NCBI GenBank assembly: GCA_020072815.1
Contig: JAIQGE010000003.1
Location: 1 to 64,000 of the forward strand
Direction of reading: 5' to 3'
DNA: 64,000 bases
Source of the DNA: Terriglobia bacterium
GTDB lineage: Bacteria > Acidobacteriota > Terriglobia > Terriglobales > Acidobacteriaceae
Shown: positions 1 to 64,000 of the stretch, piece after piece
How the letters are laid out: the number at the start of each line of letters is the position of its first letter
How positions within the stretch are numbered: position 1 is the stretch's first letter
Program-made: the position numbers and the translations under genes
Notes under the pieces: model-generated
What the model saw: the letters and a program-made list of their open reading frames with translations, nothing else
What the model was told of the DNA's origin: nothing
Database searches by the model: none

Positions 1-11
1 ACCAAAAAGCT

Positions 12-93
12 CTAACCACAAAGGACACAAAGGTCCACGAAGGCATCCTGGAGAAAAGCGTCCTTTGTGCGCCTTCGTATCCTTTGTGGTTAG
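12..93. repeat. Imperfect inverted repeat of the accacaaagg family
   Basis: Bases 12-25 are the exact reverse complement of 80-93 (14 bp). Inner arms 26-33/62-69 and 38-44/71-77 also pair, so the whole unit can fold into one long hairpin. The wording (accacaaaggacacaaagg) matches a family of accacagagg/cacggagg repeats found again near 35.33, 35.72, 36.43, 36.76 and 48.35 kb. The rest of 94-308 is non-coding. It carries only a decayed copy of the same cctccg-rich wording near 210-230 and the 5' flank of the next gene. Confidence 0.75.
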
Positions 94-308
94 CTTGCTT
101 TTCGCAGCTAAGCTCTGGCTTCGTGAGGTTGCTTCAGTTTCACTGCAATCTCAATAAACGACAGCGAGGCGCGCCCGGCTATCCCCTGCCTTTTTGTCCA
201 TCTCCTCAGCTGCCTCCGTTCCTCCGCGTTTCAAAGGTTTTTCTGAGCAAGAGTGTTTGATCGGGCTGAGTGCTGATTGCTTGCTCACGACTGCTAAAAT
301 CGTCAACC

Positions 309-1316
309 ATGCGCGCTGTCATCTGCGAGACCTACGGCGGTCCTGAAGTCCTGGAACTGGCGGACGACATCCCCGTGCCCCAGGTGGGCCCCAACGGGGT
401 GCTGGTGCGCGTCTATGCCAGCAGCGTGAACCCTGTGGACTGGAAGGTGCGGCAAGGCATGCTCGCGCCTCTCTGGGACCTGCGTTTCCCCGTGATCTGG
501 GGTTGTGATTTTTCGGGTGTTGTGGAGAAAACCGGGGGAGCGGTCACGCTCTTCAAGCCGGGCGACGAGGTGTACGGCTTCAAGCACGGTAAGGTTGCCC
601 AGACTTATCGTGGCACCTACGCCGAGTTCGCCGTCGCGCCGGAAAACACGCTGGCGCACAAGCCAGCCCGTCTCAGCCATGAAGAAGCCGCGGCGGTTCC
701 GCTGGCGGCGCTCACCGCCTGGCAGGCGATGGTGAACCTGGGCAAGCTGGCTGCAGGAAAGAAGGTCCTGATCCATGCCGGCGCCGGCGGCGTGGGCGTG
801 ATGGCCATACAGATCGCCAGGGCTCTGGGAGCGTTCGTCGCCGCCACAGCCGGTCCGCAGAACCAGAGCTTGTTGCGCGAACTGGGCGCAGACCTGGCGA
901 TTGACTACACGCGCGAGAGGATTGAAGACAGACTGTCCGGTTACGACCTGGTGCTCGACGGCGTCGGCAAGAGCGTCTGGGCGAGTTCTTTCAAAGTACT
1001 GCGACGCGGCGGGCGTCTGGTGACGCTTACTCTGCCCGTCCCCAAGCCGCCGGCGGGGAAGATGAAGTTTTATGGAACCATTGTGGCCAGCGTGGTGGGG
1101 AATTGGCTGGGCAGCATGGTGCGACAGAAGTGGCTGTGGGTGGTCCAGGTCAAGCCGCGCGGCGGTGATCTGGAAAAAATCAGCGCGCTGATTGAAGCCG
1201 GCAAGCTGCGCCCGGTGATCGAGAAAGTTTATCCGCTGGAGCAGATCGCCGAAGCCCATCGCCAAAGCGAAAAAGGACATGTCAGAGGGAAGCTGGTCGT
1301 GAAAATCAGCAGCTAG
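309..1316 (+). CDS. Zinc-independent MDR oxidoreductase (quinone oxidoreductase-like)
   Basis: This 335-residue protein of the medium-chain dehydrogenase/reductase superfamily would reduce a carbonyl or quinone with NAD(P)H in the cytoplasm. The N-terminal GroES-like half begins MRAVICETYGGPEVL. The nucleotide-binding half carries the loop HAGAGGVGVMAIQIARALGA (about residues 160-180), followed by the LGAD-IDY stretch usual in this family. The structural and catalytic zinc cysteines are absent, which fits the quinone-oxidoreductase/enoyl-reductase branch. The ATG at 309 starts the family's normal N-terminus; a GTG at 270 would add 13 unrelated residues. It lies tail to tail with the ABC exporter on the other strand. 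A second member lies at 4785-5771. The substrate cannot be told from sequence. Confidence 0.88.
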   Translation: MRAVICETYGGPEVLELADDIPVPQVGPNGVLVRVYASSVNPVDWKVRQGMLAPLWDLRFPVIWGCDFSGVVEKTGGAVTLFKPGDEVYGFKHGKVAQTYRGTYAEFAVAPENTLAHKPARLSHEEAAAVPLAALTAWQAMVNLGKLAAGKKVLIHAGAGGVGVMAIQIARALGAFVAATAGPQNQSLLRELGADLAIDYTRERIEDRLSGYDLVLDGVGKSVWASSFKVLRRGGRLVTLTLPVPKPPAGKMKFYGTIVASVVGNWLGSMVRQKWLWVVQVKPRGGDLEKISALIEAGKLRPVIEKVYPLEQIAEAHRQSEKGHVRGKLVVKISS

Positions 1317-1343
1317 CAACACAACTAGCCGAGTCGGTAGACG

Positions 1344-3110
1344 CTATCCCGCCACTCCGGCTTCTTCCACTTTGCGCTCGCCCACCTGCTGGCGCCACAT
1401 GGCGTAATACAGGCCCTTCTGCTCCAGCAATTCCGAGTGCCGCCCGGATTCGGCGATGCGGCCACGCTCCAGGACGTAAATGCGGTCGGCGTGCATGATG
1501 GTGGACAGGCGGTGGGCGATCAGGATGGTGATGGCTTCCTGACCGCTGGCCACGTCGCGAATCGTCCGGGTGATTTCTTCTTCCGTAAGCGAATCGAGCG
1601 AAGACGTGGCTTCGTCAAAGACCAAAAGCTGCGGATGGCGCAACAGCGCCCGCGCGATGGAGAGGCGTTGCTTCTCGCCGCCGGAGACCTTCACGCCGCC
1701 TTCGCCGATCAGCGTATCCAGGCCGCGGTCGGCACGGGCCAGCAGGCTGTCCGCGGCAGCCTTGCGCAGGACTTCCAGGCATTCGGCGTCCGTGGCGCTG
1801 GGATTGACGAAGAGCAGGTTCTCGCGAATCGAGCCGGAAAAGAGCTGCGTGTCCTGGGTGACAAAACCGATGCGCTCCCGCAGGTCGTCCAGGTCAAGCC
1901 GGTTGGATGGAATTCCGTTGTACAGAATTTCGCCGGAGTGCGGCGCATAGAGTCCCACCAGCAGCTTGACCAGCGTTGATTTGCCCGCGCCCGACGGGCC
2001 GACAAAAGCGATGGTATCGCCGCGCGCCGCGGTAAAGCTGATCTTGTCCAGTGCCAAGGCCGTGGCCGTGAGATGGCGGAAGCTGACGTGGTGGAATTGC
2101 AGCGTCATCAATTCGTTGAACGGCTCGGGGTTTTCCGGCTTGGGATCGCGCGGCGTGTCCAAAATAGTCTGGAAATTCTGCAATGAGACCTCGGTTTCGC
2201 GGAACGTGTTGATGATGTTTCCCAGCTCCTGCAGCGGGGTGAAGATGAAAAACGAATAGATCATCAACGAGAAGAACTGTCCCACGGTGATCTGCTGCAG
2301 GAAGATGAGGTACAGCATCAGGAAAAGCAGCGTGGTGCGCATGGCGTTTACGGACGTTCCCTGAATAAAGCTCAGGCTGCGCAGGAATTTCACTTTCTTC
2401 AGCTCCAGGCGGAGGATCTTTTCCGTCACGCCGTTCAGGCGGGCCACTTCCTGGCGGGCCAGCCCCAGACTCTTGACCAGCTCAATGTTGCGCAGAGATT
2501 CCGTGGTGGACCCCGCCAGAGCGGTAGTTTCCGCCACAATGGTCTTCTGGATGGTCTTGATGCGCCGGCTCAGCACCGAACTCATCACGCCCAGCAGGGG
2601 CACGGCGATCAGAAACGCCGGCACAATGGCCCAGTGCACGCTGAGAGCGTAGATGACGACAAAAATCACGCCCACCAGCGACGTAAACAGCGTGTTGATG
2701 GCGGCGTTGAAGAACTTTTCCACGTCCAGGCGGACCTTTTGCAGCTTGCCCAGGGTCTCGCCGCTGCGCTGGTCTTCGAAGACCTGGTAGGGAAGGTCCA
2801 GCGAGTGGTGGATCCCGTCAGAGTACATCTTCGCGCCCAGGCGCTGGACAATCACGTTGACGAAATAGTCCTGGAAGTTTTTAGCCACGCGCGAGACAAA
2901 GGCGACGCCCACCGCCGCCAGCAGCAGCCATCCCGCGCCGCGGATGAACTGCACTTTGGTGTACTTGTTGTACTGCGTGGCGTAGTTGTCAATCACATGG
3001 CGAAAGATCAGCGGGTCCAGCAGGGAGAAAACCTGGTTGGTGGCCGCCAGAACCAGGGCCAGCGTGATCAGCTTCCAGTACTGCTTCGAGTAGGTGTAGA
3101 GAAGTCTCAT
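1344..3110 (-). CDS. ABC exporter, fused permease-ATPase (MsbA/multidrug type)
   Basis: This 588-residue half-transporter should work as a homodimer in the inner membrane. The N-terminal ABC type-1 transmembrane domain (about residues 1-320, six hydrophobic segments) starts with MRLLYTYSKQYWKLI. The C-terminal ATPase has Walker A GPSGAGKST (about residue 375), the signature VSGGEKQRLSIARALL (about 475), Walker B LLVFDEATSSLDS and the switch IAHRLST (about 535). Lipid-flippase and multidrug exporters share this layout, so the substrate stays open. The gene is divergent from the TetR regulator at 3495, and the shared 385-bp gap holds a TetR-type palindrome. Control of this exporter by that repressor is plausible but unproven, since the palindrome sits next to the regulator's own start. 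Confidence 0.93.
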   Translation of the reverse strand: MRLLYTYSKQYWKLITLALVLAATNQVFSLLDPLIFRHVIDNYATQYNKYTKVQFIRGAGWLLLAAVGVAFVSRVAKNFQDYFVNVIVQRLGAKMYSDGIHHSLDLPYQVFEDQRSGETLGKLQKVRLDVEKFFNAAINTLFTSLVGVIFVVIYALSVHWAIVPAFLIAVPLLGVMSSVLSRRIKTIQKTIVAETTALAGSTTESLRNIELVKSLGLARQEVARLNGVTEKILRLELKKVKFLRSLSFIQGTSVNAMRTTLLFLMLYLIFLQQITVGQFFSLMIYSFFIFTPLQELGNIINTFRETEVSLQNFQTILDTPRDPKPENPEPFNELMTLQFHHVSFRHLTATALALDKISFTAARGDTIAFVGPSGAGKSTLVKLLVGLYAPHSGEILYNGIPSNRLDLDDLRERIGFVTQDTQLFSGSIRENLLFVNPSATDAECLEVLRKAAADSLLARADRGLDTLIGEGGVKVSGGEKQRLSIARALLRHPQLLVFDEATSSLDSLTEEEITRTIRDVASGQEAITILIAHRLSTIMHADRIYVLERGRIAESGRHSELLEQKGLYYAMWRQQVGERKVEEAGVAG

Positions 3111-3250
3111 AGTGGTAAGGATTCTCGATGGTCAGAATCATGGTCAGAATCAATGATGATCAAGAGCGGCGATGATAAAGAATCAACGCTGGGGCGACTA
3201 CGGCTGCGCGAGCCCGGTGCGGGCTCCGCTGCCCACAGGCCCAGTCTTTA

Positions 3251-3302
3251 GTAGATCACACCCGTAGATCACACCCTGTAGACCACACCGCAGATTACAC
3301 CC
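3251..3302. repeat. Short degenerate tandem repeat (about 12 bp, four units)
   Basis: Four consecutive versions of gtagatcacacc (two exact, then gtagaccacacc and gcagattacacc), with 0-2 bp between units. They lie in the gap between the ABC exporter and the TetR gene. Nothing else recognisable lies between 3111 and 3454. Confidence 0.6.
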
Positions 3303-3454
3303 AACTTGACTTAGATTGAGCTGCCGCCGGTTCGATGCAAAAAAGTCGCCGGGCGCGTCGCCGTCCGGGGAGTTAGGCCGTTCGGCTCCCGCCGGCAAAA
3401 TGCCGGAAAAATGTCCGACTTTGCGCTTGCAATTTGTCGCCGTCCGTCGGATAC

Positions 3455-3474
3455 TTACTTGGTCGTTCAAGTAA
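3455..3474. promoter_or_regulatory. Probable TetR operator (perfect palindrome)
   Basis: TTACTTG-GTCGTT-CAAGTAA is a perfect 7-bp inverted repeat with a 6-bp centre, ending 20 bp before the ATG of the TetR gene. Its position and form fit an autoregulatory operator. No other palindrome of this quality is seen in the gap. Confidence 0.7.
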
Positions 3475-3494
3475 CAAATGTAATTAAACGAATC

Positions 3495-4157
3495 ATGGCA
3501 GCTCCAAAATCCACCACCCGCGAACGCATCATCCAGGCAGCCGTGGAGCTGTTCTATGCCCACGGGTACGCCGGCACGGGGATGGCGGAGATCCTCAAGA
3601 AAGCCAACGCCAACAGCGGCAGCTTTTATTTTTTCTTCACCGGCAAAGAAGACCTGCTAATGGCGGTGCTGGATTGGTACCAGCAAAACCTGGGGCCGGT
3701 GCTGCTGGCGCCGGTGTTCAAGCAGTCCAAAGACCCCATCAAGCGCATTTTTCTTTTGCTGGAAAAGTATCGCCAGAACGTGGTGGTCACCGAGTTTGCC
3801 TTCGGCTGTCCTCTGGGACGCCTGGCGTTGGAGATTGAGCCGGACCGCCGAGCGGTGCATGACAGGATCGCCGCCAACTTTACCGGATGGTCGCGCGCCG
3901 TGGAAGAGCTGCTGGCCCAGGCGAAAGCCGCGGGCCGCCTGCCCGACGACTGCGATCTCCGCCAACTCTCCCGCTTCGTGCTGACGGTGATGGAAGGCGG
4001 CGTGATGCAGGCGCGTTCCTACCAATGCATTGAGCCGTTCGACGATTGCATCAGCCAGCTCCGCGCTTATTTCAAAACGATGGAAAGCTCACAGCGCAAG
4101 CCAATGAACCGCGCCCGCAAGGCCGGAATATCTCAACGAAGAAGGAAAACAAAATGA
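3495..4157 (+). CDS. TetR/AcrR family transcriptional repressor
   Basis: This 220-residue regulator has an N-terminal TetR helix-turn-helix: TTRERIIQAAVELFYAHGYA, then the recognition part with NANSGSFYFFFTGKEDLL (about residues 8-55). The C-terminal ligand/dimer domain (about 70-200) resembles the TetR groups that control efflux pumps and short-chain oxidoreductases. The ATG at 3495 is chosen because the HTH follows at the usual distance; longer starts add unrelated sequence over the operator. The stop TGA overlaps the ATG of the next gene (ATGA), so the two are co-translated. The palindrome at 3455-3474 suggests autoregulation. The C-terminal tail (RRRKTK) is basic. Confidence 0.93.
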   Translation: MAAPKSTTRERIIQAAVELFYAHGYAGTGMAEILKKANANSGSFYFFFTGKEDLLMAVLDWYQQNLGPVLLAPVFKQSKDPIKRIFLLLEKYRQNVVVTEFAFGCPLGRLALEIEPDRRAVHDRIAANFTGWSRAVEELLAQAKAAGRLPDDCDLRQLSRFVLTVMEGGVMQARSYQCIEPFDDCISQLRAYFKTMESSQRKPMNRARKAGISQRRRKTK

Positions 4158-4723
4158 AATCCAAAACACTATCGTTGTTCGTCGCCATTATGCTCGTCGT
4201 CGCTGCGCCGCTTGTGGCTCGGGCCCAAGGCGCGGCGCCGGAAAACGCGCGCGACGTCGCCACCGTCAAAGCCGTTGATTTTGCCTGGATGACTGGCCGC
4301 TGGATCGGCCGTCTACAGACGGCGACGGCGGAACAGATCTGTTCTACCGTTCAAGCCGGCGAAATGCTTTGCTTGTTCCGGATATTTGTTCAAGGCCAGC
4401 CGGTGATGTATGAGCTCTACACCATTTATGACACGCCGAAGGGAGTGGAGATACGCTCTCTGAATTTCCCCACGGATCTGACGGACAAAGTCCTGCAGCA
4501 GCCGCTGCTCATGGTCCTGCAGAAGTACAGCAACAAAGAAGTGGTTTTTGCCGGCGCGCCCGGGGCCCAGGTTGAGACGTCCACGCTGCTGCGCGATTCG
4601 CCCACCACCATGAACGGCATCATCATGTTCCGCGACCAGAAGGAGGCGCACATCCGCGTGCGCTGGGAGAAGGTCGCGTATGACGCCAAGGTGAATTACA
4701 ACCCGCCTGTGTCCAAGCCATAA
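4154..4723 (+). CDS. Secreted DUF6265-like protein
   Basis: This 189-residue protein has a typical signal peptide (MKSKTLSLFVAIMLVVAAPL, cleavage probably after ARA). The mature part begins near DFAWMTGRWIGRL and continues with EQICSTVQAGEMLCLFRIF and a YELYTIYDTP segment. This pattern (a W-x-G-x-W-like opening, then a short beta-rich domain) is that of DUF6265, a small lipocalin-like family of unknown function. It overlaps the TetR stop by 4 bp and is therefore likely under the same palindromic operator. A role in envelope stress or ligand handling would be a guess. Confidence 0.72.
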   Translation: MKSKTLSLFVAIMLVVAAPLVARAQGAAPENARDVATVKAVDFAWMTGRWIGRLQTATAEQICSTVQAGEMLCLFRIFVQGQPVMYELYTIYDTPKGVEIRSLNFPTDLTDKVLQQPLLMVLQKYSNKEVVFAGAPGAQVETSTLLRDSPTTMNGIIMFRDQKEAHIRVRWEKVAYDAKVNYNPPVSKP

Positions 4724-4784
4724 GCGCCGCGCGCAGGCTTCGCTGGTACCGCGTTTCCGGTAGAATGGCGCTTCCGAACTGGAG

Positions 4785-5771
4785 ATGAATATGCGCGCGG
4801 TGCTTTGCAAAGAATGGGGTAGTGAAGAAAAGCTGGTGGTGGAAGAGATCGGCGCTCCAGCCATGCGCGAAGGCGCAGTTCGGCTGGCGGTCCACGCTGC
4901 GGGCGTGAATTTTGCCGACCTGCTGCTCATCGCAGGCCAGTACCAGGAGAAGCCGGCGTTTCCCTTCATTCCCGGAGCCGAGGCCGCGGGCGTGGTGACT
5001 CAAGTCGGCCCGGGCGTCAGCGGAATCAAAGCTGGTGACCGCGTGATGGCGCTCGCGGGGCTAGGCGCCTACGCAGAAGAAGTTGTAGTCGAGGCCGCCA
5101 AGGTCCTGCGCATCCCTGAGGGGATGGATTTTGCCAGCGCCGCGGCGTTTCCGGTGGCTTACGGAACATCGCACGGCGCGCTGGAGTGGCGCGCGCGACT
5201 CCAGCCCGGCGAATGGCTGTTGGTCACCGGCGCGGCGGGGGGCGTGGGCTTGACCGCCGTAGAGATTGGCAAGGCCATGGGCGCCAAGGTGATCGCCTGC
5301 GCTGGGAACGCGGAAAAACTCTCGGTCGCCCAGCAACACGGCGCCGATCACCTGATTGATTATTCAAAAGAAGACATTCGCGAGCGCGTAAAAGCCATCA
5401 CCGGCGGACGCGGCGCGGACGTGATCTACGATCCCGTAGGAGGCGACGCCTTCGACGCCGCGCTGCGTTCCATTGCCTGGGGCGGAAGGATCATCGTCAT
5501 CGGCTTTGCCGCCGGGCGAGTGCCGCAAATTCCCGCCAATATTGTGCTGGTAAAGAATGTTGACGTGATCGGCTTCTACTGGGGTTCTTACCAGAAGCAC
5601 AAGCCGGGGCTGGTGATTTCGTCGTTTGCCCAGCTCTTCCGCTGGTTCGAAGAAGGCAAGATCAAGCCGCATGTATCGCTTCAGTTCGATCTGGAGCACA
5701 CCGCACAGGCGCTGGAAGCGCTGCGGGCGCGGAAGTCCACGGGCAAGGTCGTGATAACGGTGAGATCGTAA
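4785..5771 (+). CDS. NADPH:quinone oxidoreductase family protein
   Basis: This 328-residue MDR protein of the zinc-free Qor type has the N-terminal GroES-like domain with HAAGVNFADLLLIAGQY and FPFIPGAEAAGVV (about residues 38-75). It also has the nucleotide-binding loop TGAAGGVGLTAVEIGKAMGA (about 148-168) and GGRGADVIYDPVGGDAF. No zinc ligands are seen. The reaction is expected to be NADPH-dependent reduction of a quinone or enoyl/acyl substrate in the cytosol. It stands 61 bp after the DUF6265-like gene and 28 bp before the SnoaL-like gene in the same direction, so a short operon is possible. Confidence 0.9.
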   Translation: MNMRAVLCKEWGSEEKLVVEEIGAPAMREGAVRLAVHAAGVNFADLLLIAGQYQEKPAFPFIPGAEAAGVVTQVGPGVSGIKAGDRVMALAGLGAYAEEVVVEAAKVLRIPEGMDFASAAAFPVAYGTSHGALEWRARLQPGEWLLVTGAAGGVGLTAVEIGKAMGAKVIACAGNAEKLSVAQQHGADHLIDYSKEDIRERVKAITGGRGADVIYDPVGGDAFDAALRSIAWGGRIIVIGFAAGRVPQIPANIVLVKNVDVIGFYWGSYQKHKPGLVISSFAQLFRWFEEGKIKPHVSLQFDLEHTAQALEALRARKSTGKVVITVRS

Positions 5772-5799
5772 GCGCCTTGGCGCGCATATAATCCTGGCC

Positions 5800-6315
5800 A
5801 TGCTGAAGCCGGACCTCGCACAACTTTGGGAAGAACACACCAGGCACGAGTTCGCCACGCGCGACACTGAGTCCACGCTGGACACCATGGTGGACGACGC
5901 CTACGTCAACCACATTCCGGTGATGACCGGCGGTTACGGCAAGAGCGCGCTGCGCACGTTCTACTCGCAGGACTTTATTCCCAACATGCCGCCAGACACC
6001 ACGCTCACGCCTATCTCCCGCACCGTGGGCGAAGACCAACTGGTGGACGAGATGATCTTCTCCTTTACCCACACACAGGAGATGCCCTGGATGCTGCCCG
6101 GTGTCCCGCCGACGAACCGCCGGGTGGAAGTCCCCTTGGTGGCGATCGTGAAGTTCCGCGACGGCAAACTGGCGCACGAGCATATCTATTGGGACCAGGC
6201 GTCCGTGCTCAAGCAGATTGGGTTGCTGAATGACCCGCGGTTGCCGGTCTTCGGCGTGGAGACCGCGCGCAAAGCCGTGGATCCGCGGTTCGATCACAAA
6301 GCTCACGGCAGGTGA
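5800..6315 (+). CDS. NTF2/SnoaL-like protein
   Basis: This 171-residue protein has the pattern of SnoaL-like polyketide-cyclase or nuclear-transport-factor-2 folds: a helical start (LWEEHTRHEFATRDTESTLD), VNHIPVMTGGYGKSALRTFY, and a terminal VALVKF-type strand seen here as PLVAIVKFRDGKLAHEHIYW. Close relatives are often annotated as dienelactone-hydrolase-associated or carboxymethylenebutenolidase-like proteins, but the alpha/beta-hydrolase catalytic triad is absent. The catalytic role is unknown. It follows the quinone oxidoreductase gene by 28 bp. Confidence 0.75.
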   Translation: MLKPDLAQLWEEHTRHEFATRDTESTLDTMVDDAYVNHIPVMTGGYGKSALRTFYSQDFIPNMPPDTTLTPISRTVGEDQLVDEMIFSFTHTQEMPWMLPGVPPTNRRVEVPLVAIVKFRDGKLAHEHIYWDQASVLKQIGLLNDPRLPVFGVETARKAVDPRFDHKAHGR

Positions 6316-6394
6316 GCCATTTGCGTTGTGTACTGTTGCCGCAGGAAAACTCCCGGATTGGATGGGAAGCCAACCTGTGATATAGACGTGACTC

Positions 6395-7477
6395 ATGATC
6401 TGCCGTCATTGCGGAATAGAGAACGCCAGTGCATTTGGGTATTGCGCTTCTTGCGGGAAGCCTTTGCAGGCGGTGGACGCCTCGGCAATTCCGCCGCCCA
6501 CTGCTGCGACCGAAGCTCGGCCCGCGGGAGTGCTGGGGCTACTAGCAATGTGTTTGGCTGTGCTCCTGGCAATTGTTGCGGCTGTTGTGGCATCGCGAGC
6601 CTATGCAGGCCCCCACGCGTCCGCCGAAGGATACTTGATTGGAACACTGCTCGGTGCTCTGGGTTTCCCATTCATGATTGCGTACCTGGCCGCGGGCCGC
6701 AGAAAGTCGCGCAATCCCCGGGCCTTTGCCTGGATTTTCAGCGCCATAACTGTTTTGTTCGCGTTTGGGAGTCTGACCAGCAATATTGGCTCCATCAAAG
6801 CGGAGACCGGGGAACAAATGGCCGGCCGGCTGATGCGTGAGGCCGCTGGCTTGCAGCCGATCCACCAGTCGCTATTTTCTGGCCGCCGCAAGATGGAAGA
6901 CGGTTTGCGCGCCCAGTTCAAGAAGATGGTCGACGTGAACAAGGACTATATGGAGAAAGTCGGCCAGCTCGATACCAGCGCCGTCTCCGAGCTCAACAGC
7001 TCCAAGTCCTTCGTCCAGCCTGAGGTGGGAGACCTGGCGCTCAAGCAAATTCACGCCGTCTATGACCTTGACGTGGCCCAGGAGCAACGACTCGCCCAGA
7101 TCATTTCCGATTTGCGCAAAGTATTGGACTCAACCGCGTCCTCGGAGTCAGAACGGGTGGAGATGGAAAAGGGGTTTGACCGGGGCATGCAGGAAGCCAT
7201 GACCAAACGCTCCACCACGGTTGCCGCCGAGAAAGCATGGGTGGAGTCGTTAGACGAAGAGTATCAATACGCTCGCGCCCACCAGGCCAGCCTGCGCGAA
7301 GCCGATGGCCGCGTGGTGATCCAGGGCCATGAAATTGTGCTGGAGTTCAACCGGAGAATGCGGCAGCAAGAAACACAGCGCAAAGAGTTTGTGAAGCTGC
7401 AGCAGGAGTTCACGCAATTCCAGGCGGACACCCTCAGGAAAGCCGGCCTTAAGCCGGAAGACATCGGCAGAAAGTAG
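6395..7477 (+). CDS. Zinc-ribbon membrane protein with coiled-coil domain
   Basis: This 360-residue protein of unknown function begins with a zinc ribbon (CRHC at residues 3-6 and CASC near 17-20), followed by a short Ala/Pro linker. It has three hydrophobic segments: LGLLAMCLAVLLAIVAAVVA (about 46-66), one near 80-98 and one near 108-130. The remaining 220 residues are charged and helical, with many heptad-like stretches (EKGFDRGMQEAM, ERVEMEKG, QQETQRKEFVKLQQEF). The topology suggests a cytoplasmic zinc ribbon and a long helical domain across the membrane. It is not clearly linked to its neighbours. Confidence 0.75.
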   Translation: MICRHCGIENASAFGYCASCGKPLQAVDASAIPPPTAATEARPAGVLGLLAMCLAVLLAIVAAVVASRAYAGPHASAEGYLIGTLLGALGFPFMIAYLAAGRRKSRNPRAFAWIFSAITVLFAFGSLTSNIGSIKAETGEQMAGRLMREAAGLQPIHQSLFSGRRKMEDGLRAQFKKMVDVNKDYMEKVGQLDTSAVSELNSSKSFVQPEVGDLALKQIHAVYDLDVAQEQRLAQIISDLRKVLDSTASSESERVEMEKGFDRGMQEAMTKRSTTVAAEKAWVESLDEEYQYARAHQASLREADGRVVIQGHEIVLEFNRRMRQQETQRKEFVKLQQEFTQFQADTLRKAGLKPEDIGRK

Positions 7478-7583
7478 CGCCCAAGACCGATCCTGCCTTC
7501 TTAACGCAATTTTCACGGGACCTTCACAAGCCTTTTGCATGGCTCCTTTGTAATGCGCGGTTACAGAAAAAAGGAGAGTCCCC

Positions 7584-9212
7584 ATGCGTCTTTTTGGAAT
7601 TCCACAGGCAGCTTTGCTGGCATTGGTGCTGGCCGCCGCCGGAACACAGCCGGCCCACGCTCAAGGCGATCCGCACAAGGTCAAGCACATTATCGTCCTT
7701 ATGCAGGAGAACCATTCATTTGACAACTATTTCGGCGCGCTCGCGTATGCGCCGGGGAGCCCGTACCACACGCCGCGGAGCGAAGACCGCGACGAGCGCG
7801 ATGGTGGCTGCCGCAAAGATGATCACAACTGCGTGGACGGCTTGGCTTGCCGCGTGGATGCGGCCGGTAATTTCACCTGCCGCAATGCAAACCGCGATGA
7901 CGACGGCAGCGCGGTGTTCGCTTTCCACGATTCCCGGCGTTGTGTGGCGCCTGATTTGGACCACGGCTGGGCCAATACCCATCGCGAAGCCAACTTCAAT
8001 CGTCCCAATGACACGTTAGTTCAGGGGCTGATGGACGGTTTTGTCCGCATCAACGACAAAACCGAACAGTTGGACAAAGGGGTGGAAAACACCACCGACG
8101 ACCAGACCATGGCCTTTTACAACCAGCGGGAAATCCCCTTCTATTACGACTTGGCGCAGAAGTTTGCGATTAACGACCGTTACTTCGCGTCCGTCCTGGG
8201 GCCGACGTTCCCCAACCGTTCTTACTTGATGGCCGCCACGTCATTTGGCCATCTCACCACCAGTGATAGCTTCCCGCCTCCGGGAAGCGGCGGTTACAAG
8301 CCGATTACCGGCACAATTTTTGATCTGATGGAAAAACAGAACGTCACCTGGGCAGACTACTTCCAGGACGTGCCGCAAGCCGGCAGCTTCCGTCCGTTCC
8401 CCTCGCCCATTGATCCGCATTTTCTTCCGCTCCCGGTGTTTCTGGGGCAGCTTGCCGGAAAACCTGGACTGCCGCCGCTACCACAGGTGGCGTTTGTGGA
8501 TCCCAACCTCGGCGTGCTAGGTATCAAGAATGAAAATGACGAACACCCGCCCACGGACATCCAGCGCGGCCAGGCGTTTGTTTCGCAAGTGATCAACGCC
8601 GTGCGCAACAGCCCGTTTTGGCCGGAGACCATCATCGTCCTCACTTATGACGAGCACGGCGGGTTCTACGACCACGTGCAGCCGCCACGGGCCCGCCAGG
8701 GACATGCTCCCAACCCGGATGGTATTGATCCTGGCCAGTGCGCTGATCTCTCCAACCCGCCCTTGAGCCTGCAGCCCGGCAAAGGTGCGGAGTGCTCCAC
8801 CAACCTGCTCAGCAAGACGGACAACAGCGTGGCCGATGCCGCCGATCTCTGCCCGGAGTTCGCAAAGAACCCTACCGGGCCGTTTCCGGCGGCGTGCGCG
8901 AACTTTGATCAGTATGGAGTTCGCGTGCCATTTGTGGCCATATCTCCGTTTTCCAAGCCCAGCTACGTGTCGCATACTGTGGGCGACCACACGTCCATCC
9001 TGGCCTTGATTGAAACCGTGTTCATGACTCCAGCCGGGGCTGGCAAGCACGGTGATGACGATGATCAGGACGCGGTTGAACGCCCCCACCTGACTAAGCG
9101 CGACCAGCACGCCAGTCCGCTGTTGGATATGTTCGATTTCGCCAATGCACCGTCCCTAGGTACTAAGCTCGGCCAAGCCCTGCCGCCAGCCAATGACTGT
9201 ACTCCTGAATAG
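7584..9212 (+). CDS. Secreted phosphoesterase (phospholipase C/AcpA family)
   Basis: This 542-residue protein has a signal peptide (MRLFGIPQAALLALVLAAAG, cut near AHA). The phosphoesterase family motifs are clear: HIIVLMQENHSFDNYFGALA (about residues 34-53), PNRSYLMAATSFGH (about 212-225), TIIVLTYDEHGGFYDHVQPP (about 350-370) and VPFVAISPFSKPSYVSHT, then DHTSILALIETVF. Members hydrolyse phosphate esters of phospholipids or act as acid phosphatases outside the cytoplasm. The ATG at 7584 is supported by a good AAGGAG ribosome-binding site at 7571-7576. A strong hairpin terminator follows at 9231, so this is a single-gene unit. Confidence 0.9.
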   Translation: MRLFGIPQAALLALVLAAAGTQPAHAQGDPHKVKHIIVLMQENHSFDNYFGALAYAPGSPYHTPRSEDRDERDGGCRKDDHNCVDGLACRVDAAGNFTCRNANRDDDGSAVFAFHDSRRCVAPDLDHGWANTHREANFNRPNDTLVQGLMDGFVRINDKTEQLDKGVENTTDDQTMAFYNQREIPFYYDLAQKFAINDRYFASVLGPTFPNRSYLMAATSFGHLTTSDSFPPPGSGGYKPITGTIFDLMEKQNVTWADYFQDVPQAGSFRPFPSPIDPHFLPLPVFLGQLAGKPGLPPLPQVAFVDPNLGVLGIKNENDEHPPTDIQRGQAFVSQVINAVRNSPFWPETIIVLTYDEHGGFYDHVQPPRARQGHAPNPDGIDPGQCADLSNPPLSLQPGKGAECSTNLLSKTDNSVADAADLCPEFAKNPTGPFPAACANFDQYGVRVPFVAISPFSKPSYVSHTVGDHTSILALIETVFMTPAGAGKHGDDDDQDAVERPHLTKRDQHASPLLDMFDFANAPSLGTKLGQALPPANDCTPE

Positions 9213-9230
9213 CGCCTCAGCCCCCTCTTT

Positions 9231-9250
9231 GGCCCGCCATCTGGCGGGCC
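9231..9250 (+). terminator. Rho-independent terminator
   Basis: GGCCCGCCA-TC-TGGCGGGCC is a perfect 9-bp stem with a 2-base loop, followed by atcgttcttt. It lies 18 bp after the phosphoesterase stop. Confidence 0.75.
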
Positions 9251-9453
9251 ATCGTTCTTTGTAACTATAAGATAATGCAAGATAAACGTTCGGCATTTTG
9301 CCATGTGATGGCCGTCAGATTTGACTGTGAGCCGGGTCACTGCTGAGAAGCTCCATTCCTCCGTACTCTTCTATATGCATGTATGTTTCGTTGCAGCTCA
9401 AAAGCAACACTTTTCACTTGCAAAGGGCGCTAGCTATGCTAGAGTGGGAAAAA

Positions 9454-9478
9454 GGACATGTACCAAAGGACATGTACC
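9454..9478. promoter_or_regulatory. Direct repeat of ggacatgtacca at the start of the exopolysaccharide operon
   Basis: The 12-mer ggacatgtacca occurs at 9454-9465 and again at 9468-9479, a 14-bp period, and a related ccggtacgtgg follows. The first copy contains the first possible ATG of the synthase gene, so either the true start lies further downstream or the repeat overlaps the translation start. Similar words (tggtacatgg, ggatgtact) occur upstream of the small gene at 28131. It may be a regulator site. Confidence 0.45.
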
Positions 9479-11506
9479 AGCCGGTACGTGGCAGCTTTTG
9501 GGCAGGAAGTGAGCACGAACGTGAGACGGATGACTTGGCCTGACGGAGGCCACGCAAACAGGTTTTCTACAATTCCCGCAGTCGGGGAAGAAGCCGGAAA
9601 AAGCGGGACCGCGGTAAAGCCGGTCGCCAAGCTGGGTTCACAGAACCAGCTCAAATTGGCGGCCATGCGCCTGGCCATTGTGGTGGCGACGGCCTTCAGC
9701 CTTCGCTACTTCTACTGGCGCGCGCTGTACACCGTGAATCCGGCGGCCCGCGTCTTCTTTTATGCATTCCTTGTAGCTGAGGGCCTGAGCTTTTTTGAAA
9801 GCCTGCTCTTTTACTTTATCGCCTGGAACCCGACACGCTACACGCGCATGCCCCCGCTGCCTGGCCGCACGGTGGACGTTTTCATCCCCACCTACAACGA
9901 ACCGGTTGAACTTTTGCGGGAGACGGTGCTTTGCGCGGTGAACATTCGCTATCCGCACAAGACCTACGTCCTGGACGACGGCAATCGCCCGGAAGTCCGC
10001 AAATTGGCGGAAGAGTTCGGATGCGGCTACATTTTCCGAATCAACGGCAAGCATGCCAAAGCCGGCAACCTGAACAACGCGCTGCAGCAGACCAGCGGCG
10101 AATTCATCGTCACCCTGGACGCCGACCACGTGGCGTCACCGCAGCTGATTGAAGATACCATCGGGTTCTTTGCTGATCCCAGCGTGGCGATTGTGCAAGG
10201 CTCGCAGGATTTCTACAACATGGATTCCTTCCAGCACCTGGTGAACTGGAAGACCCGGGCCGGCTGGCAGCAGCAGGAACTGTTCTTCAGCGTGATCCAG
10301 CCGGGTAAAGACCGCCACAACGCGGCCTTCTATTGCGGCAGCCCGGGCATGGTGCGGCGCGCGGCTCTGGAAGAAATTGGCGGTTTCCCCACGGAAACGA
10401 TCACCGAAGACATGCACACCAGCCTGCGCCTGCAGAAGAAGCAATGGCGCGTGGTGTATTACAACCGCACTTTGGCCCGCGGACTGGCGCCGCAGACTTT
10501 TACCGGTTTTGCCACGCAATGGCAGCGCTGGGGACAAGGCTCCATGCAGGTGTTGCGCACGGAAAAGCCTTTCCGCAGCAAAGAGCTTTCTTTCGCCCAG
10601 AAAATCTGCTATCTCGGCTCTTTCTATTTCTATTGGATGAGCTGGGTCAAGTTGTTCCTGGTGACCACGCCGATCGTCTCGCTGCTGCTCGGGGTATTCG
10701 CCCTGGTGACCGATCCTCTTTCCTACGCGAACTATTTCCTGCCGTACTTCTGCCTGAACCTGGCCTGTTCCATGATCATGCAGGGCGGGGTGCGCAATTT
10801 CCTGATGAGCGAGTACTTCAACCTGCTGAAGATGCACGTCCTGATGAAAAGCGTCGGCGGGTTCTTCCAGCGCGGCATGCTGTTCAAAGTCACACCCAAG
10901 GCTCAGGCGGCGGCTGCCCGCTTGACCGAGATGATGCTGCCTCTGTGCCTGGTGGTTATGCTGGGTCTTTCGCTGGCGGTGGGCATCCTGCGCATACAGC
11001 ATGTGGCCCTGTGGGGATATTTCTTCTGGGCCTTGACGGTAAACATTTTCTGGGCCGTGGTATTCATGCTCACTATGAGCCTGGTGCTGTGGCGTTCCAT
11101 GGAGCGCAAAGAAGCCCGGTCGGGATACCGGTTCCGCGCGCATCTGGACATCCCGATGAAAGTTTCTTATGCCAACGGGCATGGGCCGGTGAGCTTTGAG
11201 CATTTCGCCCGCAACCTGAACCGTTCCGGCGTCTCGGTGACGCTGGAAGACAGCATTGTGCCGGGCACCAATGTGGACTTGGAGCTGGTGTTGCCCAACC
11301 ACGTGGTGCACGCGCAGGGCAAGGTGGTGCGCAACTACACTTATCGGGTGAAAGGTTCCATGAAGATCTCCAACGGAATCCGCTTCGACGCGATTGCGCC
11401 TACCGACCAGGATGAAATCTCCAAATATCTTTTCTGGGAGATTGCTCCCAAAGAAGGAGAACTGCTGAGCCTGACGCAGGCCAGCCGCACAGGAGAACAG
11501 GCATGA
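9458..11506 (+). CDS. BcsA-like family 2 glycosyltransferase with C-terminal PilZ domain
   Basis: This inner-membrane processive polysaccharide synthase of up to 682 residues is cellulose-synthase-like. After two hydrophobic segments (about 70-122) comes the GT2 domain: YNEP (146-149), DDG (173-175), DAD (221-223), TED (316-318) and QWQRW (354-358), the full D,D,D,QxxRW set. Further transmembrane segments lie at about 378-410, 420-440, 480-505 and 515-545. A PilZ domain (about 548-665) has RKEARSGYR for the RxxxR element, but the second element reads NRSGVS rather than D/NxSxxG, so c-di-GMP binding may be altered. The start is uncertain: ATG 9458 lies inside a direct repeat, and ATG 9530 is an alternative. 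The stop overlaps the next ATG (ATGA). The product polymer is unknown. Confidence 0.9.
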   Translation: MYQRTCTSRYVAAFGQEVSTNVRRMTWPDGGHANRFSTIPAVGEEAGKSGTAVKPVAKLGSQNQLKLAAMRLAIVVATAFSLRYFYWRALYTVNPAARVFFYAFLVAEGLSFFESLLFYFIAWNPTRYTRMPPLPGRTVDVFIPTYNEPVELLRETVLCAVNIRYPHKTYVLDDGNRPEVRKLAEEFGCGYIFRINGKHAKAGNLNNALQQTSGEFIVTLDADHVASPQLIEDTIGFFADPSVAIVQGSQDFYNMDSFQHLVNWKTRAGWQQQELFFSVIQPGKDRHNAAFYCGSPGMVRRAALEEIGGFPTETITEDMHTSLRLQKKQWRVVYYNRTLARGLAPQTFTGFATQWQRWGQGSMQVLRTEKPFRSKELSFAQKICYLGSFYFYWMSWVKLFLVTTPIVSLLLGVFALVTDPLSYANYFLPYFCLNLACSMIMQGGVRNFLMSEYFNLLKMHVLMKSVGGFFQRGMLFKVTPKAQAAAARLTEMMLPLCLVVMLGLSLAVGILRIQHVALWGYFFWALTVNIFWAVVFMLTMSLVLWRSMERKEARSGYRFRAHLDIPMKVSYANGHGPVSFEHFARNLNRSGVSVTLEDSIVPGTNVDLELVLPNHVVHAQGKVVRNYTYRVKGSMKISNGIRFDAIAPTDQDEISKYLFWEIAPKEGELLSLTQASRTGEQA

Positions 11507-13389
11507 AAGTCCGCTTGATGGTATTGGCAGGTTTTCTTCTGCAGGTGGCCGGTGCGCTGGGTACTTCAGGTGTAGCACAGGCGCAAGAGTCTAGCGCAAC
11601 GCTTTATGAACGCGCCAGCCGGCTGGAGGCGCAAGGGAAGTGGCAGGAAGCCGTTCCGTTGCTGGAGCAAGTAGTGAAGCAGGAGCCTACGAATTCGGCA
11701 GCGCTGTACAAACTCGGTTCGATGAAGAGCTGGCAAGCCGGTGGCCGCAATGAAGCTCTCGGCCTGCTGCTTCGCGCCTGCGACTTGAGCAGCGGCAACC
11801 CGGACTATTGCAGCGCGTACGCAGAACTTCTGAGCTGGAATTCGCAAACCCGGAGTGAGGCCGTCACGCGCCTGCAGCAGATTCTGGCGGCGCATCCGGA
11901 AGCGGTCTCCGCGCGGCTGCGTTTGGCGCAGATTTGGAGTTGGAGTGACGCCACGCGGCCGCAAGCCGTAGAGCTTTACGAACAGGGCCTGAAACGCGAT
12001 CCGGAGAACGTTGATCTGCTGGTTGGTTCAGCCGACGTGCTTTCGTGGTCCAGCGCCGGACGCGCCAAGGCGATGGTCCGCTACGACCAGGCGCTGCAGG
12101 AGAATCCAGACGAAGTACGGGCCCTTACCGGCAAAGCGCAGTTGCTTTCCTGGCGAGGTCTCAGCAATGAAGCTCTGGTCCTGTATGATCGAGCGCTGGC
12201 CAAGGACCCGAAGAATGTCGCAGCCCTGCGGGGCAAAGCAGAGATCCTGAACTGGAAAGGCCACTACGCGGAAGCGCGTTCACTGGCGCAGCAAGCTCAG
12301 GCCGTGGAGCCGGCGGACGCCCGGGCACGCCTGGAGTTGGCGCGGGCTGACGTTGGCCTGCACCGGTATGTAGAAGCGCGCCAGGCCATCGCCGACGTGA
12401 GCGGCACCGTGGGTCCGGGCTTTGTGGATACCAAGCAGGACATCCATCGCGGCCTGGGGACGTATGTGGAACTGGGCTACGCTGACCGGCGCGAACACGA
12501 CCTGGCCTACGATCGTTTCGCCTTGTCGTTGTCCACGCCGTTAACGCCCGGTAACCGGCTTACGTTCAGTTACCGGCCAGCGCTGTTTGACGCCGGCGTC
12601 CAAGGCTTCAATACCAATTACTTTGCCGCGGGTCTCGACTCCGAAGTCAGTGACAAATTCACCAGTCATTTTCAGGTAGGCGCAGAGACCTTCAACAACG
12701 CGCCTTACAATCTTGACGCCGGAATGGACCTGCGTTACAAGCCCGTTCCTTCCACGGTGCTGAAGTTCGCTTTTCTTCGCCAGCCGGTGGAGGAGTCGTT
12801 GCTCTCGCGCCGCGGATTTGATGTGGGCGGCCTCTTTCTGGGACAGGTCCGCACCAACCTGGCATCGGTGGGCGCCAGCTATTACAACTCCGCGCACAAG
12901 TACGACCTCTCGCTCGACTATACGGACGGCGTTTACACCGGACAGCATCTCGATGCCAATCGCCGCTACTCGATTGAGGGACAGATCGGCAAAGCGTTCC
13001 ACAGTGATCGTCCGTACGTGCGCGTGGCGTATGGCGTGAACTACACCAGCTTTGATCACGATGCTGACATCCAGCCCAGCCTGCCGCTCTCCAGCAAGAC
13101 CGGCGGTTACTTCAGCCCGACACGTTATCTGCTGAACCAGGGTATTTTGACCTTGTCGCACCACTTCCCGCATAACGTGGGATGGGACGCGACGGCCACC
13201 GCAGGCGTGCAGAACGTGCAGACGGACACGGCTTCCTTCAGCAACGCGCAGTTTGCCAACAGCGCGGGCACGCACTTCTTCTGGCGGGCCACGCCGATGA
13301 ACGACCTGACGTTGGGTTACGACTATCTGAACGTCTACAACGCGTTCCACAGGCACCTGTATCAGTTCACATGGCGTCATTACTTCTAG
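11503..13389 (+). CDS. TPR protein with outer-membrane beta-barrel (BcsC/PgaA/YaiO-like)
   Basis: This 628-residue exported protein has a signal peptide (MKVRLMVLAGFLLQVAGALG, cut near AQA). Residues about 30-290 are tetratricopeptide repeats, with repeating units like EAVPLLEQVVKQEPTNSAAL and ALVLYDRALAKDPKNVAALR. Residues about 300-628 alternate polar and aromatic residues and end in an aromatic residue (RHYF). This is typical of a barrel inserted by the Bam machinery. The layout matches the periplasmic scaffold plus export pore of synthase-dependent polysaccharide systems. It is translationally coupled to the synthase upstream and overlaps the next gene by 19 bp. A YaiO-like barrel is an alternative family label. 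Confidence 0.82.
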   Translation: MKVRLMVLAGFLLQVAGALGTSGVAQAQESSATLYERASRLEAQGKWQEAVPLLEQVVKQEPTNSAALYKLGSMKSWQAGGRNEALGLLLRACDLSSGNPDYCSAYAELLSWNSQTRSEAVTRLQQILAAHPEAVSARLRLAQIWSWSDATRPQAVELYEQGLKRDPENVDLLVGSADVLSWSSAGRAKAMVRYDQALQENPDEVRALTGKAQLLSWRGLSNEALVLYDRALAKDPKNVAALRGKAEILNWKGHYAEARSLAQQAQAVEPADARARLELARADVGLHRYVEARQAIADVSGTVGPGFVDTKQDIHRGLGTYVELGYADRREHDLAYDRFALSLSTPLTPGNRLTFSYRPALFDAGVQGFNTNYFAAGLDSEVSDKFTSHFQVGAETFNNAPYNLDAGMDLRYKPVPSTVLKFAFLRQPVEESLLSRRGFDVGGLFLGQVRTNLASVGASYYNSAHKYDLSLDYTDGVYTGQHLDANRRYSIEGQIGKAFHSDRPYVRVAYGVNYTSFDHDADIQPSLPLSSKTGGYFSPTRYLLNQGILTLSHHFPHNVGWDATATAGVQNVQTDTASFSNAQFANSAGTHFFWRATPMNDLTLGYDYLNVYNAFHRHLYQFTWRHYF

Positions 13390-15266
13390 ACAAAGCGGCA
13401 ACCCAGAAATCAGCCAACGGCAAGCAGCTTGAGCGCCGTCCGCAGCTCTCCGGCGAAGAGCCGGACCGGCTGGGGCTGGAGCGCGGGTTGGCGCTGATGG
13501 TAATCCTGGTGGCTGCCGCGTACCTGCGCATGCGCAGCCCGCTGTACAACACCGCTTACATGGATGAATCCGTGTATGTGGTGTACGGGCGGATGTTCCT
13601 GGCGCACCATTTTGAAGCGCCGATGGACACGCCGTTGCAATGGACCTTTGGCTGGTATTTGTGGCCGGCCATGGCCGCCATCGCTGACCGCATCGCCGGC
13701 TTGGTGGGCCTGCGTGAACTGGCCGCCGCCATGGGGACGCTGACCGTCGCTGCGACCTATGGTTTCGCCAGCCGCGTGTTTTCCAAACCCGTGGGGTTGG
13801 GCGCGGCCGCGGTGATGGCCATCCTGGGACCGGCGGTGTTGGTTTCCCGCATCGCTACCCGCGACTCTGGCTCCATCTGCTTTTTTGCGCTGGCACTCTG
13901 GGCTTTTGCCTGCGCATGGCAGGAAAACAAGAAACGCCACTGGGCCCTGGCAGCGTTGCTGTTGTTCGCGGCATTCTTGTGCAAGTACCTGGTCGCGATC
14001 TATTTCCCGCTCCTGGTCATTCTGGCGTTGTGGAAGGGCCGTAGCAAGGCGGCGCTGATCTTCGCCTTGCCGCTGTTCGCCGCGTGCGCGGCTTACTGGA
14101 CGCTGCATTCGTCCGATCTGCTGCATCTGCTGCGCTATGGTTCCGGGTACAGCTCTTTGCGCGCGCCCGATGCTCTCGCTATCTATGTATTCTCCCGCTG
14201 GGACTTCTGGTTGCTGGCGTGGCTGAGCGTGATGGCCTTCGGCGAGAAACAATGGCGCGCTCGCGTGGCGTGGATGTGGGTGGGAGCCGTGTTGATGCTG
14301 GGGTTCCAGTGGCAGTCGCACGCTGACTACGACTATTGGAAGCACGTGAATTACGCCATGCTTTTTCTGGCGCCGGCCGCCGTCGCCGGAGCCGTGTTCC
14401 TGGTCCGCCAGTTCGTGCCGCACAACCATGGCACGCAGTTGGTTTGGGGAACGTCCGCCGTCCTGGCGCTGGCGTTGGGCGCCGGCTTGCTGGGCAAAGT
14501 ACAGAGCTTTGAGCAGTTCGTTTTCTGGCCCAACGTTGGTCCGGTGCTGGCGTATTTTGAAGGGCGCCTCACCCCGCAGGACCGCGTGCTAGTGGACGAT
14601 ACGGTGTTTCGTTATTACTTCCATCCGCCTCTGGGCCAGGGCCAGATTACTGATCCCATGTACTTCTCTTATCACGACGCCGCGGGCCAGAGGATTACCG
14701 GGGCCGAAGCGTACCAGGCAGCGGTCCGGGAAAATGCTTTCAATTACGTAATCCTGGATGGCGGCATGGGCGGGGAAGCGCAGAGCATGGACGCGGCGAT
14801 CCGCCCGTTACTCGTCGGTTATCAATTGCAGATGCGCGCACTGGACCCGACCCTTGGCCACGCTATTGAGATTTACGCGAGGCCGGCCACCGCCGAGGCC
14901 GCTGCTTCAGCGCAAGCTTCGCCGGCGGGTACGTCAAGCATCCGCATTCTGGCGCCGGCAAGCGGCTCGACGGTCAGCGGCAAGGAGATGACGCTGGAAG
15001 GCATCGCCAACGGCGCGCAAGCCGGGTGGTACGTCCAGGTGGAAGTGTTTACTGACAATTGGCATCCGCAGGGTGACGCGGTGGCCATTGCCCCGGATGG
15101 AACGTTTCACCAGAAAATCTCTCTCGCCGGGGAAGGCCAGCAACAGTGCTTTCACCTGGTGCGTGCGCGTCTGAGCGATGCCCGCGGTAACTCGCGCGCG
15201 GTGGCGCTCAACTACGGCATTGCCCGCGCGGGCGGCGAGTGTACAACCGCAGTTCAGGCGCACTAA
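13371..15266 (+). CDS. GT39/ArnT-like membrane glycosyltransferase with C-terminal beta domain
   Basis: This 631-residue polytopic membrane protein has a first periplasmic loop with the acidic pair of C-type glycosyltransferases (NTAYMDESVYVVYGRMF, about residues 61-77). About ten further hydrophobic helices run to residue 390. A soluble periplasmic part (about 390-510) follows, and then a small Ig-like domain (SIRILAPASGSTVSGKEMTL to the end). Such proteins transfer sugars from polyprenyl-phosphate donors. Here it may decorate the polymer made by the upstream synthase. The ATG at 13371 lies inside the end of the barrel gene; ATG 13498 is a possible shorter start. The Ig-like tail is unusual for the family. 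Confidence 0.8.
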   Translation: MASLLLDKAATQKSANGKQLERRPQLSGEEPDRLGLERGLALMVILVAAAYLRMRSPLYNTAYMDESVYVVYGRMFLAHHFEAPMDTPLQWTFGWYLWPAMAAIADRIAGLVGLRELAAAMGTLTVAATYGFASRVFSKPVGLGAAAVMAILGPAVLVSRIATRDSGSICFFALALWAFACAWQENKKRHWALAALLLFAAFLCKYLVAIYFPLLVILALWKGRSKAALIFALPLFAACAAYWTLHSSDLLHLLRYGSGYSSLRAPDALAIYVFSRWDFWLLAWLSVMAFGEKQWRARVAWMWVGAVLMLGFQWQSHADYDYWKHVNYAMLFLAPAAVAGAVFLVRQFVPHNHGTQLVWGTSAVLALALGAGLLGKVQSFEQFVFWPNVGPVLAYFEGRLTPQDRVLVDDTVFRYYFHPPLGQGQITDPMYFSYHDAAGQRITGAEAYQAAVRENAFNYVILDGGMGGEAQSMDAAIRPLLVGYQLQMRALDPTLGHAIEIYARPATAEAAASAQASPAGTSSIRILAPASGSTVSGKEMTLEGIANGAQAGWYVQVEVFTDNWHPQGDAVAIAPDGTFHQKISLAGEGQQQCFHLVRARLSDARGNSRAVALNYGIARAGGECTTAVQAH

Positions 15267-15347
15267 GTTTTGGCGGCGGATAAGGACCTTCCATCACCGC
15301 CCGCAAGTCGGTTTCCCCAACAGGGTTTTCGCGCTACCATAGCCGGC

Positions 15348-15788
15348 ATGTTTCCGGGCGATACCAAACTTCACTTGCTGCATGACGACACCTTCCGCCG
15401 GCTGTGCCGCGCCCGCGACCTGCTGGCCGCCAGCTACCGGACTCCCATCGCTCTGGACCAGGCGGCCGGCGAAGCCTGCTACTCCGCGTTTCACTTTCAT
15501 CGCCTGTTCTCCGCTGCATTCGGCGAAACGCCGCATGATTTCCTCACGCGCCGCCGCATGGAGTACGCCAAGAGGCTCCTGGCGTCGGGCGAGATGACGG
15601 TCACCGAGGTCTGCCTGGAAGCCGGCTACGGCAGCCTGGGGTCATTCAGCGCCAAGTTCCACGCCACGGTGGGCCGCTCGCCGGTTGAGTACCAGCGCGA
15701 GGTGCGGCGGATGTTTGGCTACATGGCTCCATGGCGGATCGTTGCCATGCCGATGTGCTATCTCAGCAGTTTCGGAATTCCAGACTGA
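15348..15788 (+). CDS. Short AraC-family regulator
   Basis: This 146-residue protein consists almost only of the double helix-turn-helix of AraC regulators. The first HTH is IALDQAAGEACYSAFHFHRL and the second is MTVTEVCLEAGYGSLGSFS, with the family ending SPVEYQRE. There is no N-terminal ligand domain, so activity may depend on level or a partner. The ATG at 15348 is preferred to 15270 because it leaves a natural N-terminus. It sits 65 bp upstream of the VOC gene in the same direction, a frequent pairing in which the two are co-transcribed. Confidence 0.88.
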   Translation: MFPGDTKLHLLHDDTFRRLCRARDLLAASYRTPIALDQAAGEACYSAFHFHRLFSAAFGETPHDFLTRRRMEYAKRLLASGEMTVTEVCLEAGYGSLGSFSAKFHATVGRSPVEYQREVRRMFGYMAPWRIVAMPMCYLSSFGIPD

Positions 15789-15853
15789 ACAGCAAGAATT
15801 GAGAAGCAACCGTCCGCGCGGCTCGGGTAGATTGTTGCCCAGGAGGCAAGATC

Positions 15854-16294
15854 ATGATTCAGCGCATGGCGCACACCGCGATTTTCGTCATGGACCAGGA
15901 CATCGCCAAAGACTTCTACGTCAACAAGCTGGGGTTCGAAGTCAGAATGGATGAATCCATGCCCAATGGTTTTCGCTGGCTCACCGTGAGTCCCAAAGGC
16001 CAGACCGACCTGCAGATCATCCTGATGAAGGTGGTTCCGTCGCCGAAGGAAATTGATCCGCATCGCCAGAAGATCAAGCCTGAGGACGTTGACACGATCC
16101 GCGAGCTGATGAAGAAAGGCGCGTTCGGCGCCGGCGTCTTCCAGACGGCCGACTGCCGCAAGACCTACGAGGAGCTGAAAGCCAAGGGCGTGGAGTTTCT
16201 TTCGCCGCCGAAAGACCAGTTTTACGGTGTGGAATGCGTGTTCAAAGATCCGTTTGGCAACTGGTTCAGCATGACGCAGCCCAAAAATGCTTAG
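15854..16294 (+). CDS. Glyoxalase/VOC superfamily protein
   Basis: This 146-residue protein has two beta-alpha-beta-beta-beta modules of the vicinal oxygen chelate fold: AHTAIFVMDQDIAKDFYVNK LGFEV at the start, then KTYEELKAKGVEF and the closing KDPFGNWFSMTQP. The expected D-PFGN-W ending is present. Members include glyoxalase, fosfomycin-resistance and bleomycin-binding proteins, and the substrate cannot be assigned. An excellent AGGAGG site at 15841-15846 fixes the start. It is probably expressed with the AraC gene upstream. Confidence 0.88.
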   Translation: MIQRMAHTAIFVMDQDIAKDFYVNKLGFEVRMDESMPNGFRWLTVSPKGQTDLQIILMKVVPSPKEIDPHRQKIKPEDVDTIRELMKKGAFGAGVFQTADCRKTYEELKAKGVEFLSPPKDQFYGVECVFKDPFGNWFSMTQPKNA

Positions 16295-16341
16295 GCGGCT
16301 TGAGTGTCTTTGAATAGCAACAATGAACGCGGCCGCGGCAG

Positions 16342-16734
16342 TTAGCGCCCGGCGGCGAGTTTGAGCAGGTTGCGGAAGCGGTCAGTCTGTTCTTTGTCTT
16401 CTGGGTTGGTGCTCAGAAACTCCACGCCGTAGTAGTAGCCGCGGCGGTGGCGTATTACACCCGGAGCGCGGACGGGGCCGCTGGAGTAGGGCGGAGTGAA
16501 CTCGACAAACACCTTGTCGTCGGCGCGAAGTTCAATGCCGGCAAACACCAGCATGCCGCCGTCACTGATGTCGTTGGCGCGTGCTTCACTGATGCGGGTG
16601 TTTTCATCCCGGGCAACGATGAGGCGAATCGGGAGATTCAGCCGGTAGCGCTGCCAGCGCCTGAAGATGGCCCTTTCCTGCGCGGGTTTCATGGTCATTG
16701 GGGGTACTGTCCGTGTGCGCGCCTGGGTTGCCAT
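16342..16734 (-). CDS. PilZ domain protein (c-di-GMP receptor)
   Basis: This 130-residue single-domain PilZ protein has the basic arm RRWQRYRLNLPIRLIV (about residues 25-40) and a complete DISDGGM motif (about 60-66), the D-x-S-x-x-G element that contacts c-di-GMP. It ends with GVIRHRRGYYYGVEF. It is cytoplasmic and probably an adaptor that passes the second-messenger signal to a partner. The polysaccharide synthase 5 kb away carries a degenerate PilZ motif, which makes a functional link conceivable but only inferred. An alternative start lies at Met13 or Met15. Confidence 0.88.
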   Translation of the reverse strand: MATQARTRTVPPMTMKPAQERAIFRRWQRYRLNLPIRLIVARDENTRISEARANDISDGGMLVFAGIELRADDKVFVEFTPPYSSGPVRAPGVIRHRRGYYYGVEFLSTNPEDKEQTDRFRNLLKLAAGR

Positions 16735-17215
16735 GGAAAGATCATAACGTTCCAGCCGCCGGTCCGAAAGTTACAGAAGTCCCGAACCGGTTTGAGTCCC
16801 TTGAAACTTGCTTTAGGTTCGGTTCAAGCTTGTGCAAAACCGCACATCGAAAACCCCTCATACAATCCCCCGGTAAGCTGAGGGACGGGCCCAGCATCAT
16901 CGGCTAGCGGAAGCGTTTATCCATCTGAACCGGAAGGACTTATCTGGCGCCACCATTGGGAAATAATAAGGATACAGGGGGCCAAACAGCCTGGAGCCAG
17001 AAGGGTGCAGCCGGGATCCGTCCGAGGTCTTTCGCGCGAGAATTCTTACAACAGATACCTTAGAGCACAGCGATGACAAGATCTCGTGCTGCCATTGTAA
17101 AGCCTTTTGCCGACTGAATGCGCGGAGGCCGCGAAGTTTGTTTGAGTATCATTCTGGGAATAGAGCGATACAGTGGCAATGCGCCGCAGGCTGGTGTTTT
17201 TGAATAAAGATAGTT
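16735..17215. other. Gene-free stretch, nothing recognised
   Basis: This 481-bp gap lies between the start of the PilZ gene and the 3' end of the tRNA gene. Short open frames on both strands have no family resemblance. I see no convincing repeat, promoter or RNA fold. Confidence 0.5.
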
Positions 17216-17291
17216 TGGTGGACCTGGTCGGGATCGAACCGACGACCTCTTCCATGCCATGGAAGCGCGCTCCCAACTGCGCCACAGGCCC
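17216..17291 (-). tRNA. tRNA-Ala (anticodon GGC)
   Basis: The 76-nt cloverleaf reads on the minus strand. The acceptor is GGGCCTG pairing with CAGGTCC (one G-T), with a D arm around GCGCAGTTGGGAGCGC. The anticodon stem CTTCC/GGAAG encloses the loop ATGGCAT (anticodon GGC). The T arm contains GGTTCGATCCC, the discriminator is A, and CCA is encoded at 17216-17218. No integrated element is seen at its 3' end. Confidence 0.96.
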
Positions 17292-17474
17292 ACGCTGTAT
17301 CCTTCTATTCTCGCCGAGGCGGCAAAAATCGTCAAACGGAAGCTTGACCGTGGGAGTCCAAGCAGTGTGAAGGGCTTTATTTGTGGCAAACTGAAACTAT
17401 TCAGGCGTTATTTTCGTCTTTCAAACAGGGGGAGAAGTTATAAACTCTCAACGGACTTACCTGAAACCCGACTG

Positions 17475-18728
17475 ATGGAATCCCCTACCCCACGCCGCCG
17501 CCCCATTGCGCTCAAAGAGCCGACGCTGATTGCGCTGGAGACCCTGCGCACGCACAAACTTCGTTCCTTCCTGACATTGCTGGGGATGATTCTTTCGGTG
17601 GCCACGCTGCTGGTGGTGGTGGCGCTGGTGGCGGGCAGCAACAAGTACATCGCTGACAAAGTTGCGAATTTCGGGGCCAATGTCTTTCTGATCACGCAGT
17701 ACCCCATCATTACCAACCAGGAGCAGTTCAACAAGCTGCAAAAGACCAACAAAAAAATCACCTGGGAAGACTACGAGTTCGTTCGCGATAACATGAGTCT
17801 GGCCAAGAACGTGGGCTTCCGGCAGGGCCGGCTGGCCAAGTCCAAGTACCAGACCAAAGACCTGGAAGACGTGCGCATTCTGGGCGTGACGGCCAACATG
17901 GGCGAGATCGGGCTGCAGGAACCGGAGTTCGGCAGGTACGTCACGGACGCAGACAATGAACACCGCGCCGACGTGGCGATGATCGGCCACGAATTGGCCA
18001 AGCGTTTGTTTGAAGGCACTGATCCGCTGGGCAAAGCGGTGCTGCTGGACGGCAAGCCTTACGAAGTAGTGGGCGTGGCGAAAGAACTGGGTACCACGTT
18101 CGGACAATCGCAAGACCAGTTTGCCGTCATCCCGGTGATGACCTACCGCAAGTTTTACGGCACCCAGGAGAGCGCTTCCATCCAGATCCAGGCGGTAAAG
18201 CAGGAATGGATGCCGGCGGCGGAAGATGAAGCAAAGCAACTGATGCGCGCGCATCGCCACATCAAGCCGAAAGACGACGATAACTTTGGACTGATTGAGC
18301 CCTCGTCGGTGATGGGGCTGTGGCAGAACCTGACGGGAACGCTGGCCAATGCTTCCGTGGGCATCGTTTTGATCTTTGTGCTGATCGGCGGAATCGTGGT
18401 GATGAATATCATGCTGGCCAGCGTGACGGAGCGCACGCGGGAAATCGGCGTACGCAAATCGCTGGGCGCAACGCGGCGCGACGTGCTGCTGCAATTCATG
18501 GTGGAAGCCTCAGTGATGTCCGGGGTGGGCGGGGTCATCGGCGTGGCCGTGGCTTTCGTCATCGCGTTCCTGATTGGCGCCCTTACGCCGGTGCCGATGA
18601 GAGTGCCGCTTTTCGCGGTGCTCGGCTCGGTGATCTTTTCCAGTGCCGTTGGACTGTTTTTCGGCGCGTATCCGGCGTTCAAGGCCTCCAAACTCAATCC
18701 TATCGAAGCGCTGAGGTTTGAGACCTAA
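17475..18728 (+). CDS. ABC transporter permease A1 (MacB/FtsX type)
   Basis: This 417-residue protein has the MacB-permease layout. The first transmembrane helix follows LETLRTHKLRSFLTLLGMIL (about residues 22-60), then comes a periplasmic MacB_PCD domain (about 60-270). The C-terminal FtsX domain has three helices around NIMLASVTERTREIGVRKSL (about 315-335) and ends in YPAFKASKLNPIEALRFE. The ATG at 17475 gives the natural N-terminus. It pairs with B1 three bases downstream. No ATPase or membrane-fusion protein gene is near, so the ATPase must be encoded elsewhere. It is closely similar to A2 (20079-21332). Export of peptides, lipids or drugs, or mechanotransmission, are the roles known for the family. 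Confidence 0.9.
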   Translation: MESPTPRRRPIALKEPTLIALETLRTHKLRSFLTLLGMILSVATLLVVVALVAGSNKYIADKVANFGANVFLITQYPIITNQEQFNKLQKTNKKITWEDYEFVRDNMSLAKNVGFRQGRLAKSKYQTKDLEDVRILGVTANMGEIGLQEPEFGRYVTDADNEHRADVAMIGHELAKRLFEGTDPLGKAVLLDGKPYEVVGVAKELGTTFGQSQDQFAVIPVMTYRKFYGTQESASIQIQAVKQEWMPAAEDEAKQLMRAHRHIKPKDDDNFGLIEPSSVMGLWQNLTGTLANASVGIVLIFVLIGGIVVMNIMLASVTERTREIGVRKSLGATRRDVLLQFMVEASVMSGVGGVIGVAVAFVIAFLIGALTPVPMRVPLFAVLGSVIFSSAVGLFFGAYPAFKASKLNPIEALRFET

Positions 18729-18731
18729 GCC

Positions 18732-19979
18732 ATGATGCGATCAAAACTGCTTGCGGAAAATGTCAGGATGGCGCTGGAAACCATTCGCACACATAAGGTG
18801 CGTTCGTTCCTGACGGTGCTGGGCGTGGTGGTAGGGGTGGCGGTGGCCATTGTGGTGGCGTCCATCCTGATTGGTTTTGAGAGCAACGTGCAGGCGTCGC
18901 TGAACGAATTTGGCGTCAATAATCTGTGGGTGTTCCGTTTTGATTTTGGGTTTCACGCCCGGCTGTCGGCGGAAGAACGCCAGCGCAAACCGTTGACCAT
19001 GGAGGACGCCATGGCCATCCGCGATGAATGTCCGGCGGTGAAGAACGTAAGCGTTTCAGTGTTTCAGCGCCAGGGGCAGGGACCGCAGCCGCAGCGGATT
19101 GCCCGCTACAAAGGCAAGGAACTTACGCTGAACAATTTCTACGGAGGCATCCCCAGTTACGTGGAAGTGGACAACGGGGCCATTGCAGACGGCCGGTTCT
19201 TCGGCGAAGCCGAAGACCTGCATCGCGCTGACGTGGTAGCGCTGGGAGCTGACGTGGCCAAAGCCCTGTTTCCCAACGAAAGCGGCGTGGGCCGGCAGAT
19301 CCAGATTGACGGCAACACCTACACGGTGATCGGCGTCTTTGAGAAGAAGAAGAACACCACGCTGGGCGGCGGCGATGATGACGTGATCATTCCGTACCGC
19401 ACCTACCGCAAGCGCTATCCCCTGGACGATGAGCACTTCATCTCCGCCATGGCGTATCCGGGGATGAAATCAGTAGCGGAAGACCAGATCCGCGGCCTGC
19501 TGCGCATGCGCCGCCGCGTGCCGGCGGACAAGCCGGACAGCTTCGGCATTAGCAGCGCAGAACAGCTGGGCCAGCAGTTCCGCGACATTTTGGCCAACAT
19601 TGTTCTGCTGATTGTGGCCGTGGTGTCCATTGGCCTGCTGGTAGGCGGCGTGGGCGTGATGAACATCATGCTGATGTCGGTGACCGAGCGCACGCGCGAG
19701 ATCGGCGTACGCAAGGCGCTGGGCGCGCGCAAACGCGATATCAGCATGCAATTCATCACTGAAGCCATGACGCTGACCGGGGCCGGCGGAATCATCGGCG
19801 TACTGATTTCGCTGGGCATCAGCTTCCTGATGCGCGCCTTGAATTTCCCCTCGCTGGTACCGGTCTGGGCGGTGGTGGTGGGAGTGATCGTCTCCTGCAG
19901 CGTGGGCCTCTTCTTTGGCATCTACCCGGCGATGAAGGCTGCGCGGCTGGACCCGGTGATCGCCCTCAGATACGAATAA
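18732..19979 (+). CDS. ABC transporter permease B1 (MacB/FtsX type)
   Basis: This 415-residue permease has the same fold as A1 but belongs to a second subfamily: start LETIRTHKVRSFLTVLGVVV, periplasmic domain with GRFFGEAEDLHRADVVALGA, and FtsX motif NIMLMSVTERTREIGVRKAL. It ends in the same style (YPAMKAARLDPVIALRYE). It starts three bases after the A1 stop, so A1 and B1 probably form a heterodimer. It is the clear twin of B2 (21329-22579). Confidence 0.9.
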   Translation: MMRSKLLAENVRMALETIRTHKVRSFLTVLGVVVGVAVAIVVASILIGFESNVQASLNEFGVNNLWVFRFDFGFHARLSAEERQRKPLTMEDAMAIRDECPAVKNVSVSVFQRQGQGPQPQRIARYKGKELTLNNFYGGIPSYVEVDNGAIADGRFFGEAEDLHRADVVALGADVAKALFPNESGVGRQIQIDGNTYTVIGVFEKKKNTTLGGGDDDVIIPYRTYRKRYPLDDEHFISAMAYPGMKSVAEDQIRGLLRMRRRVPADKPDSFGISSAEQLGQQFRDILANIVLLIVAVVSIGLLVGGVGVMNIMLMSVTERTREIGVRKALGARKRDISMQFITEAMTLTGAGGIIGVLISLGISFLMRALNFPSLVPVWAVVVGVIVSCSVGLFFGIYPAMKAARLDPVIALRYE

Positions 19980-20078
19980 GTCATAAATTTTCAGAAAGTT
20001 GAAACTTTTTCAGGCCCCCATCCGTCCCTTATATGTAAGGCCCTGACTTCCAGGGAAAACTTCGGCCAAAAGCATCCC

Positions 20079-21332
20079 ATGCCCATAGTTCCACTGCCGC
20101 GAAGAGGTGTATCGCTGAGGGAACCGGCGCTGATCGCGCTGGAAACCCTGCGCTCGCATAAACTGCGTTCCTTTCTCACCCTGCTGGGCGTCATCCTTTC
20201 CGTTTCCACGCTGATCGTGGTGGTTTCCATGGTGGAGGGAACCAACAAGTACGTAGCGGACAAGATCGCCAACTTCGGCTCCAACGTCTTTCTGGTGATG
20301 CGGTTTCCTTTGATTACCAGCACGGAGATGTTTGTGAAGCTGCAGCGCACCAACAAGGACGTGACCTGGGAAGATTACGAGTACGTTCGCGACAACATGA
20401 CTCTGGCCCAGGAAGTGGGACTGGAAGTGCGCCGCAATGGCAAGGTCAAGTACAAGACGGAGACCATTGAGGACGTCAGCGTACGCGGCGTCACGGCCAA
20501 CATCGGCGAAATTGACGTGGAGGAGCCGGAGTTCGGCCGCTACATGACGGATGCCGACAACGAACATCGCTCCAGCGTGACGATGATCGGCTTTGACGTG
20601 GCGAAGCGTTTTTTTGAAGGCACCGACCCTCTGGGCAAGACGCTTTACATAGACGGCGAAGCTTACGAAGTGGTGGGCGTGGCCAAGGCCCTGGGCTCCA
20701 CGTTTGGCCAGTCGCAGGACAGCTTTGTTTACATTCCCATCCACACCTGGCGCAAAGTTTACGGCAGCAATGTCAGCATGAACATCAATGTCAAAGCGCT
20801 GGCTGCGGACCTGATGCAGCCTGCGGAAGACGAAGCCCGCATGCTGATGCGCGCGCGCCGCCACCTGGGCCCGAAGGAGGCAGACAACTTCGGCATCCTG
20901 GAACCGTCTGCGCTCATGGAGCTGTGGACCAACCTGACCGGCACGCTGGCCACCGGTTCCATCGGTGTAGTGTTCGTCTTTCTGGTTATCGGCGGCATTG
21001 TGATTATGAATATCATGCTGGCCAGCGTGACCGAACGCACGCGTGAAATTGGCGTGCGCAAGTCGGTGGGCGCCACACGCCGCGACGTGCTCTTGCAGTT
21101 CCTGACGGAGGCGGGCGTAATGTGCGCGATCGGCGGCGTGGCTGGGGTGCTGCTGGCCTTCGCCATCTCTTTTGCCATCACTCACCTGACACCCTTCCCC
21201 ATGCAATTGCCGATCCGCTGGGTCTTTATCGGCGTTTCTGTGGCCACAGGGATCGGTGTGATTTTCGGCGTTTATCCCGCGTACAAAGCGTCCAAGCTTG
21301 ATCCGATTGAAGCATTGAGGTTTGAGGCATGA
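20079..21332 (+). CDS. ABC transporter permease A2 (MacB/FtsX type)
   Basis: This 417-residue duplicate of A1 shares long identical stretches, such as LRSFLTLLG, EPEFGRY and TDADNEHR. The FtsX motif is NIMLASVTERTREIGVRKSV. It begins 99 bp after the B1 stop. The gap holds no terminator with a T-tract, so all four permeases may be one transcript. Its stop overlaps the ATG of B2 (ATGA). Sequence divergence from A1 in the periplasmic domain suggests different partners or ligands rather than a recent copy. Confidence 0.9.
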   Translation: MPIVPLPRRGVSLREPALIALETLRSHKLRSFLTLLGVILSVSTLIVVVSMVEGTNKYVADKIANFGSNVFLVMRFPLITSTEMFVKLQRTNKDVTWEDYEYVRDNMTLAQEVGLEVRRNGKVKYKTETIEDVSVRGVTANIGEIDVEEPEFGRYMTDADNEHRSSVTMIGFDVAKRFFEGTDPLGKTLYIDGEAYEVVGVAKALGSTFGQSQDSFVYIPIHTWRKVYGSNVSMNINVKALAADLMQPAEDEARMLMRARRHLGPKEADNFGILEPSALMELWTNLTGTLATGSIGVVFVFLVIGGIVIMNIMLASVTERTREIGVRKSVGATRRDVLLQFLTEAGVMCAIGGVAGVLLAFAISFAITHLTPFPMQLPIRWVFIGVSVATGIGVIFGVYPAYKASKLDPIEALRFEA

Positions 21333-22579
21333 AGTATACCCACATGCTCTTTGAAGACATGAAGATGGCGCTGGAAACCGTCCGGACGCACAAGGTGCGC
21401 TCTTTTCTCACGGTGCTGGGGGTGGTGATCGGGACCATGGTGGCCATTGTGGTGGCGTCCATGTTGCTGGGCGTACAGAAAAACGTGCAGGATTCGCTGA
21501 ATGAGTTCGGTGTGGACAATCTTTTTATTTTCAAATTTGATCCCGGCATCCATTTTGGGAGGCTCAGCCCGGAAGAGCGGACGCGGAAACCCATCACCTT
21601 CGATGACGGCATGGCCATTCGCGACAATCTGCCGGCGATCAAGGAAGTTGTGGTGGAGGCGCTGCCCCATATTGGCGATGGTCCGCAGCCCATCCGCACC
21701 GCGCGCAATAAAGGCCACGAGCTGGTCAACATACTTTTCCGCGGCGTCACCTCAAGTTATGCCGACGTGGTCAACGGCCGCATGAAAGATGGCCGGTTTT
21801 TTACCGACATGGAAGATCTCCATCGCGCCGACGTGGTGGTGCTGGGTTTTGACGCGGAGAAGGCGCTCTTCCCCGACGAAAAAGCAGAAGGCCAGCAGTT
21901 GCTGGTGGACGGCAATCTCTACAAAGTGATTGGCGTCTTCCAGAAAAAGAAGAATACTCTCAACGCCGCGGGCGACGTGGAAGTGCTCATTCCTTACCGG
22001 ACGTATAAGAAGCACTATCCCAAGGACGACGAGGGGATCGTCATCGCGATGGCGCGGCCGGGGATGAAGACCATCGCCGAAGACGAGGTGCACAGTCTGC
22101 TGCGCATGCGCCGCCGCGTGCCGCCGGGCAAGCCGGACAACTTTGGCGTGAGCAGCGCGGAGGAACTGGGCAACCAGTTCGCGGACATCATGAGCAAGAT
22201 CCTCCAGTACGTGATCGGCGTGGTCTCCGTGGGACTGCTGGTGGGCGGCGTCGGCGTGATGAACATCATGCTGATGTCGGTCACGGAGCGCACGCGTGAG
22301 ATCGGCGTGCGCAAAGCCATCGGCGCGCGGCGACGCGACATCAGTTTCCAGTTCATCACGGAGGCCATGACGCTCACCGGCATCGGAGGTATTCTTGGCG
22401 TGTTGCTGTCCCTACTGATCAGCTTTCTGATGCAGTTGGCGCATTTTCCCTCATCGGTGCCGATGTGGGCCGTGGTGCTTGCCGTAGGCGTGGCCAGCAG
22501 CGTGGGATTGTTTTTTGGGATTTACCCGGCGATGAAGGCCGCGCGTCTGGACCCGGTGATTGCGCTGAGGTACGAATAA
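21329..22579 (+). CDS. ABC transporter permease B2 (MacB/FtsX type)
   Basis: This 416-residue duplicate of B1 opens LETVRTHKVRSFLTVLGVVI and contains MEDLHRADVVVLGFDAEKAL, the FtsX motif NIMLMSVTERTREIGVRKAI and the ending YPAMKAARLDPVIALRYE. It is translationally coupled to A2 through a 4-bp overlap, whereas A1/B1 are separated by three bases. This is the last gene of the cluster; repeat-rich DNA follows. No ATPase gene is adjacent. Confidence 0.9.
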   Translation: MKYTHMLFEDMKMALETVRTHKVRSFLTVLGVVIGTMVAIVVASMLLGVQKNVQDSLNEFGVDNLFIFKFDPGIHFGRLSPEERTRKPITFDDGMAIRDNLPAIKEVVVEALPHIGDGPQPIRTARNKGHELVNILFRGVTSSYADVVNGRMKDGRFFTDMEDLHRADVVVLGFDAEKALFPDEKAEGQQLLVDGNLYKVIGVFQKKKNTLNAAGDVEVLIPYRTYKKHYPKDDEGIVIAMARPGMKTIAEDEVHSLLRMRRRVPPGKPDNFGVSSAEELGNQFADIMSKILQYVIGVVSVGLLVGGVGVMNIMLMSVTERTREIGVRKAIGARRRDISFQFITEAMTLTGIGGILGVLLSLLISFLMQLAHFPSSVPMWAVVLAVGVASSVGLFFGIYPAMKAARLDPVIALRYE

Positions 22580-22625
22580 AGCAGCCCTTAGCTTTTAGCC
22601 ATTAGCTCTTAGCCGTTTCTCTTAA

Positions 22626-22794
22626 TCCCGAGCGCAGCGAGGGATCCCTATCATCACGAAATATCTCAGAGAAAAAATCATGGCTGACCGGTGGGCACCG
22701 GGCATCCACTTTTTGTCTGTCAACGATCGGGAATTTTGCAGCTTCGCGGTGTCGCAAGCGATAGGGATCTCTCCCCTTCGGCTCCGCTCAGGGG
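22626..22794. repeat. Inverted pair of REP-like elements
   Basis: A unit atcccgagcgcagcgaggga tccctatc (22626-22652) reappears as an imperfect reverse complement (gatagggatctctccccttc ggctccgctc) at 22760-22790. The direct word tctcagagaaa/tttcagagaaa lies beside both. In between is a small hairpin CCGGTG-GG-CACCGG. The arrangement resembles a bacterial interspersed mosaic element at a 3' junction between convergent genes. Upstream of it (22583-22622) is a low-complexity ttagc-rich stretch also seen at 43.83-43.96 kb. Confidence 0.65.
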
Positions 22795-22811
22795 CGAGAT
22801 TTCAGAGAAAG

Positions 22812-22979
22812 CTAGCAGTCGGCATCATCACCTTCACCACGAACATACCCATACGGACAATGCCTGCATCCTGAACGGCAACAGTAGCCGCGGCGGAGGA
22901 GATACTTTGCGGTGAAGACCCAGTTGCCGTTTTCCATGTAGTAGTCCTCGCCCAGCACCAGCTCTTCGCCTGAGCTCAT
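22812..22979 (-). CDS. DUF5522 small cysteine-rich protein
   Basis: This 55-residue protein begins MSSGEELVLGEDYYMENGNW and carries the DUF5522 core: W-V-F-T-A-K-Y-L-L-R-R-G-Y-C-C, then SGCRHCPYGY. The four cysteines and a histidine (C33, C34, C38, H40, C41) suggest a metal or iron-sulfur site, but the family has no known function. The reading frame was read directly from the minus strand. Its ATG overlaps the TGA of the large helicase gene (ATGA), so it is translated as the second gene of that unit. The C-terminus is acidic (GEGDDADC). Confidence 0.85.
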   Translation of the reverse strand: MSSGEELVLGEDYYMENGNWVFTAKYLLRRGYCCRSGCRHCPYGYVRGEGDDADC

Positions 22980-25900
22980 GAGCGGCCTGCGATGCTCAGC
23001 GGGGCAGGGCTTGGATTAGCAGATCCAGGATTTTCCACCAGCACGCCATCCTTAAAGCTGACGCAGCGGCCGGAGATGGCGGGGACGCGCTCACCGGGCA
23101 CGATGATGCCGGCCAGGTTGAGCGGATCGGCAGCGGAGACGGTGATGACTTCACCGGTGGGTGGCAGGTTCTTGAGGCTGCGCAGGGTCTCCACCGCGAT
23201 GGGCAGCGCGAACTGTTCGCCGAGGAAGCCGCTGATGAACCGTCCGCCGCGGATTTCGCCGCGGTCTTCCATGCGGCGGAAAGTGATGAGCAGATCACGC
23301 CAGCGCGGCAGAATGCTCTCGCGGACGAGCAACTCGCGGAAGACCACACCGTAGCGGTCGAGAAGCATTTTGGCGACGGATTCCAGGGCGCGGGCCGGGT
23401 CGTCGTCAGGCAGCGGGTAGAGCAGGGACCAGCGGCCGGTGCTGTGGCGAGGGCGGTTGGTCTTGCCGCTGCCGTGTCCGGCGCGACGCTTGGGATCAAT
23501 GAGTGAGCGCAGGTTGTCAAAGCCATCGGCGGTGACCAGACCGGCGGCGACCAACTCCCACAGTCCGGTTTCGACCTCAGCTTTCAGGCGCGCCGCGCCG
23601 CGGACAATGTCAGCAAAGAACGATGCGCCGCGCGACCGCAGAAATTCCAAAACTTCGCGAGCGGTGGGCGATAGGCCTTTGATCTCCTGTTCGGCTTCCT
23701 GGTGGGCGGAACGGACGCTGGGCAGGGCCATCCAGTCAGCGTCGTCGCGGACAAAGAAGGTGATGGGCGCAACGCTGGTGGGGACCACGCGGCGTTTGCC
23801 TTCGGTAGAGTCGTCCAGCATCGCGGGATGCGGGGAGAGGCGTCCCCAGCCGACGGCGCCGGTGAGGCAGAGGTTGTCGAGGAATTTTGGGTCGTAGTCG
23901 CCCACGCGTCGGGCGAGGACCTGGCGCTCCCAGGCGCTGGCGGGAATTTCAAAGCCCTGAAGCTGGCGCAGGATTTGCAGCGTGCCGCGTTCGTTGCGCA
24001 ATTGCGAACCCGGAGCAACGTGCTGCCAGCGCAGGAGCCAGCGCATGAAAACCGCGGCGGTGACTGGTTCGATCTGCTTGCGCAGCGTCCCCAGGGTGAG
24101 GCGGTGAATGCGGGCCAGTAAACGTCTTTCGCACCATTGTTGTTCGCTGGTGTCGAGTTTTTCAAAATTGCCGCGCAGGATGAGGCCGGAAGCTTCAATT
24201 CGCAGCAAGGTGTTTTCAACGTCGTTTGCGGGCAGGCGCAGGAAACTGGCAGCGGCAGAAGCGGTAACGGGACCGAGATGCGACAGCCATCCGGTGAGCA
24301 TGGTTTTGAGGCAGTCGTCTTTGGAAGGGGCGTCGCCGGGGAGTTCGGGGAGATCAGTTTCAAATTGAGCGTCGGGGTAGATGGTGCGGAAAGCCTTGGC
24401 TTTTTCGGCGGAGAGCCAGAACCAGACACCATGGTCATCACCACCAGGCACAGGCAGGAGTGCCTGTGCCACACGAGTGTCGTAGTTCGTCGAGAGTGGA
24501 TTTACTTCAGCATTGTTCAGCGCAGCCGAGGGCGGCTGCGGTCCACTCTGATCAGAAAACCCCACTGGCGAGGCCGGCTGCGCTCCACTCGTGTTGTGCT
24601 GCGGAGATCCATCTGCGCCCAAAGAAGGCACAGGCAAGAGTGCCTGTGCCACACGATCATGGTTGGTCGCTGAGTTCGGATTTACGTCAGCATCATTGAG
24701 GGCACGCGAGGGCGGCTGCGGTCCATTCGTCTTTAGGTCAGGAGTTCCAGTTGGACTTAAAGCAGGCACAGGCAAGAGATCCTCCACCCCATCGCACGAA
24801 GCGCGCGACGGGGACCCCGGTGCCTGTGCCACACGAGTGTCGTTAGTGGGCAAGGGACGTCCTGCTGCGACATCCTTCTCAATGAGAGACACAGCCGAGG
24901 GCGGCTGTGCCACACGGTGTTCGTGGACCCAAGCTCTTGTAGCACGATTCGATTCACGAAGGCGTGCGAAGAAGGGCAGCCAGGTTTCGGCGGAGGGACG
25001 GCCGTCTGGGGCGCGGAAGTCTTCGGGTAGAGCGATGAGCGTGTGCAGCGTGTCGGCCAGTTCGTCGGCATCGCGGACGTCAGGCCAGGCGTCGGCACGG
25101 ACTTCCTCGATGGCCGCAGGATCCAAGCCGCCCACTTCTTTGAGCACGGCTTCGGGCAGTGCGCGACGCAGTTCGACGGCGCGGGCACGGCGTTCTTCGA
25201 GAGGCGCGTCGTCCAGGAAGGTGTAGGGGTTGCTGTTGAGGATCTCGTGCGAGAACACCGACGGTACCGGCGTGTCCACCGCAATGCATTTGATCTCGCC
25301 GGTGCGGATGCGGCGCAGCACGTTCTTAAGGCCGTTGAGGTCCATGGCTTCCTGGAAAATATCTTTCATGACCTCGCGGATCAGGGGATGGTCGGGGACC
25401 TGAATGGGGCCGTCAACATTTTCCTGGCAGGCGGCGGCGTCAGGGAAGACGTTGGCCAGCAGGTCGGCGGAGCGCGTGCGCTGGATCTGGAGCGGAATTT
25501 TTTTGCCGTTCCAGTAACGGGTGAGGGCCAGAGCGCGGTTGGCGTCCCAGCGCCAGCGGGTTTCGAGCAGCGGCGAGAGCAGCGCGGCCTGCTGCAGGAC
25601 TTCTTTCACGGTGTTTTCGTGGAGGAAGTTGAAGACGGATTCCAGGGGGAAGCTGTGCTGCTCCGCCAGGGCGATGTTCACGCCGTTGTCGGTGGCGGCG
25701 GCCTGGAGCTCGAAGTTAAACGAGACGCAGAAACGCTTGCGCAGCGAGAGTCCCCAGGCTTTGTTGATGCGCGTGCCAAACGGAGCATGGACGATGAGCT
25801 GCATGCCTCCGCCTTCATCAAAGAAGCGCTCAGCGATGATGACATCAGCGGTGGGGACAGCGCCCAGCACGGCGCGTCCGGCGACGATGTATTCAATGGC

Positions 25901-27775
25901 CTGTTCGGCGCCGGAATCGTCGAGCCCGCATTCGCGCTTGAGCCACTCCACGGCGTTGAGGACTTCCGGCGACTTCTGATTGACAAAACCCGGTACAGTG
26001 TTGGGCGTGAGGTCACTGATTTTCTGGCGAAGTTCGCCGACTTGCGCGGACAGCTCTTCCGTGCGGCCCGGAGCCTCGCCCAGCCAGAAAGGAATCGAAG
26101 GCGGAGCGCCGTGCGCGTCTTCGACGAGTACGCGTCCGGATTCGATTTTGCGGATGCGCCAACTGGTGTTGCCCAGCAGCACCACGTCGCCTTTCATGCT
26201 CTCAATGGCAAAGTCTTCATGCAGGGTGCCGACCATGGCGCCTTCCGGCTCGGCAATCACCGTATAAAGGTTGGTTTCCGGGATGGCGCCGCCGTTCATG
26301 ATGGCCACCATGCGCGCGCCGCGGCGGGCTTTGAGCTTTTTGTTCACGCGGTCGCGGTAGAGATAGGCGCCGAAGCGTCCGCGCTGCGAAGCGATGCCGT
26401 CAGAGAGCATGACCAGCAGGTCGTCATAGTCTTTGCGGGTGAGATGGCGATAGGGATAAGCACGCAGCGCCAGCGCGAAGAGCTCGTCTTCATCCCATTC
26501 TTCGGCAGAGCAGGCGGCCACCATCTGCTGGGCCAGGATATCCAGCGGACATTCGGGAATGATCAACCGGTCCAGCTCGCCCTGATGAATGCAGCGGATG
26601 AGCGCGGAACATTCAATGAGCTCGTCGCGCGTGGTAGGGAAGAAGCGGCCTTTGGGGACGGCGCCGCGCCAGTGGCCGGCGCGTCCAAAGCGCTGCAGGG
26701 CGGCGGCGATGGAGCGCGGCGAGCCGATCTGCAGAGCCAGGTCCACGAAGCCGATATCAATGCCGAGTTCGAGCGACGCCGTGGCCACCAGGACTTTCAC
26801 TTCGCCATTCTTGAGTTTGTTTTCGGCGTCCAGGCGGAGCTTGCGGGCCAGGCTGCCGTGGTGCGCGGCGACCTGGTCTTCGCCCAGACGCTCCGCCAGA
26901 TTGAAAGCCACGCGCTCGGCTAGGCGCCGCGTGTTCACAAACAGCAAAGTTGAGCGATGCTCCTGAACGAGCTGGGTGATGCGGTCATAGACTTCGTCCC
27001 AGAGATCGTTGCTGGCAACGGGGCCAAGCTCCTGGCCGGGAACTTCAATAGCTAGATCGAGCGTGCGCTTGTGGCCGATGTTGACGACGACTGGCTCCGG
27101 CTGGTTGTTGCCGGTGAGATAGTGGGCGACCACTTCAATCGGCTTTTGCGTGGCTGAAAGCCCGATGCGCACGGAGCGCCGGCCGGTCAGGGCGTCCAGC
27201 CGCTCCAGAGAAAGCGTCAAGTGGGCGCCGCGTTTGTCGTCGGCCACCGCGTGGATTTCGTCCACAATCACGGTCTTCACGTCCTTCAGGACGTTGCGGC
27301 TGCGCTGAGCGGTCAGCAGTATGTAGAGCGATTCGGGCGTGGTAACCAGGATATGGGGCGGGCGCCGCAGCATGGCCTGGCGTTCATGCGTGAGCGTGTC
27401 GCCGGTGCGGACGGCGACGCGAATCTGCGGCATGAGCAGGCCCTTTTGTCCGGCCAGCGCGGTGATTTCGGCGAGCGGGCCCTCCAGATTTTTCTGAATG
27501 TCGTTGCTCAGGGCCTTGAGCGGGGAAATGTACAGGATTTCCGTGCAGTCCTGGAGGCCGCCGGTGAGAGCCTTGCGGACCAGGGAGTCAATACACGCCA
27601 GAAATGCGGCCAGGGTCTTGCCGGAACCGGTGGGCGCGGAGATGAGGGTGGTGCGTCCAGCAAGAATGTGCGGCCAGCCCTGTTCCTGCGGCTCAGTGGG
27701 TGTGCCGAACTTGCTGACAAACCACTCCTGTACCACGGGATGGGCCCAGGCAATGGGGGATACAGATGACATCAT
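22976..27775 (-). CDS. lhr: Lhr-type large ATP-dependent helicase with repeat-derived insertion
   Basis: This 1599-residue superfamily 2 DNA helicase of the Lhr group acts in DNA repair, unwinding RNA:DNA or DNA forks. The N-terminal RecA pair has Walker A APTGSGKT (about residues 46-53), VDEIHAV (about 173-179), GLSATQ (about 206) and the motif around QRFGRAGHW. The Lhr winged-helix and core domains follow to about 950, and the long C-terminal Lhr-CTD region runs from about 1115 to the end. Between about 951 and 1115 lies a low-complexity linker made of copies of RVAQALLPVP and QPPSxALNxAxVNP peptides. These are encoded by the same dispersed repeats that fill intergenic DNA here. Start is ATG 27775 or 27772. 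A 55-residue DUF5522 gene is coupled downstream. Confidence 0.93.
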   Translation of the reverse strand: MMSSVSPIAWAHPVVQEWFVSKFGTPTEPQEQGWPHILAGRTTLISAPTGSGKTLAAFLACIDSLVRKALTGGLQDCTEILYISPLKALSNDIQKNLEGPLAEITALAGQKGLLMPQIRVAVRTGDTLTHERQAMLRRPPHILVTTPESLYILLTAQRSRNVLKDVKTVIVDEIHAVADDKRGAHLTLSLERLDALTGRRSVRIGLSATQKPIEVVAHYLTGNNQPEPVVVNIGHKRTLDLAIEVPGQELGPVASNDLWDEVYDRITQLVQEHRSTLLFVNTRRLAERVAFNLAERLGEDQVAAHHGSLARKLRLDAENKLKNGEVKVLVATASLELGIDIGFVDLALQIGSPRSIAAALQRFGRAGHWRGAVPKGRFFPTTRDELIECSALIRCIHQGELDRLIIPECPLDILAQQMVAACSAEEWDEDELFALALRAYPYRHLTRKDYDDLLVMLSDGIASQRGRFGAYLYRDRVNKKLKARRGARMVAIMNGGAIPETNLYTVIAEPEGAMVGTLHEDFAIESMKGDVVLLGNTSWRIRKIESGRVLVEDAHGAPPSIPFWLGEAPGRTEELSAQVGELRQKISDLTPNTVPGFVNQKSPEVLNAVEWLKRECGLDDSGAEQAIEYIVAGRAVLGAVPTADVIIAERFFDEGGGMQLIVHAPFGTRINKAWGLSLRKRFCVSFNFELQAAATDNGVNIALAEQHSFPLESVFNFLHENTVKEVLQQAALLSPLLETRWRWDANRALALTRYWNGKKIPLQIQRTRSADLLANVFPDAAACQENVDGPIQVPDHPLIREVMKDIFQEAMDLNGLKNVLRRIRTGEIKCIAVDTPVPSVFSHEILNSNPYTFLDDAPLEERRARAVELRRALPEAVLKEVGGLDPAAIEEVRADAWPDVRDADELADTLHTLIALPEDFRAPDGRPSAETWLPFFARLRESNRATRAWVHEHRVAQPPSAVSLIEKDVAAGRPLPTNDTRVAQAPGSPSRASCDGVEDLLPVPALSPTGTPDLKTNGPQPPSRALNDADVNPNSATNHDRVAQALLPVPSLGADGSPQHNTSGAQPASPVGFSDQSGPQPPSAALNNAEVNPLSTNYDTRVAQALLPVPGGDDHGVWFWLSAEKAKAFRTIYPDAQFETDLPELPGDAPSKDDCLKTMLTGWLSHLGPVTASAAASFLRLPANDVENTLLRIEASGLILRGNFEKLDTSEQQWCERRLLARIHRLTLGTLRKQIEPVTAAVFMRWLLRWQHVAPGSQLRNERGTLQILRQLQGFEIPASAWERQVLARRVGDYDPKFLDNLCLTGAVGWGRLSPHPAMLDDSTEGKRRVVPTSVAPITFFVRDDADWMALPSVRSAHQEAEQEIKGLSPTAREVLEFLRSRGASFFADIVRGAARLKAEVETGLWELVAAGLVTADGFDNLRSLIDPKRRAGHGSGKTNRPRHSTGRWSLLYPLPDDDPARALESVAKMLLDRYGVVFRELLVRESILPRWRDLLITFRRMEDRGEIRGGRFISGFLGEQFALPIAVETLRSLKNLPPTGEVITVSAADPLNLAGIIVPGERVPAISGRCVSFKDGVLVENPGSANPSPAPLSIAGRS
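24440..24920. repeat. Cluster of dispersed palindromic repeats inside the lhr coding sequence
   Basis: Palindromic units of the type ggcacaggcaagagtgcctg plus tgccacacga occur at 24448-24476 and 24627-24656. One is split (24763-24780 with 24820-24836), and a related ggcggctgtgccacac unit lies at 24889-24917. Their flanks (tcgtagttggtcg..., gcgcagccgagggcggctgc) also repeat. The same units lie between genes at 45.47, 51.07 and 51.46 kb, and in another gene at 35.75 kb. All copies here keep the helicase frame open. Confidence 0.9.
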
Positions 27776-28130
27776 GCTATTGTACCGGACGTTCGTAAAT
27801 GTTTCGCTAACGATTTTGACCCATACCGGCGGCTGCGTCCCGCGCTCTCTTCGTCGCGAAGAATTTCGTCCGCGTTTTCCACAGGGCGATCAGGAGTTGC
27901 CCCAGCCGCAGTGCAAAAACTGATTACCATGGTACCGATTTGGTACATGGCGAGAAGCCCACCACAAACCTGCGTCCATCTGCTCTCTTAGGATGTACTA
28001 ATTTCTGGCGCGGATGTACTTGTACCAATTGATTCAGGCTGTTAGTCTCCATGACACAAATTGACACACAAAGCCGCCACGCTTCCGGAAACGTCTAAGG
28101 GTCAAAAAAAAATGAACTCAAGGAAAAAAA
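27776..28130. promoter_or_regulatory. Divergent upstream region with gtac-containing motif repeats
   Basis: This gap lies between the divergent lhr and 28131 genes. It contains ccatggtacc (27927-27936), tggtacatgg (27941-27950), ggatgtact (27991-27999) and ggatgtacttgtacca (28011-28026). The two ggatgtact copies are exactly 20 bp apart, on one face of the helix. The motif resembles the repeat at 9454-9479. These may be operator half-sites; no regulator gene is adjacent. Confidence 0.4.
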
Positions 28131-28541
28131 ATGAGCGACCTTTCGAACCGGCTGAACCGGCTGACGCAGGAACTCCGTGCTCTGCGGCTGCAGTTGCAAT
28201 GGAATACTTTTAGACGCTCCAGTCCGAGTGATCAATCACACACGCTCAACCAGTTGCTGAATGCCGGCATGGTTGAAGACTTGAAAGAACTCACCGAGCA
28301 GTTAAGCCATTTTTTCTGGTCGTACATAGATTCCGCGGCACAGAACGCAGGTCCTGAAGTTGATTTCGCGCAGCAGAGCAAGCAGGTGGCGCGAGTCACC
28401 GAGTTGCTGCGCACGTTGCGCGAATCGTCATGCCCGTCGCCCAGCCAGCTTGGGTTTGTGGCCCGCGTCACGCTGACGGTTGACCGGCATCTGGAATCGC
28501 AAGCCAAAGATCAAAGTCTGCAATTGGAACGCACCGCATAA
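28131..28541 (+). CDS. Small helical protein of unknown function
   Basis: I do not recognise this 136-residue soluble protein. It is predicted mostly helical: the N-terminus SNRLNRLTQELRALRLQLQW has heptad spacing and the middle contains MVEDLKELTEQLSHFFWSYI. There is no signal peptide or cysteine cluster (a single Cys). The start is supported by aagga eight bases upstream. It is preceded by the gtac motif cluster at 27927-28026, which suggests regulated expression. It is followed by 466 bp of non-coding DNA and so is probably monocistronic. Codon use looks like that of its neighbours. Confidence 0.7.
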   Translation: MSDLSNRLNRLTQELRALRLQLQWNTFRRSSPSDQSHTLNQLLNAGMVEDLKELTEQLSHFFWSYIDSAAQNAGPEVDFAQQSKQVARVTELLRTLRESSCPSPSQLGFVARVTLTVDRHLESQAKDQSLQLERTA

Positions 28542-29007
28542 TTTTCTCGTGACTGCTGTCCGTGCCGGCGAGCGCAAGCAAGTCTGGCAGCGGAGCAGCC
28601 TTCCCCCGGCGGCGGGAGAACGCGCGTGCGGACTCCCGCCTGCAAATTTCCTGAGAATCTCCATTTCTCTTCCACACTAGCGTTCGTGGGTCAGTCTGGG
28701 ACTATGTTGTCCTCTTTGGGCTGTCATGCTGAAGGGCATCGAGCCGGAACCATGCGAGGCGAGAACGCATCGGAGTTCCTACCTACGAATCGGCCATTCG
28801 TTCTTCGGTTCGACGAGGCGTATGTGAGAACGCTCTGATGCAGCAAGGCGGGGAGAAGATTCTCGCGGTCCTTCGACTACGCGACGCCACGCTGCGCAGC
28901 GTCGCTCCGCTCAGGATGACATGTCTTGAGGTAGATCGTGGATACTGACTGTCACACTCATCTCGTCGTGGTACGGGGCCGCGGCGCTGGAGTACAATTT
29001 CAGCCCT
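28542..29007. other. Non-coding stretch with REP-like wording
   Basis: No gene is supported. The stretch 28715-28925 carries wording found at other gene borders: tgtcatgctgaagg, gagaagattctcgcggtcct tcgactacgc and gctccgctcaggatgacatg, typical of scattered REP-like elements. The last 60 bp are the upstream region of the cupin gene. Confidence 0.5.
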
Positions 29008-29376
29008 ATGCTAAAGCACATCCGCTGGGCTGACGTTGAAGTTGAAAAACTGAATCCGCTCTTTGACCGCCAGATGATTACCGGCGAGAACCTGATGCTG
29101 GCGCGTATCCGCCTGCAGAAGGGAAGCGTGGTGCCGGAGCACAGCCATGTGAACGAGCAGCTCACTTACATTGTGGAGGGCGCGCTGAAGTTTTGGATTG
29201 ACGGCAAGGAGCTGGTCGTCCGCGCGGGCGAGGTGCTCTGCATTCCATCCAACATGCCGCACAAGGCGGAAGCGCTGGAAGATACCCTGGACCTGGACGT
29301 GTTTTATCCTCCACGACAAGATTGGTTGAATAAGACCGACGCCTACCTGCGCGACGCCGAGACCGCGCGGCGGTAA
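29008..29376 (+). CDS. Small cupin-domain protein
   Basis: This 122-residue single-domain cupin has motif 1 VVPEHSHVNEQLTYIVEGAL (about residues 43-62), with His/His/Glu metal ligands, and motif 2 GEVLCIPSNMPHKAE (about 80-94). Proteins of this size bind a metal and either act on small aromatic or keto substrates or serve as sensors. The substrate is unknown. It is 24 bp upstream of the chromate transporter gene in the same direction and may be co-expressed with it. Confidence 0.85.
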   Translation: MLKHIRWADVEVEKLNPLFDRQMITGENLMLARIRLQKGSVVPEHSHVNEQLTYIVEGALKFWIDGKELVVRAGEVLCIPSNMPHKAEALEDTLDLDVFYPPRQDWLNKTDAYLRDAETARR

Positions 29377-29400
29377 AAGGCGCGAGCGCCGTTTCTCTTC

Positions 29401-30588
29401 ATGGCGACCAACGAACCTTCCGCGCGCACCAGCCTGTGGGACCTGGCTGGCGCATTTCTTAAACTGGGCACGATTGCCTTTGGTGGACCCGCCGCGCACA
29501 TTGCGCTGATGGAGCAGGAGTTCGTGCGTCGCCGCCAGTGGCTCACCGAGCAGGAATTCCTGGACCGGCTGGCTGCGGCAAACCTCATCCCTGGCCCCAG
29601 TTCCACGGAAATGGCCATCTACATCGGCTTCACCCAGCGAGGCTGGCCAGGTTTGATCGTGGCTGGCTGCTGCTTCATTGTTCCGGCGGCGGTGATCGTT
29701 TGCATGATCGCGGCGGCTTACGTCCACTATGGCACGTTGCCGCAGGTCGGGGGCGCGCTCTATGGGCTGAAGCCCGTGATGATCGCAATCATCTTGCAGG
29801 CATTCTGGAAGCTGGCGCGGTCGGCGGTGAAGACCAGCTTCCTGGCAGTGATCGGCATTGTTTCTACAGTTCTGTGTTTTCTTGGTGTGTATGAGCTGCT
29901 GGTGTTGCTATGCGCGGGCGTGCTTGCCGGAGTGCCGGCGGTCGCCGGGAAGCTGCGGGGGAGTTCAGAAACATCCGCGGCGATCTCCGGACCCTTCAGT
30001 GCATCCCTATTCAAGATGAAGCCGCTGATCGCCACTGTGTCGTCCAGCGCAGCGCTGGTCGCGGCGCCATTCAGTTTGACGCGTCTGTTCTTCACCTTTC
30101 TCAAGATTGGATCGGTGTTGTTCGGCAGCGGCTATGTACTGCTGGCGTTCTTGCGGGCCGACTTTGTCCAGCGGCTGCACTGGCTCACGGAAAAGCAACT
30201 GCTCGACGCGGTGGCCGTGGGGCAGATCACTCCGGGACCGGTGTTCACCACCGCCACGTTTATCGGTTACCTGCAAGGCGGCGTGCCGGGAGCAATTGTG
30301 GCGACGTTCGCCATATTTCTTCCCGGCTTCTTTCTGGTGGCAGCCAGCGGCCCGATCATTCCTATGATCCGGCGATCCGCAGTTGCCAGCGCGTTTCTGG
30401 ACGGCGTGGTGGTCGGTTCACTGGCCCTGATGGGCTATGTGACCTGGCTTCTGGGCAAGACTGCTTTGATTGATCCTCTGACCATCGTCCTGGCGATAGC
30501 CAGTGCGGCGCTGCTGTTTCGCTTTCGCATCAATCCGGTCTGGCTCATGGCCGCCGCGGCGATTGCCGGAGTCCTCCATGGGGCCTAG
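29401..30588 (+). CDS. chrA: Chromate transporter, two-domain CHR family
   Basis: This 395-residue inner-membrane protein has two homologous CHR domains of about 180 residues. The first has FLKLGTIAFGGPAAHIALME (about residues 20-40) and NLIPGPSSTEMAIYIGF. The second has FLKIGSVLFGSGYVLLAFL and the matching ITPGPVFTTATFIGYLQGG. About ten hydrophobic segments are visible. Characterised members expel chromate driven by the proton gradient, but many homologues have untested substrates. A GC-rich hairpin with T-tract follows at 30733. Confidence 0.92.
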   Translation: MATNEPSARTSLWDLAGAFLKLGTIAFGGPAAHIALMEQEFVRRRQWLTEQEFLDRLAAANLIPGPSSTEMAIYIGFTQRGWPGLIVAGCCFIVPAAVIVCMIAAAYVHYGTLPQVGGALYGLKPVMIAIILQAFWKLARSAVKTSFLAVIGIVSTVLCFLGVYELLVLLCAGVLAGVPAVAGKLRGSSETSAAISGPFSASLFKMKPLIATVSSSAALVAAPFSLTRLFFTFLKIGSVLFGSGYVLLAFLRADFVQRLHWLTEKQLLDAVAVGQITPGPVFTTATFIGYLQGGVPGAIVATFAIFLPGFFLVAASGPIIPMIRRSAVASAFLDGVVVGSLALMGYVTWLLGKTALIDPLTIVLAIASAALLFRFRINPVWLMAAAAIAGVLHGA

Positions 30589-30732
30589 TTGATTTTCCTG
30601 TAACGCTGTCCCGCCCAAAACACTAATCAACAGAGTGCGGTGACCAAAGGCTGCATCAGCCAGTGGTGTATCCATCAGCTGATAAGCCGTGCAGGCAATG
30701 ACCTGGGGCGGTAATTGCCTCCTCGGCGGCAG

Positions 30733-30770
30733 AAAAACGGGCTGGCGCGAAAATTCGCCGGCCTGTTTTT
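30733..30770. terminator. Hairpin terminator after chrA
   Basis: AAAAACGGGCTGGCG pairs with CGCCGGCCTGTTTTT (two G-T pairs) around an 8-base loop, ending in a T-tract. It can terminate in both directions. About 145 bp separate it from the chrA stop. Confidence 0.75.
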
Positions 30771-30802
30771 GTTTGAAATAAAGACTGGTGAAGAAACTAG
30801 AA

Positions 30803-30830
30803 GAGGCTGGCGGGGCAAATCGCCAGCCTC
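30803..30830. terminator. Second hairpin, terminator-like
   Basis: GAGGCTGGCG and CGCCAGCCTC form a perfect 10-bp stem around gggcaaat, followed by ctttgg. It lies directly after the hairpin at 30733, so the two may bound a short RNA. Confidence 0.5.
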
Positions 30831-30849
30831 CTTTGGTGGAGGAACTGCG

Positions 30850-31230
30850 TTACGCAGTCAAATCGGGAATTAGCGGTACCCGTATTGTGGGATGACCAGC
30901 CGTGGTTCCTGTGCGGGAACGATTCCCCGTCCAGCAACCGCGCGTCTGTCCCATCACGGCGACACGTTTTTTGGGGGAGGGCTGAAAGTCGCCGATCCAA
31001 AAATCGCGCCGTAGTCGCTTAATACCGTTCCCCCTGGCCGCGGCAGGAACCTCACTCCTCAAGTGTCAACGATAGCGGGGGTCGCTGACGTGAGGAGGTG
31101 TTTGGCCTTTGCCGAAGCGCCCCCAACCACCACACCGGACTTCTCCCGACGGTTCGGCTCAAAGGCTCTCAATAGAAACCTTTCGTGCAGCTGAGAGCGC
31201 GCACCAAGCATTTCTCTTGGCGGCTACCGG
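30850..31230. ncRNA. Possible structured non-coding RNA (unassigned)
   Basis: There is no credible protein frame here, yet hairpins are dense: GTTCC/GGAAC near 30900, GTTCC/GGAAC at about 31030, CTCCTCA/TGAGGAG enclosing a second near-perfect stem at 31053-31100, GGTGT/ACACC at about 31098-31136, CCGA/TCGG, and GCTCTCA/TGAGAGC at about 31165-31200. I found no tmRNA ends, T arm, RNase P core or SRP signature. Strand and boundaries are unknown. The adjacent stretches 30600-30720 (AGGCAAT/ATTGCCT hairpin) and 31231-31430 hold nothing else I can name. Confidence 0.35.
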
Positions 31231-31436
31231 TCACCCGTCGCAAAAGTCCATAAACGATTGAATCTGAAATGCTTTGCCAGGACGCCTTCCCAACCTGCAG
31301 TCCAAAACTTCCCGCAAGCTACGTTAAACACCCTAACTTAACGTCGGATTAGGACTTCATTAAAAATTCCAATCTAAAGGGCAGACTCCACTCATTTGTG
31401 ATGGCAGCCACGCGCAGATTGGCAATGTTGTTCCAC

Positions 31437-31461
31437 AAAAGGGCACGCAGGTGACGTGCCC
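31437..31461 (-). terminator. Terminator of the M13 peptidase gene
   Basis: Read on the minus strand, GGGCACG-TCACCTG-CGTGCCC is followed by TTTTGTGG. It lies 49 bp after the peptidase stop. Confidence 0.8.
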
Positions 31462-31509
31462 TCTCGCGAAGAGTGTTCCTTATTGCACATCGTCCCTATC
31501 AAATCTCGT

Positions 31510-33606
31510 CTACCAAACATGGCACGCGTTGGTCCGGACCATCGGTTGCCCCGCCTTGCAACCAAACGCTTTCTGGAACTCAGGCATATTCTGCACCACG
31601 CCGTTCACGCGCCAGCGGCCGGGAGAATGGGGATCAACACGCGCGCCCAGTCGCGACAGTTCGGGCGTGATGTTCTCACACCACACGCGGGCAAAGCCCA
31701 GGAAGAAGCGCTGGTCGGCGGTGTAGCCGTCGAGTTTTTTGTTGGGGTCTTGTTTGTTTTCCGCCATCATGTCATGCAAGGCCATGAGCGCGATGCGCGC
31801 GCCGCCGTTGTCCGCGGTGTTTTCACCCAGGGTGAGCTTGCCGTTGAGATGAAGATCGTCCACGGCGACAAAGCTGCTGTACTCGTCGGCCACGCAGCCG
31901 GCGCGTTTTTCAAACTCCGTGCTGTCGGCTTCCGTCCACCAGTCGCGCAGGTTGCCTTTGGGATCGAACTTGCGGCCTTCGTCGTCAAAGCCATGCGTGA
32001 GTTCGTGGCCAATCACCAGTCCGATGCCGCCAAAGTTCACCGGATCATCCATGGTGCGGTCAAAGAACGGAGGCTGCAGGATGCCGGCAGGGAAGACGAT
32101 CTCATTGCGTTCGCCGCTGTAGTAGGCGTTGACGGTGGAAGGCGTGATGCCCCACTCCAGCTTGTCCACGGGTTTGCCGATTTTCTGGATCTGGCGGTTG
32201 GATTCAAACTCCGTGGCGCGCTGCACGTTGGCCAGAAAGTTGTCGCGCGTGACGCTGAGTTTGCTGTAGTCGCGCCACTGGTCAGGATAGCCGATCTTGT
32301 TGCGGATGGCGGCCAGCTTGACCAGCGCTTCCTTCTTGGTTGCCGCCGTCATCCACGGCAGCTCCGTGATGTCCTTGTGCAGGGACTTTTCCAGCGCGTC
32401 CACTATCTTCAGCATGCGCGCTTTGCCGTCTTTGCCAAAAGTCTCATCCACGTAGGGCTGGCCCAGGGCCTCGCCCAGCGCGCTGTCCGTGGCGTTGATG
32501 CAGCGTTTCCAGCGTGGCGAAAGTTCTTTCTGTCCGGTGAACTGCTGCGTGAACTGGAAGTCTTCCTGGACGAAATCATCGGACAGCCACGGCGCCGCGT
32601 TGGCCAGCATCTGCCAGCTGAGGTAGGTCTTCCAGGAATCCAGCGGCGTGGAGTCAATGATGGCGTTTACCTGTTTGAAGAAATCCGGGTTGGCGACGTT
32701 GAGTTCCTTGAACGCCGGCGCGCCTGCGGCGGCAAAATAGCCGCGCAGATGAAAGTTCGGCGCCGCGGTTTCGATGTCCGCCAGCGTCATTTTGTGGTCA
32801 ATATTTTTGGGATCGCGGCGCAGCGTGCGGTCCATGGCGGCCTTGGCCAGCTCCGTCTCAATTTTCATGACGGTGTCCGCGCTCCTGGCCGCCTGCTCCG
32901 GACTCTGCCCCAGCATGCCGAACATCTTCGCCATGTGCGCCAGGTAGCCTTTGCGGATGGCCACCATGTCCGCGTCATCTTTCAGGTAGTAGTCGCGGTC
33001 GGGCAGCGTGATTCCCGCCTGGTCAATGCTGGCGATGATCATTTCAGAGTTGTGCAGGTCCGGACTGGAACCGAAACCAAAAATGGGGTTCGGCCCGACC
33101 AGCGTTTCATGCGCGATCAGCTCCATCATCTGCGTCTTATTTTTCAGCGCGGCAATGCGGTCCAGCTCCGGCTGCAGCGGCTTGTAGCCGGCTTTGTTGG
33201 CGGCGGCTTCATCCATGCAGGACGCGTAGTAGTCGCCAATCTTCTGCTGCACGGCGGTGCGCTTGGGATCGTTGGCGCTGTTTTTGTCCAGAATCGCGCG
33301 TAACACCGCCAGGTTGTACTCAGACACTTCATTGAAGCTGATCCAATCCGGATAATCCGGCGGGATGGGATTGTTCTTTATCCACTTGGAACAGGCGAAC
33401 TGGTAGAAGTCGGTGCAGGGGTCAAGCGAGGTATCAATGTTGGCGATGTCGAACTTCGGGGCTTTCGGCTGCGACGGCTTAGCTTCGGCTTTTTGGCCGG
33501 CGGCTTTGCCCGGCGACGCAGGCGCCTGCGCCAGCGCCGATTGAGACAACAAGCCCGCGGCCGCCAGCAGCAGTGCGCTGCTCAGTTTCAGGAAGTAATT
33601 AGACAT
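31510..33606 (-). CDS. Secreted M13 (neprilysin-like) zinc metallopeptidase
   Basis: This 698-residue exported endopeptidase cleaves oligopeptides in the periplasm or outside. Signal peptide MSNYFLKLSSALLLAAAGLL is cut near ALA. The large helical N-terminal domain (about residues 60-430) begins with CTDFYQFACSKWI, and the catalytic domain has VIGHELTHGFDDEG (HExxH, about 530) and ENTADNGGAR (the third zinc ligand). The C-terminus ends CHVW, the usual C-x-x-W tail of M13 enzymes. The ATG at 33606 is chosen over a longer start because GGAGG lies ten bases upstream and the signal peptide begins there. It is monocistronic, with its own terminator at 31437. Confidence 0.95.
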   Translation of the reverse strand: MSNYFLKLSSALLLAAAGLLSQSALAQAPASPGKAAGQKAEAKPSQPKAPKFDIANIDTSLDPCTDFYQFACSKWIKNNPIPPDYPDWISFNEVSEYNLAVLRAILDKNSANDPKRTAVQQKIGDYYASCMDEAAANKAGYKPLQPELDRIAALKNKTQMMELIAHETLVGPNPIFGFGSSPDLHNSEMIIASIDQAGITLPDRDYYLKDDADMVAIRKGYLAHMAKMFGMLGQSPEQAARSADTVMKIETELAKAAMDRTLRRDPKNIDHKMTLADIETAAPNFHLRGYFAAAGAPAFKELNVANPDFFKQVNAIIDSTPLDSWKTYLSWQMLANAAPWLSDDFVQEDFQFTQQFTGQKELSPRWKRCINATDSALGEALGQPYVDETFGKDGKARMLKIVDALEKSLHKDITELPWMTAATKKEALVKLAAIRNKIGYPDQWRDYSKLSVTRDNFLANVQRATEFESNRQIQKIGKPVDKLEWGITPSTVNAYYSGERNEIVFPAGILQPPFFDRTMDDPVNFGGIGLVIGHELTHGFDDEGRKFDPKGNLRDWWTEADSTEFEKRAGCVADEYSSFVAVDDLHLNGKLTLGENTADNGGARIALMALHDMMAENKQDPNKKLDGYTADQRFFLGFARVWCENITPELSRLGARVDPHSPGRWRVNGVVQNMPEFQKAFGCKAGQPMVRTNACHVW

Positions 33607-34317
33607 AGAACTTTTCCTCCAGGATGGCAAACCCAGAATTGTATAAGACGGGCCGGGTTCACGATTGTCATCCTCCTCCCCCAGGAAGTGCCATTCCGAA
33701 GCGGAGCGAGGAATCTGCTCTGCTGGAGTTGAGCACTAGACTACGTGTTTCCCTAACGGCAGCGGAGCAGATCCCTCACCGCTCCTGTCTCGCAGCCGCT
33801 CGACGTCAGGGTTCGGGATGGCACGTCGGTTTCTCGGTTGGTGTTTGTTGAACGTTGTCTTTGCTCAAACCCGCAACCTTGAAATGCGGAGGAGATAGGC
33901 AGTGTCGCCCCTCCGGGGCTCAACCTCTTTTCTAACGCTCACCCACCCTTGCGGCTTCGCGTTCGCTCGCCTGAGGACGCCACCCCAACGCGCGAAGCGC
34001 GCGCCGGGGACCCCGGGTGGGCTAGGCTGTTTCGCGCCTTCGGCGCTGGCAAGTAATCGACCCAGTGTTCGTCGTCACCCTACCAACTGTCGGTCTTGCT
34101 TTGGAGGTTTTCCGCTGGCATACCCTTCTATCAGCCAAGTACACAACGCGCGCGGGTCGGCTTGGCGGCTAGGGGTTGTCTCAAGCGCCGGAGGCGCGGA
34201 ATGAGTTAGCCCCGTCCGGAAGGGCGGGGTAAGCGCGCCAAGAAGATGAAAGCCCCGGAAGGGCGACATTCTGTGCTTTGTTTCCTTTGAAAACCGATGC
34301 AAAATGTTGGTTACATC
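33607..34317. repeat. Repeat-filled intergenic region
   Basis: No gene is supported over about 700 bp. 33680-33815 holds REP-like wording (gtgccattccgaagcggagc, cggagcagatccctcaccgc). 33945-34050 holds cgcgaagcgcgcgccgggga ccccgg, also seen inside the lhr repeat cluster and near 51.2 kb. 34203-34225 forms CCCCG-TCC-GGAA-GG-GCGGGG, and 34250-34270 has ccccggaagggcgacattct. These resemble several different dispersed families placed side by side. Confidence 0.55.
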
Positions 34318-35307
34318 ATGCACAAAATCAAATTTCTTCTTTTGTTGGCGCTGCTGTTGTTGGCGGCGTTTGCGCAGGCGCAGCTTTCTGATCCGGAGTC
34401 GCTCAAGATTTGCGCCGGAGTGAAAGACGTTCGGTTGCCGGCCGAGGACCGGCCGTCGGTCCAGGAAGCCAAGTCGCTGGCAAATTGTTCGTCAGAAAAG
34501 CTGTATTACGGCTACGAGAAGGCGCCAGATTACGTGCAGGCGCGCAAATGCGCGTACGCGGAGGTGGACCGCGGGGTGAAAGATGTGCCGTTTGCCGGGC
34601 GGACGATCCTGATGATGGTCTATGCCAACGGCAGAGGGGCGGCACAGAACCTGGACGTGGCGCTGAAACTGGCGTGCGAGGTCCCGGGAGCGCCGGGAGA
34701 CTGGGCGGGACGCATTCATCAACTGGAGCGCATGAGGGCGTCCGGCGGGAAGATCGGCAGCTTTGGCATATGCGACCACAGCAGCGGCAAATATATGTAT
34801 GAACAATGTGCGATGCTGAGCGACCGGTTCGACAAGATGGACCGGGAGAAACAGATCCAACAGATCGAAGCCAAGTGGAGCGCGGCCGAAAAGAAAGCTT
34901 TGGAGACTCTGCGGCAAACGCAAGGGGAGTTCTTTCATCTGCGCGCCACCAAAGAGACGGACCTGACGATTACCTTTGAAGTGCAGGAAATGGCGTTCCT
35001 GGAAAACAACTTTATCGAGATGCTGCAAAAGGCGGAGGCCGGCGAGATCCCCAGCTTTTCCCCGGATGACGTGAAGCGAATTGACGCTGACCTGAACGAC
35101 GCCTACGAGCAAACGCAGACCGGCAAGACTTTATCGTGGGGAACGGTGACCCGTGATGACATTAAGGGAACGCAAGCGGCTTGGGTGAAGTATCGGGATG
35201 CGTGGGTGGCGTTCGGGAAGAAGAAGTACCCGAAGGTCAGTGAAGCGATGGTAAAAACGTGGCTGGCGCAGCAGCGAAGAGAGATGCTGGAGAAGTTTTT
35301 GCACTGA
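34318..35307 (+). CDS. Exported LprI/DUF1311-like protein
   Basis: This 329-residue protein starts with the signal peptide MHKIKFLLLLALLLLAAFAQ (cut after AQA). The N-terminal third has Cys-containing Sel1-like wording (LKICAGVKDVRLP, ARKCAYAEVDRG, MMVYANGRGAAQNLDVALKL). The C-terminal domain (about residues 215-329) contains LNDAYEQTQTGKTLSWGTVT and the family signature TQAAWVKYRDAWVAF of the lysozyme-inhibitor LprI (DUF1311) group. A periplasmic role in protecting the wall from lysozyme is known for some relatives but not shown here. ATG 34318 is preferred because the signal peptide starts there; ATG 34297 adds seven residues. Confidence 0.75.
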   Translation: MHKIKFLLLLALLLLAAFAQAQLSDPESLKICAGVKDVRLPAEDRPSVQEAKSLANCSSEKLYYGYEKAPDYVQARKCAYAEVDRGVKDVPFAGRTILMMVYANGRGAAQNLDVALKLACEVPGAPGDWAGRIHQLERMRASGGKIGSFGICDHSSGKYMYEQCAMLSDRFDKMDREKQIQQIEAKWSAAEKKALETLRQTQGEFFHLRATKETDLTITFEVQEMAFLENNFIEMLQKAEAGEIPSFSPDDVKRIDADLNDAYEQTQTGKTLSWGTVTRDDIKGTQAAWVKYRDAWVAFGKKKYPKVSEAMVKTWLAQQRREMLEKFLH

Positions 35308-35324
35308 GATTGCCAAAATCGAGG

Positions 35325-35362
35325 ATTTAACCACAGAGGGCACAGAGGAACACAGAGCGGAA
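35325..35362. repeat. accacagagg-family repeat
   Basis: The word taaccacagagggcacagag, continued by gaacacagagcgg, is followed by the accompanying taccgcggattggcgcggat gaacgcgg unit (35369-35398). The same pair of units returns at 36433-36540. No gene lies in 35308-35446. Confidence 0.7.
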
Positions 35363-35446
35363 AGGGTTTACCGCGGATTGGCGCGGATGAACGCGGATTG
35401 GAAAGGCGATTAGTGTGGGCGACCTTTCGGCTGCATCAGATTCCTA

Positions 35447-35475
35447 TTGACTTCGCTTTAATTTCGCTATATAAT
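35447..35475 (+). promoter_or_regulatory. Strong sigma-70-type promoter
   Basis: TTGACT (35447-35452) and TATAAT (35470-35475) are separated by exactly 17 bp, the best promoter match I saw in the window. It drives a short leader ending in a terminator, and then the zinc-finger gene. Confidence 0.8.
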
Positions 35476-35481
35476 AGTTGA

Positions 35482-35591
35482 GTTTAAGGGCTGGAGGTCG
35501 AACTACCAAGCCAGCCCCGAAGACACAAGACAATCGTTTTTTACCGGGCGGCGCAACGCGTTATCAGCGTGTTGCGCCGTTGTGTTTTTTT
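35482..35591 (+). ncRNA. Candidate small RNA/attenuated leader upstream of the WRC-like gene
   Basis: The expected transcript starts near 35482, about seven bases after the -10 box. It has a 5' hairpin GGGCTGG (35488-35494)/CCAGCCC (35511-35517) around aggtcgaactaccaa, a linker with caatcgtttttt, and the hairpin GGCGCAAC (35550-35557)/GTTGCGCC (35571-35578) with a T-tract at 35585-35591. It could be a free-standing RNA of about 110 nt or a leader that attenuates the gene at 35622. It matches no RNA family I can name. Confidence 0.55.
35550..35591 (+). terminator. Intrinsic terminator within the leader
   Basis: GGCGCAAC/GTTGCGCC stem (8 bp) followed by gttgtgttttttt. It sits 31 bp before the ATG of the zinc-finger gene, so read-through is required for that gene. 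Confidence 0.75.
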
Positions 35592-35621
35592 CAGAGCGGA
35601 GAAAGAAGGAAGGCAAAGCCA

Positions 35622-36527
35622 ATGACAAATGCAGCGCAAGAGCAAGGAAGCAATCAGGAAGAATCGGGTCATCGGATGATCGGGACATCGGGTCATCGGG
35701 AAGACCAAAACCAGGAACCACAGAGAACACAGAGGAATGCGGAGGAAGAGGCACAGGCAAGAGTGCCTGTGCCACACGATCACTTACGGGTCGTCGAGCC
35801 TTCAGAAACCGGTGGTTCTTCAGCGCGTCCGGGGGCGGGCAAGTACCCAGATACAGAGTGGTTGCCTTCGGTCCACAGGGCCGGGCCAGGAGATGCCTGG
35901 CAGACGATCGTCACCCATGATTACAAAGTCGTGAAAGTGTCGGACACGGAGGTCCTCAACCTCAAATGGGCAGTGCGCAGGCAAATGGGCCTACCGGAGG
36001 AGTGGGCCTCGCGGGAGAAGTGGGTGGACTATCACCGGCGGCAACTGGCGCTGCTGGAGAAAGCCAACGCCGCGCCGCGATGCCAGCACATTTATGCCGA
36101 CGGAACCCAGTGTCGCGGACCGAAGCTGCGCGAAGGCGAGAAGTGTTACGCGCATGACCGGATGGACGCGGTGCGTCCGGAGCGGCTGCGGTTGCCGGCG
36201 CTGGAGGACGCCAACAGCGTGGTGCTGGCGGTGATGGAAATCCAGAGGGCGCTGCTGGATGGACTGATCAGCGAGAAAACCGCCGGGCTGCTGCTGTATA
36301 GCGTACAGATCGGCGCATGGGCGGTGCAGCATGTGACGTTTGCGGAGACCGAGCCAAGCGAGATGGTGCGGGCAAGACCAGCACTCAGCAGTCAGCAATC
36401 AGCGGTCAGCCAAAACAAAACGAAGACCCACCACGGAGAGCGCAGAGGAACCGCAAAAGACCGTAACCACGGAGGACACAGAGGGGCACGGAGGAAGAAA
36501 AGGCCTACCGCAGATCAACGCAGATGA
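35622..36527 (+). CDS. WRC-like C3H zinc-finger protein of unknown function
   Basis: This 301-residue protein has a central motif CQHIYADGTQC, then CRGPKLREGEKC, then CYAH. Cysteines 154, 164, 175 and His178 give C-x9-C-x10-C-x2-H, the spacing of plant WRC domains. A helical domain follows: LRLPALEDANSVVLAVMEIQ, then RALLDGLISEKTAGLLLYSV (about residues 185-225). The core may bind nucleic acid, but this is inference. Both ends are repeat-derived. Residues near 43-53 (EAQARVPVPHDH) come from the palindromic repeat also found in lhr, residues near 32-42 from an accacagagg repeat, and the tail from about 265 (HHGERRGTAKDRNHGGHRGA) from the same family. A good GAAGGAAGG site supports ATG 35622. 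A terminator-containing leader precedes it. Confidence 0.72.
   Translation: MTNAAQEQGSNQEESGHRMIGTSGHREDQNQEPQRTQRNAEEEAQARVPVPHDHLRVVEPSETGGSSARPGAGKYPDTEWLPSVHRAGPGDAWQTIVTHDYKVVKVSDTEVLNLKWAVRRQMGLPEEWASREKWVDYHRRQLALLEKANAAPRCQHIYADGTQCRGPKLREGEKCYAHDRMDAVRPERLRLPALEDANSVVLAVMEIQRALLDGLISEKTAGLLLYSVQIGAWAVQHVTFAETEPSEMVRARPALSSQQSAVSQNKTKTHHGERRGTAKDRNHGGHRGARRKKRPTADQRR
35751..35780. repeat. Palindromic repeat inside the WRC-like gene
   Basis: This is the unit ggcacaggcaagagtgcctg tgccacacga, the same as at 24627-24656 in lhr. It is read in frame as part of the protein's variable N-terminus. An accacagagaacacagagg unit lies just before it (35718-35738). Confidence 0.85.
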
Positions 36528-36926
36528 ACGCGGATCAAACGCGGTCGAGGGCGGCTGTGGTTCACGCGTTAGCTTTATCGCCGGGGATGAGTGGAGGTAA
36601 GTCTTTATTTTTCGGGGATGAAGTAGGAGGGAGAGGGGGATGAAGAAATCGCCGAGATCGCCGACATCCCACCCCAAGCCGCGCAAAGGCGGCGCGGGCT
36701 TGGGGGCCCCGGACATCGCGCGTCATCGCCGTGATCGGAAAACCCGAAACAGGAACCACGGAGGGAAAAGAGGACACGGAGAAAGAAACGACTATGCAAG
36801 TTTCTGGGTGCAGGTTCTGGCCAAAAGCCAACAGCCAACAGCCAAGTACCAATTGCCAATTGCTATTTGCCAATTGCTCTCTTGTTACAATTAACAATTC
36901 TCCACTTGAGGTCATTGAAAACATCC
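36528..36926. repeat. Repeat-filled intergenic region
   Basis: No gene is supported. It contains gatcaacgcagatgaacgcg g (36513-36535), ggcggctgtggttcacgcgt (36550-36570) and an inverted copy of the 42.7-kb family (36645-36740, including a large hairpin around ccaagccgcgcaaaggcggc). It also has an accacggagggaaaagagga unit (36757-36785) and a low-complexity run of ccaattgc/ccaacagc words (36826-36895) that reaches the proS start. Confidence 0.7.
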
Positions 36927-38717
36927 ATGCATCGCTGGTCACAAATGTTTGTCCCCACACTGCGTGAAGCGCCGGCCGACGCCGAAGTCGCCAGCCACAA
37001 GTTCCTGGTGCGCGCCGGCTACATCCGCCAGCTCGCCGCGGGAATCTACTCCTACCTGTTCCTGGGGCAGCGCACCATCCTGCGAATACAGGACGTGGTG
37101 CGCCAGGAGATGAACAAAATCGGCCAGGAGTTCCTGCTGCCCGCGCTGCATCCCCGTGAAATCTGGGAAGCCAGCGGCCGCTGGCAGGTGATGGGCGACA
37201 ACATGTTCCGCCTCAAAGACCGCAAAGGCGCCGACCTGTGCCTGGGCATGACCCACGAAGAGATCATGACCGATATCGCGCGCAAGGAGCTGCGCAGTTA
37301 CAAGCAGCTGCCGCAGATCTGGTATCAGATCCAGAACAAGTTTCGCGACGAGCCTCGTCCCAAGTCCGGGCTGATCCGCGTGCGCCAGTTCACCATGAAG
37401 GATTCCTACTCCTTTGACATTGACGCCGCCGGCCTGGACGTCTCTTACCAGAAGCACCATGACACCTATCGCGCCATCTTTGACCGCTGCGGGCTGAAGT
37501 ACGCGGTGGTGGAAGCCCACTCGGGCGCGATGGGCGGATCGCAGTCGCACGAATTCATGGTGATGACCGACGCTGGTGAAGACATGGTGGCCAGTTGTTC
37601 CAAGTGCGGCTACGCGGCGAATCTGGAGAAGGCCACGTCACAGCTCCCGCCGGTGCAGGACCTGCCCGACGGCAAGCCGGAAGAAGTCCACACGCCGGGC
37701 ATGAAGACCATTGAGGAAGTCGCCAAGTTCCTGGGCGTATCGCCCACGCAGAAGATCAAGACCCTGGCGCTGATGCAGGTGGAAGACGATCCCAAGCGTC
37801 CAGGGGAGAAGGGAACCAAGACGCGCGCCATTGTCGTTCTGCTGCGTGGCGACCACCAGCTCAATGAAGCCAAGTTGACCGCGGCGCTGGGCGGGAAGGA
37901 ATTTCGTCCTATGCATGCGGAAGAGATTCAACGGGTGTTCATGGCGCCTGCGGGCTATCTGGGGCCGGTGAACGTCCCGGCCATGAGCAGCGCGCAGATG
38001 GGCAGCGAAACGCAGAAGATCCTGCTGGAATCGCTGCCGCTGATGCTGGCCGATACCGCGCTGCAAGGCCGCAAGAACCTGGTCGCCGGGGCCAACAAGG
38101 AAAACTACCACCTGAAGAACGTGACTCCGCTGCGCGATTTCTATCCCACCGAGTGGGTTGACCTGCGCAACGCCGAGGCCGGCGAAGGCTGCCCCGCCTG
38201 CGGCAACCCGCTTGCCGTGGGCAAGGCCATGGAGATTGGGCACATCTTCAAGCTGGGCTACAAGTATTCCAAGTCCATGGACGCCACCGTGCTGGACAAA
38301 GACGGCAAAGCCGTTCCGCCGATCATGGGCAGCTACGGCATCGGCATTGAACGCATTCTCACCGCGGCCATCGAGCAGAATAATGACGCGGACGGATTCT
38401 GGCTGCCGCGCTCCATCGCGCCGTTTGAAGTGGTGGTCACGCCGACCAACGTCGCCGAAGCCGGCCTGCTTTCCACGGCGCAGGAAATCGCGGGCAAGCT
38501 GGAAGCCGCCGGCTACCACGTGCTGCTGGATGATCGCGACGAGCGTCCCGGCGTGAAATTCAAGGACGCGGACCTAGTGGGAATACCTTATCGCATCAAC
38601 GTTGGCAAGAAGGTTACGGAAGGGAAAGTTGAGCTGGTTACCCGCTCGACACGCCAGTCCCGCGATGCTAACATCAGCGGCATCGAAGGACAATTTCAGG
38701 AGATTTTGCAAACCTGA
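36927..38717 (+). CDS. proS: Prolyl-tRNA synthetase (bacterial type with editing domain)
   Basis: This class II aminoacyl-tRNA synthetase of 596 residues attaches proline to tRNA-Pro. The opening [20 protein letters not shown] is typical. Motif 1 to 2 includes [17 protein letters not shown] and [17 protein letters not shown] (about residues 138-155), and motif 3 contains [20 protein letters not shown] (about 470-490). An editing (INS) domain lies between about 225 and 400, and the C-terminal anticodon-binding domain begins near [12 protein letters not shown] 36927 gives the conserved N-terminus. The gene follows a repeat block and is 24 bp upstream of a small membrane-protein gene. Confidence 0.97.
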
Positions 38718-38741
38718 CGTGCACGTCCGGGTACTCTTACT

Positions 38742-39092
38742 ATGGGAAAACTCAAAGCTCTCATCGGACTCTTGCTGGTAGTGGTGCTCTTCTACTCCTT
38801 GTGGAAGTGGATTCCGGTGAAGATGAACAACGCCGATTTTCAGGACGGCCTCGATGACATCGCCCGCCGCGTCAGCTACACCGGCACCAGTGATGATGAC
38901 ATCAAACAGATGGTGATCGCCAAGGGCAGGACGTTGGAAATCCCGCTGAAGGAAGACCAGATCACCGTAACCCATGGTACGACCGGGCTGGGAATCACCG
39001 TCCGCTACCACATCCATTATGATTTGGTGGTGCAATTGCCCTGGCTCGCGGATACTGACATTACAGCCAATTCGCTGAACAAACGCATCTAA
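38742..39092 (+). CDS. Small single-span membrane protein (DUF4845-like)
   Basis: This 116-residue protein has one N-terminal transmembrane helix (LIGLLLVVVLFYSLWKWIPV) and an alpha/beta extracytoplasmic domain (VKMNNADFQDGLDDIARRVS to the end). The pattern resembles DUF4845-type proteins, which are small and of unknown function. It starts 24 bp after proS and is followed 118 bp later by the class A PBP gene in the same direction. A role at the cell envelope is likely only from topology. Confidence 0.65.
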   Translation: MGKLKALIGLLLVVVLFYSLWKWIPVKMNNADFQDGLDDIARRVSYTGTSDDDIKQMVIAKGRTLEIPLKEDQITVTHGTTGLGITVRYHIHYDLVVQLPWLADTDITANSLNKRI

Positions 39093-39210
39093 GACACATG
39101 TAAGATATAATTGGTTTGTAAGAAAAATACTCCTCAGCACCAGCAGGTAACGCTCTGGCCCGCCATGAGTCTGAGAGAATCGAGTGGCGATTCCTGCCTG
39201 ACTTGGAAAC

Positions 39211-41820
39211 ATGGCTATTAAGATAAAATTCCCTCGTGCCCGAGGCCTTCGCGGGGCCGTCAAGAGCCCGTTTGTCCGCGCCGGCCTGCTGTCCGTTCTG
39301 ATCGTCGCCTTTGCGATGTTCGCCGTCTTCACTTACTACTACATCAAATACCAGAAGATCGTGGACACCCGCATGAGCGGGCAGATCTTCGCCAACACAG
39401 CCAAGATTTACGCCCAGCCGCGTTCCATCCGCGTGGGCCAAAAGGCCGACCCCAAGGAGATCGCCGGCTATTTGCGTCACGCGGGTTACAGCGAAAGCGC
39501 TGATCCTAATCAGTCCAAGTTCGGCCTCTACCGCGTGTTTCCCGGCGGGATTGAAATCCGTCCCGGCCAGGAATCGTTTTACAACGCGGAAGGCGCGGTG
39601 GTGCGCGTCCGCGACGGCCGGGTGGACCGCATCTCTCCCTCGGTGGACTCCGATGACAACCTGTCTGCGTACGAACTTGAGCCGCAACTGGTCACCGGCC
39701 TTTTTGACAGCCAGGCCCGCACCAAGCGTCGCCTGGTCAAGTACCAGGACGTCCCGCAAGTCATGGTGGACGCCGTCGTCGCCATTGAAGACCGCCGCTT
39801 CTTTCATCACGGAGGCGTCAACTACTGGCGCTTGATGAAGGCAGCGCTGATTGACCTGAAGGAAGGCGGCAACCGCCAGGGCGGTTCCACCATTACCATG
39901 CAAGTGGCCCGCGGGTTCTTCCTGAGTCCGGAAAAACGCATCAAGCGCAAGATGATTGAGATCATCATCTCCATTGAACTGGAGCAGCGTTTCTCCAAGC
40001 AGCAGATTTTTGAGCTCTACGCCAACCAAGTGGACATGGGGCAGCGCGGTTCATACACCATCACCGGTTTTGGCGAAGCCGCGCAGGCTTACTTCAGCAA
40101 AGACCTGAAAGACATCACGCTGCCGGAGGCCGCTTTGCTCGCCGGCCTGGTGCAGCGCCCCAGCTATCTTTCTCCTTATCGCCATCCCGACCGCGCGCTG
40201 GAACGCCGCAATCTGGTGCTGGAGTCCATGGTGGAAACTGGCGCCATCTCCCGCGCCGCGGCTGACGCCGCCAAGGCCACGCCGCTCAAACTTGCGCCCC
40301 AGAACGTGGAAGCCAGTGATGCCCCGTACTTTGTGGACCTGATTCGTGAACAGCTCATCGCCAAGTATGGCGACGAACTGAACGCCGGCGGCTATCGCAT
40401 CTACACCACGCTTGATCCCTCGCTGCAACGCGCCGCCGCCGAAGCCGTGGAGACGTCCATCAAGGAAATTGACACGCAGATCAATCGCCTGCGCACCAAA
40501 CGGGTCAAGACCGGCAAGAACAAATTTGAAACCAAGATCATGCCCGGACCCACCGCCCAGGTCGCGCTGATCGCGCTGGACCCGCACACCGGTGAAGTAC
40601 TGGCCCTGGTGGGCGGACGCAACTACGGCTTCAGCCAGCTCAACCACATCATCGCCAAGCGGCCGACTGGGTCCATTTTCAAGCCGTTTGTGTATGCCGC
40701 AGCCATCAACAACGCCGTCACCAATGAGCAGCCGGTCTTTACCCCGGCCACTTTGGTTGACGATTCACCCACCGCCTTCATCAACGGCGAAGACGTGTAC
40801 ACCCCGCGCAATTATAAAGAGGAGTATCACGGCAAGGTGACGGCCCAGTATGCCATGGCCCACTCGCTCAACAACGCCACGGTCAAAGTTGCCGAGATGG
40901 TTGGATATGACAAAGTAGCCAATCTGGCGCGATCAGCGGGAATTTCTTCCGTCAAGGCCACGCCGGCCATGGCCCTGGGCTCGTATGACGCCACGCCCCT
41001 GGAGATGGCTGCGGCCTACACCGTATTCTCGAACGCCGGCCAGCGGCTCAATCCCACCATGCTCAAGTCCGTGCGTGACCCCAACGGCGATGTCATTGAC
41101 AACTACCAGCCGGATCGAACGCAGGTGCTCGATCCTCGCGTGGCCTCGGTGATTACTGCCATGCTGGAAAATGTGATCAACACCGGCACCGCCGCCAACG
41201 TCCGTACCCGCGGTCTCACCGTGCCTGCGGCCGGCAAGACCGGAAGCTCCCACGATGCCTGGTTCGCCGGCTATACCTCCAACTTGCTGTGCATCGTGTG
41301 GGTCGGTTACGACGATTACAGCGATATCAAACTCAGCGGAGCCTCCCTGGCCTTGCCCGTCTGGACCGAATTCATGAAACGGGCCGTGAACCTGCCTGCG
41401 TACTCTGACACCCGTCCCTTTACCCCGACCCAGGGCGTGGTCCAGTTGGTGCTGGACAAGGCCACCAACCAGATCGCCACCCCGGCCTGCCCGGACGACT
41501 ACAGTACGGCCTTCATTGACGGTACCCAGCCCACCCAGACCTGTGAACAGACCGCCGCCGAGCACGGAAATTTCTTCCAAAAGCTTCTGGGAATAGAGCC
41601 CAAACCGGCCTCTGCGGCGTCTAATACCACAAGCAATTCGGCCCCGGTTCGAGGGCAGCCGCCAGTGGCGTCGCAGAACCCCGGCCAGGCTGCCGCACCT
41701 GAAAAGAAGAGGGGCTTTTGGGGCCGCGTTTTTGGGGGTTCCAAAGCCGCAGATAAGGACGATAATAGGCCAAACAAAGCTGCCGCCGCCGGTCCCGGCT
41801 CGGACCGTCCGCCGCGGTAA
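39211..41820 (+). CDS. Class A penicillin-binding protein (PBP1b-like)
   Basis: This 869-residue bifunctional peptidoglycan synthase has one N-terminal membrane anchor (about residues 22-45) and a UB2H-like regulatory stretch (about 60-150). The GT51 glycosyltransferase has EDRRFFHHGGVNYWRLMKAA (about 193), GGSTITMQ (about 225) and RKMIEIIISIELEQRFSKQQ. The transpeptidase has GSIFKPF (catalytic Ser about 487), SLN (in AHSLNNATVK, about 552) and KTGS (about 675). The last 100 residues are Pro/Ala/Lys-rich and disordered. It polymerises and cross-links lipid II at the outer face of the inner membrane. The TPR-protein gene starts 13 bp downstream and may be co-transcribed. Confidence 0.95.
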   Translation: MAIKIKFPRARGLRGAVKSPFVRAGLLSVLIVAFAMFAVFTYYYIKYQKIVDTRMSGQIFANTAKIYAQPRSIRVGQKADPKEIAGYLRHAGYSESADPNQSKFGLYRVFPGGIEIRPGQESFYNAEGAVVRVRDGRVDRISPSVDSDDNLSAYELEPQLVTGLFDSQARTKRRLVKYQDVPQVMVDAVVAIEDRRFFHHGGVNYWRLMKAALIDLKEGGNRQGGSTITMQVARGFFLSPEKRIKRKMIEIIISIELEQRFSKQQIFELYANQVDMGQRGSYTITGFGEAAQAYFSKDLKDITLPEAALLAGLVQRPSYLSPYRHPDRALERRNLVLESMVETGAISRAAADAAKATPLKLAPQNVEASDAPYFVDLIREQLIAKYGDELNAGGYRIYTTLDPSLQRAAAEAVETSIKEIDTQINRLRTKRVKTGKNKFETKIMPGPTAQVALIALDPHTGEVLALVGGRNYGFSQLNHIIAKRPTGSIFKPFVYAAAINNAVTNEQPVFTPATLVDDSPTAFINGEDVYTPRNYKEEYHGKVTAQYAMAHSLNNATVKVAEMVGYDKVANLARSAGISSVKATPAMALGSYDATPLEMAAAYTVFSNAGQRLNPTMLKSVRDPNGDVIDNYQPDRTQVLDPRVASVITAMLENVINTGTAANVRTRGLTVPAAGKTGSSHDAWFAGYTSNLLCIVWVGYDDYSDIKLSGASLALPVWTEFMKRAVNLPAYSDTRPFTPTQGVVQLVLDKATNQIATPACPDDYSTAFIDGTQPTQTCEQTAAEHGNFFQKLLGIEPKPASAASNTTSNSAPVRGQPPVASQNPGQAAAPEKKRGFWGRVFGGSKAADKDDNRPNKAAAAGPGSDRPPR

Positions 41821-41833
41821 GAGGGGGTCCCCC

Positions 41834-42631
41834 ATGGGTTGCTTCAGTCGCTGGTTCAGCAGCTTGGTCCTTCTGGTTTTCGCGCTGCCGCTCCTGGGTC
41901 AGCCATCGGATGTTCGAGTTGGGCCGTCCCCGCTGCGCATTCCGCCGCCTTCTGACTCCTCCCCGGCCGCCGAACTGGAGACCCAGGGCGATACCCTGCG
42001 CGCGCAAAAGCTGTATCTGGATTCCATTGACTACTATCGCGCCGCCATCAAGAAAGCCGACTCTGCGGTGCTGCACAACAAAGTCGGAATTTCTTTCCTC
42101 CAGCTGCAACGCAACAATGAAGCCAAAAAAGAATTTCAAGAGGCCCTCAAGCGGGACACCCGCTATCCTGAGGCTTACAACAATCTGGGCGTGCTCCACT
42201 ACAAAAACCAGCGCTATGGCGCGGCCGTCAAGGAATACCGCAAGGCCCTCAAGCTTACGGAAGCCAACGCCAGCTTCCACAGCAATCTGGGCACCGCGTA
42301 CTTTGCGGAGAAAGATTACGAACGCGCCACCAAAGAATTCTCCCGCGCCTTGGAAATTGATCCCAGCATCTTTGATACCCGGCCTTCAGCCGGCGTAGCC
42401 GCTCGCCTGGTTTCTTCCAATGATCTGGGCCGCTTCCATTATGTGATGGCCCAGATGTACGGCCAAAAAGGCGACGTCGCACGCTGCCGCTACTATCTCA
42501 GCAAAGCCAATGAGGACGGCTTCTCCGTCCGCGACGCCCTGCGCGACAGCGTGTTCTCTGACCTGCGCAAAGACCCCAACTTCGTGGCCTTTGTCCGCTC
42601 CTTGAAGGTCGCACCCTCGGACAGCAACTGA
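41834..42631 (+). CDS. Exported TPR-repeat protein
   Basis: This 265-residue protein has a signal peptide (MGCFSRWFSSLVLLVFALPL, cut near GQP) and about four tetratricopeptide repeats: LYLDSIDYYRAAIKKADSAV, EAKKEFQEALKRDTRYPEAY, AAVKEYRKALKLTEANASFH and RATKEFSRALEIDPSIFDTR. The final 60 residues include YVMAQMYGQKGDVARCRYYL. ATG 41834 gives the signal peptide. It lies 13 bp after the PBP gene, so an adaptor role for envelope assembly is a fair but untested idea. Confidence 0.85.
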   Translation: MGCFSRWFSSLVLLVFALPLLGQPSDVRVGPSPLRIPPPSDSSPAAELETQGDTLRAQKLYLDSIDYYRAAIKKADSAVLHNKVGISFLQLQRNNEAKKEFQEALKRDTRYPEAYNNLGVLHYKNQRYGAAVKEYRKALKLTEANASFHSNLGTAYFAEKDYERATKEFSRALEIDPSIFDTRPSAGVAARLVSSNDLGRFHYVMAQMYGQKGDVARCRYYLSKANEDGFSVRDALRDSVFSDLRKDPNFVAFVRSLKVAPSDSN

Positions 42632-43201
42632 GGTTGTCTGGTCGGGAAGTGTGGATCGCAGGCGCCCTCGCCTGCGCTGAAGGTGTTAGGGTCCCAAAAC
42701 ACCATCCATCCACGCGCCCGTCTCTTGATTTTCCGATCACGGCGATGTCGGCGATCACCGGGGCCCCCAAGCCCGCGCCGCCTTTGCGCGGCTTGGGGTG
42801 GGATTACGCGCGATGACGGCGATTCTTCCCCTCGCCTGCACAGGTTACTCTCGAACCCTGTCATTCTGAGCAAGCCCGAACGACCGAAGGGAAGTGAGGG
42901 CGCGTCGAAGGACCCCGAGGATCGTTGATCTACCATGCAGCTTCAAGGCGTTCTCACGACGCACCGCCCCCGCCTGTCTCTTGATTTTCCGATCACGGCG
43001 ATGTCGGCGATCACGCGCGATGACGGCGATTCTTCCCGCCCTCGCCTGCGCTGAAGGTGTTAGGGTCCCAAGACACCATCCATCCACGCGCCCGTCTCTT
43101 GATTTTCCGATTCACGGCGATGTCGGCGATCACCGGTGCCCCCAAGCCCGCGCCGCCTTTGCGCGGCTTGGGGTGGGATTACGCGCGATCACGGCAATTC
43201 C
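42632..43201. repeat. Dense repeat region (three families)
   Basis: No gene is supported in 570 bp. Three copies of catccacgcgcccgtctctt gattttccgatcacggcgatg occur at about 42707-42748, 42971-43002 and 43080-43122. Two carry the palindrome cccgcgccgcctttgcgcgg cttgggg (42773-42798, 43145-43172). A copy of the 100-bp gtcattctgagcaagcccga unit lies at 42860-42960, and gcaggcgccctcgcctgcgc at 42659-42678. Confidence 0.85.
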
Positions 43202-43822
43202 CTACACCTTCGTCCGCGCATGAATATACGCGTCAATCACCTTTTCCAGCGTGCCCTGCGCCTCCAGAATGTATTCCACGGCGTCGCGTCCCGCGCCGTG
43301 GCCGCCCGGTGAAGGTGTCTGGTGATGTGCCATGGCTTTTACCTGTGGGCGGGCGTTGGCCACGGCGATTGCCAGCCCGCATCGCCGCATGATGGGCAAA
43401 TCAATTACGTCGTCGCCGACGTAGGCAATCTCTTCCTCCCGCAATCCGCTCTCCGCCAGGATTTTGTCCAGGATCACCGACTTGTTCTCCGCGCCCTGGA
43501 ACAGATAGTCAATCCGCAGATCGCGCGCGCGCAGCGCCACCGTCTCTGAAATCCGCTTGGTCACCATGCCCGTCTTGAGCCCGCCCAGCCGCGCCAGCGA
43601 GATGGCGGTGCCGTCGTGCGCGTGGAAGCCTTTGGCTTCGATCACGTTCTGGCTGACAATGCCGAAGCCCGGCGCGTCGCCATGCTGTTCGCGATGCGTG
43701 TCCGTGGCCCGCGCCCCTGCCGCCGGAGCAGGGAAGAACCATATGCTGCCGTCGGTGAGGACGCCATCCACGTCAAACAGAATCAGCTTTATTTTTTTCG
43801 CGCGCTCGCGTGCATCAGTCAT
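43202..43822 (-). CDS. kdsC: KDO-8-phosphate phosphatase (HAD family)
   Basis: This 206-residue HAD-superfamily phosphatase removes phosphate from 3-deoxy-D-manno-octulosonate 8-phosphate in KDO synthesis for lipopolysaccharide. Motif I is LILFDVDGVLTDG (about residues 12-24) with DxD, motif II is GMVTKR, and motif IV is YVGDDVIDLPIM (about 136-147). Compared with Escherichia coli KdsC, an extra stretch of about 25 residues (roughly 30-55, Ala/Gly/His rich) separates motif I from the DGTAI element. The related isomerase gene kdsD lies upstream on the same strand, separated by 144 bp of repeat-like DNA, so both steps are grouped here. Confidence 0.9.
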   Translation of the reverse strand: MTDARERAKKIKLILFDVDGVLTDGSIWFFPAPAAGARATDTHREQHGDAPGFGIVSQNVIEAKGFHAHDGTAISLARLGGLKTGMVTKRISETVALRARDLRIDYLFQGAENKSVILDKILAESGLREEEIAYVGDDVIDLPIMRRCGLAIAVANARPQVKAMAHHQTPSPGGHGAGRDAVEYILEAQGTLEKVIDAYIHARTKV

Positions 43823-43966
43823 GAGTAAATAGCCATTAGCTTTTAGCCCTTAGCCCTTAGCCCCTAGCATTCACCGCTGTCGTCTTCGAGCCGTTGTTCT
43901 TTAGCCCGCGCTCCCAACCCTACGACACAAAGCTAAAGGCTAACGGCTAATAGCTAAAGGCTGCTT
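43823..43966. repeat. ttagc-rich low-complexity repeat
   Basis: The run agccattagcttttagccct tagcccttagcccctagc (43832-43870) and its inverted counterpart gctaaaggctaacggctaat agctaaaggc (43931-43962) can fold together. Similar wording lies at 22588-22622 and a variant near 36.83 and 52.89 kb. Confidence 0.65.
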
Positions 43967-44953
43967 TTATACCATTTGCGTTCCCCACAAATCATGCAGA
44001 TGGATGATCCCTTGAACCGTCCCTTGCTCGTCGGTTACCACCAACGACGTAATCTTCTTCTGCTCCATGATGTTCAAGGCCGTCATGGCAAATTCGTCGG
44101 GTGCGATCGTCTTTGCGCCCGTGGTCAAACACTCGCCTGCGGTCAGGCTCAGGATGTCTTTGCGTTTCTCCAGCAGACGGCGCAGGTCGCCGTCGCTGAT
44201 CACGCCCAGCAGCTTGCCTCCGTCCACCACGGTGGTAATGCCCAGCCCCTTGCGCGACATTTCGTAGATTACGTCCGGCATCTTCGTATCGCGATTCACC
44301 CGCGGCACCGCATCGCCAGAGTGCATGAGCTGTGCCACCCGCGCCAGCTTTTTTCCCAGCTTGCCCCCGGGATGCAGGTTGGCAAAATCTTCTTCTTTGA
44401 AGCCGCGCTTCACCGCCAGCGCCAGGGCCAGCGCGTCTCCCAGCGCCAGCATCGCGGTGGTGGAAGCCGACGGCGCCAGTCCCATGGGGCAGGCTTCTTT
44501 ATCAATGGAGCAATCCAGCGCAACCTCCGCCGCCTGGGCCAGCGTGGACCGCTTGTGCGCGTTCGGCGGAAAAAGTTTGTCGCCGGTAATGGTGAGCAGG
44601 GTCACGCCGGTGCGCCGGATCGTCGCCAGCAACTGCAGGATCTCTTCCGTCTCGCCGCTGAAGGAGAGCGCCAGCACCACGTCGCCCTTCACCACCATGC
44701 CCAGGTCGCCGTGGACGGCGTCTGCGGGATGCATGTACAGCGCCGGCGTCCCCGTGGAGTTAAGCGTCGCGGCAATTTTCCTGGCGATGATCCCGCTCTT
44801 GCCCATCCCCGTGACTACGACTCGGCCGGTGCAGGAATGCAGCCGCTCCACGGCGCAGTCAAAGTCCTGCGCCATGGGGCCGGCAATGCGGTCGGCCAGT
44901 TCGCGCAGCGCCTCCGCTTCAATGCGGACTACGTTGGAGCCAGTGGATTTCAC
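43967..44953 (-). CDS. kdsD: D-arabinose 5-phosphate isomerase (SIS-CBS)
   Basis: This 328-residue cytosolic enzyme converts ribulose 5-phosphate to arabinose 5-phosphate, the first step of the KDO branch. The SIS domain (about residues 30-170) has VVTGMGKSGIIARKIAATLN, STGTPALYMHPADAVHGDLG and LALSFSGETEEILQLL. Two CBS domains follow (about 200-325; the second contains TSLVVTDEQGTVQGIIHLHD). The start is GTG 44953. Its partner kdsC is immediately downstream, so the pair supplies activated KDO for LPS. KpsF-type paralogues share this layout. Confidence 0.93.
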   Translation of the reverse strand: MKSTGSNVVRIEAEALRELADRIAGPMAQDFDCAVERLHSCTGRVVVTGMGKSGIIARKIAATLNSTGTPALYMHPADAVHGDLGMVVKGDVVLALSFSGETEEILQLLATIRRTGVTLLTITGDKLFPPNAHKRSTLAQAAEVALDCSIDKEACPMGLAPSASTTAMLALGDALALALAVKRGFKEEDFANLHPGGKLGKKLARVAQLMHSGDAVPRVNRDTKMPDVIYEMSRKGLGITTVVDGGKLLGVISDGDLRRLLEKRKDILSLTAGECLTTGAKTIAPDEFAMTALNIMEQKKITSLVVTDEQGTVQGIIHLHDLWGTQMV

Positions 44954-45521
44954 TCGTGAATAATACTAGCAGAGAGGAATTTCAATCGAGTTGAGTGTGG
45001 ACCGCAGGCGCCCTCGCCTGCGCACGTTACTGTTAAAGTCTGTCATCCTGAGCAAGCACGAGTCCCGGCAAGCCGGGATGAGGGCGCGCCGAAGGACCCC
45101 GAGGATTTTTCAGCGACCATGCCGCTTCAGGGCGTTCTCAAAACGCCATCCATGCACCGTCCACGCGCCCGTCTCTAGATTTCCCGATTACGGCGATGCG
45201 GCGATTACGCGCGATGACGGCGATTCCTCCCCTCGCCTGTGCACGTTACTGTTAGACCCTGTCATCTTGAGCAAGTCCGAGTCCCGGCAATCCGGGATGA
45301 GGACGCGTCGAAAGATCCCGAGAATGTCTCACCCACCATGCTGCTCCAGGGCGTTTTCACGAGGAGGCCGTTCAGGACAACATTCGCTCAAGAGGATTTT
45401 GGACCGCAGGCGCCCTCGCCTGCGCTGAAGAATGCTGAGGTCGGCCCACATTCGCCGACCAACGATACCCGTGTGGCACAGCCGCCCTCGGCTGTGCGCT
45501 GGTGCGATTACGGCGATCTCT
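44954..45521. repeat. Repeat-filled intergenic region
   Basis: There are two copies of the about 100-bp gtcatcctgagcaag family (45041-45147 and 45261-45376) and one copy of the gattacggcgatgcggcgatt family (45178-45230). There are two gcaggcgccctcgcctgcgc palindromes (45005-45024, 45407-45426) and one ggcacagccgccctcggctg unit (45471-45498). The composite aatgctgaggtcggcccaca ttcgccgacc at 45430-45462 is the intergenic relative of the peptide repeats inside lhr. No gene is supported. Confidence 0.88.
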
Positions 45522-46844
45522 CTACACTCCTCCCAGCTCCGTCCCCGGCAACACCTCATTCGGCTTCATCCAATACGCCATGATCGCCCCAAACAACAAC
45601 AAACCGATGCTCCCCAGAAACGGCAGGTCCCAGTTACCCGTCTTCTGGATTACATACCCGGCCACCAGCGGTGACACCGCGGCCGCCAGCGCCGACCCCA
45701 CATTCATTAACCCGCTCGCCGTCCCAGAGAAACGAGGGGCAATGTCCATAGGAATCGCCCAGAACGGCCCGATGGTAAATTCCGCGAAGAAAAACGCCGC
45801 GCTCAGGCAGAGCGCCACCGTATTCAAGTCGTGCGACCGCAACACCGGAATCATGAAAGCCAGTGACAGCAGGAAGCCGCCGATCACCAGGTTCCGCCTC
45901 GCCTTATTGCGGTCCCCGGTCCTTTTCAGGATGTAGTCGCTCACCCACCCGCCTACAGCGTCACCCACCACGCCCAGCAAGTACACGCCGCTGGCGAACA
46001 GCGCGGAATTCTTCAGATTCAACTTGTAGCCGTGCATAAAGAACGAAGGCAGCCACGTCAGGTAGAGCCACAAGGTCCAGCCATAGCAGAAATACACCAG
46101 CGTCACCGGCGCCATCCGCAGGGTCAGCTTGCCCCACGGTATCGGGTCTTTCTTTCTGTCTTTTTTCGAAGAGTAGTTAGGAAGCACCGCCAGTTCCTGT
46201 TGCGTGATGCCGCGATGCGTACCGGGGTCGTCGCGGAAATAGAACCACCATACCAATACCCAGATCAGGCTGACTCCGCCCAGAACAATAAACGACACGC
46301 GCCATGAACCGCTGATCTTGATGAGCCATGCCACCAGGCCCGGAGTAAAAAAGTTCCCCAACCTGGCAAACGCATGTGTGATGCCCTGGGCGAATCCGCG
46401 CTTCTCCGCCGGCATCCAGTCCGCCAGCGCGCGCGTGGCCGTGGGAAACGTAGCGCCTTCACCCAGTCCCAGCAGGACGCGGGCCAGAATCAACGCCGTC
46501 AAGCCGCCCACCATGCCGGTCAGGATCGTCGCGCCCGCCCAGATCGCGCCGCACACCGTCAGTGTCAGACGGGCGCCAAAGCGGTCGCTCAGCCATCCTC
46601 CCCAGACTTGCAGCGCCAGATACGCCCAGCCAAACGCCGAGAACACCCAGCCCAGTTCCACTGTGCTGAGATGCAGGTCCTTCTGGAATACCGGACCAGC
46701 CGTGTTCACGTTGATCCGGTCAATGTACGTGAGTCCGTACATCAGGCAGACCATCAGCAACACCAGGTTGGTGGAGGAGAAGACTCTTCTTAAGAAACTG
46801 TACTCTTCGCTGGAGGGAGCAAGACTGCCGTTAGGTGCGGCCAT
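45522..46844 (-). CDS. MFS transporter, anion:cation symporter family
   Basis: This 440-residue inner-membrane protein has twelve predicted helices. Start VLLMVCLMYGLTYIDRINVN and GWVFSAFGWAYLALQVWGGW, followed by DRFGARLT (the MFS loop 2-3 signature), are typical of the ACS group that imports hexuronates, glucarate or similar organic acids. The C-terminal half has FAEFTIGPFWAIPMDIAPRF. The actual substrate is not known. It is 23 bp downstream of a serine-glyoxylate-type aminotransferase gene on the same strand, so the operon may handle an organic acid and its amino product. Confidence 0.88.
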   Translation of the reverse strand: MAAPNGSLAPSSEEYSFLRRVFSSTNLVLLMVCLMYGLTYIDRINVNTAGPVFQKDLHLSTVELGWVFSAFGWAYLALQVWGGWLSDRFGARLTLTVCGAIWAGATILTGMVGGLTALILARVLLGLGEGATFPTATRALADWMPAEKRGFAQGITHAFARLGNFFTPGLVAWLIKISGSWRVSFIVLGGVSLIWVLVWWFYFRDDPGTHRGITQQELAVLPNYSSKKDRKKDPIPWGKLTLRMAPVTLVYFCYGWTLWLYLTWLPSFFMHGYKLNLKNSALFASGVYLLGVVGDAVGGWVSDYILKRTGDRNKARRNLVIGGFLLSLAFMIPVLRSHDLNTVALCLSAAFFFAEFTIGPFWAIPMDIAPRFSGTASGLMNVGSALAAAVSPLVAGYVIQKTGNWDLPFLGSIGLLLFGAIMAYWMKPNEVLPGTELGGV

Positions 46845-46867
46845 AGTTTTTTCCGCCGCAAGTTCTA

Positions 46868-48079
46868 TCAGGAAAGAACGCCTTCGGCAACCGTCTTCTT
46901 TGCTCCACCCTGATGTGCCTCCACCAGGCTGTTCAGCGCCGCCGCCGCGCCTCCCGCTTTGTGCGGGACACCCGCCAGCTTCAGTCCCATCTCCACGCCG
47001 CTCAGCGTCCCGGCCAGCATCAGGTCGTTGAAGTGGCCCAGATGCCCGATGCGAAACACTTTGCCCGCCAGCTTCGCCAGGCCCGTCCCCAGTGACATAT
47101 CGAAGTTTTCCAGGATCACTTCGCGCAACCGGTCGGCGTCATGGCCTTGCGGCATCAGCACCGCAGTGAGCGACGACGAATACTCCTTCGGCTCTTCGCA
47201 CAGCACTTCCAGCCCCCACTCCCGCACCGCCGTTCGCGTCGCTTCCGCATGGCGGTCATGCCGCGCAAAGACATTTTGCAGGCCTTCTTCATGCAGCATC
47301 TGCAGCGCTTCGCGCAACCCCCACAGCAGGTTGGTCGCCGGCGTGTACGGGAAAAATCCCGAGCGATTGGGCTTGAGCATTTCCTGCCAGTCCCAGTAGT
47401 AGCGCGTCAGTTTCGCCGTTTTGCTGGCTGCCAGGGCTCTTTCGGAAATCGCGTTGAAACTCAGCCCCGGCGGCAGCATCAGGCCTTTTTGCGACCCCGC
47501 CACCGTCACGTCCACGCCCCACTCGTCATGCCGGTAGTCCATCGAAGCCAGCGACGAAATCGTATCCACCATCAGCAGCGACGGATGCTTTGCCTTGTCC
47601 ATCGCCCGGCGAATCTCCGCGATCTGGCTCGTCGCTCCCGTGGACGTCTCGTTGTGCACCACCATCACCGCTTTGATGGCGTGGCCCTTATCTTCGCTCA
47701 GCCGCTGCTCGGCGTCTTGGGGCGACGCTCCGCGTCTCCAGTTTCCCGGCACGTAGTCCACCTGGATGCTATGGCGCTGCGCCACATCGCGCCACAAGTT
47801 GGAGAAGTGGCCGGTCTCGAACATCAGCACGTGGTCGCCCGGCGAAAGCGTGTTCACAATCGCCGCCTCCCACGCGCCTGATCCCGATGCTGGATAAATC
47901 ACCACCGGCCCCTTGGTCCCGAACACCGGACGCAGCGCGTCCAGCACCTCGCAGCCCAGCACGGCGAACTCTGGCCCGCGATGGTCAATTACCGGGCGGT
48001 CCATCGCCCGCAGCACGCGGTCAGGTACGTTGGTGGGTCCGGGAATCTGTAGAAAATGGCGGCCTGTGTGGATCGTCAT
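46868..48079 (-). CDS. Class V aminotransferase (serine-glyoxylate/alanine-glyoxylate type)
   Basis: This 403-residue PLP enzyme of fold type I begins MTIHTGRHFLQIPGPTNVPD, the usual start of serine-glyoxylate and alanine-glyoxylate aminotransferases. It has PASGSGAWEAAIVNTLSPGD (about residues 63-82), VHNETSTG and the PLP-lysine motif VAGSQKGLMLPPG (about 196-208). The reaction moves the amino group of serine or alanine to glyoxylate, or acts on a close analogue. ATG 48079 fits better than the upstream start at 48100. It is grouped with the MFS importer gene downstream, which suggests coupled uptake and use of an organic acid. Confidence 0.9.
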   Translation of the reverse strand: MTIHTGRHFLQIPGPTNVPDRVLRAMDRPVIDHRGPEFAVLGCEVLDALRPVFGTKGPVVIYPASGSGAWEAAIVNTLSPGDHVLMFETGHFSNLWRDVAQRHSIQVDYVPGNWRRGASPQDAEQRLSEDKGHAIKAVMVVHNETSTGATSQIAEIRRAMDKAKHPSLLMVDTISSLASMDYRHDEWGVDVTVAGSQKGLMLPPGLSFNAISERALAASKTAKLTRYYWDWQEMLKPNRSGFFPYTPATNLLWGLREALQMLHEEGLQNVFARHDRHAEATRTAVREWGLEVLCEEPKEYSSSLTAVLMPQGHDADRLREVILENFDMSLGTGLAKLAGKVFRIGHLGHFNDLMLAGTLSGVEMGLKLAGVPHKAGGAAAALNSLVEAHQGGAKKTVAEGVLS

Positions 48080-48425
48080 TGGTGTCGCTCCGCTCCACAC
48101 CGCCTCACGGCTTTGTGGCTCTGGGATTCTCCTGCACGCGTTAAAGGCCGCTCGGCGCGTGGCTCGGCCTCACGGCTGATATTTTCGGAGCAGGATGTGG
48201 AGAGATCGTAACCATCGTTCGATTTCTCCCGCTTCAGTTTAAAACAATTGCAGACGCAGGTGCGCGACGAACAATTGTCAGTAGTGGATAATCGAGTGTT
48301 GCTGGAACTCGGGCATTTTTGGCCACTTCCTTCCGATCCGTGTCATCCGTGCCAATCAGTGGTAAGCGTTTCGCTTCCTCCGTGTCTCCGTGCCTCCGTG
48401 GTGAAGGTTGGCGCGGGCGCGAGTA
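48080..48425. repeat. Intergenic region with cctccgtg-family repeat
   Basis: There are no supported genes. 48336-48412 holds an inverted version of the accacggagg family: ccgtgtcatccgtgccaatc, then cctccgtgtctccgtgcctc cgtggtgaag. The rest (48101-48335) contains the promoter area of the aminotransferase and nothing recognised. Confidence 0.6.
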
Positions 48426-50951
48426 TCACAGCTCCTTCACCTTCCGCTCCAACTCCTTGGCAATCTCCTCCGCGTCCGCGCTTTGCTCAAACCTCACCGG
48501 ATCGCCGATCCTCACCTGCACCGCGCCCGGTGGCGCGTAATGCTTCTTCGCCGCCCGGAACGGGAACAGCCCGTCAATCCGCATGGGGATCACCGGTAGG
48601 TCCAAGTGCGTAGCCAGCAACCCAATCCCGCTGCGGAAAGGACTCATCTCTCCGGTCTCCGTGCGCCGCCCTTCGGGGAAGATGACCACGTTGAACCCCT
48701 TGTCCGCCGCCTCGCCGGCGAAGCGGAAGCTCTCGCGGTACTTGGCTTTCTGCGGCAAGGAAAACACGTTGAAGAACAGGGCTACCAGCATGTAGCGCAC
48801 CGGCATCCACCAGCGCGTCAGAAAGAACGTGTCTTTGGGTGGATGCACCCAGCTGCGCAGCATTTCGCCTTGCATGGCCACCGCCAGCCGCGTTCGCAGC
48901 CGGAAGGGAAGCGCCGCCATCAGGAACCCGATGTCAATCTGCGAAACATGATTGCTGATAATCAGAGCCGGCCCTTGGAAGTCTTTCAGCTTCTCGCGGC
49001 CAATCACCTTCGGACGCGCCATCACCTTGATGTAGGGCAGCGTGACCAGATGAAATGCCGCCGCGCGGATCCACGTAAACGGCCAGCGTTGCGCCCAGCG
49101 CGCGTAAGGATAATCCTGCGGCTGCTCCGGCTCCGCCGCTGGCTTCTTCTTCAGCAACTGTTCCAGGTCGGCGACGGTGGTCGCCTGCGAGAACTCGCCA
49201 TCACTCAAGTCCACCTGGTAGCGATTCTCCAGCGCCGCCACCAACTCCACGCGGTCCAGTGAACTCAAATTCAAGTCATCTTCCAGCCGCGCGCCTGGCC
49301 GCAACTCCACTTTCCTTCCCGCAATGCCCTGGATCAACTCCTGCAACGTTCCCGACGAAGCCGTCGCAGTGGCCGCAGCGCCGTGGCCATTCATCTGTGC
49401 TTCCGCCACCCGCCTGATCACTTCCAGCTTGGGCTTCTGCGTGGACGTCCTCGGGAAATCCTCGTCCGGCCACGCGTACCACGCGCGAATCTTCTGGAAG
49501 TCTGCCAGCGTCTGGTTGGCCGCGCCCACCACCGAACTGGCGGACGCTCCGTCGCGCAACAGCAGCACCGCGCACGCTTCCGCGTTCCCGCCGCGCGCCG
49601 TGCCAAACACCACGCAGTCGCGGACGTCCGCCTGCTTGCGCAGAGCCTGCTCCAAATCCTCGGGATAAACCTTCAGCCCCGCCGCCGTCACAATCACATT
49701 CTTGCTGCGGCCCTTGAAATACAGATTGCCTTCCGCATCCAGCGCGCCCAAATCTCCGGTGCGGAACCAGCCTTCCACGCCCGCAACCGGCTTCAGCTCT
49801 TTCCCTTGCCAGTATTGCTGCGCCACGTTGGATCCCCGCACCAGGATCTCTCCGGTCTCGGGATCAAGCTTCATCTCCCGCCCTGGAAGCACCTTGCCAA
49901 TGGACCTTCTTCCCGGCTTGAACGGATGGTTCAAACTCACTAGCGAACTGGTCTCGGTGAGCCCGTAACCCTGCACCATGCCGTAGCCAATCCGCCGCCA
50001 GAACTCCTCTGTCACTTGGTCCAGAGCCGCCCCGCCGCAAACAACCGCCCAGAATTTCCACCCAAGATAACGGTGTACTTTCCGGAACCGCCACACCCGC
50101 TTCAGGAAGCGTTCATTCTCGGCAATGTCCCAATGCTTGCGGATGGCCGGCGCCAAATCCTGCTCCAGCCTGTTCTTGACCGACTCCACCACCCGCGGCA
50201 CCGCGATCAGCACAGACACGCGTTCCCGCCGGATGCTCGCGATGACTTCGCCCGGCTTGAATTCGTCCTGGAAGAACACCGCGGCCCTGATCACCGGCGG
50301 GATGAACATTCCCATCGTCTGCCCGAAGACATGGCTCAGCGGCAGCATGTGCAGAAAACGCACCGGATGAAACATCCTCTGGTAGCGGCGATACTTTGGG
50401 ATCTCGCGCTCAATGGGATCAACCGAGGTCAGGATGTTACCGTGCGTCAGCACCACGCCCCGCGGCTCTGCCGTGGTGCCCGACGTAAAGATGATCTGCG
50501 CCGGATCGTCACGGGTGAGGGCAGCCGGAGCATACGGCTCCGCGGACCGCGCAGCCAGAACTTCGCTCAGCGACTCCAGTTCCATATGCGGCCGCGCGCC
50601 GGCGTGCGCAGCAAGTGCGCTGGAACAAACCAATAGCTTGGCGTCCACGTCCGCCGCCACGCGCTGGGCAAAATCCGGCGCGGCAATCTTGTCCATGGGC
50701 ACGGCCACTGCCCCGCGCAGCATGCAGCCAAAGAACGCCGCTACCCATTCCGCGCAGTTGTCGCCCCACAGCATCACCCGGTCGCCTTTGCCGATGTTGC
50801 GGGCTTCCAGCTCGCGCGCAAAACGAAACGCCAGCTCGCCCACCTGCCGGTACGTCCAACGCAGCGTGCGGTAGCCGCGCCGGTACACAAAGGCCGTATC
50901 GTTCTTGAGCGACAGATGAAGCTGAGCGTAGTCTGCGAGTGAATGCGGCAT
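48426..50951 (-). CDS. AMP-ligase/ACP/1-acylglycerol-phosphate acyltransferase fusion
   Basis: This 841-residue protein has three parts. Residues about 1-510 are an acyl-activating AMP-binding domain with IIFTSGTTAEPRGVVLTHGN (about 160-180) and YGLTETSS. An acyl-carrier domain at about 540-610 has the phosphopantetheine serine in NLSSLDRVEL (about 563). Residues about 640-841 are a PlsC-type acyltransferase with NHVSQID (about 668) and FPEGRRTETGEMSPFRSG. It probably activates a fatty acid, loads it on its own carrier and transfers it to a lysophospholipid or acylglycerol phosphate at the inner membrane. The Escherichia coli Aas enzyme has the two catalytic domains in the opposite order and no carrier domain. 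It is likely monocistronic. Confidence 0.92.
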   Translation of the reverse strand: MPHSLADYAQLHLSLKNDTAFVYRRGYRTLRWTYRQVGELAFRFARELEARNIGKGDRVMLWGDNCAEWVAAFFGCMLRGAVAVPMDKIAAPDFAQRVAADVDAKLLVCSSALAAHAGARPHMELESLSEVLAARSAEPYAPAALTRDDPAQIIFTSGTTAEPRGVVLTHGNILTSVDPIEREIPKYRRYQRMFHPVRFLHMLPLSHVFGQTMGMFIPPVIRAAVFFQDEFKPGEVIASIRRERVSVLIAVPRVVESVKNRLEQDLAPAIRKHWDIAENERFLKRVWRFRKVHRYLGWKFWAVVCGGAALDQVTEEFWRRIGYGMVQGYGLTETSSLVSLNHPFKPGRRSIGKVLPGREMKLDPETGEILVRGSNVAQQYWQGKELKPVAGVEGWFRTGDLGALDAEGNLYFKGRSKNVIVTAAGLKVYPEDLEQALRKQADVRDCVVFGTARGGNAEACAVLLLRDGASASSVVGAANQTLADFQKIRAWYAWPDEDFPRTSTQKPKLEVIRRVAEAQMNGHGAAATATASSGTLQELIQGIAGRKVELRPGARLEDDLNLSSLDRVELVAALENRYQVDLSDGEFSQATTVADLEQLLKKKPAAEPEQPQDYPYARWAQRWPFTWIRAAAFHLVTLPYIKVMARPKVIGREKLKDFQGPALIISNHVSQIDIGFLMAALPFRLRTRLAVAMQGEMLRSWVHPPKDTFFLTRWWMPVRYMLVALFFNVFSLPQKAKYRESFRFAGEAADKGFNVVIFPEGRRTETGEMSPFRSGIGLLATHLDLPVIPMRIDGLFPFRAAKKHYAPPGAVQVRIGDPVRFEQSADAEEIAKELERKVKEL

Positions 50952-51581
50952 CTGTACTTAACATACCGATTCCTTGAGAGGCGCGTAAAGCGGCAAAGCA
51001 CGGCATAGTGGGTAATGCGGGGTCATCGTGCCTTTTAGTCGCGAAGGATGGTTGGGGATCAAGAGAACTCGTATGGCACAGCCGCCCTCGGCTGTGCACT
51101 TTGAATCGAGGTACAGACCGCAGCCCCCTCGGCTGCTCCGCCGTTCTTGAAGGATGAAGGCTTGGATTCAGATTCGGCGACCAACGATACCCGTGCGGCA
51201 CAGACACCGGGGTCCCCAGCACGCGCTTCGCTCCGCTGGTGTTCATATCATCTCTGCTCCTTTTCCACGATACCGTTAAACTCTGTCATCCTGAGCAAGC
51301 TCGAGTCCCGGCAAGCCGGGATGAGAGTGCGTCGAAGGACCCCGAGGATGTGTCCCCTGCCATGCAGCTTCAGGGCGTTTTCGCGATGCAGCCGCTCAGG
51401 TGCCACATTCGTTCAGTTTCTCGGCAGCACAGCCGCCCTCGCCTGCGCCAGAAGCCTCGTGTGGCACAGGCACTCTTGCCTGTACCTCTTCGCAATCTAA
51501 TGCCTTCCGCAACAAGCCGAGATTCTCTTTGACTGCCGCCCGCGCCTGCCTTATAATTGAACATGTTCAAGTAATTCAATC
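50952..51581. repeat. Repeat-filled intergenic region
   Basis: The region contains tggcacagccgccctcggct gtgc (51074-51097), the composite gattcggcgaccaacgatac ccg with flanks (51172-51195, related to lhr repeats), and the cccagcacgcgcttcgctcc unit. It also has a copy of the about 100-bp gtcatcctgagcaagctcga family (51283-51407), gcacagccgccctcgcctgc (51427-51446) and gtggcacaggcactcttgcc (51461-51480). The word tataattgaacatgttcaag (51552-51571) is a short gaacatgttc palindrome just before the next start. No gene is supported. Confidence 0.85.
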
Positions 51582-52564
51582 GTGCCGTCTACCCACCCAT
51601 CCCGCCCACCACTCCGCGTCGTCCTCCCAGGTGGCTCCGGACACGTCGGCCAACTCCTCGCCCGGCACTTCCACAGTCAGGGCGATTCCGTGACCGTCCT
51701 CTCGCGCAATCCTCAACCTGCCGCATGGCAGGTTCTTCGATGGGACGGCCGCACCGTGGGCGACTGGACCCACTCCCTTGACGGCGCCGACGTTGTCATC
51801 AACCTCGCCGGACGCAGCGTCAACTGCCGCTACACGGAAGCCAACCGCCGCGAGATCAAGGAATCCCGAATTGACTCCACGCGCGTCATCGGCGCGGCCA
51901 TTGCTCAAGCTGCCCGTCCGCCCGTGCTCTGGATGAACTCCAGCACCGCCACCATCTACCGCCACGCGCTTGACCGCCCGATGGACGAACTCACCGGCGA
52001 GCTCGGCGGCCGGGAAGACGACGCGCCTTTCACCTGGCGCTTCAGCATTGACGTGGCCGCCAACTGGGAACGCGAATTCTTTGCCGCCTCCGCGCCGCGC
52101 ACCCGCAAGCTCGCCCTGCGCAGCGCCATGATCATGGGCCCGGAGCGCGGCGGAATCTTTGACACTCTGCGCAGGCTCGTCTGCGCTGGGCTCGGCGGAA
52201 GCGCAGCTTCCGGTGCGCAGTTCATTTCCTGGATCCACGATCAGGATTTCCTGAACGCCATTGAGTTCCTCAGCGCGCGCCAGGATCTCGACGGTTGCAT
52301 CAACGTGGTTCGCCGTATCCGCTTCCCAATCGCGAATTCATGCGCGAGTTCCGCCGCGCCTGCCACGTTCCCGCCGGCCTTCCCGCAACAAAATGGATGC
52401 TGGAAATTGGCGCGTTCTTCTTGCGCACCGAAACTGAGCTGATCTTGAAGAGCCGCCGCGTCATCCCCACACGGCTGCTCGACGCCGGCTTCAAGTTCAG
52501 CTTTCCCGAATGGCCAGGAGCCGTGTCCGACCTAGTACAGGGCTGGCATTCCCGGAGTTCTTGA
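51582..52564 (+). pseudogene. TIGR01777-family NAD-binding epimerase, frameshifted
   Basis: It starts at GTG 51582 and reads well as a TIGR01777 (SDR39U1-like) NAD(P)-binding protein. It opens LRVVLPGGSGHVGQLLARHF, then SLDGADVVINLAGRSVNCRY and SRIDSTRVIGAAIAQA. Near QDLDGCINV the frame breaks. The next codon lacks one base at 52308/52309 (gtg-gtt-cgc where gtg-gct-tcg would restore the reading), and the correct sequence continues in the next frame as PLPNREFMREFRRACHVPAG up to a stop at 52564. Together the two parts give a full-length family member of about 327 residues. It is either a recent pseudogene or a sequencing/assembly error; without the repair the protein ends at 52442 with an unrelated tail. 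Confidence 0.82.
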
Positions 52565-52929
52565 CTAGCCCCTGCAGGTACCAGGTCTTGGCCCATGCCT
52601 CATGTGGCACGGTACTCCTGCCGGTGCGCTTTCAGATTCTTTCCCAATGATATGGCCGTCACTACTGCAAAAACTCTCAAACATTGTCCTCCTGAGCAAG
52701 TCCGAGCGACCGAAGGGAGTGAGGGCGCGTCGAAGGACCCCGAGGATGTGTCCCCTGCCATGCAGCTTCAGGGCGTTTTCACGATGCAGCCGTTCAGGTG
52801 TATTTGTGCAACGTGATTGGGGGCCATTGCCTCTCCTGTCTGTGCATTGGCTTTAGCCCCTCCAAAATACCGATCGCTCGATGCCGGCCATTTACCAATT
52901 GCTAATTGCCAATTGCCATTTGCTAAATG
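52565..52929. repeat. Repeat-filled intergenic region
   Basis: A copy of the about 100-bp gtcctcctgagcaagtccga family lies at 52685-52800. After it come a short low-complexity run (ttaccaattgctaattgcca, 52891-52910) and an atgctaagtgctg tail reaching the argJ stop. No gene is supported. Confidence 0.8.
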
Positions 52930-54113
<1,184 letters not shown>

Positions 54114-54117
<4 letters not shown>

Positions 54118-54632
54118 ACGTTCAGCTTAACCAGCGGTTTGGGGATCTGCAAGTCGCGGACGCCGTTGTTCTCGGGAATCTCTCCGCGATACATGGCGAT
54201 TTCGTCGCAAGCGTTGAACGCCGGGCAATGCACGCAGTCTTTGTAAATCTTGTCGGGTAGGTCATCGCGCTTGGCCAGCCCAAATCCCATGTGAGCAAAG
54301 AATTCTGGTATGCGCGTAAACAGGCACACGCACGTGACTTCATGCCGCTCGGCTTCCTTCAGCAGCGCTTCCACCAGCTTCCGTCCCGCGCCCAGGCCCT
54401 TAGCTGAAGGCGTGACGGCGATGGAGCGGATCTCCGCCAGGTGCATTCCGTACAGATGCAGCGCACCGCAGCCGACGATCTTGCCATCCACTTCGGCCAC
54501 CACAAAGTCCCGCACATTTTCGCGCAACTCGGCCAGCGTCCGCGGCAGGAGCGTGCCGTTGCCCGAGTACGTGCGGATGATTGCGTGGATCTGCTCCACG
54601 TCCGGCAGGACGGCGTTACGCGTGCGCAGCAT
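54114..54632 (-). CDS. Short N-acetylglutamate synthase-like GNAT acetyltransferase
   Basis: This 172-residue GNAT protein opens LRTRNAVLPDVEQIHAIIRT. The acetyl-CoA loop is SIAVTPSAKGLGAGRKLVEA (about residues 70-90), and the end has FGLAKRDDLPDKIYKDC, VHCPAFNACDEIAM. The Cys/Asp-rich ending is typical of the acetyltransferase domain of bacterial N-acetylglutamate synthases, including the short form fused to ArgH in some marine bacteria. It should acetylate glutamate to prime the pathway. It overlaps argH by 17 bp and argJ by 4 bp. ATG 54632 is preferred to the longer open frame, whose extra N-terminus runs into the argH C-terminus. Confidence 0.85.
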
Positions 54633-56013
54633 GTGCCTCCTGCAGCGCCGATAATTGCTGCCGCGCGGCGCGCAAAGCCTGTTCGACCTGTCGCGGCGCC
54701 GTGCCACCGGGCACATCATGGCATGCCAGTACGGCGTCGAGTCTTAAATGCTGGTAAATATCTTCGCCAAACGCTGCGCTGAACGCGCGCAGCTCGTCCA
54801 GTGACAGGTCCTGGAGCTCGCAGCGTTTCTCCACGCACTTTTGCACCGCGCCGGCCACAATCTCATGCGCCTGGCGAAACGGCACGCCGCGATGGACCAG
54901 GTACGTGGCTGCGGCCAGCGCGTTCATGAATCCGCTTTCGCAGGCGGCCTGCATGCGCGCGTGGTCGAACTCGACGAGTTTCATGAACCCGGTGGCAATC
55001 TCCACGCAGGCGCCCGCCGTCGCTGCGGCGTCAAACAGCGGCTCCTGTGTTTCCTGCATGTCTTTGTTGTAGGCCAGCGGCAGCCCTTTTACCGCCGTGA
55101 GCAACGCCACCTGGCTGCCGATGATCCTCGCCGACTTCCCCCTGATCAACTCCAGCGCGTCGGGATTTTGTTTCTGCGGCATCGCGCTGCTGCCCGTCGA
55201 GTACGCCTCCGGCAGATGGATGAACCGGTACTCCTGCGTGGCGAAGAGAATCAGCTCTTCCGCCCAGCGGCTCAGGTGCACGCCCAACAGTGCGAGCGCG
55301 TTGACGAACTCAATAATGAAGTCGCGATCGCTCGTCGCGTCCATGCTGTTGGCCGTCGGCCGCTCAAATTCCAACTCACGGCTGGCAATCTTGCGGTCCA
55401 GCGCCAGCGGCGCCCCCGCAATCGCTCCAGACCCCAAGGGACACTCGTTCGCGCGCTTGCGGCAATCTGCCAGGCGGTCCGCGTCCCGCCGGAACATCTC
55501 AAAATACGCCAGCAGCCAATGCGCCACCAGCACCGGCTCCGCGCGTTGCAGATGTGTGTAAGCGGGCATCACCGCGGACTTGTTCTCTTCCGCGCGCGCC
55601 ACCAGCGTTTCAAGGAATTCGCCCAGCCCCGCGCGCAAGTCATCGATGCACTCGCGGACGAACAACCTCAAGTCCGTCGCGATCTGCTCATTACGGCTGC
55701 GCCCGCTGTGCAGCTTCTTGCCCACGTCGCCGATGCGCGCCACCAGTTGCGTCTCCACAAAATGATGGACGTCTTCTGCCCCGGGATCTTTCAGCAGGCC
55801 TTCCTGGCCTTCGAACTCCGTGCCGATCTGCTCCAGCGCCGCGACGATCTGGTTGAAGTCCTCCGCGGTGATCACATCCGCTGCCGCCAGCGTCTTGGCA
55901 TGGGCGCGGCTGGCCGCAAGCTCAAAGCGCAGCAGCTTTTGGTCAAACGGAAATGAGCGCTGCCATTCTTCGAACCTGGGATCAAGCGGTTGCCGGAACC
56001 TGCCCGACCACAT
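54616..56013 (-). CDS. argH: Argininosuccinate lyase
   Basis: This 465-residue fumarase/aspartase-superfamily enzyme splits argininosuccinate into arginine and fumarate. It opens MWSGRFRQPLDPRFEEWQRS. Conserved parts are HSGRSRNEQIATDLRLF (about residues 106-122), YTHLQRAEPVLVAHWLLAYF and the loop GSSAMPQKQNPDALELIRGK (about 278-297). The start ATG 56013 is two bases after the argG stop. The gene's 3' end overlaps the short acetyltransferase gene, an arrangement that recalls ArgH(A) fusions. Confidence 0.96.
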   Translation of the reverse strand: MWSGRFRQPLDPRFEEWQRSFPFDQKLLRFELAASRAHAKTLAAADVITAEDFNQIVAALEQIGTEFEGQEGLLKDPGAEDVHHFVETQLVARIGDVGKKLHSGRSRNEQIATDLRLFVRECIDDLRAGLGEFLETLVARAEENKSAVMPAYTHLQRAEPVLVAHWLLAYFEMFRRDADRLADCRKRANECPLGSGAIAGAPLALDRKIASRELEFERPTANSMDATSDRDFIIEFVNALALLGVHLSRWAEELILFATQEYRFIHLPEAYSTGSSAMPQKQNPDALELIRGKSARIIGSQVALLTAVKGLPLAYNKDMQETQEPLFDAAATAGACVEIATGFMKLVEFDHARMQAACESGFMNALAAATYLVHRGVPFRQAHEIVAGAVQKCVEKRCELQDLSLDELRAFSAAFGEDIYQHLRLDAVLACHDVPGGTAPRQVEQALRAARQQLSALQEAHAAHA

Positions 56014-56015
56014 CT

Positions 56016-57242
56016 TCACTTGGTGATCTCCTGCTTCTGCTCGGTTTTCTGTTTGTGAAGCCGCGCCCGCGACCGCGCCGGCAATCCCAGAATGCGGATG
56101 AACCCCTCCGCGTCCTTCTGGTCGTAGCTCTCGCTCATGGTGAACGACGATAAGTCCGTCCGGTACAGCGAGAACTCTGACTCGCGGCTGCCAATGCTCA
56201 CGTTGCCTTTGTACAGCTTCAGTGTTACCGTGCCCGTGATGTCCTTCTGCGTTTCGGCGACGAACGCATCCAGGGCTTCGCGCAGCGGCGTAAACCACAG
56301 GCCGTAATAGACGAGTTCAGCGTATTTCAAAGCAATTTGCTGCTTGAAGTGCGTGAGTTCGCGCTCCAGGCATAACGCTTCCAGTTCGCGATGCGCTGTC
56401 AGCAGCAGCGTCCCGCCCGGAGTTTCATAACATCCGCGAGACTTGATCCCCACAAAGCGGTTTTCCACCAGATCAACGCGGCCAATCGCGTTGCGTCCGC
56501 CAATTTCGTTCAGCAGTTCCACCAAAGACACCGGCCCCAGCTTTTGCTCGTTCACCGTTATCGGAGTTCCCGCCGCAAAGCCGATGGTCACCGTCTCTTC
56601 GCGATCGGGCGCGTCCTGCGGCGATCTGGTCATCTGCCACGTGCTTTCAAACGGCGCGTTGGCCGGGTCTTCCAGCTCGCCGCCTTCGTGGCTCAGGTGC
56701 CATATGTTGCGGTCGCGACTATGGATCTTCTCGCGGCTGGCGGTGACCTGTATCCCGCGCGCTTCCGCGTAGTCCAGGCAGTCTTCGCGCGATTTCAGCG
56801 TCCACTCGCGCCACGGCGCAATGATCTTCAGCTCCGGCGCCAGCGCCTGGAAGGCATGTTCAAAGCGGACCTGGTCGTTGCCTTTGCCGGTGCAGCCGTG
56901 CGCCAGCGCTGTCGCGTTCTCGCGCAACGCTACTTCCACCTGGTGCTTGGCGATCACCGGCCGCGCCAGTGACGTCCCCAGCAGGTACTTGTGCTCGTAC
57001 ACCGCGCCCGCGCGCAGAGCAGGGAAGACGTAGTCGTTCAGGAACTCTTCGCGCAGGTCTTCCACAACCACTTTCGCCGCGCCGGTCTTGCGCGCTTTTT
57101 CGATGACCGCGTCAAGATCGTCGCCCTGGCCCACGTCGGCGATCATGGCGATCACGTCGCAATGGTAGTTTTCTTTCAGCCAGGGAATAATGATGGAGGT
57201 GTCCAGCCCTCCGGAATATGCCAGGACAACTTTCTCACGCAT
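56016..57242 (-). CDS. argG: Argininosuccinate synthase
   Basis: This 408-residue enzyme joins citrulline and aspartate using ATP. The P-loop is [20 protein letters not shown] at residues 1-20, followed by [13 protein letters not shown]. Substrate-binding stretches are [19 protein letters not shown] (about 115-133) and [20 protein letters not shown]. It overlaps argF by 8 bp upstream and is followed by argH after two bases. The last 20 residues are Lys/Gln-rich and not conserved. Confidence 0.96.
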
Positions 57243-58254
57243 GATTGCTCCTCACGGCAGTCCGGCGGCTCATGCCGCTGCCCAGCAACATTAATAGGAT
57301 GGCTTTCTGCACGTGCATGCGGTTTTCGGCTTGATCGAAAACGATGGACCGCGGCGAATCTATGATCTCCGCTGTCACTTCCTCTCCGCGATGCGCCGGC
57401 AGGCAGTGCATAAAGAATGCGTCCGGCGCGGCCAGGGCGAATAGCTCGGCGTTGACCTGGTACGGAGCAAAAATCTTTTTCCGCTCCGCGGCTTCGGATT
57501 CTTGGCCCATGCTGGCCCACACGTCCGTGTAGATGGCGTTGGCCCCCGTAACCGCCCGCTTCGGATCATTGGTAACGTCAAGAATCGCGCCGGTGGAGCG
57601 CGCGATCGCCTTGGCCGCCGCGACGATGTCTTTATCCGGCTCGTAGCCCTTCGGTGTGGCCACGGCAATGCTTGTTCCCAGCGCGGCCGCAGCCAGCATC
57701 AGCGAGTGCGCCACGTTGTTGCCGTCGCCCACGTAGGCGGTGTGCACCTGGCGCAGGTCGCCAAACTTTTCTTGCAGAGTGAAGAAGTCCGCGTACGCCT
57801 GGCACGGATGCTCCACGTCGCTCAGCGCGTTGATCACGGGGATGCACGTGTTCTCCGCCATCTCCGTGATGGTGGAGTGGGCGTAAGTCCGAAGCACCAC
57901 TGCGTCCACCCAGCGCTCCACGTTGCGCGCGATGTCCCGTACCGGTTCGCGTTCGCCCAGCCGCGAATGCGTCTGATCCACGAACAGTGACGTGCCGCCC
58001 AGGCTGGCCATGCCCGATTCAAACGTCAGCCGCGTGCGCAGCGACGCTTTCTCAAAGAACAGCACCAGCTGCTTCCCCGCCAACGCGCCACGAAAATCCG
58101 CCGGGCGGTGCTTGATGATGTGCGTCAGCTCGAACATCGCCCGGGTTTCTTCCGGGGAAAAATCCTGCGCGGACACCAGATCGCGACAAACCGCCGCCGG
58201 CTGCTCTGCCGGCGCGTTGAACGCGGCGAAGTCGGGAATTCCTGCTGACATCAT
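57235..58254 (-). CDS. argF: Ornithine carbamoyltransferase
   Basis: This 339-residue enzyme makes citrulline from ornithine and carbamoyl phosphate. The carbamoyl-phosphate loop reads [20 protein letters not shown] (about residues 63-82), where the usual S-T-R-T is S-L-R-T. Other signatures are regular: [31 protein letters not shown] (ornithine loop D-x-x-SMG) and [17 protein letters not shown] (HCLP). ATG 58254 overlaps the argD stop (ATGA). An acetyl- or succinyl-ornithine transcarbamylase, which also carries SLRT, should be kept in mind, but the SMG loop and the presence of argJ favour plain ornithine. Confidence 0.92.
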
Positions 58255-59495
58255 GCATGCCTCCGTTGGACCGTGGCCGGCAGCTCCACGGTGTTTTTGC
58301 TCAGTACGTCGTCCAGCAAGCGGACCACCTGGTCCACGTGCTGTTTCTTGATGATGAGCGGCGGCAGAAGCCGGATCACCGTCTCGTCCGTGCGATTTAC
58401 GATCACACCGCGGTCCAGCATCTGCTTGAAAACATTCTTCGCCAGATCGGCTGACTCCAGCTCCACTCCCGCCATCAGCCCCATGCCTCGCACTTCGCGG
58501 ACGGCGGAATGCGACTTCTGCAGCTCGCGGAGTTGTTCCAGCAAATATCCGCCGGTCTTCTGGATATGCTTCAGCAACTTCTGCCGTTCGATGGTATGCA
58601 ATACTTCCAGAGCGACGGCGCAGGCCAGCGGCCCTCCCCCAAAGGTGGTCCCATGCATTCCCGGATGAATGCATTGTGAGACTTTCTCGCTGGCCAACAG
58701 CGCGCCCAGTGGCAAGCCGCCCGCTATCGGCTTGGCCACCGTAACCATGTCCGGCATTATGTCGAAACCCTGATAAGCGAACCAGCGTCCCGTGCGTCCC
58801 AGGCCGCTCTGGATCTCATCGGCAATCAGCAGCGCGCCGTGCTTGGTAGCCAGCTCGCGCGCCTTCTCAGCAAACTTCTGGCTCACCGGACGCACGCCGC
58901 CCTCCCCCTGCACAAACTCAAAACCAATCGCGCAGACCGTCGAGTCGAATTTCTTCTCCAGATCGGCCACGTCGTTGAAGCGGACAAACTCCACACCCGG
59001 GACGCCCGGCGCAAACGGTGCGCGATATTTTTCCTTGTGCGTGGTCGCCAGCGCGCCAAACGTCCGCCCGTGGAAAGCATGTTCCAGGGCCAGAATGCGC
59101 CACTTCGGCTCTGCGCCTTGAGCGCAGTGCTCCTTGGCGTACGCCCGCGCGAATTTCAACGCGCCTTCCCAGGCTTCCGTGCCGCTGTTGGTAAAAAACG
59201 CCCGGTCCAAACCGGAAATCTTGGTGAGCGCTGCCGCCAGCTTGCCCTGGTACTCGGTATAAAAAAGATTGGAGGTATGGACCAGGAGCTTCGACTGCCG
59301 CGCGATCGTCTTGGTGATCGCCGGATGCGCGTACCCCAGCGCGTTCACACCAATGCCACTGAGAAAGTCCAGGTACTTGCGGCCCTTGTGGTCGTACACG
59401 TGCACACCGCGGCCTTTGCGCAAAAGTACGGGATAGCGCTCATAAGTTGGGACCAGCAACTTGTCTTCGAGTTTCTTTACCTGCTCCAGGTTCAC
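58251..59495 (-). CDS. argD: Acetylornithine aminotransferase
   Basis: This 414-residue class III PLP aminotransferase converts N-acetylglutamate semialdehyde to N-acetylornithine, with glutamate as donor. It has GIGVNALGYAHPAITKTIAR (about residues 46-65), FFTNSGTEAWEGALKFARAY, the FHGRTFGALATT loop and the PLP-lysine stretch DEIQSGLGRTGRWFAYQ, then MVTVAKPIAGGLPLGALLAS (Lys about 255). The start is GTG 59495, overlapping argB by 4 bp (GTGA). Bacterial ArgD enzymes often also act as DapC for lysine. Confidence 0.95.
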   Translation of the reverse strand: MNLEQVKKLEDKLLVPTYERYPVLLRKGRGVHVYDHKGRKYLDFLSGIGVNALGYAHPAITKTIARQSKLLVHTSNLFYTEYQGKLAAALTKISGLDRAFFTNSGTEAWEGALKFARAYAKEHCAQGAEPKWRILALEHAFHGRTFGALATTHKEKYRAPFAPGVPGVEFVRFNDVADLEKKFDSTVCAIGFEFVQGEGGVRPVSQKFAEKARELATKHGALLIADEIQSGLGRTGRWFAYQGFDIMPDMVTVAKPIAGGLPLGALLASEKVSQCIHPGMHGTTFGGGPLACAVALEVLHTIERQKLLKHIQKTGGYLLEQLRELQKSHSAVREVRGMGLMAGVELESADLAKNVFKQMLDRGVIVNRTDETVIRLLPPLIIKKQHVDQVVRLLDDVLSKNTVELPATVQRRHA

Positions 59496-60274
59496 GCGAC
59501 CAGCACCTCCGTTCCGGAATCAATCTTGGCGAAGTAGAAATCAGGCAGCATTTCCACTTCCGCTGCCGGCAGAATGCGCACGCGATTCACGCCGTGCAGC
59601 AGAGCGTTCTTGCAGGCGTCAATCTTGGGCAGCATGCCGCCCTGGATCACGGACTTCTCCGTCAGCTCGGCGGCCAGGTTCAGGTTGAGCCAGCGAATCA
59701 CCAGCCCGTCCGCGTCCTTGACTCCGGGGACATCGGTAAGAAAGATCAGCGCGTCAGCCTGGCAGGCCACGGCGCACGCGGACGCCATCTGGTCGGCGTT
59801 CACGTTGTAATACTGGCCGTCATTGCCCAGCGCCACGCTGGAAATCACCGGCACGCAGCCTTGCTGCCAGATGGCATGGATCCACCGCGGATCGGCCGCG
59901 GAAATTTCGCCCACGAATCCCAGATCGTGCCCGTTGGCCGGCTTCTTGCGCGCGCGGAAGGCCATCCCGTCGCCGCCGCACATGCCCACGGCCGATTGTC
60001 CGGCCCCGGCCAGCGACGCCACCAGTTTCTTGTTCATGTGCCCGGCCAGCACCATCACCGCAAAGTCCCGCGTCTCGGCGTCCGTCACGCGCAGTCCGTC
60101 AATAAATTCGCTGGTCTTGCCAATCTGGTTCAGCACGCGCGTCAGGGCTGAGCCGCCGCCGTGGACCACGGCCACTTGATGCTCGTCGGCCAGTTGCTTC
60201 ACCGCCAGCGTCGCCCGCTGCAGCAGCTCGGCGTTTTCCAAAGTCGCGCCACCCAGCTTCACTACAATCTTCAT
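59492..60274 (-). CDS. argB: Acetylglutamate kinase
   Basis: This 260-residue amino-acid kinase phosphorylates N-acetylglutamate. It opens MKIVVKLGGATLENAELLQR, then VAVVHGGGSALTRVLNQIGK (about residues 35-54) and GLRVTDAETRDFAVMVLAGH. The final third has IFLTDVPGVKDADGLVIRWL. ATG 60274 overlaps the argC stop by 4 bp. The length is on the short side, without the N-terminal helix that gives hexameric, arginine-inhibited forms. Feedback by arginine may therefore rest on the ArgR system or the acetyltransferase step instead. Confidence 0.94.
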   Translation of the reverse strand: MKIVVKLGGATLENAELLQRATLAVKQLADEHQVAVVHGGGSALTRVLNQIGKTSEFIDGLRVTDAETRDFAVMVLAGHMNKKLVASLAGAGQSAVGMCGGDGMAFRARKKPANGHDLGFVGEISAADPRWIHAIWQQGCVPVISSVALGNDGQYYNVNADQMASACAVACQADALIFLTDVPGVKDADGLVIRWLNLNLAAELTEKSVIQGGMLPKIDACKNALLHGVNRVRILPAAEVEMLPDFYFAKIDSGTEVLVA

Positions 60275-61332
60275 TTCAGCCCCTCCTCTTCGTTCCATCC
60301 GTACATCAGGTTCATGTTTTGCACTGCCTGTCCGGCAGCGCCTTTCAGCAGGTTGTCCAGACACGAGACCATCACCAGGCGTCGTCGGTCAGGGGCCAGC
60401 TGGAACCCGATATCGCAGTAGTTGCTGTGCAGCGAATACTGGATCTGCGGCAGCTTGCCGTGGGCGAAGATGCGCACCCAGGGCGAGCCGAAATAAAAGT
60501 TGCGCAGGCAGTCTTCAATGTCCTGCGGTTGCGCCGCCACGTTCAGCCGCGCGTAAATGGTGGAAAGAATCCCGCGCGGAATCGGCAACAGGTGCGGCGT
60601 AAAGATCAACTGCTCGGTGGTCAGTCCCAGTTGCTCCAGCATCTCGCCGGTATGCCGGTGGTTGAACACCGAATAGGCGGAGAGGTTCTCCGCCACTTCC
60701 ACAAAGTGCGTCTTCTGCGTGGGCTGCTTGCCCGCGCCGGAAACGCCGGACTTGGAATCGGCGACAATCCCGTGCGCCAGGTCAATCAGCCCGGCACGCA
60801 CCAGCGGCGCCAGCGCCAGAATGATGGACGTCGCGTAGCAACCGGCGTTGGCGACCAGCGCAGCGTCCTTCAACTGTGCGCGATGCAGCTCGGGAATCCC
60901 GTACACCGCCTGCGCGGTGAGTTTTTCCGCCAGCGCGGGATCGGCGTCTTCAAATTGGTAGATGGCCCGTGACGCCGGGCACGCCAGCCGCCACGCGCCG
61001 CTCAAGTCAATCACCTGCACGCCCTGGCACATGGCTTCCGGCACCCACTCGCGCGATACCTCATGCGGCGTCGCCAGAAACAGCACGTTCACGCCTTGCG
61101 CGCGCAGCTTTTCCCAGTTAAATGTCTGCAGAGGTAAGCCGCCGTTGCCGTTGCTTTGCGGATGAATGATCTGCGGATACACGTCAGCCAGCTGTGCCGG
61201 ACCCGCACCTTCGCTTTCGCGCGTGAAGAGCACAGGCTTCTTCATCCGCGGATGGCGGTAAAGCAGGCGCGCGAGCTCAAAGCCCGCGTAGCCGGTTGCC
61301 CCGACGACGGCAGGTTGTATGGATTGGGCCAT
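60271..61332 (-). CDS. argC: N-acetyl-gamma-glutamyl-phosphate reductase
   Basis: This 353-residue NADPH-dependent enzyme opens MAQSIQPAVVGATGYAGFEL, with a GATGYAG dinucleotide loop. The catalytic cysteine is in LVANAGCYATSIILALAP (about residues 155-172), and the histidine region has FTPHLLPIPRGILSTIYARL. It reduces acetylglutamyl phosphate to the semialdehyde. Its ATG shares one base with the argR stop, so it is translationally coupled to the repressor gene. It is the first biosynthetic gene of the operon. Confidence 0.95.
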   Translation of the reverse strand: MAQSIQPAVVGATGYAGFELARLLYRHPRMKKPVLFTRESEGAGPAQLADVYPQIIHPQSNGNGGLPLQTFNWEKLRAQGVNVLFLATPHEVSREWVPEAMCQGVQVIDLSGAWRLACPASRAIYQFEDADPALAEKLTAQAVYGIPELHRAQLKDAALVANAGCYATSIILALAPLVRAGLIDLAHGIVADSKSGVSGAGKQPTQKTHFVEVAENLSAYSVFNHRHTGEMLEQLGLTTEQLIFTPHLLPIPRGILSTIYARLNVAAQPQDIEDCLRNFYFGSPWVRIFAHGKLPQIQYSLHSNYCDIGFQLAPDRRRLVMVSCLDNLLKGAAGQAVQNMNLMYGWNEEEGLK

Positions 61333-61772
61333 CAGGCTCGCATGCCCTCCAGCCGGTTCTGCATCTCCCTGGCCTTTTTGTTGTTGCCGGTAATGATCAG
61401 GATGGTGTCGTCGCCGGCGACGGTGCCCACCACTTCGTCCCAGCCTTCCGCGTCAATGGCCACGGCCACCGGCTGCGCGCTGCCGGGAATGGTCTTGATG
61501 ACCAGCAGGTTCTGCGCCCGCCGTATCTCGCGCACAAACTCCCGCACCACACGCGAAACCGCTGGCAGCGGCTCGCCTGAAGCGTCGCCGTTGGGCAGGA
61601 TGTAGCCTTCCGGCGTCTTGACCAGGCGCAACTCGTTCAGGTCGCGCGAGAGCGTGGCCTGCGTCACCTGAAACCCGCGGCGCGACAATACCTTCACCAG
61701 CTCCTGCTGGTTGGGGAGAGGCGCTTCCTGCGCGAGTTCCACGATCGTCTGTTGCCGGGCCAGCTTGCTCAT
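61332..61772 (-). CDS. argR: Arginine repressor
   Basis: This 146-residue ArgR protein has an N-terminal winged helix (LPNQQELVKVLSRRGFQVTQ, then ATLSRDLNELRLV, about residues 20-50). The C-terminal hexamerisation and arginine-binding domain carries VIKTIPGSAQPVAVAIDAEG and VGTVAGDDTILII (about 90-130). The head position in the operon with ARG boxes right at the start codon implies autoregulation and control of all nine genes by arginine. Confidence 0.96.
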   Translation of the reverse strand: MSKLARQQTIVELAQEAPLPNQQELVKVLSRRGFQVTQATLSRDLNELRLVKTPEGYILPNGDASGEPLPAVSRVVREFVREIRRAQNLLVIKTIPGSAQPVAVAIDAEGWDEVVGTVAGDDTILIITGNNKKAREMQNRLEGMRA

Positions 61773-61774
61773 AA

Positions 61775-61808
61775 TGAATACTTATTCACTCCAATGTATA
61801 AATATGCA
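61775..61808. promoter_or_regulatory. Tandem ARG boxes (ArgR operator)
   Basis: TGAAT-ACTT-ATTCA (61775-61788) is an exact match to the known ARG-box pattern TGAATwwwwATTCA and lies only two bases before the argR start. A weaker box TGTAT-AAAT-ATGCA (61795-61808) has its centre 20 bp away, near the 21-bp spacing of classical paired boxes. The boxes lie between argR and the divergent short-chain dehydrogenase gene. Confidence 0.9.
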
Positions 61809-61939
61809 TTGCTTGGCATATGCATGTCAACACAAAAATAACGAAAACGTTGCGGAGCCTCTCGACTTCGGCGCATCGCGGGCGACGGTGTTTATGCAAG
61901 CAGGCGTATCATGACATCGCGTCTGAAAGAACTGATCTT

Positions 61940-62860
61940 ATGTCCGACTCACCACAATCTCCGTCGCAAACTCTCTACGGCCAAGTCGCTCTCGTCACCG
62001 GCGGCGGCCGCGGCATCGGCCGCGCCGTTGCCCAAGCGCTCGCCGCTGCCGGGGCCGGCGTTGCCGTTCTTGCCCGTTCCAACAGCGAACTCGAAGAAAC
62101 GGTCAGCTTGATCGAACAAAGCGGCGGCCAGGCGCGCGCTTACACCGCTGACGTCACGCATGCCGGCCAGGTGCACTCCGCCGTCCGCGAGATGGAGCAA
62201 TCTCTGGGACCGGTGGACATCCTGGTCAACAACGCCGGTGACGTAAAACCGTTTGGTCCGCTATGGGAAACCGACGCAGAAGAATGGTGGCGCAGCCTGG
62301 AAGTCAATGTCCGCGGGCCGATGCTGTGCACTCGCGCTGTGCTGCCTGGCATGATCGCCCGCCGGCGCGGCCGCATCATCAACGTGGCCAGCGGCGTAGC
62401 CACCATTTTTGCGCCGTATTATTCCAGTTACGTCGCCGGCAAGACGGCGCTGGTGCGGTTCACCGAATGCGTAGCGTTGGAAGCCAAGCCCCACGGCGTG
62501 GCGCTGTTCTCCATCTCGCCCGGCACCGTGCGTACGGCCATGGCCAGCTATTCGCTTGAGTCCGCGGAAGGCAAGAAGTGGCTGCCCTGGTTCGCGCAGA
62601 TTTTTGACCAGCACATTGACGTGCCTGCCGAGCGTCCCGCGCAACTGGTGCTCACGCTGGCTTCCGGCCGGGCTGACGCTCTCTCCGGCCGCATGATTTC
62701 CATTTTCGACGACCTGGAAGTGCTGCTGAAGAACGCCGCCGAAATCGAGCGGCAGAATCTTTACTCCCTGAAGATGGACAAGCTCGCGAATGCCGGAAGC
62801 AATCCTGCGCTTGCGGTGCTAGATGCCGCCCGTCAGGCCGCGGACGAACAGAAAAAGTAA
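61940..62860 (+). CDS. Short-chain dehydrogenase/reductase
   Basis: This 306-residue protein is a classical SDR. The Rossmann loop is VALVTGGGRGIGRAVAQALA (about residues 18-37), followed by ILVNNAGDVKPFG. The catalytic part has IINVASGVATIFAPYYSSYV (Ser near 160) and YVAGK with the tyrosine-lysine pair at about 172-176. The substrate is unknown. ATG 61940 is preferred because upstream starts would add residues from the ARG-box region. It is divergent from the arginine operon, and the gap holds both ARG boxes, so arginine might also affect it. It is followed 19 bp later by the convergent thioredoxin-fold gene. Confidence 0.92.
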   Translation: MSDSPQSPSQTLYGQVALVTGGGRGIGRAVAQALAAAGAGVAVLARSNSELEETVSLIEQSGGQARAYTADVTHAGQVHSAVREMEQSLGPVDILVNNAGDVKPFGPLWETDAEEWWRSLEVNVRGPMLCTRAVLPGMIARRRGRIINVASGVATIFAPYYSSYVAGKTALVRFTECVALEAKPHGVALFSISPGTVRTAMASYSLESAEGKKWLPWFAQIFDQHIDVPAERPAQLVLTLASGRADALSGRMISIFDDLEVLLKNAAEIERQNLYSLKMDKLANAGSNPALAVLDAARQAADEQKK

Positions 62861-62879
62861 CCGATGCTCGCCGACCGCG

Positions 62880-64000
62880 CTACTTCACCAGCGCATCCAA
62901 CCGCCTCTCTGTCTGCTCATGCAAGTCCGGTGGCGCGCCGTAGAACACGCTCGCCGTCTTGCCTGATCGATCAAACAGGAACATGGTCGGCACCGACGTG
63001 ATGTCGCCGAAAGCCAGCGCTGTCGGCGCGTCGGTGATGGCCCAATGCAGATCAGGACTGAGCGACGCGACCGTCTCTTTGATCTTGTCCTCCGGCGACT
63101 CCACCGCCAGCGCGACGATCGCGATGTTGTCTCCATATTTCTGTTTGAGTTGGCCCAGCCACTCCAGGGTTGAGCGGCACGGCGGGCACCACGTGGCCCA
63201 GAATTCCACCATCACCACGCGTCCGGAAAGCTGTTCCGCTGTGAGCGGCTGGCCGTTCAGATCAGTCAGCGTGAACTTGGGCAACGACGCAATCTGCGTC
63301 AGGTCCGCGCTGGTCGCCGCGTGTTCCCGGCTGACAATATCCTTTCTCCCGGCCAGAATGAGATCAATCATGCGCGAGAGGTCCGCTTTGAATTTGGCCT
63401 GGCTCTCGGCCTTGCGCCACGGAGCATAACGTCCGGTGCCTTCTTTTTCGCCGAAGTAGCCAAACTCGCGCGGGGCCGCCACCAGCACGTCGTCCACGAA
63501 CACCGCCGGATATCCCTTCACGCCAAAGCGGTCGGCTAGCTTGGACCCGCCAAAATTCTCGCTGACAAACGTCACGCGTCCCGGATACTTGGCGGCAACT
63601 TCCTGTACCAGCAAACTTGCTGGGTCTGAGATATTTCAAGTGTAGGGCCAGCGCACCAGCGTGACGTCCACCGTCTTGCCGGACGCGCGATGCAGCGGCC
63701 CCGCCGGCTTGAGCGCCGCGTAATACGCCGGCAGCACCTGCTCCACGATGACCTGCGCGCTGCGCAACTCGTCCGCGCTGGGCGCCGAGCCGTCGGTGTG
63801 GGCGATCTGGGACTGCGCTCGTTCAATAAAGATCTGGGCGATGGAATCATCGCGCCTGGAAGCCGCCAGCTTCTTCTGCTCAACGGCAATGGCATTTTTC
63901 ACCCGGACCTGCTTGGCCGCATCGAGCGCAGCGGCATCCAGCATTCCGTAATGCCGCGTGGCTTCCAGATACACGTAGAGCGCGCCGGCATAGGCTTTGC
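62880..64000 (-). CDS. Double thioredoxin-fold protein, candidate selenoprotein (partial, in-frame TGA)
   Basis: The frame runs from the window end (N-terminus outside) down to 62880, interrupted by one TGA at 63636-63638. On both sides the residues read as one protein. Before it is helical sequence, then VDVTLVRWPYT. The TGA follows, and after it come NISDPASLLVQEVAAKYPGR and VKGYPAVFVDD, a thioredoxin fold with cis-proline. The TGA is 43 residues before that proline, near the 44 between the first active-site Cys and cis-Pro of thioredoxin, giving U-x-x-S. A second TlpA-like domain has FWATWCPPCRSTLEWLGQLK. A 6-bp stem with loop AGTT follows the TGA. If TGA is a true stop, the gene is split and the downstream part (62880-63614) might be a separate protein. 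Confidence 0.75.
63608..63638 (-). promoter_or_regulatory. Candidate bacterial SECIS element with UGA codon
   Basis: On the minus strand, TGA (63638-63636) is followed by 12 nt, then CCAGCA-AGTT-TGCTGG (63623-63608), a perfect 6-bp stem. The loop starts 19 nt after the TGA and has G in its first two bases, followed by T. These are features described for bacterial SECIS elements read by SelB. The hairpin is inside the coding frame. Confidence 0.6.

Follow-up and report, generated by a model that had tools for sequence, protein, structure and literature searches.

A probable selenoprotein family of Acidobacteriota that joins a thioredoxin-fold selenocysteine domain to a CxxC redoxin domain

A gene on the minus strand of the 64,000-nt stretch of DNA analysed here (the window) appears to encode a selenoprotein, with selenocysteine (Sec) inserted at the in-frame UGA at 63638-63636. 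We infer this from comparison of sequences and put its probability at about 0.95. The frame, 638 codons long, opens at contig position 64796 and is closed by a TAG at 62882-62880, and the TGA is its sole interruption; the earlier note on this DNA, which described one frame open on both sides of a single TGA, was right in this. The probable start, judged by eye, is a TTG at contig position 64751, outside the window; a GGAG ends 5 nt before it, and translation from this codon would give a product of about 623 residues. By eye, the N-terminus with its hydrophobic stretch after the TTG is signal-peptide-like, and the selenoprotein is probably exported. The features of the gene are collected in Table 1.

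Table 1. Positions of the selenoprotein gene and its parts within the 64,000-nt window
Feature	Position	Strand	Remark
Selenoprotein gene, 3' part	62880..64000	-	frame runs on outside the window to a probable TTG at contig position 64751
In-frame TGA, probably read as selenocysteine; UNIS, an instance of the UxxS motif	63636..63638	-	TGA in 21/21 distinct members
Putative SECIS hairpin CCAGCA-AGUU-UGCUGG	63608..63623	-	18 nt between UGA and loop; model as given in the available text of PMC13188914
Sec-containing thioredoxin-fold domain, 125 residues, Sec at 15, conserved Pro at 58	63306..63680	-	21-row alignment
C-terminal redoxin/TlpA-ResA-like domain	62925..63287	-	Pfam Redoxin PF08534, 51.7 bits, cut-off 26.6 (window's protein only)
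CPPC dithiol, only Cys of the Sec and redoxin half	63177..63188	-	CxxC alone there in 21/21
End of N-terminal helical region (about 300 residues, mostly outside the window)	63681..64000	-	separate upstream gene in 5/21

At the level of the genus, 3 of 9 genomes (the source genome included) have a relative with TGA at the same site; the figures are 6 of 300 for the family, 6 of 397 for the order and 15 of 396 for the phylum, the last spread over 14 of 210 genera; the four genome samples overlap. A scan of genome contigs with patterns from the N-terminal region returned five loci in MAGs labelled Terriglobia or Acidobacteria, one of which (L061) was new, and L059, L060, L062 and L063, where the sequence around the site is the same as at loci already in the set, were not recounted. 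The family as assembled has 21 distinct members, apparently all from Acidobacteriota, in 17 labelled genera and one unlabelled MAG. The earlier note had proposed that homologues be examined for Cys codons or TGA at this column. It is clear that the column is uniform: all 21 have TGA there, even where the Sec domain is only 48% identical, neither a Cys codon nor TAA or TAG occurs, and the UxxS motif is likewise present in 21/21. The TGA was located by a pattern that includes the hairpin core, and this pattern matched all 21 loci obtained from the protein search, with none dropped. When the Sec domain by itself was the query, the same 15 of the 396 phylum genomes were recovered, all with TGA. 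The invariant residues cluster around Sec (T14, U15, S18, D19, P20, A21, L23 and L24 in the numbering of the 21-row Sec-domain alignment).

A Cys form of the Sec domain was not found in the 396 phylum genomes (E <= 0.001), a plasmid collection of 72,556 records gave no match to the domain, and 14 pattern matches in viral contigs included no relative of it. The absence of a Cys form holds for the genomes sampled; beyond the phylum the Sec-domain search covered plasmid and viral records only, and the scan of genome contigs, which used N-terminal-region patterns, says little on distant Cys relatives of the Sec domain. One copy (L109, on contig C48 of genome G543) comes from a genome outside the window's class; it is 82% identical in the Sec domain and is nested on the tree among copies of the window's family, which would reflect either horizontal transfer or a misbinned contig of 14 kb. 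Just upstream of the family member in G675 there are short head-to-tail repeats (aggacgaat-like; L118:7720-7800).

Selection was compared on the two sides of the TGA in seven pairwise comparisons with the window gene. The dN/dS ratio is 0.13-0.22 before the TGA (297-300 codons) and 0.05-0.11 after it (251 codons), values that are rough because dS is about 1 or more in these pairs. On these ratios purifying selection acts on both parts of the gene, and the downstream part is selected as coding sequence.

The earlier note had also pointed to a 6-bp hairpin with the loop AGTT shortly after the TGA, and this is indeed found at 63623-63608; its stem begins after 12 nt and its loop after 18 nt, the first loop base being the 19th. 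In the hairpin, CCAGCA-AGTT-TGCTGG, the four-nucleotide loop has G second, followed by U. The bSECIS model, as set out in the available text of PMC13188914, has a stem of 4-16 bp, a loop of 3-9 nt with G in the first two loop positions, a distance of 16-37 nt from the UGA and an MFE at or below -7.5; compared by hand, the hairpin agrees with the four constraints of the published model. The 18-nt hairpin alone folds at -8.9 kcal/mol (z -3.70, 0/200 shuffles as good), and in a 40-nt context the value is -9.0 kcal/mol (z -1.54, 15/200 shuffles as good). Over 71 kb of the source genome, counting any frame and both strands, a loose SECIS-like hairpin follows 392 of 2049 TGAs, and the strict form follows 2 of the 2049, the window's one being included by construction. 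With the context z at -1.54 and loose hairpins after 19% of nearby TGAs, the hairpin as sole proof of Sec was rejected. The hairpins that follow the TGAs of two other in-frame-TGA genes of the same genome are unremarkable (z -0.24 and -0.77). What lifts the evidence from the hairpin above chance is that the TGA and the hairpin core are kept in 21/21 members, together with the purifying selection described above.

The codons used within the hairpin tell in the same direction. Its Ala is encoded by GCA in 21/21 members, a codon that makes up 9% of Ala codons in the flanks of the same genes; its Ser is AGT in 16/16 (7% in the flanks) and its Leu is TTG in all 16 of these Ser forms (6% of Leu codons in the flanks). 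Codon-by-codon counts show that codons rare in the flanks and common to the members are confined to the hairpin. The next Leu after the hairpin Leu is CTG in 21/21 (45% in the flanks), and common codons can be uniform, or nearly so, outside the hairpin too, as with Arg -5 (CGC in 19/21) and Lys 35 (AAG in 8/8).

Five of the 21 members are Gly forms, in which AGT TTG is replaced by GGT CTG and the loop AGUU by GGUC; the Leu change is synonymous in 5/5. Loop positions 1 and 4 change together in these five, from A/U to G/C, and complementarity is kept. We read this as covariation of loop positions rather than as an ordinary stem pair, since such a pair would enclose only two bases. Double-changed cells number five, a figure reached by 0/500 shuffles, and relatedness can produce such a count. 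Two further measures do not favour structure, as 4/7 pairs never vary across the members: pairs changed on both sides number one, which 382/500 shuffles reach, and the number of further pair types is reached by 500/500. Cells are paired in 98.6% of cases, against at most 50% when the pairing is slid, and the outermost stem pair is lost in 2/21 members. The five GGUC sequences group weakly on the tree (80/85), and the change from AGUU to GGUC may have been one event. The apical GCA-GGUC-UGC of these five members, with about 18 nt from UGA to loop, resembles the SECIS element of E. coli fdhF; that element has a bulged U, whereas the window's hairpin is a plain 6-bp stem.

The source genome (5.3 Mb in 32 contigs, the window being on contig C3) carries the apparatus that Sec insertion would need. 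The earlier note had suggested a search for it, and all four components are present: a tRNA-Sec (73.9 bits, anticodon tca, ARAGORN), SelB (389 bits, cut-off 242), SelA (551 bits) and SelD (382 bits). The selD gene (G000:C8:77253-78182, L106) has an in-frame TGA of its own, in KAAGUASK, and SelD itself is probably a selenoprotein in this genome. A 425-codon redoxin-like frame (G000:C19:127402-127593, L050) has another, at locus position 5501 in WASWUGC; it resembles the known WAxxUGC/UGC-TlpA selenoproteins, and the same query gave TGA-bearing matches of similar frame length in genomes G002, G004 and G007. The WASWUGC frame suggests that the genome has more than one selenoprotein. From the tRNA-Sec, SelA, SelB, SelD and the further in-frame TGAs, it is very probable that this genome decodes UGA as Sec. 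SelB is over the cut-off in 15/15 family-positive genomes of the phylum sample and in 238/381 family-negative ones (hypergeometric P = 0.001, phylogeny ignored), a comparison that covers 15 of the 21 family-positive genomes. The family gene is absent from 381 of the 396 phylum genomes, 238 of these with SelB, and is thus dispensable for most.

Together, the TGA in 21/21 members, the conserved hairpin and the Sec machinery support the earlier proposal that the UGA is read as selenocysteine, and other readings of the codon have to be set against this evidence. TGAs seen in a single genome are often errors, and most of the family-positive genomes are drafts in many contigs, which would suit a sequencing error, a frameshift or a pseudogene; the same TGA nevertheless recurs in 21/21 members from 17 labelled genera and one unlabelled MAG, and these separate assemblies refute such a reading. 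The strong purifying selection after the TGA also speaks against it, and we consider it extremely improbable. It could instead be that the UGA is an ordinary stop and that a second protein is made by re-initiation at the TTG that begins with the 22nd base after the UGA. A TTG-initiated ORF of 244 codons does start there, and the helical part is a separate gene in 5/21 members. In those five split genes, however, the break lies upstream of the Sec domain and not at the UGA, and the re-initiation TTG is CTG in 5/21 members. The residues between the UGA and the TTG are moreover conserved (Ser 3, Asp 4, Pro 5 and Ala 6 in 21/21), at a plain stop one would expect to see TAA and TAG as well as TGA, and a thioredoxin domain begun at that TTG would, judging from the model, be without its first strand and its active-site loop. 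This makes a stop with re-initiation improbable.

Coding selection after the TGA does not tell which residue enters at the codon, and readthrough of the UGA might insert a different residue, for instance Trp through suppression. The conserved SECIS-type hairpin, spaced as a SECIS should be, and the full Sec machinery nevertheless argue for Sec, and the position fits that of the nucleophile in thioredoxin, the conserved Pro being at +43; readthrough with a residue other than Sec is therefore, in our view, very improbable.

The AlphaFold2 model of the Sec domain has a mean pLDDT of 82.9 (under 50 at residues 15-18, the Sec loop) and the thioredoxin-like order of strands and helices, with a Pro 43 residues past the nucleophile. 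This is the conserved Pro of VKGYP, for which the same distance had been noted earlier. The structure most similar to the modelled domain is that of a designed thioredoxin (Z 9.3 over 83 residues); other thioredoxins come next, and then a selenoprotein W-related fold at Z 7.8. Foldseek gave no match to the Sec domain at E <= 0.001, its top rows being mostly thioredoxins or thioredoxin fusions, and by sequence the best E in the PDB was 0.0069, again with thioredoxins leading. The window's Sec domain matched no Pfam or NCBIfam model at E 0.1; the 21 Sec domains together gave weak stray matches, the best at E 0.032 in NCBIfam and 0.0087 in Pfam, and thioredoxin PF00085 is not among the two Pfam families matched by any of the 21.

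The C-terminal domain also matches the ResA and TlpA models, below their cut-offs. Its CxxC is present in 21/21 members, as CPPC in 19, CVPC in one and CGPC in one, and the two Cys of this motif are the only ones from 14 residues before Sec to the C-terminus in every member. A Cys further upstream recurs 176-181 residues before Sec in 9/21 members and is absent from the window's member; given this residue, another thiol may matter in some members. The earlier description of a two-domain U/CxxC protein stands as far as the Sec thioredoxin-like and CxxC domains are concerned, but the protein has three regions, a helical one of about 300 residues preceding the Sec domain. The full-length model, in which this N-terminal part is helical, is poor (mean pLDDT 62.8), and no Pfam family is over its cut-off for the helical region in the two separate versions examined. 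Five of the 21 members (G426, G425, G679, G465 and G762) encode the helical part in a gene of its own, which lies directly upstream in the same orientation; in G425 the split shows as two matches in different frames. Stop and start codons of the two genes overlap in three of the five (G426, G465 and G762), and the Sec protein of the split members begins, by eye, with its own signal-like peptide. Genes that are fused in some genomes and split in others usually encode proteins that act jointly.

The explanation that we find best overall, and in which we have high confidence, is that of a probably exported redox protein of three regions with SelB-decoded Sec and, as its most likely mechanism, a relay between Sec and CxxC. 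SelB and Sec-tRNA-Sec would decode the UGA at 63638-63636, directed by the hairpin at 63623-63608, to give a product with, in order, the helical region, the thioredoxin-fold domain with Sec in UxxS and the TlpA/ResA-like CxxC domain. The Sec selenolate would act on a substrate outside the cytoplasm, and the oxidised Sec would be resolved by the CxxC of the neighbouring domain; an outside thiol reductant would then recharge the CxxC, or the same relay might serve oxidation instead. Docking of the substrate, or of a partner, is probably the role of the helical region. As no resolving thiol is available in UxxS, the neighbouring CxxC is the natural resolver, and since this CxxC holds the sole Cys of the C-terminal half in 21/21 members, an intramolecular electron relay between CxxC and Sec appears to be the simplest and likeliest mechanism, at somewhat better than even odds. 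Alternatively, Sec may be inserted but the domains may be independent, or a peroxidatic Sec may be reduced by an external thiol and not by the CxxC domain. UxxS resembles one-thiol active sites, no usable model puts the two domains in contact, and there are further Cys in the helical region of some members, all of which would suit this alternative; the CxxC domain, however, shares a polypeptide with the Sec domain in 21/21 members and has the sole thiols of that half. We regard independent domains or an external thiol as possible, at odds below even. The relay can also be given a narrower form, that of an obligate Sec family without a Cys form, in which an exported relay of two thioredoxin folds has the CxxC domain recharging a Sec domain that is without any resolving thiol; this we propose tentatively, at a little under even odds. 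If the relay is true, the family would offer a natural setting in which to study why Cys does not take the place of Sec.

Known thioredoxin-fold bacterial selenoproteins, as they appear in the available text of PMC13188914 (Table 1 there), resemble the present family in having Sec at the nucleophile position and a bSECIS element right after the UGA. The UxxS entries seen in that 2026 inventory of 119 families are rhodanese form 1, arsenate reductase and a cd02970 peroxiredoxin-like family, and among the inventory entries examined none joins a UxxS thioredoxin domain to a CxxC redoxin domain (PMC13188914). The thiol-disulfide oxidoreductases of the TlpA/ResA family, NCBIfam NF041054 (WAxxUGC_long) among them, are similar in the C-terminal Redoxin/TlpA/ResA domain; they differ in that here Sec is in a separate, preceding domain and the TlpA-like domain keeps its CxxC. 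Against NF041054 the protein scores 33.7 bits with a cut-off of 300, which places it outside that model's family. The TIGR02187 family (protein disulfide oxidoreductase) has tandem thioredoxin folds. Selenoproteins of this type, also named 'homolog of AhpF N-terminal domain', have weak similarity to the Sec domain (E 0.042; 4/21 members, best 0.052), but the score is 13.2 bits against a cut-off of 185, the motif here is UxxS and not UxxC, and there is the extra helical region. No description of the family was found in the literature on Acidobacteria/Acidobacteriota selenoproteins, new selenoprotein families, NCBIfam recoding and the motif strings, GenBank protein records being outside this scope. 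We call it a new thioredoxin-fold selenoprotein family with its own architecture; an annotated GenBank entry may exist.

Sec-Cys pairs with Cys homologues are the usual criterion by which selenoproteins are discovered, and such a search would miss the present family, for which 21 Sec members and no Cys member were found. This suggests that the prokaryotic selenoproteome is undercounted. In the literature on selenoproteins stated to be without Cys homologues, one paper was found, on platyhelminths, and the authors of deep-Sep say, in the available text, that their method may not identify selenoproteins without Cys relatives (PMC12013277). Acidobacteriota, where SelB is over the cut-off in 253 of the 396 sampled genomes, gain with this family a further selenoprotein that is probably exported.

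Genes for a sigma factor and an RskA-type anti-sigma factor lie directly upstream of the selenoprotein gene on the same strand, just beyond the window (G000:C3:64897-66800). A similar pair is upstream in G003, and an anti-sigma-like frame in G004 (by eye); Pfam was run on the G003 sigma factor and the G000 anti-sigma factor only, the rest being judged by eye. In the other 17 of 20 loci no such pair was seen directly upstream (judged by eye on the N-terminal 75 residues of each ORF; G216 lies outside this set). The neighbourhood was set aside as a guide to function, and no function was drawn from it. Elsewhere in the window, at 54616-61772 on the minus strand, a run of ORFs resembles, by eye, an arginine biosynthesis cluster (argR, argC, argB, argD, argF, argG and argH-like).
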